64,000 bases of DNA from Apostichopus japonicus (taxonomy: Eukaryota > Echinodermata > Holothuroidea > Aspidochirotida > Stichopodidae), in contig NC_092580.1 in NCBI RefSeq assembly GCF_037975245.1, positions 17,494,001 to 17,558,000 of the forward strand, read 5' to 3'. Position numbers and translations under genes: made by a program. Numbering within the stretch: position 1 is the first letter of the stretch; the number at the start of each line of letters is the position of its first letter. Under the pieces are notes generated by a model that saw only the letters and a program-made list of their open reading frames with translations, did not search any database and was not told where the DNA came from. Below are positions 1 through 64,000 of the stretch, piece after piece.

Positions 1-1789
1 CAAGCTGTATGTGTGTTCTCAGGGATCAATGGTGGTGTCTAACACTTCTGTTACACCTCATTCGAAACTAGGTCAGATTACCGGCATGAGACGTTTCTTT
101 GTGCGCGTGTCTTCAATTCCTTTAAGGATGATTGTCATGAAATATGTGCGTTTACAAGTCCCCTTCCTCTCCCCTCGTCATTTTCTTTCTCCCACGTCTT
201 CTTCCCTCCTTTCCTGCCACATTACGTCAGACCTTTTTTTCATTCTGTGTTGACATATTAGCCTTTCAATTCCCGTTTTTTGCCAGTTACACTACAGACT
301 GTATGTCGATTTCCTATGGTGAATCCAGCCTTGAATGAGTAAGTTTTGATGTATGCTACTTTCAATTCGATCAAATTTGGCCAGTACACACATGTCGTGT
401 AAGCTACGCGAAATAACTGTAAGCAGAAACATTTCGAGAGCAAGTTTAACTAACTTCGAGGGTAAGAAATCAATTCCTTGGTGTCTTTTCATGCAAAACG
501 TCATCATTAATCATATTTCACGACATTTTTATCACATATTGTGTATTTCCACATAAAATAGTAACTAATACGTCCACAAAGTATGCACCCTAACATGCAA
601 CCTAACAAGTAACGAACAGGGCCTCCAGTAAAGCCTAGCCTAAGCCAGAAGTGCGTTTGTGGTGGTGCAGGTTTTGGTCTACTGAAGAGGTTCACACAAC
701 CACGGACATCGCCAAAAAAAACTCACAAGTGGACAAATTGTATTGGAATATCTGTACGGTTCTGAGCATTTTATTAATTATGCCCCGACAAGCGAGTATT
801 GAATGAAACAACTCCATCTTGAAAGTTGAAGTTCATCAAATGTTCTCGTCGGTCAACCATTGGTGAATGAACAAAATCATACTGTTCAGCATTCATAGGG
901 ATATTCGTCTAGACTATGGCAATATCATTGACACATTTGCCACACACTACCCAGACTAGGTACAGTATCTCTTGTCTATTTAATTCAAATCCTAACCTTA
1001 TCCTATCATTCTGTTTTAGACTAAGGAGTAAGGGTTACAGAACAAAGCTTTACAATGCACCATGTGAAAAATATGTTTCTCTGTGTACTATTCTTCACTT
1101 CCATATGCCAGAAAATTGCATCTTAAAGTGTTTTATTTGAGCAATCCATGGAGAGGTACCCCAGAGCTTCTGCACTTGATAGTGCTTGTTCCTTTTTATC
1201 TTGTCATGGCTTTTTTATGTCATTTGTACCGAATGTGCTGTTTATAACCAAAAGATCGCACATGTTAACTAAATTTTTGTGGGAGCTTAGCACCCAATTA
1301 CCCTTGTGTTTATTCCTCCATGCATTATTATTTGCCGAATATGCCATAATTGGCACCTTTCACTCGGAATAATGTGTTCCTTTTCTTGCCATGATATGCC
1401 ACTTATGCCGAACATCTGACAATTAAAAACACTCTTAAAAAAAATTTGTTTGCTCTTCGCGCAAAATCATTGGGTTTTCAGTTAACTTATTTTTCACTGG
1501 TAAATACATGGGCTCTGATTTTTCCCGATCTTGGCCTTTTGACGGATACATGTTCAAAATAACTAGCAAGCCTATCCCGAAATTGCAAAGTGGTCACACT
1601 GCATTTTATGCACGATTCCATAAGCAAATAGGTATCTTTGAGTATTTATCTCTGTAAGGCTGAAATCGAGAAAAGGAACTTATAGTTAGCTAATTATAAG
1701 TTACAGATCTTGTCTCCTTCAAGTTTTAGGTTTAATTCAACATGTATCATCATTCTTTTCCTCTCTACAGAAGATTAGCAGAATTCAGA
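1..1789. other. Upstream intergenic / 5' region of TMA7
   Basis: No convincing coding exon, RNA gene or transposon end is seen here. All open frames are short and show no recognisable motif. The last bases before the TMA7 start hold a pyrimidine-rich stretch ending in CTCTCTACAG at 1761-1770. This could be the 3' splice site of a 5'-UTR intron, so a non-coding first exon may lie somewhere in this stretch, but I cannot place it. The same pyrimidine run could instead be a transcription start of the TOP/TCT type used by translation genes. Confidence 0.4.
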
Positions 1790-4327
1790 ATGTCAGGAAG
1801 ACAAGGTACAGTGAATCTTCGTGTCCATTTTTACTATGTGCAGGAATATTTTATCACAACCTACAGAAAAAGAGTGCTACACGTATGGTTTAGTTCCCTT
1901 ACAGGTTTAAAGCCTTAAAAGTATGGCTGCTTTAATGGTTGTATATCTTAATGGTTTTGAACTTTTGATGTACAGTATCTTACTGACATACACACTTGTA
2001 TACTCTTTTCAGGGGGTCTACCTAAGTGAATACCTGTAAACAGATAAGTAAAGAATTGGTATCAACTACAATCTACATCAAACCTACACACCTCTCCAAC
2101 CATCTACAGCACATTTCGGACTCAAGTGATCATTTTGCTACATTTTTTAATTGAAGCGGGTTGTCACCCGGCTTCAATTAATAAAACTAATGATTGTTTC
2201 AGTAATCAAATCATTTTCTTACTAGGTGGAAAGAAGAAGCCTTTAAAGCAAGCAAAGAAAGCTAGCAAAGACTTGGATGAGGTAAGTTGCTTTCAATTTT
2301 CTAAGATTATATCTGACATCAGCAAAGATTGAAGAACATACAGTGTGTGTTTTATAGTGTGGGCCATGTTAAGTTATGTGAACAAATTGCTACATATTCT
2401 TCTACACCATGTAACAAACATGTTTATGGTATTGCACTCACTGAAGAGAATAAACTGTACTGTAGTAAAGTAAAAACTGCATTATCTTTCAAACAACTTT
2501 TTCATTCACGGGAAAGAATATATTTAAAGAATCTATTCCAAAAATGGGCTGTTTCAGTCTCTTATTTAGAACATGCCTTGAATTTCACAAGTTTAGTCTA
2601 CTGGCTACTGATGTTTTCCAGAATTACAAAATACATCAGTTTATTATACAAGCTTTTCAGAGCAGCCCAATAATATTCGCTGGTAGTAAGCAGTGATACA
2701 GGGCTTATGTTAGGTATGGAAGGAATGCTGATTCTTTGAGGCCTAACGATGTTGCCTTGTTACATGTTCTCCATGAGTTCTCCATGACTTGATATTGGCA
2801 GAAAATTGCCTTTTCTTTTCTACTGGCAAATGACAAAGTCCACTGGCATCCAGCCTTTAAACAGCCCAATTTTCAAGGCCTGTTAGTATCCAAAATTGTT
2901 GAAAATATCGTGAAATAACATATATATTTGTTCAGCCGAGGCTTGTGATCAGTTTGTCAGTATCACACCCTAGGACACCTTAACAAGTTAGCAGCATTAT
3001 TTGCTCCAAGTCTCTTTGGTGACCAATAGTTGTAGTTTTCAACAATAAAATCCAAAGCATTGCAATGTTTGCATACGTTACGTGTCATATTTTACATCTA
3101 TCTGGGGTTTTTTTTTCCCCTTCTCCTTTCAGGATGAGTTAGCATTTAAACAGAAACAGAAAGAAGATCAAAAGAAATTACAGGAATTGAAATCTAAGGC
3201 CTCACAGAAGGGCCCTTTGTGTAAGTCTATATAGGGCAATACAGTATGTATTAAAACAAAAGATTAAAAGGACATCAAATAACTTTATGAAGTTGTTGTA
3301 AATTATGCTTTATTGTTCTATTTTATACCTTCTTTCATTACTTTATGCAGTGTGTGTGTGTGCTTAAGACTATGACTGATACAGTAGTTGTGCAGTACGT
3401 GTGTGTGCTGAAGACTATGACTGATCGTCATGCATTTTGTGTGTGTGCTTAAGACTTAGACTGATCGTCGTGCAATGTGTGTGCTTAAGACTAGGACTGG
3501 TAGTTGTGCAGTGCGTGTGATAAAGACTACGACTGATCGTCATGCACTGTGTGTGTTTGTGTTCTTAAGACTATGACTGAACATCGTGCAATGTGTGTGT
3601 GCTGAAGACTCTGACTGATCGTTGTGCAGTGTGTGTGTGCTGAAGACTGACTGCTCAGTTTATGTGTGTTTGCTTAAGACTAAGTCTGATAGTTGTGCAG
3701 TGTGTGAGTGTGCTTAAGACTATGACTGAACATCGTGCAGAGTGTGTGTGTTCTTAAGACTATGACTGATAGCAGTGCAATGTGTGTGTTTGTGCTGAAG
3801 ACTCCGACTGATCAAGATATCACCAGTTTTAAGTTTTGTTGGCTTATGTCCGACTAGCAGTCGGCAGTGTGCGTTGGTTCAAGACAAAAACTGCACAGTT
3901 TTAACAAATGTAACCAATCACATATTACTATAGCTGCATGAGACCTCATCAAGCTCTGGTCGTTAACAGGAATCAGTCAGTTTGTGCGCTGATCAGTCGG
4001 TCATTGTACGGGAAGTAACAATAATAGAAAACTCGGTTCGGGTGCAACAGGGCATTGTGGGACGGTGTTTAGTTAATATCTTACATTCAATGTGTGTGAA
4101 CGATTGGATGCAAGCAACTGAAACATCGATTGGAATTGTGTCTACAACCTTAAGGATTCAAATATCTTGTGAAAGGTTAATTCAAAACAGTGTTTGCATA
4201 CTCCATTTCAATTTATCAGTTGTATCAAGTCAGTATCCCATTTTAGATGGCACTGTATCAAGTCAATATCCCATACGTTTTATTCTTTTCAGCCGGAGGA
4301 GGGATTAAGAAATCAGGAAAGAAATAA
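1790..4327 (+). CDS. TMA7: TMA7, translation machinery-associated protein 7 (4 coding exons)
   Basis: Four exons join in frame: 1790-1805, 2226-2281, 3133-3220 and 4293-4327. Each is bounded by GT...AG, with good donors (GTAAGT after exons 2 and 3) and pyrimidine-rich acceptors. The product is 64 aa, the same length as human TMA7. It starts MSGRQGGKKKPLKQ, has a central charged helix with FKQKQKEDQKKLQELK, and ends GGGIKKSGKK, all family hallmarks. TMA7 (formerly CCDC72) is a small, very basic, conserved cytoplasmic protein that co-purifies with ribosomes; its exact role in translation is not settled. The exons were too short to appear as open frames and were found by family similarity. The ATG at 1790 is chosen because MSGR is the invariant N-terminus. 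No canonical AATAAA follows within about 200 nt; variants such as TATAAA and GATAAA occur around 4455-4490. No truncation or frameshift is seen. Confidence 0.96.
3350..3812. repeat. Minisatellite in TMA7 intron 3
   Basis: About a dozen imperfect copies of a roughly 35-45 bp unit run through the last TMA7 intron. Each has a GTGTGTGTGCTTAAGACTA-like stretch, then GACTGATCGTCGTGCA-like sequence. Copies differ by point changes (CTTAAG or CTGAAG) and in the length of the TG run. It lies wholly inside the intron and ends about 480 bp before the exon 4 acceptor. Confidence 0.9.
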
Positions 4328-7300
4328 TCAAAATCAAACCTAGTAAGAAGTCATCAAACCCATCTGACAGGCTGCCAGGAAGACCATAAAGGACTGTTTG
4401 ATTGTGAGCAGGGCCGTAACAAGATGGATACTCATTACAGAAGGCAAAGTGTCCTATAAATGAAACGTTAAAAATTGTTTGCATAGATAAATGAAGTCAT
4501 TCAACACTTGTAAGATCGGTTCCTCTCATCTCGTGTGGAAGCTCTCTGCTCGGCGCGATCTCCTTCAAACACGGTGTCTTGTACATACAGCAGAACTTGT
4601 AAAAGGAGAGTCGTTGCCTCTGAAGCTATTCATTCGAGTGGAATCATTTCAATTGTAGTGCACCAGGCTTTTGTTTTTGAGTTGAAGGGCTGGAAAGTGC
4701 AAAACATTAGAATGACAGTCTGGAGCCACTTTGACTTCCCAATGAACCATACGATTAATATGGTTGTAATATTTTCTTTTTCTTTTACTTTTACTTAAAT
4801 TGTAGTTTAAAATTAGTTGAGGCAGAAATTGTGGTTTTGAAACATCTGGCCTGCCTCTCTCTCTTAATTTAATGATAAAGTCGCTTAAGCCTTGCGTGAT
4901 CATAAGACCGACCATTGAGATCTCTTGAAGAATTGTTGCCTATTTAAGTTCAAAGAGCTAATAGATCAGTACAAGTTGAACCTGCCATGTGGGTTGTCTT
5001 TTAGCATGCTGACTAAATCATTCCTATCTTTCTACCTTGGAAACTTTGTGTAGGAGTAATCTGATTATTGTTCCTATTCTTGATCTGCCTCACAATCTTA
5101 ATTCAGGACACTCATAATCAGTAGTGCTATGTGACGAAGTGTTGTACTCAATGTCCAAAGATGTGGATTGGAAGTTAAGAATCTACATGGGGTCTAATTT
5201 AACAGAACAATTTGTTATAACTGTAACTAAGAGCAGATTTAATTTCCAATTTTGAATGATATGAAGCATTCGTCCATACTGTATTTCATATGATCTGATT
5301 AAAACAAACAACATTGACATTTTTTTTGTATTTCATTTTTTGTTGCTCAATTAGTATAAACCTTTAAATAATCTACTACGATGTCTCTAATTTGTCTCTA
5401 AATTTAAGAATAAGTTACAGTAGTTTGTCAAATATTGATAATTGAGATACTAATCTGTGCTGTTGTTTGATACTGTCATGGTATGATATGATCATGGAAC
5501 CTTCATTTCTGTGGAACCTATATGTGCACCCATGTCAATAACATTCTTGAATGTAGCACAGTTTTTTCTCATTTGTGATTGTGCTTGATTGCTGTGTAGT
5601 CATTTAATCCTTGCTATTTATATATTGTGATGCGTAGAAGTTGGCTTACATTGTAATGTAAGTCATACGTAAGGTGACCAGACATCCACGATTTCTGGGG
5701 ACAGTCCCCGGATCTTATGGCTTGTCCCTGGGATAAGTGTCCCCGGAATTGTAAAATGGCACAATAATGTAACTTTGATGGAAAAACCATGTCTGTTTCT
5801 AGAGAATGTATTACAGAAACGTGGAGAATTGACGATCATGCTTAAAAGATAGCACCACATTACATTGTCAAATTGAGCACACAAAACCCCACTCATCCGT
5901 TAAAGTGTCATGTGTGGATACTACCCCCTGATGTCAACATGGAGGTCAATTTCATGTCCCCAGAATTTCTGAAAGGAGAGTAAGTTGCTTTTATCATATG
6001 TGATATGTCGTTGACAAATTTGAACACACTACTACAGTGTTGTGTGGCCAAAATGCTGAAAGAAACATTTGATGATAATGAAGGAAGGTAGTTGAGGGAA
6101 TAAAAATTGTCCTTTTCTAAATTTTGGAAGCCATTGTTGCAGTACTTGCCGTTCATTGTACAACACAGTCTATGCACTGATCTTTTCAGAGCACTGTGAA
6201 ACTATTGACCCTCTGGTAATGTGACTATGGTGGACGGGTGTCCGGCATTAGGTCGGATAGTCCCACAATTCTGTGCACTGACCTCCCTCTGGCTTGACCT
6301 CTCACCTGATGTACATATCTTTATAGGCATATTCAGTTCCCATTGTGCAGACAGGTACAATATCTTTGCCGTTGTCATATTAACTGCATCCAAGTTGTTC
6401 TTATTTATTCTGTCTTTATGTAGCCCAAGTAAGAACAACATGAATAATGTAACCTGCAGAATTTCTCACAAGTTTTGTGTCCAGGCTTGACAAGAGGAAG
6501 GGGAGATGGGATGGAGGGAACAGGGGCTACAGCCCGAGGCCTGGCATCAATTAGGGGGCCCAGGGATTAACCTGCTTACTCCATCGTGATGTCATCGGCC
6601 ACCCTAAATGTGACATACAGGATCACTCAACTGCTAAATGAAAATGCCTGTTAGACCTTTCATAGTAGTTGTGAAACCAAATAATGGTTCACACATATCC
6701 CACCAGTATTTGAGTTTCAGATGTTGTTTGTATGTGTTTCATCTGTACATCTTCACTGGTAGAGACATTCAATCTGTACTTGTGAAGCGGACTCACTAAG
6801 TTTTGTAATATGTTGTACTATAACATTTCTGTAATGATTTATTTCTATGATGTGTATTTCTTCTGATAATCTTGAGTCGGCCTTCCCTAAGGTACAATTG
6901 CTGACAATTTAGAGAATCTCACACTAATTAATGCATAATCCGTGCCTGCTTCAATACCTTTGCAGATCATGCAGTAAACACAATATATATGGTAAAACCT
7001 AAATAACTAAGAATTTGGTGAGAAAAGATTGGGGTCTTCCAGCTGAAACTTGCATGCTCCATTGTTAGTGTTTAACCCACTCGCAGTAGTGTACAGTATC
7101 TCATCAAGCCTTCAAAGTAACATTGAATAACACACTAATCCATCTAGCACCCTCCGTTTAGTATTAAGTTAAGTACAATCAAGTTGTTTTAAGCACCATA
7201 TACCAACTGTTGAAATACAGCTGATAAGACATGATCAGAATTGCCTTTCTGGTCCACACTGTTAAAGGTCATCAGTTTTGCCCCCCCCCCCCACCCCCTT

Positions 7301-10300
7301 CAAATTTGTTTTATTAGCCGGCTAAAGATGTTGCGAAGGTGACAGTAGAATTCTTGTTAAAGTTGGTGTATGAGTAACCATGACTATTTCACTTTATGAC
7401 ATTTATCAGTAAAATATATGTAAAAGGAAGCTAGTTGTCTTTGTCAAGCAGATTTTTTGTAAGCTTTTGACGTCTTTTAAATTTTGGCATGTTGGGCTGG
7501 GGCAAAATGAACATTAGTTGATAAGAATCCCTCGTACTGTTGCTTCTAAACATCAGGAGACTCAGTACAGTCACCCAATCTCTTATGTATTCAACCCCCT
7601 CCGACCCCCCACCCCCACACCTCATTCACTACAGCATGTGAGCAACAGAATTCGTTGATGACTAATGCCTGGTAATGACTATGAAACTAAACAAAAAAAC
7701 ATTTAAGCAAATTTGGTAAGCTTGAAACTTTCTCCTTTTTTTTTCCTTGTTTCACTGTATCCACCAAAATATAAATGCATAGCTAAATTTGTACATCTTA
7801 GAAGTTCTATTACAAATATATATTAACTACCTTGGAAAAGAGGAACAGTAAGTAAATCATGTGATAAAAACCATGCCAAGTATTGGTCCCAAGGCGTACA
7901 TGGTTTTAATACTCTCTTTACAAACTGTAGGTATGATAAGCAGGTGATTTCGGATTCAAACAATGTTGAGGGTTTACATTATTGTTATCCTAGCTGACTG
8001 TCATGCAAGTATCATTTCCATAAAATCTGGTCACCATGGTAGATGCCTTTCTTGGCAAAAGAAATTTAAAAAAAAAACTTGTACCAAAAAACATTAACAC
8101 AATTTCTACATAGTTTTAACAACATATTAAAGTTTGCAATTTGTGACCGTTTCCTGAGGCTGATGACAAAAATTGTTTTCTCTTACCAAAAGGGAAAAGA
8201 ATATAAATAACTACTAATTCAAATGGGTAACATATTGCTCATAGACGGTACCCTTGTTAGAAATTGTTTAGTTGCATTTCAGTACACAGGAAGTCTTGGT
8301 TTATGCTACCAATTCTGAATAGGACTTCTTACCAAAAGTATTACTTGATGTAAGGTAAAAAAAAGAGATTTTGCTCTTTAACTGGCTTTTAGTAATACCC
8401 TGTAACTACACCATTCATGTCACTCCTTCCCCCCCCCCAACCCCTCCTTCAATCCCAGCTGTTACTCGTTACTAATGTTTGGCTATTATGCCTAGTAGCA
8501 ACAGTTATCTCTAGAAAGTCTTGAATATTCGTTAAATTCTACTACAAACAAACATTTTGTAAAATTACTGTATATATTCTTTCATGCTTACTTAAATACG
8601 TCATATTGCTACTTTAAAATTCTCCACAATCAAATTTAATACTTGTTTTCTGGCAGTTTAATGTACTATGAAAACAATCTCGATATGCATATACAATATT
8701 CTAGCATCTTCTCTGCATAGCTTAATGTCCACATCATTTGTCACATTAAACTGATACCCGGGACTATTGGCCTGGAATTTTGGAAGCCCTATGTCACATT
8801 ACAAATTGATGGCCTTGAGTTTAGTCTGCCAACTTTCAGATTTTCACTCATCTTGTGGAAAAAAACTTTGCAGATGGATTCTTGAACAATATACACTACA
8901 TTATTCCAATCATATATGTAATGATTACATTAATTGCAGAAATTGTCCGTTAACAAGAAGCAATCTCTTAGAAACTGGTACAAAAAATACTGGTTTGATA
9001 ATATGTATAGTTTCCAAGAACATGGATTTGGAATAGAAAACTCTATGAAAAACTATCTAACACTTGCAATAATGCCATCTGTACTACTTTAATGATTAAA
9101 TCATCTCCTCTGCTGTATAGATTTTACACAACTCTGAAACCTGAGCTAAAACCAGCACACTCGTCCGGCTCGGCTTTATAGCTGTGCTATTTAGCACACT
9201 TTGAACCCTCACCTGAAAGCCATGTATAAAAAACAATACTGTGTGGCCAGTTTGATAAAACCGATGACAAATGTGCATGAAAATAATTTTAACACTTTGA
9301 TAGCAATAAAACGTGATAGATGATATGAAAATCATTATTCACTTACATAAGCTATGCCCAAGATGGTCTTACTTTCACATCTGTTCCCATTGATGACTCA
9401 GTTAATAGCTGAAGTTTCAACCAAAAACCAACTCGTTTCAACCAAATAATACAAGAGAGCAAAAAGAAAAGTGGAATACCTTAACTTAATAATACAAATT
9501 AATATCCACAAAATATTTCTACAACTGCAGAAATGCTATAGAATTAATTGCCCTATATCACTACCCGGTGAAGATGTGCAATTAGGCAGGTAGGGCAAGT
9601 GCCAAGGATCCCCCCCCCCCCAGGGCTAGATCACTCCCCTTCCAGGCAAGACGTACCACTCTCGTTTGTATTTATGAGTTATGGGTGCAAACCTTGACAA
9701 GATACCCTTAGGGTTCCCAGAGGGTATAAATCTGGCAGTAGCCTCTAGCAAATCTCTGAGCCAACTTATTACAAACAGCTCTGGCATTATTGACTATAAG
9801 CGTGAGTTTCATTTGGATAGAGAAGGAATGAAGAATTGCTGACTAGTTCTCCTTCAGTATCAGGGATTCTCAATTGTCTTCTCTGTGCTGAACTTTCTGT
9901 GTGCGTGTGTGTGTGTGTGTGTAATCATTGTAGTTATATCCAAATGACTGACTAAACAGCAGCAATCACCTGATACTATTCTGTCTGATTTTATACTGTT
10001 GCATCATCAATAGCCCTTTTAAGCAGTATTTTAACACCTTTAAGCATATCTATATCTTTGCCCTTCACCCCCCTAACCCCCCCCCCAAAAATATAAAAAA
10101 TTAAACCATGCCACATTAAAGCCTGGTGGTAATTACCCATGTTGCTTAATTTCTGTGAAATTATTTTTAATTATAAGCTCTACTCCGTCCCACATTACCA
10201 GTAGTAATATTAGCTATTACACTTCACAGTTGTGATATGGTGTTCTTGGGATGTCCTGCAACTCTATCTCGTGGAGAAATAAGATATTAAAAAAACTGCC

Positions 10301-12184
10301 AAATATAATTAGCTATTAAAGAGAAATACATTATGCCTGTGGTAGGAATGCACAAGTCTTGTTTTTTTTTTATTCTAAAGACCCTGAAAATTTTACCACA
10401 AAATTTGAAGACAAAGCAGCTGTGAATTGATGTAAAATGTTGGCTTATAATGCAAACCCAATATAAAATGTGGGTCAACCTTGCCAAGAACAGACAAACC
10501 CGATAGTAACTGGGCAACTAGTTTATGTAATATCAGTGAAAAACACCATCACAGCAATTACAATTAATGATGAAGGGGGTCGTCAGTATTTAGATATTCT
10601 ACTGTAATAACTACTCAATATATAGGGAATACAAAACTACTAATTTGCCAAAATCTGGAGGGCAATATGGCTGACTATCAAAGCAGATGACTGCATTTCA
10701 TGACCGACAATATGCAAAGTAGCTGGCATGCTATTACTTTCTACAGTACAGTGACAAATTAGAGGTGCTGTTTGTTCTGAGCATTAGCCAACTTCTGACT
10801 AGCGTAAGAAGGCATTTCTCTCTGTTAGGACATTAACGCAGTAAAGACGGTTGGACGCGGAATAATTTATCCAGTATCGAATCGCAAAATGCAATGAAAA
10901 ATTGGGCAAACTGCTATACGAGTGCAGAGTAATATAAGCAATGTTTGTAAACAGGAACAATCATATTTTATAGGAGAAAAAGTTCAGTTAGTCCCTGTTG
11001 GAGCTCAAGAATAATAAAGGCCTTAGGTATAAGTATATTTACTATTATAATGCAACCACCTTCAGTAAATAAACATAACAATTGTCTTCAAAACTGTAAC
11101 CATCTACACTATTCCAGTCACCTCCATTCACAACTCACCTTACACCTCTCACACCTTTACATTTCCATTTGTTTTGGTGATAAAAAATAAGAATGATATA
11201 TCCAGCATGGAAAAATATTGAATTTAAAAAAAAAATGTATGCTCGTTGAATGTTCACACCATTCCCTACCGATTCCCTCCATATCACAATTATGGCTTTT
11301 GGTAAACAAATGCACACAATTCGGGCACAATGGGCAGGGTGGGGGATGAGGCAAAGCAATTCAGTAATTTCTAATGCTCTGATAAATGCCAAAATCAATT
11401 AAACTGATATGGAAATATAAATAATAAGTCTAAATGTCTAAGGCTCTGCTACTGTACAGAAGACTGCCCTTAAAGGTAAAATTGAAACATCTTCATAAGA
11501 CTTACAACTACTAGAATATATAAGAGAAAAAAAAAAAACCACATGGTTATTTCTGTATCAATAAATTACAGCGTGGAATTGTCCGTTTAAATATAAGCTA
11601 AGGAAAATATAATGCAGCAGTAATCAGAAGTAAATGCCACCCTCCAAAACATGTTTGCTATGACCAAGACAGACAACAGGAATATGTACAGAAAAGATGG
11701 CAGTACAAAAGCTGCCTGTACAAAAATATAACTGTATAATTGTACATATCCATGAGAGGAAAAGACAAATGGAAAAAAAAAAAAAAAACCTATATTAACC
11801 CATTTTGTAATCGTAGTGAAAAGGGTAATAATCATTTTGAAAATAACAAAAATCTTTTTGGATATGCATTGTTTGTAGTCAAACTATGCCACAATTGAAT
11901 TGCAAATTTTTTTTCCCCTTCAAGTTTCTCACTATCTGACAAGTTTCAGTGACTGACTGATCATCAGGGTGATACTCCCCCTGACGCCCCCAACCCCCCC
12001 CCCCCCCCGCATCAGAATATGTCTGCCTTAAAAATTATCAAACAATTATTAATCTTCTGGGTTTCTTTTTTGTCCCCTTCAAAAATGTGATTTGCATCTT
12101 ATAAACGTTTGCACTTGCTGATTGGACATAGCAAATACCTCAAACATATATTACTTTTGGCAGTCACGGTTCTTTACCTTACCC
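4328..12184. other. Intergenic region between TMA7 and APPL
   Basis: No exon with recognisable homology is found on either strand. The sequence is AT-rich with short C- or G-runs (around 7279, 8430, 9610, 10080, 11995), a short TG run near 9903-9922 and a two-fold repeat of a TATCAAGTCA-type unit just before TMA7 exon 4. It should contain the 3' UTRs of both convergent genes, TMA7 (plus) and APPL (minus). A stretch at about 5672-5770 has self-complementary GGGGACAGTCCCCGG and looks like a dispersed repeat, but I could not define its ends. Confidence 0.5.
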
Positions 12185-27817
<15,633 letters not shown>

Positions 27818-29975
27818 CATAAATAGTAAAAGAAAAACTGTTCTTCTACAGAAAACGAGAGACCATTTTGTTCTACAATGAGATACAATATTAGATCTAC
27901 AATTTAGTCACATTACTAAACCACTCTACAACACGATTAAATTTCCGGATGTCGTCTGATTAGCCCTGACATGTCAATTAGATGTCCGATCGCACCGTCT
28001 ACTAGAAGACGTACCAACAAGTGCTTACACACACATGTAGGCCTACACCTAAATATTTATACGTATACTATGGTGTCTAGATATGTTACTGTGTAAGTTC
28101 AACGGCCAAGCCCTCTCCACCGGTTGTGTTCCGTATTTACAAACTTTATTACTGTTTACATGTGACGTAATAGCTTAGTGAGACCCTTTTCTAAGGTGAG
28201 CCCATGATGACAGAATGAGTCCCTGGTCTATTTCATAGCATCAGTGCCAATTCGGAATCAGCAATAATAGCTGTGAGGATGAGGTGGGGAAGGGGGATTG
28301 ATGGTACATTGAACGATGTGAAAGGAACCTGACTTGAGAGCCTGACGTTTAGATTCTACCTAATCATCACACTACTTCGGAATTACCTGAGGTCGCACAA
28401 TTAACCAGACTCAGCTAGTGTACAATTTGATCTCGAGGGGAGCCTGAAGACGTATTTGGCGTCTCTCTCCCTCATTCAGGGCTAATTAATAGATAGTTGT
28501 TAAATATTCAACACGAGGCACACATGTGTGCTTCGGAATTTACCTACATTGTCAGTTGGTTTTTAATCAACTTCAGATTGTGATGCCTATATTGTTACAG
28601 TTTCAACGAGGAATTCTTCATTCCAAAGGGGTTATTGTGAATGTGTAACATCGAATTTATGTCAAAACTATAGCCAGCCACGAGAAGAGCGGTGGAATAC
28701 TTTCGGAGTAAGTTGCATATTTGACTATAAATTAAAAAATAAGGTAGCAAAAATGGTCACATATCTGCTTTTGGGCCTAAAAATATATCCCATATTATCC
28801 AGAAATGTTTTTGCCATGAGATCAGAGCCGGATGGCTGTCGAGTAAAGTCTACACGGACTTGTTAGAACTGTTCTCACCGTAATGGTTGTCGGAAACGTC
28901 ATCTTTCATCGGCTATAGCTGGGCAACGATCCATAAAGGCCGTGACGGTGAGTGCATGATTCACGATCTTCCGATCAATATCGGGAGGGGTGGTGGGAGG
29001 GGGGGGGGATAGACAATGTTATACATATCGACATTATCAAATATTCCTTTTATACGAACTATAGTCGGGACCGGCACTGAAAGTGTTCAAACTGTGCGTT
29101 TTAGTCTGATTGCTTTTGCGTTTTACGTTTTCTGAAGTTCCGAGACACATACTCGACTACAGCGTTCTGCTGATCGTGTCTTTAAAGAACAAATATATTT
29201 TTGTGTATGCTTATCTCGTCTACTTTTCTTTCTTAACGTTTCATGTCGACTGTCGTTTCACTGTCTCGAAAAAATTTTTTTTTATTTTAATATTTGGGCG
29301 TTATGTGTCAATAAATTCAACTCAAAATTTTAATGTTTTATGATATGAATTTTATCTTTTCTCTCGAAATTTGAGGTTTCATTAAGAACAAAACTTACAA
29401 CACTCTCATTGCGACATTTTGGCGTTTTAGCTAAACCTTTCACCAGTTTATAACGAGCTTTTGGCGTTTGATCTCGATGTGGTTTTATGTCGTTTTACGT
29501 CAGTTTATGTCTAAATATCGTTTTATGTCGAAATTCGGGCTTTTATGTCAAAACTAACTGTGATCTTTTATCTATAAGTTTCGGCGTATGTCTTGACATT
29601 TTCGCATTTTGTCTCATCGATATTGTGTCTCGAAATTGCCTCGCTATATTGACGTTTCACCAAAACATTTCAAAACTTTTATTTCAGTTTTAAATAAGTT
29701 TTTGTTTATAAATTTGGACATATAATCTCGAGATAATTTCGAGATAAAAATTGAAATCTCGACCGATTATGAGAGTGAAAATGGATCTCTTAATTGGTCA
29801 ATAGTGCAGTGTCAGCATCCATGTCTTACGATCTAGGAGTGTTTGTATTTGGGAAACTATACTCATCATTTAAGAAGTGCGCCATTACTAACTATCGCGT
29901 GGCGCTCCAAGAAAATTTTCGAAGATTATGGTCGCATGTTGCCGTAAGACGAATGAGCGCTATGCACTTTTAAGT
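27818..29975. other. Region upstream of APPL
   Basis: This should contain the APPL promoter and 5' UTR (transcribed leftward), but I recognise no TATA box or defined first non-coding exon. From about 29110 to 29760 there is an odd AT-rich stretch with repeated TTTTATGTCG / TTTTACGTCA words (five within 29478-29550), followed by TCTCGAGATAATTTCGAGAT near 29726, reminiscent of the 57-kb fold-back element. No gene is supported. Confidence 0.4.
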
Positions 29976-30529
29976 TCCCGAAAGGGTAAACTATTGAGTG
30001 AATTTTATCGACCTTGCAAAATTGTGAATGGTTCCGAGGATTTCAAAGTCGGCAATGACTACAGCGCGGATCGCAAAGTCGGTATTTACTATTACGGTTA
30101 GATTCGTCCAACCACGGCAACGTACAGAAACGCTGTACTCAAAGCCGAAGACTTCGTTGGTACAAATCCTTTGGTCAGCGACGGCTAGACCGTCATTTCT
30201 CAGAAAGGTTGCTATTTCTAAAATCGAAGGGTCTGTACTGTCTGTCAATGTCAGAAAAACATGCAGGTAGAATAAAACTATCAAAGGAACATTAAAATTC
30301 TACTTGGCAGGCCTATACTATTTAAATTAGTAAATGCTGATAATATTTTGTCGGTAACATGTCTTTAAATGTTAAAATATGCTGTGTTTGATACAGAAAT
30401 TGTTAACTCCCTATACATGAGTACATGTATTCCTAAAGCGTCTTAGGTTAGTACCATGATGTTGATAGGAGTAACGTAAGTTGGTTTAAATCAAAACAAT
30501 GGAAATACATCCATGTACAGTAATTTTCG

Positions 30530-30577
<48 letters not shown>

Positions 30578-30733
30578 CGAAAATTACTGTACATGGACGG
30601 CAGATGACGTATAAGGAACACACGTCTTTATTATGCATTCTAAATTAAAGTTCTCATTCGAGTACTCCAAAATGTATATTACATGCCAACCTTACACATT
30701 ACGAGTATAACCCCTGTGACAAAACCTTCGCGA
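29976..30733. repeat. Dispersed duplicate, copy A
   Basis: This stretch matches 54920-55572 in the same orientation, from CCCGAAAGGGTAAACTAT to about TGTGACAAAAC. Identity is high by eye, with scattered substitutions and small gaps. On the minus strand both copies share a pyrimidine-rich tract ending CATTGACAG, then an open stretch reading TDSTDPSIL and NEVFGFEY. I do not recognise the peptide. Copy A carries an extra palindromic (TA)n insertion at 30511-30596 that copy B lacks. It is probably an unnamed dispersed repeat, or a duplicated exon with flanks. Confidence 0.8.
30511..30596. repeat. Perfect 86-bp palindrome with (TA)n core
   Basis: CCATGTACAGTAATTTTCGT, then TA repeats, then the exact reverse complement ACGAAAATTACTGTACATGG. 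The whole 86 bp is self-complementary and could extrude as a cruciform. Confidence 0.97.
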
Positions 30734-32890
30734 TACAGGTGCAGAGCCGTATATAAGAGAGAATTTGGCCAACTGCGTAACAATTTCTGATTGGTCGAGA
30801 GATTCCAGCGCTCACTGGCCACCACTATGTACGGCACTGTTCAGGCAGGGCCAATGTTTTCCTTTCGGGAAATATTTAATACTATAGTCTTGATTTACTT
30901 AAGACTTACCGAGTAGGGCGTCCCCTAAAATGTGATCAAACCCTATTCGCGTAAATTTAGGTAATGTATCTGTTACAATTAATGGTGATGCCTCTTCTCA
31001 TAATGATGGGAACTTTCAACCAAAATTCATTTACGTGGCAAAATTAATATGCATATATTCTACGTGCAATTTTTAGCTGAGATGGGTGTGTTCATAATTT
31101 CATAATCGTATCAACGATTTGCTCTGTGGAGAAGAAAATTGAGCATGGGGGGGGGGGGTACCTCCCTACTTGCCTTATAATCTAAACTTATCTAAGAGTG
31201 ACTACAATAACGTCATTTGACTACTGCATCAGTTGTTGGAAAGCACAAAAGTTCATGAAGTCAACTAATGACCAAGGAAAACATTTAAGTCGCCACACAC
31301 CCCCCCCCATCGCCCGGGTTCAGGTTCATCAAGGAGAAATATTGTTAGTTATACGTCGTTGAGAGACCAACTCTCAGCTCCAATTCCGAGTTCTCTTAAT
31401 TTCGAAGACTTCAGTTGGGCAAAGATTTTTCTTGCCTTACACAGACGACAGCCACAGCTTCTTTTCTTTTCCTTTCTTTTCTGATATCCAGTGAAGGGGG
31501 GGGGGGTATGGAGGTGTTCATTCCCCCTCCCTTTGCAACCCCACACACATAAAACAAAAATAGCAAGAAGTTGATCCAAGGAATTGCATATCTCATCGCC
31601 AACAAACACTCATTTCTAAATAACAAATTTATTATTAGCTATATATGCAATCTGGCAATACTGTTGTTGAAGTTACAACATGACTATACATTGGTACGTG
31701 TGACGTGTCAGGACTCCCAGCCTAGTTTTGTATATGCAACTCCTTGGATTGCCCTAGTCCTGTTTGAATTGTGTACTCTCTGGTGTGTGTGTGGGGTGTT
31801 ACATGTTACCAATGACTAGGGATTAAATTGTAAAGTGGCCTCAAAACAAGACTGTTAGCCTTCGACATTAACTTTAAAAGTCATATCAATCTATACCGAA
31901 TTCTCTTATCAGTCAAATAAACCATTTTATTCAGATCAAGGATTTCTTCAAATACTGAAATTGACATTGAAGTGTTTAATGCCAGTGGCATTTCATATTA
32001 TCGGTTCTTAACTTTCGTGGAATGCTACGTGTAACGTATTATTTGGTGTATATTATATCTATACATACATCTTTACTATAAACACGAAGGAACATACACG
32101 TATGATGTATACAGTAGTTTACACTAACGGTCTAACATTTTCAATAGTTACTTACTGACCCGTAGCCAGGAATTCTGAGTTGGGGAGGGCGGGGGTGGAG
32201 GGGGAACCAACAATTAAAATAGGGGCACAATACTCGTATCCTGTAACCTTTGAAGTGTTGATGTACATGATAGTGGCACATATGGGAGGGGGGCACATAC
32301 AGTAGTCTGCACGGGGGTGGCACGGCCCCTTTGCCCTGGACTAGTGACTGGGCCAGTCTGAAGTCATATATGGATTAATTATAACAAACTAGCAACATAT
32401 GTTTGTAGCCCCCTTTGTGAACGTGCAGCTTGCGCAACGAACTGATATAACGAAACAACAATGAAATAATTACAGCACTGTAGATAACAGTTGAGGACTT
32501 TGCAAGTAACAAATATTTGCATCAAAGATAATGTACAAGTGTCGAATATTTATACAGTGATATGTGTTTTGTAGCATGTTTTAGACATAACAAGAGATAC
32601 AAAGATATAACCTGATGAATAATGAGCTGTCATAAACCTAGTATCATGTATGTTGAATTTCACAAGTGTACTTTACAATGACGGGCCACCTGCAGCATAA
32701 ATCCTTTCCTATATGGGTCTAGCACATGACTCCGGGTATACTTATATATAAAGAACAAAACAAACAATTCCGACAAATTAGCAACCACTCCTTTACTCAA
32801 ACAATAGAAACCACTCCGTCTAGCCAAAATCCTCAGTACTTAAAAATTCCTCTCCTTTAGAAATCCACATAAACATACCTCGGGTATGTT
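30734..32890. other. Intergenic, no gene recognised
   Basis: AT-rich DNA with C- or G-runs at about 31147, 31302 and 31496. Segments such as 32160-32340, with CCCGTAGCCAGG near its start and G-runs inside, look like decayed members of the poly-G mini-transposon group, but no clear duplication was found. No coding exon is supported. Confidence 0.4.
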
Positions 32891-32974
32891 TATTGTATAA
32901 ATGACACATAATATTGTATAAATGATAGATAATATTGTATAAATGACACATAATATTGTATAAATGACACATGC
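32891..32974. repeat. 21-bp tandem repeat, 4 copies
   Basis: Four head-to-tail copies of TATTGTATAAATGACACATAA, the second with a few changes, followed by a degenerate partial copy. The array sits between two CCTCGGG words at about 32878 and 33000. Confidence 0.85.
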
Positions 32975-33526
32975 ATAAATGGCACATATATAAACAAACC
33001 TCGGGACCTCTATTCTATAAAACACAATGTGGGGTTGGGTGTGTGTCAGTCTGGAACCTGTTTCGATTGGCAGGTTTTTTATTGCATTCAGCCCGAGAAG
33101 ATTTAGACCACTGTTATACATGTTTGTAACCCCATTGTTCAATAATAACATTGGGATCGATCCCACTCTTGTTGATCATGACTACGACAGTGCAGCAGAA
33201 GTCTTGTTCATTGTTGAGACCATATAGGTTAAGCAAGGCTAGTCGCATTCCGCAATATGAAAACGTTTTTACGTTTTCAAAAACGTGTTGCCAACATATC
33301 TGCAGTAATCGCTAACATTTGTTTTTAATGTTTGCAAAAGCGGAACACTGTGTGTGTCCCTCCGTAGTACGAATGGGTAATCTTGTATGCGTCTACAACG
33401 CTACTGAGATTAGCTGATATGCAACCTAGCATTCAATTGTGACGTAAAATTAAATATTACAGAGATTAGCCGTCTGAAATGATACCAATTTGTAAAAGAG
33501 AAAAGCTTGTGACAGGAACACACTGG

Positions 33527-33770
33527 TCACCCCTTCCTTCCCCTTCCTCCTCCTTCTCACCGTCCTTTCCTCCTCCGCGGACTCCTCCGTCTCCTCCTCC
33601 CCTCCTTGGAATCCTCCCCCTTCCCCCCTGCTCGGGTCTCCTCCTCCCCTCCTTGAACTCCTCCGTCTCCCCCCTCCTCGGTCTCCTCCCCTCCCCTCCT
33701 CCCCGTCTCTTCCTCCTCCTCCTCATCCTCGGTCTTCTCCGTCCCCTCCCCCTTCTCTGGTTTATGTCAC
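33527..33770. repeat. Polypyrimidine tract (C/T strand bias)
   Basis: About 245 bp composed almost only of C and T on the plus strand (units such as TCCTCC, CCTTCC), with rare G. It yields a proline/serine-rich frame on plus and an arginine/glycine-rich frame on minus; neither is a gene. Such mirror-rich tracts can form triplex DNA. Confidence 0.9.
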
Positions 33771-33797
33771 ACAAAATAACAATAAATAACTTGGAAG

Positions 33798-34827
33798 CAC
33801 TGGCGGATCCAAGGGGGGGGGGCAAGGGGGGCCATGCCCCCCCCCCCAATAAAAGGTGAGCCAAAAAATGTTTCCGAACATCCGCTAAATCATATGATTG
33901 GAAATTAAACAAATCGAGAGGAATAGCAGTGGTAGACTAGTCTAAACCTTTTCGTTTTCTGGTTTAAAATTAAATGCAGAGCTACCAACTGACTCGCAAT
34001 TCGCGGGAATTAGACCCGCATTCTTACACCCAAACCCGCTGACCCGCACAAGCGTCCGAAAAAAACCGCATTGTAATTGTCAAGTATACATAAAAAAATC
34101 TGCATCAAATTTTTACTTAGCAACCATCATTTCTTTAGCATTTAGCATAATAGAGTATAAAACCTCCTTTACAGCATCATTTGAACCTCAAATTAGCCTA
34201 TAATTCTTTTCATTGGGGCGAGCAGCGAACATTTTCATGCCACGGGAAAGAATGAAGTATCACCTACTATTCAATTTATTGATGTTACACACAAAAAAAT
34301 GCACATTTCTCAGAAAATTTTGGGTGACAAAAGCCTTTCTAAGTGCCACCATTTTACATGTAGGCATCACCAGGATTCCAAAAAAATTCAAAAGGGGAGG
34401 GGGACACCCCCTCCCCTTATACCCCTCCCCCAGGACGGCGATTCGTGGAATGGACCAGCACTTGCCTTCTCAAGAGTTGGGAGCTATGTAGATGTATGAG
34501 CATGAGGATTTACAGTTTAACACCATTTTGCAGTTACAGGCTGGTTGTAAGAAATTTATAACCTATGAGAAATAAAATTTCTTGAGAAAGATGATCCCAA
34601 CTTTGTTTTATAAATATTTTAGAAAATTACACCTGGGAAACATTTTTTTTAGAAGTAAATTAACATCACCATTGTACACTTTTGTCGCACCAAATTGCAT
34701 CTGAGGGCATTCAGCAATAGAAAATTTTCCAAAGGGAAGGGGGCACTCCCTCCCTTTAGACCCCTCCCCCATACCACTCTAATGCCACTTTGGCCCCTCC
34801 CAAACAGAGGCCCTGGATCCGCCAGGG
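33798..34827. mobile_element. hAT-like element, about 1.03 kb
   Basis: The ends are CACTGGCGGATCCAAG and CTGGATCCGCCAGGG, inverted repeats of each other over about 12 bp. They are flanked by a perfect 8-bp duplication CTTGGAAG at 33790-33797 and 34828-34835. Inside are several G/C-run blocks (GGGGGACACCCCCTCC-type hairpins at about 34398 and 34738) and the ATTGCATCTGAGG word shared with the elements at 44.7 and 53.5 kb. No transposase is seen. Its length suggests older elements nested inside. Confidence 0.85.
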
Positions 34828-35642
34828 CTTGGAAGCTATATTTTGTGGCTGCTTCACGGAAAATCTGCGGCTGCTTTTGTTTTCTTTCAAATTGAAATGA
34901 TTCCTGGAATCGCGTTATTTAACGTTGTGTAGAATTGTCACGTATGCGTTCCCTCAAGTTCATCAGTATTAAATAAAATGCAATGGCGGGTCCATGATGA
35001 CATGCACGATAGGATCCATGGCTATACAACCATATCTGCAGATATTAAACGAAGTTCCGGAATAGCGGTGTAAAAGACATAGGCGTACGGGACCATTTCA
35101 GTTTGGGGGGGGGCAGAACTTTTTGTGCCCGAAAGTTCCCGTGACACTATCTAAGCGGAGCGCCACCATCGGTTGGCGCATAGCGTACAAGAAAATTTTT
35201 GGCACACAATGCCTCTCAGATTGCCGGAAACGGCACTTCAGAGGCCTTGCAAGTTGCATCTAAACATTCTTTATTTTATAATCTCACGTTTTAGAAATTT
35301 ACACTTCCCCAAAAATTTGGTAAATTAGAAGAAGAAAAAATGGTAACATCACTTTGAAGGGGAAAAATGGGACAGTATAATTTTTAAGCTCATATTTAGT
35401 TACCTTATTTATTATTTTAACACAGTACTCAGCTACCTCCATAAAAACATACATTGTTCAACGACAGTAGGCGGGATAATGAAGCTGTGTCGGGTGAGAC
35501 TGCAATTTGTCTCACAAAAATGTATAAAATATCACAAAGAATATGATAAACCTGTACTTCTAGGCTTGTAGGCACCCCCCCCCCCACCATCCATGAAAAA
35601 GAAAACGTTTCTTATATACACTCATGTTGGGGATATCCAGGT

Positions 35643-36295
35643 CAAGGGCGGCGGAAGCACTTTTAATCTGGGGGGGGTACCGACATCAAAGGGCACTTTG
35701 CAGAAATTCGATTGGACTGATGCAGCCTTATATTTAGTACCCTTTATAACTCTTATTGTATTACCTTACTTGTGTATACACATCACTCCATCAACGCCCC
35801 CCACCCCCCAAAGGAAAATATGCATACTATCACTGCAATATACAATGCGCAAATTGGGAAACAAGGAACAAATTTTCTTTTGAGACAAAATGAGGTGAAA
35901 TCATGCTAGTTGCTAATGTAGGAATCTTCCGAATTAGAGTTTTTTTCTGGTTAATATCTTAACAAATTTTTTCCATTCGAAATAGCTTTGAGTTTGACCC
36001 ACAGAAATTCATTAAATGTCACGGGCTTAGTCAGGATTTGCAAAGTTGTATGCACGACTATCTGAGCGGAGCGCCACCATCGGTTGGCGCGGAGCGTACT
36101 ATAAAATTTTTGGTTTTACAAACCCCTCAGATGGCTGGAAACGGCCCTTCCCGAGTGTTCATTCTGGTTCCCTGGCCTCTTGCTAACTTTAGGCACCTCA
36201 ATTTTTATGTAGAAAAAAAGGCACATTTTTAACCTGAGGAAAAGTGGGGGGAACGTGCCCCCTGTGCCCCCCCCCCCCTGGTTCCGCCGCCCTTG
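35643..36295. mobile_element. Nested hAT-like element, copy 1 of the 0.65-kb family
   Basis: The ends are CAAGGGCGGCGGAAGC and GGTTCCGCCGCCCTTG, a long terminal inverted repeat. The flanks are ATCCAGGT and GTCCAGGT, an 8-bp duplication with one change. The body is largely the same as 38386-39018, so these are two copies of one family. Confidence 0.88.
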
Positions 36296-36491
36296 GTCCA
36301 GGTATACAATTGACTAGTTAGAAAAAAATTGATCGTGCAAAAAGCGTGGTAGCTCAGATGAACTGCGCTTACGGTGGTGTTACACGGAAATATTCGGGCA
36401 TCATGATGCTAAATAAAGAAAATCATGGAATTGTCGGGCAAAAATTTGAAAAACATTCGGGCAAGCTACTGCATATTTATATATATATATA

Positions 36492-36550
36492 TTTCCAGAT
36501 GACAAGAAATTCGGGCAAAAGTCCTGAAAAATTCGGGCAGCCTAAAAAAA

Positions 36551-36589
<39 letters not shown>

Positions 36590-36651
36590 TTCTCCTCTTA
36601 GGCTGCCCGAATTTTTCAGGACTTTTGCCCGAATTTCTTGTCCTCTGGAAA
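36492..36651. repeat. Fold-back, 54-bp arms with (AT)n loop
   Basis: The left arm 36492-36545 (TTTCCAGATGACAAGAAATT...) is the reverse complement of 36598-36651, with about one mismatch. The loop is A-run, (AT)n, T-run. Both arms carry repeated AATTCGGGCA words. Confidence 0.95.
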
Positions 36652-36729
36652 TTTGGGGGGGCAGTCTGCCCCCCCTGCCCCCCCGCCTCGTACGCCTATG
36701 AGTAAAAGAAAACAACAGCAAAACGTGCA

Positions 36730-37886
36730 ATTATGATGACCTCAATGTCAGCAGTGGACATATATACAACTTGCACGTAGACAGTACTGAGAAACACTAC
36801 CATACAGTCATACACTTACCGCAATGTTCTAATGCTGAGTTCAAAGCATATTTCAAAGTTCAGAGTTCTACTATCAAGGAAAATATTATCGAGTCTGAAT
36901 CGATAAGAACAAAATCTCAAAGTCAGAAATCCCATGTAGGCCTATATCTTTTACATTGGAAACGATACAACAAAGACGTTAAATGCGACAGTGTGAATAA
37001 ATAACTATTGATAATTTGCTATTATTTCTGAACAGTAATCCAATTGTTTGTGTGAATAAAATGTAAGACATTGGCGGGATAACAGTGTCATTTCCTTTCC
37101 TCCCATCTCGTTTTCCCATTGCCTTAATGTTAGAAAGTTGTAAACTTTTTTTTTTTTGGAAAAAGAAAAACATTAAGATAAATGTAATTTTTTTATAATT
37201 TTATTGAAATAAAAAATGATAACATTTTGAAACAAAAAAATTTGATAAGTAAAAAATATTATAATTAACGCTAAGTTGTGTTCTTGAAAACTTATAATAC
37301 AGAGCTGCCTTTGTAGTATCTTTAAACCATCATGAAAAACTGTATTGAGATTTCATGGATGACCCTCGATGACCCTTGATGAATTTTGACCTTCACAAAA
37401 ATGAATTCATTTATACTCAACATGACACCTACTAATGGAAGTAGGAGACTTGTCAAATGTTACATTTCATTAGCATATGGTGATCACAACGTTTTTACAT
37501 TTGAGCCACCTGACGTCAAATGACTACGGCCTTAATGAATATCAAGGGGTTTGTCCAACTCATAATGGGTAACCCACATGTTTCCGTTCTGAAGGTAAGG
37601 TAGGTATAGAATGTTTTCACTGTTTTATCCTGTTGACTTAAGGTGACGTCAACATCTAAGAAATCAATAAGGATCATAATATCTAATCTGGGCAACCTAC
37701 ATGCCAATGTAATGGTTGCCGACTTTTGATATACTTTTAGAGATACGGGTGTTACGTACAAGAAGGCTGAGCGCACACACGAACACCAAAACATGGAGCC
37801 GTACACATATGGCTCTGCATATATACATACTCACAGTGACGCCATCATTTGTTCATATTTGTTTGAATTGTCATTGAATCTATACC
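36730..37886. other. Intergenic, no gene recognised
   Basis: AT-rich sequence with A- and T-runs around 37140-37260. No transposon end, RNA gene or coding motif is recognised. Confidence 0.4.
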
Positions 37887-38233
37887 TATGCTTGTAGAAC
37901 TGATCAGGCGCAGCGGAACGGAAAAATTATTGGGGGGGGGGGGGGGCTAATGTGTGCATGGATACTATCTAAGCGGAGCGCCACCATCGGTTGGCGCGGA
38001 GCGTACAAGAAAATTTTGGGTTTTTTCAAATCCCCAGATGACCGGAAACGGCACTTGCCGAGTGTTTTATGCTGCGAATACCTAGCCCTAAAATATGGGT
38101 CTCAAGCCTGCAATTTCTCATATTGCACGTAAAAGTCTGTAAAAACATTGTAATTTGTATATTCGATGGTGTTTTAAGAGAGTAGCAATTACTCGCAGTG
38201 TACTCGCAAAGACGTTTTTGAGTGTAGTAAGGG

Positions 38234-39281
38234 CAGTGGCGGAGTTAGGGGTATTGGTCAGGGGGGCAAGAATGGTCTGTAGGGGCGCTTTCGACACTAT
38301 CTAAGCGGAGCGCCACCACAGGTTGGCGCGGAGCGTACAGAAAATTTTTGAATAAAGATACTCCCTAGATTGCAGGTAATGACCTCAAGGGCGGCGGATG
38401 CACTTTTAATCTGGGGGGCACCGACATCAAAGGGCACTTTGCAGAAATTTGATTGGAATGATACAGCCTTATATTTAGTACCCTTTATAACTCTTATTGT
38501 ATTATCTTATTTGCGTATACAAATCACTCCATCAACGCTCCCCCCCCCCCCACCCTCAAGGAAAATATGCATACTAGCACTGCAATATCCAATGCGCGAA
38601 TTGGGAAAAAAGTTTTGTTTTGAGTAAAAACGAGGTGAAATCATGCTAGTTGCTAATGTAGGAATCTTCCGAATAAGAGTTTATTTCTTGATAATATCTT
38701 AACAATTTTTTTCCATTCGAAATAGCTTTGAGTTTGACCAGCAGAAATTCATTAAAAGTCAGGGGCGTAGCCAGGATTTGAAAGTTGTATACACGACTAT
38801 CTGAGCGGAGCGCCACCATCGGTTGGCGCGGAGCGTACAAGAAAATTTACAAACCCCTCAGATGGCCGGAAACGGCCCTTCCCGAGTGTTCATTCTGGTT
38901 CCTTGGCCTCTTGCTAACTTGAGACACCTCAATTTTTATGTAGAGAAAGGACACATTTTTAACCTGAGGAATAGTGGGGGGCACGTGCCCCCTTTGCCCC
39001 CCGGTTCCGCCGCCCTTGAATGACCCTTTCCGGGCCCTGCTTATTTGCAGATAAACGGAGAATAAATAGGTGTCGTCGCCATTGTGTCGGAAAATTACAC
39101 CAACAGAATATGACAAATGTCAATAGGTATATGAGAGCGCAATAAAATAGTCAATAATCGCGAATAAGTGAAAAGTAGTGAAAAGTAGTGAAAAGCTGAA
39201 AAGGGCGCCAGCAGTCCATTTGAGTCCGTCAGGGGGGGGGGGGCACCCGCCCCTGACTGTATATATGAACGCTCCGCCACT
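38234..39281. mobile_element. Second-level nested hAT-like element (candidate)
   Basis: The start CAGTGGCGGAG and the end GCTCCGCCACT are inverted repeats. The flanks AGTAAGGG and AAGAAAGG agree at six of eight positions, so the duplication is only suggestive. If correct, it lies inside 37905-39415 and holds 38386-39018. Confidence 0.5.
38386..39018. mobile_element. Nested hAT-like element, copy 2 of the 0.65-kb family
   Basis: The ends CAAGGGCGGCGGATGC and GGTTCCGCCGCCCTTG are inverted repeats. The flanks AATGACCT and AATGACCC form an 8-bp duplication with one change. It is closely similar to 35643-36295 along its length, including a central CAGGGGCGTAGCCAGG that looks like the start of an element captured in the family ancestor. 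Confidence 0.88.
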
Positions 39282-39474
39282 AAGAAAGGGGATGTTGGAG
39301 CCGTTTCGGAGCCTTGGTAAATATTGGGGGGGGGCTTATCATGCATTTGCCCCCTCAACTTTTTCATTGGGGGGCTGAGCCCCCCCCCCAAGCCCCCCCG
39401 GTTCCGCCGCCACTGGAACTGATAGTTGTTAAGGGGTCCCAAGTCTTTGTTGAGGCCGGTGATGTGAGACTTAA

Positions 39475-39709
39475 GCCCGGGTCACATCTGCGCGATTCAA
39501 CACGCGATTCAACTCGCAATACAATTGAAGGTTGAATCGCGTAGTTAGACACGGGTGTCAACTAGTTGCGCAATAAAAGTTGCACCGTCGATTTGGGTTG
39601 ATTTGCAATAGAGCAATGTCCTAATCAGCGCAACTTCTCAGAAGCAACTTTTCGTGATTTTAGTTGCGAGTTGAATCGCGTGTTGAATCGCGCAGATGTG
39701 ACCCGGCCT
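39475..39709. mobile_element. TTAA-flanked palindromic MITE (piggyBac/Kolobok-like target)
   Basis: A 235-bp element with about 45-bp inverted ends (CCGGGTCACATCTGCGCG... and its complement) that also contain repeated GCGATTCAA words. It is flanked by TTAA at 39471-39474 and 39710-39713. The intact hairpin arm on the right has a single TTAA at the same place, so the insertion and 4-bp duplication are directly visible. It has no coding capacity; the TTAA target fits piggyBac or Kolobok transposases acting in trans. Confidence 0.92.
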
Positions 39710-40139
39710 TTAATACGAAAGATCCAATCGATTTCTTTACGTTTACGTTCAGTGGTTGATTTAAAGTTCGACCACTGAACGTAAACGTAAAGAAATCGAT
39801 TGGATCTTTCGTATTAAGTCTCACATCACCGGCCTCCACAAAGACTTGGGACCCCTTAACAACTATCAGTTCTACAAGCATATGTAATCCGTTCTTTGCT
39901 CCTTAATCCGCTTCCTGTATAGTCATGGTTTATTTGGTTTTAATTCTATCTTTGCAACTTACACTTATCTAGCGTCATTCTTTCATTGTGTCACATTTTG
40001 TACTTTTCATTCGACTGCCAAGTATTGCTGACGAAGGTCCCAGGGGGACCGAAAATTCCAATATATTTTCTAAAACTTACTCCTTATTTGTCAATTATGA
40101 GTCATATCTTATTTCTCTGGTTTTCTCTAATAATGATAA

Positions 40140-40141
40140 TA

Positions 40142-40198
<57 letters not shown>
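40140..40198. repeat. (AT)n microsatellite
   Basis: A nearly pure TA dinucleotide run next to the fold-back at 40227-40454. A shorter run, at about 40454-40470 and followed by a TG run, closes the other side. Confidence 0.9.
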
Positions 40199-40199
<1 letters not shown>

Positions 40200-40226
40200 C
40201 AATATTCTGCGTAGCACTGAGAATTC

Positions 40227-40454
40227 TAGTAGAAAAATAGTAAAGTTTGCTAGTGCTAATGATAAAGAAAACTAACACGACGTTTCGGGTATAAACCCTT
40301 TAACAAAGTGAGCAAAAAGACTACTAAAACTGTAAACAGCAAACGAAGAAAGATAAAATGGTCCAATGCACACACATGAAAGAAGCGAAAAGTAGCAGGG
40401 TAAAAGGACTTTTCTTTATCATTAGCACTAGCAAACTTTACTATTTTTCTACTA
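40227..40454. repeat. Fold-back, 45-bp perfect arms, 138-bp loop
   Basis: 40227-40271 is the reverse complement of 40410-40454 (TAGTAGAAAAATAGTAAAGT... and complement). The loop contains CGACGTTTCGGGTATAAACC. Both sides abut TA dinucleotide runs. Confidence 0.93.
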
Positions 40455-41134
40455 TATATATATATATATGTGTGCGTGTGTGTGTGTGTGTCTCAATAAC
40501 CATTAGTTTACCCTGACTCGACTCGAGTCACCAACCTTTATAGGAACAAAATTTGCCTGGACATCTTGTCACTTGCCTAGTCAGTAATACTTTTAGGGGT
40601 CATGGCTATTTTTACCAAAAATAATAGTTATAATTAATTGTTACCTTGCTCTTGTTAGAAAATTACAAAAGCGTTTTTTTTTATTCGCTTTTGTAAGTGG
40701 CGTCAGAGACAAGCTAAGTAGGACCTTCACTTGTCCGAAAATGTTATTTAAACAATGGAAGAGTCGTGACACTCTTTTCATTGTTTTGTTTTTCCTTCTC
40801 TTTATTGGTTATATGTATACATGTGCGTGTGTGTGTGTGTGTATGCGCAATATGTAGCACTAAACTGAACTGACCTCTTTACACATAAAAGGACAACGTA
40901 TTTGGCAAGTCAAATAACCAAGACGCGTTGTGATAGTACGGCTGATGAGAACACAATCTGTTATTTTATTTTTTTACGGATTGTTGGTTTTATGGTGAGT
41001 AAAATATTTCAGTTTGAAGACTTCAATGCAATAATAATAATAATAATAATAATAATAGAAGAAAAAATATCAGTTGTATAGAGTTTGTTCATAGCAAGGT
41101 TTCATATATAAAAAACAAGTAAATAAGTTTAAAA

Positions 41135-41391
<257 letters not shown>

Positions 41392-44300
41392 AGTATAATA
41401 AATCGTTAACTTGATTTTCGCACCAAAATAGAAATAAGAAAAAAAGGAAATAAATTTCTTGTTATAGGCCTACACATGTAATTAATAATCAGCCATTCAT
41501 AATATTACTATACAGTGTAGGCGCAACATCACATAGGATCATGCGTGCAGTTTAATCAGGGAGTTGTCCATAACAACTCCCTGGTTTAATGTTGATATAT
41601 CATGGACAGACACTGTAGAAACTGTTGAGTGAAACTTGTATGTTTTTATGTACAGAACTTCAATGTCGGTTGGTTATCCGGAAAAGTTGAAGCGTTAATT
41701 ATGACGACAATTATTGCTCTTCGACAGCACAGCACTAAAAGATCTATACCAACCCAGACAAATTCACGATGTCCCATGTTACCCCGGGAAAGGTGGACAA
41801 GTTGGATGGTTTCATGTTGATTTTGTGAAGCTTCTATAGGCTTGATGGTTTTTTTGACATTTTGGTTAAGTATTATAGTCTTTTTTTTCTATAGTCTATA
41901 TAGTCTCTTTTTTGGCTATTTTGCTGAATAAAACTTCGATCTATAATGGGACCCTGTCATTGCTTTTTCGAAAACCAAACGTTGTCTTGAAGTTGTTATA
42001 TTTTTACAGTTTTTAGACGTATATGAAGCAGTACAAAATTCCTCAGTTCTTCTTGAATTCATTATTTTTCTTTGCCTTTACGTAAAATTCCGGTACTGGA
42101 GCAACTGTCAATGAAAAAAATATTCCACATTGCTTGACTATTATTGTGAATTTGATAATCATTGACTATAAATGCGCTATCTTTTTAAATTAATTTATAC
42201 TTTAAATATTTCTCGTATTATAACACATTTGATCTTTTACTCTATTCGGCAATGATCACAAAACAGGGACTTGCTTTGGGTGGGGTGGGGGGGGGGGGGC
42301 TAAAATTAACTCAATGTGCTCAGCCTACCCACCTTTCATCCTCAATGACAGACAGAATATTATAAGAATTCTAGTGTTAAGTACAGTATACAAAGGTTTA
42401 CAACACGTAACATCGGATGTGGTACAACCTAACGGTCGAAAATTCTCCAAACATTTTGGAAACAAATTGATAGCACCATTTTGCATCTATAAACACCATC
42501 CAGTTTATCAAAATTTCTCGAAAGGGGCGAGTCTACCCTTCCTTTTAGATCCCTCCCCTATATCACATAACAAATTAGCTTCCCTTCCTGAGTATTTCCT
42601 TCTATGTATGGACCCGTACGTTGTAGTTGGGAAGCCAGAGGCTTCGACCCTAGGTGCAGATGGGGGGGGGGGGGGTCGGTGGTGGTCCATGGCCAATATA
42701 CTGTAGGGTAAAGTATCCCGTTGCCCACAAAAGTTAGTGGGTGCATAAGCAATATGCACGATATCTTGAAATAGTTATAATGTTAAATGAACATTAAAAC
42801 ATCTGTATGGGATGGGAAAAATTCAACGTCTTTTGGGTATATAATTTTGTTGTTTTAAATCCCCTTAAAATATTGCAATTAATTAATAATACTGATTTGT
42901 GGCTTTATTACCAATACTGAAGTATATGAACGTGGAAAATTTTCTAACTAGCTTTTTGCAAGCACGGGAATAATATTATACTAATAAGCGACGATTTTGT
43001 TTTGCTGCGAAAGAAATCATATAGTTTTGCTCATATAGATTTGGTGAAAAATGTGTAAATCTATATAACCTTAGTTTGTATAACTATCAATCTTGTTTTG
43101 AGAAGAAAACAAATACTAGATTTTTTTTCGACGAAATGTCGCACTGCTTTTAAACTTGAGAGAAACTACAGAGCGGCTTCCTTTCATAACATTCTCGTTC
43201 AATGTTAATATAATGTAGTTTTCCGTGACAAATCTGAAATGCTTTGCAAACATTTTAGAAACCATAAAAAGCTTACGTTTTTCTATTGTGTTTTGTGCTG
43301 CATCTGAGAAAGTGACCTATAATGGTCTGTATGATAGGCTAACCAGTTCAGCCACTTTTATATCCAAATCTCAAATTTTTAAAAGGGCCTTTTTCTCAAA
43401 ATTTAAAAGACTTAGTGTTAAAGAAAAGAAACTATATTGATAGCACTATATGTGCAACTTGCCAAAATTTATTCCATGCTTTTACGTTATGTCTTTAACC
43501 TGCGATAGAAAAATATCAAGGCATGGCTCCCTGATCATAGATAGGCCATAGTCAGTGAGTCATATGTAATGTTTACTGGATTATCGGAAATAGAGATATT
43601 GGTTATAACCAAAATTTCAAATTGGGAGAGGGTATATGATAAGGCGAGCGGGATAAAGAGGGCCGTGAGTTTGGAGTGGGGTATAAAGGATACAATGTGT
43701 GATGTTAGTCATTTTCCATGCTTTGGATATTATTTCCCCACTTATAGTTTTTCCCCAGCCCCACCCCCTTCCTTAAACCCTCCATCCGTTTAAGCACATA
43801 TGTTTACAAGTACATGATATAAACCCCGCACGATGAGTTAAATTCTCAAATTCTTTGAGTCCTTTTTATTTTCAATAATCCTCTTTATGAAAAAGGAAAA
43901 AATGGAAACGTTTGATTATTTTGGTAATTGGATAATTCTCTTATTCGTTTCGGTGTTCACTGTTGGCATACCAATTTCTGTTGTTGTCGTCACTGTTACG
44001 TGAATATACGCCTTCACTTGCAAAAAGGTCAAATTAATTAGGCCTATGATGATTATGGAACGATTTGAAAACAAGTTGTTTTTACAAAGTGAGAATGCAA
44101 GGCCAAGCGACTTTGAGTTGTATGACCAGGGAGTTGTTATACAGTGTACACGGTTTTCGAATGTACAATCCAGTCTCATCTAGTATATTGTTGTCGTATT
44201 ACCAAGCAAGTAAAGTGGGCCAACAACATAACTGTTAGCTAACTATTTATCTATACTACAAACAGCTGAAAGGAAAAACAAACTATTAGAATACACTTAG

Positions 44301-44699
44301 AGTATAATAGAGACACAGATGGAAAAACTTTAAAAGTGTGCATATAGCAACGAAATAGAGCAAGGGAAGCTTGATGAGAGGATTGAGGGTTTGTGGAGGG
44401 GTGTACGTAGCAGTGGGAGGAAAGTTGTAACAGAGGTGAAATGGAAGGAATGGGAATTAGAAAGGAAAATCTGTGACTATGAAGAACGCACGGTGTCCGA
44501 CACCCGAGCAGCGGCCGATGCTTGCAGAGTGGCCGACACGGCTACGCAATGCCCGACCCCTAGGCAGTGCCCGATAATAAGGATTGCCAGATTCCTGTAG
44601 GCAGTGCGTAAATATGTAGGACAATGCATTCGAGTTAGAGACGTTAAATTATATATCATGAAACTGTGCCCGCTTCTCTTCCATGTGTTGTCTTCCGTG
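41392..44699. other. Intergenic, no gene recognised
   Basis: Mostly AT-rich. A G-run-bearing stretch around 42270-42690, with ATTTTGCATCT and CCCTTCCTTTTAGATCCCTCCCC, looks like a decayed relative of the poly-G mini-transposons, but no duplication could be assigned. No coding exon is supported. Confidence 0.4.
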
Positions 44700-45057
44700 C
44701 AAGGGGGTAGGAACTGGGGGGCTGGGGGCGCCAGCCCCCCAGTGAAAAATATGGGGGCGGAAGTATCATTCCGCCCCCCCCCCCCCGCTTCGCAAGTCAG
44801 AAAACCCCTTTTTCATTTCCAAATGAGAAAAAAAATCTCATTTGGACCACCAAATTGCATCTAAGGCCAGGTGAAAATGCAAAATTATTTACAAAATGGA
44901 GTGAGTGTTGAAGTGTGCTATATTGCACCAAATTGCATCTGAGGCCACCTGGAAATTCCAAAGGGGGAGGGGGACACCCCCTCCCCTTAGACCCCTCCCC
45001 CAGGCCGGCCATCAGTCTTCAGCCCCCCCCACTCAAAAGTACCTTCCTACGCCACTG
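44700..45057 (-). mobile_element. hAT-like MITE, family with ATTGCATCTGAGG core, reverse copy
   Basis: It reads from CAAGGGGGTAGGAAC to CCTTCCTACGCCACTG and is flanked by a perfect 8-bp duplication CTTCCGTG (44692-44699 and 45058-45065). Its body is the reverse complement of the element at 53554-53923 through most of its length, with matching G/C-run hairpins and two ATTGCATCT words. It is non-autonomous. Confidence 0.93.
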
Positions 45058-45065
45058 CTTCCGTG

Positions 45066-47352
45066 TTTTCTGTTTTATAATCCTTGCTCCCTTCTTGCCC
45101 TCTCCTAATTGGCACGACGCTTCCTGTTACACACCGCGCATGTTGGTGGCTGTGCAGCATTATTAACATAAAGTTTCACTGTGTTCTCCTATACATGAGG
45201 CGTGATAGAATATCATATATACCTTATACCACGAATACTATAACGAGAATGCTGAAAGTTATTTATCTTCCTCCAACTTTCTTCTCCTTCAATTTATAAC
45301 AATGATGAGGAGCGGGGTGGTCCTTAGGTTCCTTTGCAGAATCTATTAAGGAGGGTAACTTAGGAACAGACAAAACACTTTAAATATAATGAAACTAAAG
45401 TTTTATAGTAATATGTACACATATTATCATAAATTTTAACGGGGAAAAAAATCGAAATATTTCACAAACAATGAATAAACGTTCAATAGATTTCAGGCTG
45501 GTATTTGATTATCGCCGCTGTATGACGACCAGCTATAATATAACGGGCCTCTTCGACCTGGTCACGGTTTACGACGGCGGTGAATGAAACGCAAGAGTCA
45601 AAAGCATGATTGTTATATTTACGATACCCAGCAGAGGTTTTGTTCGTACCAAGATGTTATAAGTGGTAACTACCAAACAGAACACGCCCGTATAGGTTCG
45701 AGTTATAACGAGCATGGCTATACAATCAACCTCGAACTTCTGGAGGGAGGGGAGGTGGGAGGGGGGGGGGCAGTTCACGAATCGAAATCACACAGCAGAT
45801 TGGCTGGCAGTGCGACCAGTATGATGACAAGTATAGGCCGGCCATATAGCCATTGTAAATGTATTTGTGATGCTAGTATTGTATTATTCGCGACAGGTGG
45901 TGAGATCTTTTGAACTCTCCTTGCTGGTTTCACACCACTGGACACCGAAAGTCTATAGAACGGGAGGCCCTGGTTCTAATCCCCATAGAAACGTTTCCTC
46001 TGTTCTAGATTTTTCAACTAAATACGGTGCCTTTCAAAATATATAAGCAGTGGTATACATATGCCTACATGGAAAAACTAGTGTAGGACTATCAAGTCTA
46101 CGAGAACTTGTGCATAACCAAGATGAAGCAGGTTGTAATTAAAAAATCTGAGTGATAGGCAGTTGAAGTTCCTGTCAACTATAGGAAGATCAGTATATAG
46201 TTGGTGAAATAAGACAGACCAATGCATATGCATGTTGGCGGCACTCATTAAGTATTCATGATGCAAAACACTGACTACCTCACTGGCATTATACTCTGCT
46301 GAGTCTGTTCAGCAACGGGAATGAGTCTCCCTACATAAAAAATAGGAAAATGCTAGTACGGCTGTTATATTTTCCTCCCCTTCTTATGTACAATCGCTCA
46401 TCTCTTCATGAATAGTAAGGTTCGACCCAGCGCATTTGGCAAAGAAAAATTAACAAAGGCTACATTATGGCATATGTGATTGGTTGGCTTAAAATGTCGG
46501 AACCAACCCTTGGAGCCCATGGATATATTTCATGATTACCTTTTGGTAAAAACGAAATAATACCATGTCTCAGTTTAGTAATTTGACAATAAAGAAAGGT
46601 TTCTTTCAGGTCAGCTTCAAGAATGAGCGTATGATCATGTGACCTGCAGCCTACATGTGTGTTCGGTTGAAATCGTAAACTGTGTGTTAAATATCGTCGT
46701 GGTCAGAAATATCTTCATGATCATCATTTGTAAAAGATGAGTTATTATCTTCTCCACATAATTACGTTTTACTACATTAAGATAAAAAATTGGGATGCTT
46801 TCTCCCCGTCTTCAGTCCATCATTGTGCACGTGATCTAATAACAATGATTCCTCTTAGATTTTATTCGATTTTTATTCGATTTTCCATGGGTATTTACTG
46901 AGAGCAACGTTTTTTTAAGTAGATCAATAACATTAAACTGGACATCTTTTCTAGTTGAAAAGGAAGGACCTGATGCTTCCATACGGTACTGTATGTGGTG
47001 CTTCTTGTCATCTCTGTCACTGTGTAGTCGATAATCACCCCCCCCCCCTCCCCTCCACCCAAAAAACAAATTGTGAGTGACTGATAGTTAAACGTTTGGC
47101 CAACGTTTGGCCTTTTTGCGGAGTTCCGGAAATGAACACCAAACTTATCTTCTAGACACCTATCCAATTTGCCCCATATTCAATACATTTGTTGTATGAT
47201 AATCTCATCCAATGCTGTTGAAATTTTTCTAAAAGCTCTTTTCGTTTCCAAGATATACACATTTGAAGGTTTGATAAATCTAAGAAACTCATTAATACGT
47301 GCAAACTATGAGAGTGTTGCGCCCATCAACATTTCTTAGTTTGGGCCGTAAT
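45066..47352. other. Intergenic, no gene recognised
   Basis: No coding motif, RNA gene or clear transposon end is seen, apart from G-runs near 45755 and a C-run near 47038. Short open frames lack recognisable features. Confidence 0.4.
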
Positions 47353-47687
47353 CAGGGGGGTAGGAGCCGGGGGGGGGGGCACTTGGGGCACGTGTGCCCA
47401 CCATTTCCCCCAAATAGCAAATGTGCCCTACTTGCAAATAAAATGTGCCCCTTTGATGAAAACTGTCTTTTGGATATCTTAAGCCTTTGTTAAGCTTAAT
47501 ATTTTATTTTAATTATTCACGTGCACCATAATAGTATTGATAGCATACTAACACATCATATATATTTAAGTGATATGGCCGGTGTGTATCGGTTTATAGC
47601 ATAACGAGTGGTGGTTGTGGAATGAGAAAGTGCCCCTCTGATGTTATGCCTCCCCCCCCCCACTTTTTGGAAGCTTTCTACCCCATG
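47353..47687. mobile_element. hAT-like MITE, 335 bp
   Basis: It starts CAGGGGGGTAGGAGCC and ends GCTTTCTACCCCATG, inverted to each other with mismatches. It is flanked by a perfect 8-bp duplication GCCGTAAT (47345-47352 and 47688-47695). It contains CACGTGTGCCC and a C-run near its end. No coding. Confidence 0.88.
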
Positions 47688-48059
47688 GCCGTAATAATCC
47701 CTAAATAACCCCTAATTACAAGCCCACATATATCTTTTGAATAATGCCTATTAGAGTCATGGGACAATTTTGTTCATGGGTGTCGGTAGACCTTTAAAAA
47801 ACGTGTCGGTATGGCATAAGTCAATCAGAATTACAGAATTCCTATTAGTTGTAAAAAGTGGCTACTTTTCGCTGGTGTAGCAGGAAGTTGGTCACACGGA
47901 CGGCGACGCTGCTTCACAAGAGTCACTAGAAATAATTATTTTACTAGGTAACACGGCCAAGTATAACGTTCCTTTGCACACGTGCCTTTAATTGCTCAAC
48001 CGCGAGACCTACAAACACACGCGTAGGCAGGCTGTATTTAAATCCACCTAGTTCGTTCA

Positions 48060-48189
48060 TATGTAGGTATAATCTATCTAGCTGGGATCAGGTATAGAGC
48101 TCGAAGAGAGATAAAGATAGATAATAAGCGATAAAGGTGTAGAGAAAGAAAGAAATTTAAAACGTTTTCACAGAAGCCGAGCAAGCAAG
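48060..48189 (+). other. Possible 5'-UTR exon of the HypX-like gene (weak candidate)
   Basis: A purine-rich stretch ends GCAAGCAAG followed by GTAAGATTC at 48190, a good donor sequence. It precedes the HypX-like ORF on the same strand. Joined to the acceptor at 50026-50027, it would give a non-coding first exon and a 1.8-kb intron. There is no direct evidence of transcription; other donors could serve. Confidence 0.2.
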
Positions 48190-49472
48190 GTAAGATTCAT
48201 GTTGTTTTATTTTTATTTCATCGGACCCTACATCGCTTTGCAATAAAATAACGTCTGCCTCGTTATTTTCATAATACTTATCGAAGATACGGTTTGCATA
48301 AGCGTACGAGGCGGGGGGCAGGGGGGCAGACTGCCCAAAAGTGCCCACTTGTTTGTTGAGGGTCCTTTAATTGACAGTTGTCACGTAGACCCAGGCCTGA
48401 ATATTTTTGGCATTGTAAACCAACTAAATAATTGTTCGAAACTTTCGATGAGCGATCTCGGTAAGAGTTGGTCTCTTCAATACAAAGTCCTATATGTCGG
48501 ACACAGGTACTACTTGTATACGATCGTACCTGACATCTTCGTGACTGGAATCGCTTTTATTCGAATATTCACAAATTTGAGCATTATGGCTGATGTCAAA
48601 ATCTTATTACTGGATAAATGTTTATTTTTATTTTATTCTTGGTGGCAATATCAACTTATTCCGACTATAACGTTTTGTGATCAAGATTCTTAGGTCCCTT
48701 GTAATGTATGTCATATCGACCAATCACGTTATTTGTTTACAAGATATCATTCATTCTTCCTTCGAATTTTTCTGTAAGAATTTGTCGATATTTCCTCCCA
48801 AATGTTGTCACAATTTGTAGAAAGTTTTACCGAGTCTGAAAATTTGAATTTAAGTTAGCATAACAAAATATCAACCAACTCTTTAGAGGCGATTATCCAT
48901 AATGTATCAAAATTGAGCCAATCACAAAATTGATACGGTTGTCCATATACGATAATTTATATAATATGCAGGACCACCTTAACGTACCCTTAACGTGCTA
49001 CAAATTGCATTGTCAATTAGTGAAAACATTTTAAATCTGTAATGCCCCGTCAATCTTCAATGGACCATATATGAACCGTTTTCACAACAAAACAGCCTCA
49101 ATGATCGGTTACTCTACAAAGAACTTCGTGTAGAATGATTTTACTAATATACTCGCCCAAAATTCATATATACTTGTTAAATAGCAGACTTCTGACTCAA
49201 GACAAGGACGCTTTCTCTGATATCTAATATCATGATAAGAAAGAGCATTGTTTATTACATTAGCCTTTAAGACACGTCTAACAAGCGTATTGAGATTCTG
49301 CAGCATTGCCCCTCTAGTTTGAAAATTTACTATAATCTACAAATACCATTTCCAAACGTTACATATGACATCAGATTCTTGCTATAGTTGGGTATTTTAA
49401 AAGTTCTACAAGCAGCAGTAAAATTTGCCAAACCAAAGTAATAAATACAAGCGGTTTAAAACTGGCTATAAG

Positions 49473-49737
49473 CAGTGGCGTACATAAAGGACTGGAGTGC
49501 GGGGTGTGGTTGGGTTAGGGGGGTTGGGAGACAGCAGTTCGGAGGCATGGCCATCACATTTATCCTTATCTGAGGAAACTGTTCACTCAGGGGATTTTCT
49601 TAACTTTCAGTCGGGGAAGAATTGGACCACTTTATATAGGAAGCCCTGTTATTTGGAAGTTACCCCAACCTAAATCAGTCGGGGAAATTTGTAGCCCCCC
49701 CCCCCCTCTCACCTTTAGAATCCTATGCACGTCACCA
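49473..49737. mobile_element. Decayed hAT-like MITE (candidate)
   Basis: The start CAGTGGCGTACATA and the end TATGCACGTCACCA are approximate inverted repeats, with G- and C-run blocks between, like other members. No convincing flanking duplication was found. It lies about 300 bp upstream of the HypX-like start codon. Confidence 0.5.
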
Positions 49738-50018
49738 TAGCTAATGAGGAGCAACCACATGTGATCTAATCCATATGAACCTTTTAGTTAGTGAAGGAGG
49801 CCTGTGGGGTAGTGGGCTTGTATTGATTTTTTTCTTTCGTCCATATTACATGGTTAACAATAACGTACCATATCTTTAGCTAAAGATAACGTTTAAGGAT
49901 GAAAACACTGTTTTGACACTTTGAATACCTACTTTCAACTGTAAGGTTATACTCTCTCTTTTTTTTAATATATAATTCCTTCTAAACATAGATGAACTTT
50001 TAACGGAAAATTCAATTT

Positions 50019-50036
50019 TCTTCCCAGAATATTCAG
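50019..50036 (+). promoter_or_regulatory. Splice acceptor-like site just upstream of the HypX-like ATG
   Basis: ATTTTCTTCCCAG ends at 50027, twelve bases before the ATG at 50039. It has the pyrimidine tract and CAG of a 3' splice site and would place the gene's only intron in its 5' UTR. An ATTCAG at 50031-50036 is a poorer alternative. Confidence 0.5.
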
Positions 50037-50038
50037 CG

Positions 50039-51862
50039 ATGGCTAATCTATTACATACAACGACTATTAGGGCAATTCGAGATACAGTTCTGCGATCTTC
50101 GAAAATTTACAAATCTTCCGCAATTGAATTACAACGTAACACTGTTCCACTAGCTCAAACAGCTGCAGGTGAAAGAAGCCTCGACATTATGTTTTTCGTT
50201 CAAAAACATAACAGTTTAAGCCAAAGAGTCGCTCAAGAGTTGACTGAGAAGAACCATCAAATCTCCGTACATGAGATTTCTAACAGCGATGAAATGAAAA
50301 CATTAACTACCAAGAAAAATCCAGATCTTATCTTGTGTCCTTTCCTGACAAAACGTGTCCCAGATGAAGTCTACATGAACCCTGTTACCCCCTGCCTTAT
50401 TGTTCATCCTGGCATTGAAGGGGACAGGGGCATGACATCAATTGACTGGGCCCTGAAAGAGAATGCTGGGTCTTGGGGTGTTACCGTGATGCAGGCTGAT
50501 AAAGTCATGGATGCTGGGGACATCTGGAGCACAAGGAATTTTCAAATTAATCGACCAAACATCAACTCGTTGACCAAATCTAGTCTTTATGTCAATGAAG
50601 TGACCAACGCAGCTGTAGAGGCTTGCTTACAAGCAGTGGATAACTTTTTGAATAACATTGCACCCAGGTCTCTCGACTATGCTATGGCACACGTTCATGG
50701 GAGACTCAGACCAACCATGAAGAAATCAGACCGTCAAATCGACTGGGAACAACCTGCAGAAGATGTTGCACGCCAAGTACGGATGTCTGATTCGTCACCA
50801 GGAGCTATGGCAAGTGTCAAGCAATCGAATGGCGAAAGTAAATGGTCCGATAAAATGAGGGTCTTTGGGGCACACATCGAAGAACTTGGTCTCGAGAACT
50901 CCAAGGGTGCGCCTGGAGAAGTCTTAGGACAACGTGATGACGCCATTCTGGTTAAATGCGGAGAAGGCTCTGTTTGGCTTTCTCATTTGAAGAAGGACAA
51001 ACTGAAACTACCTGCAACGTCTTGGTTGAAGAACATGGATATTCCTCAACTACCTGCCCCGTCTGTTGAGGTTCCTCATGGGATGTTTCCGAAGACTTTT
51101 CAAGAAATTTGGACCACAGTTAGCCCGAGAGGAGTATGCCATGTCAATTTTGATTTTTACAACGGAGCAATGAGCACAGGCCAGTGTCGGCGTTTGGATT
51201 ACGTACTCTCAGAAGTAGGGAAGGACGAAAGGGTGAAAGTTATCGTTCTGAAAGGTGGCTTGAACTTTTTCAGTAACGGAATTCATCTCAACGTCATCGA
51301 AAGTTGTCAAGATCCCTCCGAAGAATCCTGGAGAAATATCAACGCCATCAACGATGTTGTACAACGTATATTCATGAGTGATAAAGTTACAATCTCAGCA
51401 GTACGTGGCAACGCTGGAGCTGGGGGAGCTATGGTGGCTCTAGCGAGCGACTTTACCCTTGCACGCGAAGGGGTAGTTTTCAACCCACATTATCGCACGA
51501 TGCATTTGTTTGGTTCGGAATACCATACATACTTCCTTCCAAATAAGGTAGGCAAAGCTAAAGCAGAACAACTATTGAACAATGCGGTTCCAATGCTCTC
51601 CAACGAAGCGGTTCGCATTGGATTCGTGGATGGCGCTTGTGGTAGAACACATCAGGATTTTGAAGCTTTCGTAGAAGATGTGGCCAATAAAGTTGCTAGC
51701 CCATCGATTATGAAAGAGGTATTGAAAAGTAAAGAGAGGAACAAAACTAGCCAGTGGTTGAATAGCCTGCAGAAACACAGAGCACACGAATTAGAAAAGA
51801 TGGCCTCAAATTTTCAAAGCAATGACTATCATCAGGCTAGGAAGTCCTTTGTATATCATTAG
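50039..51862 (+). CDS. HypX/HoxX-like formyltransferase-crotonase fusion, single coding exon
   Basis: The 607-aa protein matches bacterial HypX/HoxX from end to end. Residues 1-47 are an extra basic/hydroxylated N-terminus. Residues 48-215 are a formyltransferase-like Rossmann domain with HPGIEGDRG (123-131) and VMQADKVMDAGDIW (150-163), keeping the His and Asp expected of the formyltransferase site. Residues 220-325 are the formyltransferase C-terminal-like domain (HGRLRP, IDWEQPA). Residues 350-560 are crotonase-like, with FDFYNGAMST (371-380), SNGIHLN (412-418), ESWRNINA (429-436), the oxyanion-hole type GNAGAGGAM (457-465) and NPHYRTM...GSEY (482-495). In bacteria HypX takes the formyl group of formyl-tetrahydrofolate to CoA and releases CO for the [NiFe] hydrogenase centre. 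From memory of that work, a Tyr and a Glu act in CO release; Y485 and E494 are the likely counterparts, one residue closer than in bacteria. The function in an animal is unknown. The start is the first ATG, in good context (GCGATGG). Confidence 0.93.
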   Translation: MANLLHTTTIRAIRDTVLRSSKIYKSSAIELQRNTVPLAQTAAGERSLDIMFFVQKHNSLSQRVAQELTEKNHQISVHEISNSDEMKTLTTKKNPDLILCPFLTKRVPDEVYMNPVTPCLIVHPGIEGDRGMTSIDWALKENAGSWGVTVMQADKVMDAGDIWSTRNFQINRPNINSLTKSSLYVNEVTNAAVEACLQAVDNFLNNIAPRSLDYAMAHVHGRLRPTMKKSDRQIDWEQPAEDVARQVRMSDSSPGAMASVKQSNGESKWSDKMRVFGAHIEELGLENSKGAPGEVLGQRDDAILVKCGEGSVWLSHLKKDKLKLPATSWLKNMDIPQLPAPSVEVPHGMFPKTFQEIWTTVSPRGVCHVNFDFYNGAMSTGQCRRLDYVLSEVGKDERVKVIVLKGGLNFFSNGIHLNVIESCQDPSEESWRNINAINDVVQRIFMSDKVTISAVRGNAGAGGAMVALASDFTLAREGVVFNPHYRTMHLFGSEYHTYFLPNKVGKAKAEQLLNNAVPMLSNEAVRIGFVDGACGRTHQDFEAFVEDVANKVASPSIMKEVLKSKERNKTSQWLNSLQKHRAHELEKMASNFQSNDYHQARKSFVYH

Positions 51863-51918
51863 TTTCTTAAGACGCCAACCTCTTGTTTCAGAAAGAAAGG
51901 GACATTCACATTGACCTG

Positions 51919-51924
51919 AATAAA
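51919..51924 (+). terminator. Polyadenylation signal AATAAA of the HypX-like gene
   Basis: AATAAA occurs 57 nt after the stop codon, giving a very short 3' UTR. Its presence supports the ORF being a eukaryotic gene rather than bacterial contamination. Confidence 0.65.
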
Positions 51925-53545
51925 TCTGTCAGCTGATATGAAATATTCATGATCTATGATGTATTCAAAACTTTAAAGATCTGCTTTATTTGCTCCAATT
52001 ATAGCACGCTATAGCTAGGAATGTTTTGTGATTACGTAATCGACCTGTCACGGTCGTATATCGACCTCAGGCTTTACACTTAGCCTGTATAGCTTTTTAA
52101 CACCCTCGGGCTCTTTGTGTAAACACTGTGTGGAAATATGTTCATGTCTACAGTGTAGTTAATCATACAGCGTTAACACAAAGACCCTCATACAAGAAAA
52201 AATATGTGACAGGCGTTGAAGACTAATTGGTAAAAAGAGGTCATTTTACGACCAAGGCAAGTCGATAATGTAATCTCAAGAAACCTGTCCGTGATAGTGT
52301 GCTTTAGTTGGGGTCTGTACAGCAGACCTTTTACTAACTACTTTAGCGTGGCTGATGTATCCTTCCAGAACTATTGATATTAACCATCAAAATTTGTGCT
52401 TTAACTGTTGAGTACTTCATTAATTTGCATTCCATTATATAATTCATATATATATATAACAGAAAATATTAGTCTTTCACGTTTATCTTAAAATGAAAAA
52501 TATGCTGTTTTTTAAAGTATTTTACTGTAAGATTCTCAATTTCACTCTTTTTAGGGTTGTAATATAATGTAACAGAATGGATTTCTTTCAAATATTTGAA
52601 AAGAATTCTTCATTGTAAAGCGGTTTTGTACTTTGTTAACTTGACTTGCGAGATAACGTCGAATATTTTGATTTAGAGGTATCATATCCAGGGGCAGGTA
52701 GGTGGCCGAGGCGGTTGTGGGGGCGGTAGATGTTGGCATGCACCATTTTTCAATTTCACACAAAAATTCAAGTGTAACGGTACTTATTTGCGTTTCAAAC
52801 CTGATTAATATTCTAAATTCCACAGAATGCACCATTTCCTTTTTTATAGGGATGGACCTCTACACTGGTTCCACCACTGACATCATGTTCCTTCTGTGTC
52901 TAATGTTGACAGCAGATTCTGAGGTGTTCTCAGATGAAAATAGCAAATTAATCTATAGTATAATGTACTTAATTTTTTAAAGAAATTTCCATTTCTTATG
53001 AGAAACTATATCTCTTTACGTGGGTCTTTTAAAGTTTCTATCATTAACACTGCCAACGTTTACACGCATCTAAAACACACATAATATATACATTTATTAT
53101 TATATATATGTTTTATTTATTGTCATCTTAAATGAGGGTAGTCCTGCTCAGTGCAGAAGCACTTCTTTCCAGAGGAGCCCTCAGTATGCTTATTAATAGC
53201 TTAATATCCTGCTTCCTTTTATCTCATTCACCCACCCTGATCAGTGGTAACATTTCCCATATTCTTAAGTCATTGAACCAAATAAATAATGAAGTTGCCT
53301 TTTCACATGCCGATATTTTAAATGTGTAGTCTTTTTTTCCCGTTCAGTTCGCCTTTTCAAGATGATCCTTGTTTTGGAAATGACTTCATTTTTGATTTTG
53401 TTAAAAGTGTGTAACTTAAAATGACTTGCTCTCCAATAATCTCTTCTGGTTTTTGAAGAGCTCAACTATTGATGTGATCAGTACTGAAGAAACCCCTATA
53501 GAGATGCTGTCAGAACGAATGTTGCATGGCAACCATTTCTACAGT
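51925..53545. other. Intergenic, downstream of the HypX-like gene
   Basis: AT-rich, without recognisable exons. A GGGGCAGGTAGGTGGCC stretch near 52690 and short TA runs near 52446 and 53100 are the only notable features. Confidence 0.4.
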
Positions 53546-53553
53546 ATACAGAG

Positions 53554-53923
53554 CAGTGGCGTAGGAAGGGACTTTTGAGTTGGGGGGGGGACTGAAGACT
53601 GATGGCGGGCCTGGGGGGAGCGGGGTCTAATGGGAGGGGGTGTCCCCCTCCCCTTTGGATTTTTTTTGCATTACCAGGTGGCCTCAGATGCAATTTGGTA
53701 CAATATAGCACACTTAACACACCCACTCCATTTTGTAAATAATTTTGCATTTTCACCTGGCCTTAGATGCAATTTAATGCTCCAAATGAGATTTTTTTCT
53801 CATTTGGAAATGAAAAAGGGGTTTTCTGACTTGCGAAGAGGGGGGCGGAATGATACTTCCGCCCCACCATATTTTTCACTGGGGGGGGCTAGCGCCCCCA
53901 GCCCCCCGGTTCCTACGCCCTTG
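53554..53923 (+). mobile_element. hAT-like MITE, family with ATTGCATCTGAGG core, forward copy
   Basis: It starts CAGTGGCGTAGGAAGG and ends GGTTCCTACGCCCTTG, about 14-bp inverted ends. It is flanked by a perfect 8-bp duplication ATACAGAG (53546-53553 and 53924-53931). The body matches the element at 44700-45057 in opposite orientation. No transposase. Confidence 0.94.
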
Positions 53924-53931
53924 ATACAGAG

Positions 53932-54919
53932 TAAAAATAATTGTCGGTATAGAGTCTAGATCGGTATACATAGTCGGAATAAATCTCACCAAAACGGGAG
54001 TTTCTGGTCGCTATAAAGTTGCTTACTTGCAAAGGTGCTGAATATTTCCTGTATACCCTTAGGTCAAACCATCTCGTTAGGGTGGCCCAGAAAGGGCGCT
54101 GAGTTCAATAAAATTGATACTAAGTATAAATTTCGACTTTCTATATCGAAATTTTGATTTAGAATGCCAGATCTCAAGCGTATATATATGCACAAGGTCA
54201 GCACTATAGCCTACTGTAGTCTTAACGCCGTCTTCACCTGTGTCTAAGCTCCGGTAGTAACCGCCATCGATGGAGGAAGAGGTTTACTTAGTGCCTCGAT
54301 TGAACCCACCCCCCCCCCCCTTCCCCGACGAAGTACCGCCTATATGTGTGTAACACGTCCATACGAATGACACATGATCGATAACAACCAGTATTATCAG
54401 TGTTCCCTTTCGTTGAATAGAAAATATCGTTTAGAGTGCTGAACTACACTACACGATCATCCCATTGTTGCGCAATTCGTTATGAGGTTGTATAACCTTG
54501 GCTTTACCTTATGTGTACCCCGGATACCGTAGCAAGTTTACGCGTGACTCTTACGAGAGGGTTATAAATATAGCAGATGACAGAATGTGACCATCATTTG
54601 ACTTTTATAACATTGGAGTTGCGTTCAACCACCACACAGCTACCGTCCCCTTCTGTTGTAAAATAAAATAAATAAGTTCATGCCTCTACCTTTCTCAGCT
54701 GGCAGAAATTTGCAAATAGTCCCCCTCCCTCCCCCTCCCTCCCTCCCTACCCCCTACCCCACACAAACACACACCTATGAAAGCCTGTGCACGTCACTGC
54801 TCCGAATCAACTGATATACCGGAGACCTGTGGTTATATGATGATGGGTTTACTAAACAAGTTCAACATGTTATTATGAGCGCATCAAATATAGAGGATGT
54901 TATGAAAAAATTTCGGATA
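53932..54919. other. Intergenic, no gene recognised
   Basis: It contains C-runs near 54309 and 54720-54760. A GTGCACGTCACTG end-like word near 54786 resembles the terminus of the poly-G mini-transposons, but its partner was not found. Confidence 0.35.
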
Positions 54920-55572
54920 CCCGAAAGGGTAAACTATGGAGTCAATTTTACCGACCTTGGAAACTTATTAGGGGTACGGCAATGACTATAACGCAGCTCG
55001 CAAAGTCGGTAATTACTATTACGGTCGCTCAACATGCAGAAACGATGTACTCAAAGCCGAAGACTTCGTTGGCACAAATCATTTGACCAGCGACGGCTGG
55101 ACCATCATATCTCAGAAAGGTTACTATTACTAAAATCGAAGGGTCTGTACTGTCTGTCAATGTTAGAAAAAAAAGGTAGAATAAAATTATAAAATGAACA
55201 TTAAAATTGCACTAGGTACTATTAAATTAGTTAATGTTGATAATATTATGTAGTTAACATGTCTTTGAATGTTAAACTGTGTTTTGTTTGATACATAAAT
55301 TGTTAACCACCTATCCAATAGTGCATGTACCTGAAGCTTTGTAGATTAGTACCGTTATGTTGTTAGGGTTAACGTAAGTTGGCTTTAAATGAGAACAAGA
55401 AAGGAAAGATATCTATAACGACAGTAACTGCTTGTACTGCAGAATACGTACAACGAATACATCTTCTTTTTTTTATGTTTTCTGAAATAAATTTCTCATT
55501 TGAATACTCACAAATGTATATTACATGCCAAGCTTACGCATTATAGATTCCCTGTGACAAAACTTACGCGCT
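54920..55572. repeat. Dispersed duplicate, copy B
   Basis: The second copy of the unit at 29976-30733, same orientation, starting CCCGAAAGGGTAAACTAT. Read on minus, the open stretch continues through TDSTDPSIL and NEVFGFEY but hits a stop soon after (where copy A stays open), so B is not coding as it stands. It lacks the (TA)n palindrome present in copy A. Confidence 0.8.
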
Positions 55573-56936
55573 TCAGTATATGCGAATAAATCAGGTCACA
55601 CATCCGGAGTCATGCTAAATTCTTCAATACCGCCCTAATTACCTTTCGTTTTTTGGTTTATTGTCTAAGATCATGTGAAGCATTATATTCCCCTTCTAGG
55701 GGAACCGTGATATACACCTGACGATGATCTCACAGTCACAATCTCGGTACAAGAGGACTGGGTTGAGAGCGGATGATCAGTCGGTTAGTTGTTTGGTTTT
55801 TGTGTGTGCCATGCTTCTTTCCTGGGTGACTTTTCTTACAGAGTATACATTTCGGGGCAACATTTCATACTGTAGTTGTGATTTTTCTTTTGCAATACTT
55901 CAGTACCAGCAGCTTCACCGTCAATGGTCGTATCAGCTCGGAATGTGCAGAAACGTATAAAGTTAGATTAATATTGGTATAAAATATATGAATTAGAAAC
56001 ACCATGTCAATAATTAGCTATCAATTTTGTTCTACCATGTAATTGTATACGACGCAGACTGTGCCGGATAGGCATAGTTTACGCCAACTGAACCACATTA
56101 TCAACTCATCCATGCTCTTGAGAACTTTAGAAGTACAATTGTTTTATTCCTTGAGGATACTTGATAGAAACACCTCTTGTAGACATTCGCTGACAGGTAG
56201 GGCATAATTTACTAAGTATATCTGTATTGTTTTCACGACAAATATTTTCCCAAACGCTTGAGGGTTTCTTTTATTATCTATCTATCTATTGATTTTTGCA
56301 TAGAAGCGTGATACATTTCAAGTGTTTGAAAAACATAATTTATATTAGCAGTATACTTGAATCAATGTTTACACGTCTTGGTCTCTGTCTGGATATTTTA
56401 CATTTGGAAAGAAAATGGATCGGTCATACGTTGTGTAAAGCATTGCGACTTCTGACTCAACGAGAAAATTGTTAAAGAATGCATGATTTAGACTTCAACG
56501 TCAAGATATGATTTTAATATATGACCGTATTTGCCTTTAAAAATAACTCGCATAATGAGCCTATAGACTAAATTCCCATGTCACTGTGAGATTTTTGAGA
56601 AATTGCTCTATAAACATCAGACCCATATCTATCATTGCGCGCCTGGACAAGTTAATTGTAGTTAAACATTTTTATTATCTAAGACCTTATACGAATAATG
56701 CATAAGAAATGTCATATTATTTGAGTACTGATTAAAACGCATATACCAATCATCAATCGTCAAGCCGGAAAGGGGCAAGGGGCGGGAGAGAGAGGCGAGG
56801 GGAGAGGGGCGGGGAACGAGGGTCGAGGGTCGAGGGCGATCGGGCCGGCGCGATCGGACTGGACTGCGCATGTACATCTGGTTAGTGTCAATCATGACTA
56901 ATTTGTGGCTGTCATCGCTAAAAGCGACAGAACGTG
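55573..56936. other. Intergenic, with a GC-rich purine tract
   Basis: No gene is recognised. At about 56767-56870 a G/A-rich, CpG-bearing tract (GAGGGTCGAGGGTCGAGGGCG and similar) stands out from the AT-rich surroundings and lies just outside the 57-kb fold-back element. Confidence 0.4.
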
Positions 56937-56942
56937 TGCGCG

Positions 56943-58159
56943 TATGGAAAGCCATTTTAACATTTAATCGGGAATTTTAGATATCTTAAATTGTTCCTTA
57001 TTTTAGATATCTTAAATTCTATTTCAGATATCTAAAATTAAATTCGAGATATCTTAAATTTAATTCGAGATATCTGAAACTTTATTTCAGATATCTGAAA
57101 TTGAATTCGAGATATCTAAAGTAGATTTCGATATATCATCGACATTCGAGATAATTTAAATCATATTATGGTCTTAATAACGGTGGTTTTGTTTATGCTC
57201 AACCGACCAGTTTCGGTTCAGGGTCGTCCAACCGTTGTGCTCGGGGACTTCGATCTGCAGCGACGCGTCTCGGCCATCGGGATCGTTTTACAATTCATCA
57301 GCAAGGGGCTCAATTGATAGGGAAAAACACCGATATTATCTTAATCACCCTCGAAAACTATTTCCGCCTCTTCTTCATCAAGAAAATAATTTTCGTCGGC
57401 TTACGAATATCCTGAGAGGTGAAGTCCTTTTTCCTCGGAATCGGAAGATTCGGGAGAAGACATTTTCAATTGATGAGAAGAGTGTTGTGGTTACATGTAA
57501 GTAAACTGTATAACGCCGTATCGGTAAACAGCGGGCAGTCGGCTTTGACTGAAATGGTTCCTTTGATGACGTCAGATGACCTGCGGTGGGCAGGTTTGCT
57601 TCTTTTTACGAGTGGCAGCTCGAGAGGTCTCTAGGGAATACTTTGACAGCGAATTTCTGGCGTTTGAAGCCGTATTTACGGAAAGTTGTGCATGGGTGGT
57701 GTTGTAGTAATGTAGATAAACCATTCCAAGACATGAACATTTTTCATTTCATGACCTCTTTAATCGGGAATTTTCTGATATCTGTAATTGAATTCGAGAT
57801 ATCTGTAATTGAATTCGAGATATCTGCAATTCTATTTCAGATATCTGAAATTGAATTCAAGATATCTGAAATTCTATTTCAGATATCTGAAAAGGAACTT
57901 GCAGATATCTTGAATTCAATTTCAGATATCTCGAATTCAATTTCAGATATCTCGAATTCAATTTTGGATGTCTCGAATTCAATTTCAGATATCTGAAATT
58001 CTCTGGTATTTTGAGATTTCTAAAATTAATTTTAAGATATCTGCAATTATTTGTAGATATCTTAAAGAAATTGGAGATATCTGTAATGTAATTTGAGATA
58101 TCTGAAATTATTTCGAGATATCTGAAATTCCTTATTAAATGTTAAAACGGCTTTCCATA
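56943..58159. mobile_element. 1.2-kb fold-back element with GATATC palindrome arrays
   Basis: It starts TATGGAAAGCCATTTTAACA and ends with the near reverse complement of that sequence (TGTTAAAACGGCTTTCCATA). The inverted ends run about 38 bp. Both flanks show TGCGCG (56937-56942 and 58160-58165), a possible 6-bp target duplication. Just inside each end is an array of about 23-bp units made of GATATC palindromes alternating with GAATTC-like words: about 7 on the left (56978-57150) and about 15 on the right (57775-58130). The 600-bp centre (57170-57770) is unique, less AT-rich, and looks different from the arms. No transposase is recognised. Confidence 0.85.
57232..57500 (+). other. Open, exon-like segment inside the fold-back element
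   Basis: An 89-codon open frame with non-repetitive composition (RPSGSFYNSS, HPRKLFPPLLHQE, REKTFSIDEKS). It ends close to a good donor, CATGTAAGTAAA, near 57496. I do not recognise the protein. It may be a host gene fragment captured by the element or the remnant of its own gene. The open frame could also be chance. Confidence 0.3.
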
Positions 58160-58165
58160 TGCGCG

Positions 58166-59649
58166 TGCGTTCCTGAAGACTAACGAGATTCCTGAATATC
58201 ACGTTGAATGTGACATGATAATGGCTGTAAAACTGTCTGCTATATCAAGAGCTTTTTATCGTGGAATATCAGCTCCACTCTTTCTAAATGGAGATAAATA
58301 CCATCAGGTTTTTTTTGGCGTTCCTTTTTTTAACTTTAATACTTATGCTGAAGTTAAAGGACTAACGTTAAGTTTTGTCTTAATTAAAGAATGTCTTTAG
58401 GTAGGCTCAGTGTAGGGTCTAGTTCTGCGATGTTATTATGTTAAATTTAGTCGAGTAATGCCAAATGTTTTTAGGCATAGCCTTGGCTGACAGAAGAGCT
58501 GGGAACTTATAAAATATTTTCCTTTGCATCTGGTTATTCTACAAAGACATATTTCGGTTTATATGTTATATTTCGTTAACATTAAACTAGACTATTTTCC
58601 ATTTTGACATTATTGGCAGTAGGCTACGGGTACAGTAGGTTAGTAAGGTCTAACTTTTAAGAAGTCACTCATTCAGTATACATGTGTTAGTAGCATCATG
58701 AGACTTTACCTTTACTCTTCAGGCCTAACTCTTAGTTTAGGAAGGTAGGCCATATATAGTAACTTGACATGCCAAAATACAGTTTTCTCTTAAAAGCCAA
58801 ATTTAATGAGGATATCTTTCCCTTTGCTCTGTGTGTTATTTTTATGGTTCGACCACCGACTTCAAAGAATATTGCGTTGATCAGATTCCATCAGAATAAG
58901 TTGGACTATACTTGTAAACGTTTGTGTCTAGACAGCATGGAATAAATTGCTTAAAGGAGACACAAAACTTACCATCATTAATGGTCTCTGTGATAGAAAT
59001 ACAGTAACTGTAATGAACAACATCTCCAAACAGTTAAGGAAAATTGAAGTACTTGGACATTTAAGCAGAAATATCACATGTATATTAAACGATCCTTCAC
59101 ACAAGGCTTAAGACTTGATCAAGTCTAAATGTGACATTACCCTTCCTTTATCACTGCATAATTTTTGGTTGTTTGGTGAAGTCTGTCTTGATTATAACTG
59201 TGTGTGAAAAGGTTTCTATATATACTGTAATAAACAAGTTCACGGTAACCGTCGCCATCTTGCTCACGGTGCACGTCGTTGACCACGCGAACTCATCTGC
59301 ACCGTGACCGTCACTAACATGCATGAATAACATAAGGCTACGGATTAAACTTACAGGGAACTTCCGTTGGAGAAATTTACTTCAAAATATTGTTGATCGT
59401 TGAAGATCTTGATTGATATTTAAACGACATATACCGGTAATATTATTAGGAATAAGATTCCAAGGCACACAAGCAAACTCGAGTAGGACCATATAACGAG
59501 CTAAGCTGCCTATCCTAGTCTGTTGAATATACTGTGCTATACTACTATACTGGGCAGCGCATGTATAGTGTAGGTGTAGTAAGTTCATACTGTGGAACGC
59601 CAATGGTCATGAGAAGCTGATGAAGTCAAATATCGCGATAGGGATTTTG
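58166..59649. other. Intergenic, no gene recognised
   Basis: AT-rich DNA without recognisable exons or element ends. Confidence 0.4.
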
Positions 59650-59657
59650 CTGGAAAG

Positions 59658-59809
59658 CAAGGGTGCAGCCACTGGGGGGGGGGGGTCGGGGGTCGTGACC
59701 CCCAAACTTTTGGGAAGTCTTCCATGCATAATGTTTTTTCACACACAAAACGTTTCTCATGACTGCCTTGGATCCACCCCCCAACTTTCAGCCAGTGGTT
59801 GCGCCCTTG
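59658..59809. mobile_element. Short hAT-like MITE, 152 bp
   Basis: The ends CAAGGGTGCAGCCACTGG and CCAGTGGTTGCGCCCTTG are inverted repeats of about 18 bp. The flanks CTGGAAAG (59650-59657) and CTGGAATG (59810-59817) form an 8-bp duplication with one change. A G-run follows the left end. Confidence 0.88.
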
Positions 59810-59929
59810 CTGGAATGTACTTGTAAGGGCCGGCAGTCAGAGGCAGGGAGTGGGGGAATAACGTTTCGTTCCTGGGAATAGGTGTTTCAAACACCTATAC
59901 GATACACCAGTGTTTAAAAACCTTGTTCA

Positions 59930-60115
59930 ATTTCCCGCGAACACACTTCTGATTTCCCGCCGGTGTTCGCGCAGCGAACATGCCGAGCACGCGTAGCGTG
60001 CGAGCATAAAGGCGTGGGGTCCAGCCCGCCCTAGGGCCCTGGTGGGTCAAGGGGTGGAACCCCTTGTGGGGGTCCAGGGGGCAAAGACCCCGGAAATTTT
60101 GGTATTTTTGCGTGT
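59930..60115. repeat. GC-rich dispersed-repeat-like segment
   Basis: A sharply GC-rich block with TTCCCGCGAAC, GTTCGCGCAGCGAAC and GCACGCGTAGCGTGC (self-complementary words), then a run rich in GGGGTCCAGGG-type words ending CGGAAATTTTGG. TTCCCGCG words recur at about 61261 and 61549-61565, so it could be one side of a larger element of about 1.6 kb. The ends are not defined. Confidence 0.45.
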
Positions 60116-62995
60116 CTGGCGATAAAAAATTCGCAGTTGAGGATGCAAAATACTGACAACATTTTTTAATTTAAATTGTCAAGAAGCTGTTGAAAATTTT
60201 CAAATGACAAGTTAGAGTAGCTATATTACGTTATAAAATGAAATGAGATTTAATCTGTCTTACAATCTTTAAAAAGTTACAAGTTTAAAACTTACACAAC
60301 TTACGATATTATGAAACAAACAGCGTTCGGCAAAGCCCCGTTTATAGACTGCCTAACAATGAATAGCACACACAATACGTACATCAGTTTACAACTGCAG
60401 TACGGTTTACCCCTATATACTACTTAAATACACGGTAGGATACTGAACATGTGCTGCGAATTTTCCCAGGTACCTTAGTCCTTACCAAACAACTGCGCGC
60501 TCATCCACTGTTTAACATTTTTGGCAAGTTTCCAAGAAACGTTTCATGGAGTATTCCCCATGATACACGAGGTACAGTCAATACCTATACACGCAGCACA
60601 TCGAGGCCCCACTAGCTATGGCCATCTTTATGTAAGTAAACCTTGTAATAAAACATGTTTTAGGCCACTTGGCATTATAAACTAAATGTTTAATATTATT
60701 TCCATGTTCTTGTAGAAAACGTCAAGTTCGCAAAATACAATTAGTTGTGTTTTTGTAGTTACGTGAGATCCGTAACCGACGAGGTGGTTAGGCTATTTGC
60801 TATGCACTTAACTATGGTAGGATATTATTTTTTCCCATATTTTTGGAAATTCTAGAAAATACTTTCTTTTCCCCCAGCTTAACACCAGATGTGGTCTTAC
60901 AGTTTTTTCATAAATGGGTGTACTAGAGCCTTGTTTACATGACATTAGTTGCATTTAGCACGATATGCCAGTTTCGCGTGAATTTTTCAAAAGTGTTTTG
61001 CTGGATCTTTCAGAGTTTTTTCTCTGTCAAGTGAATACGTTGTGCATTGAGTATAAACTTATCGCGAATGCAAGAAAACGATGCGGGGATTTCTAGCAGA
61101 CAATGTTTTCTTTGCGAGATTACTGAGTCAGTTGAAGGGAATTCCGCACCTTAGAGGGAACTCTGAATTGAAGTCAAATTCATACGAAAGAAAACGTTTA
61201 CTAACTAACAAACAATATAAGTATAAAAAAAATGTGGAATGGCAATATTGTTCAAAACATTTCCCGCGAGGCTGATTTATTACAGCTTCCCGCGCTGGGC
61301 CGTGTGTGTCCGTGTGACATTGCCCTTGTGAGTGGGTTGGGGACACATCATTACTCATTATAGGCTATTGTGACTAAAATTGCGAGCACGCTCTCTGGAC
61401 ATTTTTCTTTTGTTTCTGAAACTTTTCTTCTGAAATTTTCCTTATTGTTTTTACAGATGTATTTTTTGCTCCGTTGTGTTTTTTTTAAAGTTTCGTCCCG
61501 TTTTTTCCCCGATTTTTTTTTCTCCAGCCAGGCTGGATTTCCCGCGAGCATCGCGGATTTCCCGCGAACCTGGTTCGGAAGGTTCGCAAGGTTTTCCAGC
61601 CCTGCGATACACGGTCGTTTGTCACTCGCCTAGACCCTCCCCTGTCCGCAGGCAGCCCGGGGATTTAAAAAGTTCCAAGCCTCCACGGTCTGGTGAGGCA
61701 TCGGCAGGTTTTGTTTAGGGGAGGGAAGTGGGGGGTGGGACAGAAACCCGACATGCACCCCAATATTGATGTTGTATTTTTCACGCACTTACATTATTTA
61801 AAGACTCATTGGTCATGCAATCATGCAGGGTTTTCGTTAGTAGCCGGGACCCGGGTCAAATGACCCGCTTACTGCACGTACATGACCCGGCTACTTTGCG
61901 ACGCTCAGTAAAAAAAAAAAATGAAAATGAAAAAAAAAAAAAAAAATTGACGAAAAAAATCGAGAGGAAGAAATACCCACAACCAGGTCAGGTGTGATTG
62001 AAACTGTCACAGCAGTTAACTGTTGGTAAAAACTACAAGAAGTTGAACATTAGTAGTATAGTCGAGGAGATGAGGCCGAGGGGTGGGTGCGAGTAGAGGT
62101 AGGCGAAGGGCTTCTCTTGACATACAAATAATTGCCCAACAGAGGTAAAAGCTGAATAAAAAACAGAAGGTTCTATCACAGATCTAGTTGGGTATTTTTT
62201 GGCAGTAAAATCCTACTCACTCTGTAGGTACCGTAGACCTATTATCATTTTGTTATGATCGCACTTCATTTAATGCAGCAAGTGCGTCACACCCTTGCTA
62301 AGTTCGGTTCAGTGGCATAGCTACCTCCCTAGGCTCCATGACCCGAGTGTTAATAAAAAAATTCAGGAGAAAAAAAGAAAAATAGGACAGAAGAAAGGTG
62401 ATTGGGAAGGGGCAATATCATTGACCAAACAACTGTATATTGCACCATTTTGCATCTAGAGACTTTTTAAATTGCAATTTTCCGGCAAAAGGGGAGGGGG
62501 ACCCCTCCCCTTAGACCCTTCCCCCATGTCCGCATACAGACAGTTCCGCCTACTTTTCAACTTGACCCACCTACTTCATTTCTTAACAAAAACCCTGTCA
62601 TGCCCCCTCCTTCCTGGGGTTGTCGTTGATGCATGGGACTTTGTCAATATGTCGGGCAATATGTCTGCAAACAGGCCTTGGACCGGCCCCTCAGCCGTTT
62701 TCAACACGGGCCTTTCTGGGTCGCCATTTTGCCGTAAGGGTGTAAGAACTTTTTGAACAAGTAAAAGGCAGAAAGGCCCATGGGCTGAATGTCAAAAATA
62801 ATATATTTTTTTTTTAGCACTTCTATTTACAGTAGATGAGGAAGTCAGGCTTCATAGTGCGGGGCCTGATAATGTCGGCTGTCGGGCCCCACGCGCTGCC
62901 GAGTCAAACCACAGAGTTATCATGCAACAGTAGTAGGGAACATTCGTTCAGTTTTGTAAATATATCGACCAACATCATTTTTCCCTTCAATTTCC
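60116..62995. other. Intergenic, repeats only
   Basis: No coding exon is supported. Notable are an A-rich stretch at 61909-61960 and a G/C-run block at about 62484-62525 with ATTTTGCATCTAGAG nearby, a decayed relative of the 44.7- and 53.5-kb MITE family. CAGTGGCATAGCTACC at about 62311 could be its left end; no matching right end was found. Confidence 0.4.
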
Positions 62996-62997
62996 AG

Positions 62998-63152
62998 GTA
63001 AACGATGGGTAAACCACTAATGCTTGCTTCGGTCCCGAAGTGTTTATGCCTCGTAACAAGAGATACTTGACAAGTTCACTTTTAGGCATTTGTAGGAAAT
63101 TTGAGTACTCCTGGTGTACATCGTCACTCTTCCCTTCCACGGTTGAATTCAT
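62998..63152 (-). CDS. Candidate first coding exon with SAP-like motif (partial)
   Basis: From ATG at 63152 the minus strand encodes about 50 residues, with MPKSELVKYLLLRGINTSG followed by PKQALV, a good match to the SAP helix-turn-helix pattern (ELKxxLxxRGLxTSGxKxxLV). SAP motifs bind DNA or RNA and are often found at the N-terminus of transposon- or nuclease-related proteins in marine invertebrates. A TCTATTTTAG acceptor lies just upstream at about 63169. A donor near GTGGTTTAC (about 62998) is plausible but weak. No downstream exon was recognised, so this may be a pseudogene fragment. Confidence 0.35.
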
Positions 63153-63378
63153 ACTGGCCACTACCTAAAATAGAGGGAAAAAATAATGTATTGGGCCCTA
63201 CTGATATTTAACTTTATTTAATCTCCACTCAGGTAACCCCTCCCCAATACAATACACAAGAGTACAATAGCCTACCATCCGATAGTCGAAAAGATTGCCC
63301 GAGCGCACAAGCAGCATTGACTGTACTGCAGATTGCGGAGGTGCAATTTCGCGGAACTGGTTATGCACCGTGTACAAA

Positions 63379-63666
63379 ATGGCCGCGGTTTCCGTGATAG
63401 TGTTTATTGGAATTTCAAACATTGCAGCTACATGTATAGTATCCTTCATTGCAGCTATGTACAGTATAGTATATAACAAAGTATGTAAATACACGAAACA
63501 CGATACAAAGTTACTGTATCCCGACAAAGTTCCTCTTTTAACCACGTCTACTGCAGAAAAATCTAGGTTATTTGCAATTTTAACAAAATATTGGTGTTTT
63601 CATGAATGTTGGAAACAATTGAGATGTCTACAGTGTCACCTAGCTTGTTACTGTACTTCTCAGTGA
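63379..63666 (+). CDS. Candidate small membrane protein or 5' exon (hypothetical)
   Basis: An ATG in strong context (ACAAAATGGCC) opens a 95-codon frame. Residues 3-31 are a hydrophobic segment (VSVIVFIGISNIAATC and on) that could be a signal anchor, followed by a basic stretch and a Cys-rich end. I do not recognise the family. It starts about 225 bp from the SAP-like exon in head-to-head orientation, an arrangement that could share a promoter. It could be a chance frame or the first exon of a gene running off the window. Confidence 0.3.
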   Translation: MAAVSVIVFIGISNIAATCIVSFIAAMYSIVYNKVCKYTKHDTKLLYPDKVPLLTTSTAEKSRLFAILTKYWCFHECWKQLRCLQCHLACYCTSQ

Positions 63667-64000
63667 AGAGAGTAGAGGATCAAAACAAATAGATAGCTCA
63701 TGAAAGTGTAGAAGAAAGGGGGATGTTTTTTTTTTTCAAATTTTTAACAGCCTGAAAATATACTGTAAGAAGTTAATTTTTGAAGCCATGGTAAGACTTT
63801 GTTCTGGGACTGATTTCTGCTCAATGACAACTGTAGATCACAATTTAGAAGTTTCCAATCTGCTTCTGTCATATCTGAGTTGCAGAACAGAGGCAAGAAA
63901 GTTGAGTTTGATTACCAGATTAGGACTCACAATTGCAGTAACGGTGCTGTCCAAGTATCACAACTTTCGTAATATAAGAAGCTGTCAATATATCTGAATG

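Follow-up and report, generated by a model that had tools for sequence, protein, structure and literature searches.

A HypX-type gene in the Apostichopus japonicus genome

The 64,000-nucleotide stretch of Apostichopus japonicus DNA analysed here (the window, to which all positions refer) contains at 50039..51862 a real and complete HypX-type gene, located in an animal genome. The ORF listing of the window gives a 628-codon open frame around the gene, which in a 64-kb stretch otherwise poor in ORFs (two of at least 150 aa, the second of 168 aa) is far beyond chance. A pseudogene reading was rejected, as the frame is open and the conserved residues are kept. The gene and its flanking signals are the following:

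50039..51862, + strand: HypX-like gene, single coding exon, 607 aa (ORF with ATG start, matching Aquifex HypX)
50026..50027, + strand: candidate 3' splice acceptor AG, ttttcttcccag, with a pyrimidine tract before it (by eye)
51919..51924, + strand: AATAAA, candidate polyadenylation signal, 57 bases past the stop codon (by eye)

The AG of the candidate acceptor, as located by eye, ends 11 bases upstream of the ATG and would imply an untranslated exon upstream of the coding exon; together with the AATAAA, it would fit a eukaryotic gene whose coding part lies in one exon. A search of the genome (671,581,487 bases in 35 contigs) with the protein rendered one match, at 50039..51862, and the locus is found 17.5 Mb into contig 20 of the assembly. 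The gene is therefore deep inside a large contig, which excludes a small contaminant contig as its source.

None of the ten open fragments scanned, out of 338 of at least 55 aa elsewhere in the window, gave a Pfam match at the curated level, so that no functional context for the gene is provided by the window. On the reverse strand, positions 24127-24462 resemble by eye the end of a LINE-type reverse transcriptase, as expected in animal genomes, and the proline- and serine-rich open fragments at about 12188-12772 and 15198-16008 look like exons of a neighbouring gene; no Pfam match was obtained for any of them.

Domain organisation and predicted fold

Three Pfam families, each above its curated cut-off, were detected in the order in which they occur in HypX, preceded by an N-terminal extension:

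50039..50179, + strand: 47-residue N-terminal extension, perhaps a mitochondrial presequence (composition, model)
50279..50551, + strand: formyltransferase N-domain Formyl_trans_N (10-formyl-folate site), residues 81-171 (Pfam)
50717..51031, + strand: formyltransferase C-domain Formyl_trans_C, residues 227-331 (Pfam)
51161..51853, + strand: crotonase-fold domain ECH_1 (putative formyl-CoA decarbonylase half), residues 375-605 (Pfam)

A phmmer search of PDB sequences matched Aquifex HypX at E 6.6e-117 over residues 48-605 of the 607, in line with the first-pass annotation, which had described both halves of HypX in order in the 607-aa ORF; the motifs that it cited (HPG...DRG, MDAG, DFYNGAMST, SNGIHLN, GNAGAGG and GSEY) are all present in the translation. 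The AlphaFold2 model of the protein, based on a 60-row alignment, reached a pLDDT of 92.3 and a pTM of 0.91, and Foldseek ranks 1-8 were all occupied by Aquifex HypX chains, with TM of 0.83-0.84 by query, 2.0-2.4 Å and 38-39% identity across 573-576 columns (for 6j0p_B, TM 0.84 by query, 0.90 by target, 2.2 Å). The other 42 Foldseek matches listed covered about one half of the protein or were full-length ArnA superposed at more than 20 Å. The predicted fold is that of the Aquifex HypX crystal structure across both domains, and the protein is supported as a true two-domain HypX/HoxX, with the formyltransferase half followed by the crotonase half in one chain.

Several other assignments were considered. 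A chance joining of separate methionyl-tRNA formyltransferase (Fmt) or ECH enzymes was rejected by the full-length phmmer and fold matches to HypX; the best matches could, as the first-pass annotation had considered, have been separate formyltransferases and crotonases only, and what was found is the full fusion, conserved in the relatives. Fmt itself scored below the cut-off (TIGR00460, 59.7 bits versus 201.5), and no NCBIfam enoyl-CoA hydratase model exceeded its cut-off among the 25 families listed of 62 matched. The formyltransferase half is related to the hydrolase domain of 10-formyl-THF dehydrogenase (4qpd_A, E 1e-13 with phmmer; rank 19 among the fold matches), and an identification as ALDH1L was rejected, since an aldehyde dehydrogenase domain was not among the four Pfam families found. 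ALDH1L, Fmt and the ArnA formyltransferases share with the window protein the folate-binding formyltransferase half, whereas in the latter the crotonase half replaces their other parts. The HypX/HoxX proteins of Aquifex aeolicus (PDB 6j0p, 6j1e-6j1j) and Cupriavidus necator have the same domain order and the same His/Asp/Asp and Tyr/Glu residues, and the overall fold is also common, the structural comparison having been made with Aquifex. The window protein differs from both in its animal host, its N-terminal extension, Val185 and Ser253 at the CoA site, its separate clade and the lack of a known hydrogenase partner.

Catalytic and CoA-site residues

The accessible part of PMC6802093 proposes that, in Aquifex HypX, His74, Asp80 and Asp109 act in formyl transfer and Tyr416 and Glu426 in decarbonylation, and describes that Tyr and Glu mutants of R. 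eutropha show a HypX-minus phenotype. All five residues are kept in the window protein, as judged from the phmmer alignment to Aquifex HypX, and their conservation was followed in a 297-row alignment of the window protein, 216 related proteins and 80 bacterial loci, a set with some duplicates:

50405..50407, + strand: His123 (Aquifex His74, formyl transfer), His in all 294 rows that have a residue there, 3 gaps
50423..50425, + strand: Asp129 (Aquifex Asp80, formyl transfer), 294 of 294 rows, 3 gaps
50510..50512, + strand: Asp158 (Aquifex Asp109, formyl transfer), 295 of 295 rows, 2 gaps
51491..51493, + strand: Tyr485 (Aquifex Tyr416, decarbonylation), Tyr in 274 of 294 rows, Thr in 20, 3 gaps
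51518..51520, + strand: Glu494 (Aquifex Glu426, decarbonylation), 294 of 294 rows, 3 gaps

Tyr485 and Glu494 were moreover invariant in alignments of 21 and 60 rows, including the eukaryotic ones. The 12 Thr-containing rows examined by name, out of 20, all fall in one clade, and half of them are Bacteroidota loci (L016, L017, L018, L023, L028 and L031), the other six being unnamed rows. Rows of this kind include P0129 and P0135. HypD is encoded close to HypX in all six loci, even though the Tyr is replaced; for HypX of this Bacteroidota type, the catalytic model may have to be revised.

The CoA contacts described for Aquifex in the accessible part of PMC6802093 were mapped by hand on the phmmer alignment. 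Q15, S194 and N306 are kept in the window protein, R9, R131 and Q195 correspond to Lys56, Val185 and Ser253, respectively, and R542 falls outside the alignment. Hence, regarding the possible loss of folate- and CoA-site residues raised in the first-pass annotation, the five catalytic residues have been retained and the CoA contacts only in part, which does not overturn the HypX reading; the structural modelling against Aquifex HypX that it called for recovered the fold.

The N-terminal extension

The first 40 residues of the window protein include 6 R/K, 2 D/E and 9 S/T, and the model places a helix at residues 2-20, with pLDDT of 58-83 in this block and below 50 at residues 29-42. The amphipathicity of this region was not significant, since 62 of 500 shuffles reached its hydrophobic moment, and the corresponding extensions in the Hydra, Bradysia and Togula rows have 5, 8 and 0 residues. 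These features are only suggestive of a mitochondrial presequence on the window protein.

Distribution and phylogeny of eukaryotic HypX

The relatives considered are 216 proteins taken from three lists. Among the matches listed there are cnidarians and a placozoan (Nematostella, Oculina, Montipora, Pocillopora, Actinostola, Hydra and Trichoplax), bilaterians (several Branchiostoma, the nemertean Tubulanus, the annelid Owenia, the tardigrade Hypsibius and the fly Bradysia), the rotifers Adineta and Didymodactylos, members of the plant line (the moss Ceratodon, the liverwort Calypogeia and Chara), and other eukaryotes such as the brown alga Ascophyllum, Chrysoparadoxa and the dinoflagellate Togula. 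Some eukaryotic relatives do carry the name 'hydrogenase maturation factor HoxX-like', as had been anticipated.

In a FastTree phylogeny of 222 rows, from which Pocillopora and Actinostola were left out as too short, all eukaryote-named rows fell into one 107-row set (support 99) with no bacterial-named rows and with some unnamed ones, several of them from JGI. The comparison with bacterial HypX proposed in the first-pass annotation gave the same picture in a tree of 60 rows, in which the eukaryote-holding set was split from bacteria with support 100/99 and an animal clade of cnidarians, Trichoplax, amphioxus, nemertean and annelid was recovered with 100/99. The window protein grouped with Nematostella (98/89) in the latter tree, Nematostella and corals being its nearest named rows. 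If the JGI rows P0080 and P0085 are counted as bacteria, eukaryotes need two changes instead of one. In neither tree does the main animal clade include the rows of the fly, the tardigrade and the rotifers, and therefore losses, transfers or hidden paralogues have also occurred.

The intron-free coding region and the bacterial name of the family could raise the suspicion that the gene is a contaminant, belongs to a symbiont or was recently transferred from bacteria. Such an origin is rejected as practically inconceivable, given the position of the locus at 17.5 Mb in contig 20 of a 35-contig, 671.6-Mb assembly, the grouping with Nematostella and corals inside well-supported eukaryote-holding and animal sets, and the candidate acceptor and AATAAA seen by eye.

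FolD fusions

According to precomputed Pfam assignments, one or both FolD domains are present in 16 of the 216 relatives among the matches listed. Ten of these fusions were re-scanned, and all ten had both FolD domains C-terminal to the HypX part. Fourteen of the 16 are included in the 222-row tree, all of them in the eukaryote-holding set and outside the main animal and plant clades. The fusions, found in a brown alga, a dinoflagellate, rotifers and unnamed eukaryotes, have the HypX part in common with the window protein, whereas the latter has no FolD part and would need a separate MTHFD/FolD enzyme. FolD makes 10-formyl-THF, which is the substrate of HypX, and therefore the fusion joins consecutive steps. 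As far as can be judged from sequence, the fusions support folate-to-formyl flux as the probable function of eukaryotic HypX; in a loose motif inspection of the FolD active sites, the typical motif was absent from several of them.

Genomic neighbourhood of bacterial HypX genes

The bacterial loci compared are the best 80 of 595, each with a stretch of up to 10 kb on either side, often less because of contig ends. The HypD motif GPGCPVC was found near HypX in 32 of the 80, and in a further five, visual inspection suggested clusters of HypE, HypF or hydrogenase subunits. Recognised hydrogenase genes were thus missing nearby in 43 loci, an upper figure, as L056 contains a short hydrogenase-like motif and some contigs, L013 and L029 among them, are short. 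The neighbours scanned in these 43 loci were 144 proteins of less than 1150 aa, encoded within two genes and 2.5 kb of HypX, among which the commonest Pfam family was MHYT (PF03707), with nine proteins, the next one having five.

Of the 175 genes located no more than two places from HypX in the 48 HypD-free loci, 9 contained the MHYT motif, which appeared in 0 of 356 further off (Fisher p = 4e-5, to be read with the relatedness of these genomes in mind, as they are not independent), and in none of the 32 HypD loci. All nine genes are co-directional with HypX, eight of them with gaps of 24-164 bases, and the loci belong to about four lineages (Bacillaceae, Methylococcaceae, other Gammaproteobacteria and Nocardia). 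The HypX-MHYT gene link is real and concerns a minority of loci (9 of 80). Four of the MHYT proteins were scanned singly and showed the architectures MHYT-PAS-GGDEF-EAL, MHYT-PAS-histidine kinase-receiver and, in two cases, MHYT alone. The MHYT protein CoxC senses CO and requires copper, according to the accessible part of PMC11347149, in which HypX is not mentioned. On plasmids, the motif was found in none of the eight stretches examined of 47 matching records; two of the eight contain hydrogenase genes and two carry no annotation. In the bacteria with HypX beside MHYT (Peribacillus, Bacillus, Nocardia, Marinimicrobium and others), in which no recognised hydrogenase genes are nearby, gene order couples HypX to a candidate gas sensor, whereas nothing of this kind can be discerned around the animal gene. 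The HypX-MHYT pairs suggest that some bacteria make CO for sensing, beyond its use for hydrogenase.

Other neighbourhoods were also observed. Sensors other than MHYT proteins, namely two chemotaxis receptors and a GAF protein, lie beside HypX where there are no hydrogenase genes nearby (L024:8406-9974, L022:12637-14145 and L038:5425-6924); a stretch containing the motif HGMxEMHF is common to L022 and L038, is not named by Pfam and is possibly another gas-sensing module. In the methanotrophs (Methylocystis and Methylomonas; L025, L036, L047 and L056), proteins of one cluster directly adjoin HypX; a scan of the L025 member identified an AraC-type regulator that also carries a DJ-1/PfpI domain. 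Three Pseudomonas loci (L071, L075 and L080) have a common cassette 3' of HypX, which starts with a LysR-type regulator (from the family tally) followed by a fatty-acid-hydroxylase and polyketide-cyclase-like protein (scanned in L071). In the Mycetohabitans endofungorum megaplasmid (L084), HypX precedes genes for an acyltransferase, an acyl carrier protein, an acyl-CoA dehydrogenase and an amino acid-ACP ligase, and no hydrogenase genes are annotated in the 9.7-kb stretch, perhaps a natural-product setting.

Proposed reaction and role

Bacterial HypX converts 10-formyl-THF and CoA into formyl-CoA and this into CO, as described in the accessible part of a review (PMC12134894). The window protein likely carries out this same reaction, releasing CO and THF, because every proposed catalytic residue is kept. 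The N-terminal half would move the formyl group from 10-formyl-tetrahydrofolate to a tightly bound CoA, and the C-terminal half would split formyl-CoA into CO and CoA, the net reaction being 10-formyl-THF to THF and CO. In eukaryotes it would run without hydrogenase, and its formyl groups could come from serine by way of methylene-THF and a FolD/MTHFD enzyme, which in some lineages is fused to HypX. The leaving product would be CO, not an iron cofactor, that is, a gaseous product or a signal, and in siphonophores probably float gas. We are less sure of the role of this CO (a signal or secreted gas, or the waste of a folate safety valve) than of the reaction, and both this role and a mitochondrial site of the animal enzyme are what we infer. 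It is possible, although we hold it tentatively, that eukaryotes have possessed from early on a dedicated CO pathway independent of haem oxygenase, in which serine would give methylene-THF, then 10-formyl-THF by FolD/MTHFD enzymes, some of them fused, and finally CO by HypX, and that this CO fills, or came to fill, gas floats of cnidarians and brown algae (the siphonophore pneumatophore and the kelp bulb) and acts elsewhere as an endogenous signal, on the pattern of the bacterial HypX-MHYT pairs.

With a comparable and equally tentative likelihood, HypX could be a one-carbon safety valve, freeing THF from surplus 10-formyl-THF as ALDH1L does, with CO as waste; the reaction would be common to both readings, and only the role would differ. 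The kinship of the N-terminal half with the hydrolase domain of 10-formyl-THF dehydrogenase speaks for such a valve, as do the tie to folate flux implied by the FolD fusions and the methanotroph homologues, which adjoin the one-cluster regulators and have no MHYT motif in the stretch. The association with MHYT in other bacteria argues against it, and, in our judgement, producing a toxic gas would be a costly way of recycling folate when ALDH1L or PurU would do.

It can also be the case that the eukaryotic enzyme stops at formyl-CoA or diverts it, acting as a formyl-CoA hydrolase or a formyl donor. Two of the six CoA-site residues mapped by hand differ outright, and the crotonase fold is in general chemically versatile; however, the decarbonylation pair Tyr485 and Glu494 is invariant in the smaller alignments, eukaryotes included, and the Thr replacement, in 20 of 294 rows, was traced in the 12 rows examined by name to the clade of the Bacteroidota loci, so that we consider this diversion unlikely. 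Even less credible, indeed very improbable, is a maturation factor that gives CO to some iron-carbonyl enzyme in eukaryotes. Hydrogenase maturation is the only role of the family known to be proven, but we know of no [NiFe]-hydrogenase or HypCD scaffold in animals, and many bacterial homologues are also devoid of hyp genes nearby. Of the maturase label given in the first-pass annotation, the two-domain HypX in an animal thus stands, and the hydrogenase-maturation role is unlikely because animals are not known to possess [NiFe]-hydrogenase.

CO-filled floats

Serine is reported to be the carbon source of float CO and antifolates to block its production, and folic acid derivatives reportedly occur in the Physalia gas gland, to judge from the title of a cited work. 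Hydra is a hydrozoan, like siphonophores, and the presence of HypX in Hydra and in brown algae makes it a candidate for the enzyme behind the float CO of siphonophores and, perhaps, of kelps. No CO float is known in Hydra, anemones or corals; float gas would therefore not be the ancestral role, and buoyancy would be a later use. No siphonophore-named HypX is present among the 216 relatives listed, and no Nereocystis-named one among the matches listed, which do include a partial protein (P0149) whose JGI code we take to be that of Undaria, a kelp without gas bladders.

The gas-gland cells of Physalia make float CO, and other siphonophore gas glands secrete it, according to the accessible parts of PMC6820529 and PMC3916360. 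CO, secreted there into the float, is the proposed product of HypX; no enzyme is named in those parts, and the link to the window protein is that of a candidate. Two further siphonophore papers contain no mention of carbon monoxide, hydrogenase, HoxX or folate (PMC13327316) or of carbon monoxide, hydrogenase, folate or formyl (PMC8844502). For kelps, the literature searched, in its accessible parts, yielded no more than a second-hand remark on high CO in the Nereocystis bulb (PMC9601103). Neither animal HypX nor a link between HypX and floats was found in the literature searched, mostly open-access and represented by titles and abstract openings; the same holds for an assay of a eukaryotic HypX in the literature searched and for eukaryotic HypX biology in the open-access literature.

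A possible second source of CO

The protein family and its database names were already known, and what is new is a HypX in animals without known hydrogenase and with FolD-fused sisters; the FolD fusions, the bacterial HypX genes beside MHYT and the link to CO-filled floats go beyond the first-pass annotation. Textbooks attribute the regulated formation of CO in animals to haem oxygenase. A HypX conserved in cnidarians, placozoans, amphioxus, worms, a tardigrade, rotifers, mosses and brown algae would point to a second, folate-based source of CO, and it makes an old puzzle of siphonophore biology, the enzyme behind the CO of the float, directly testable.
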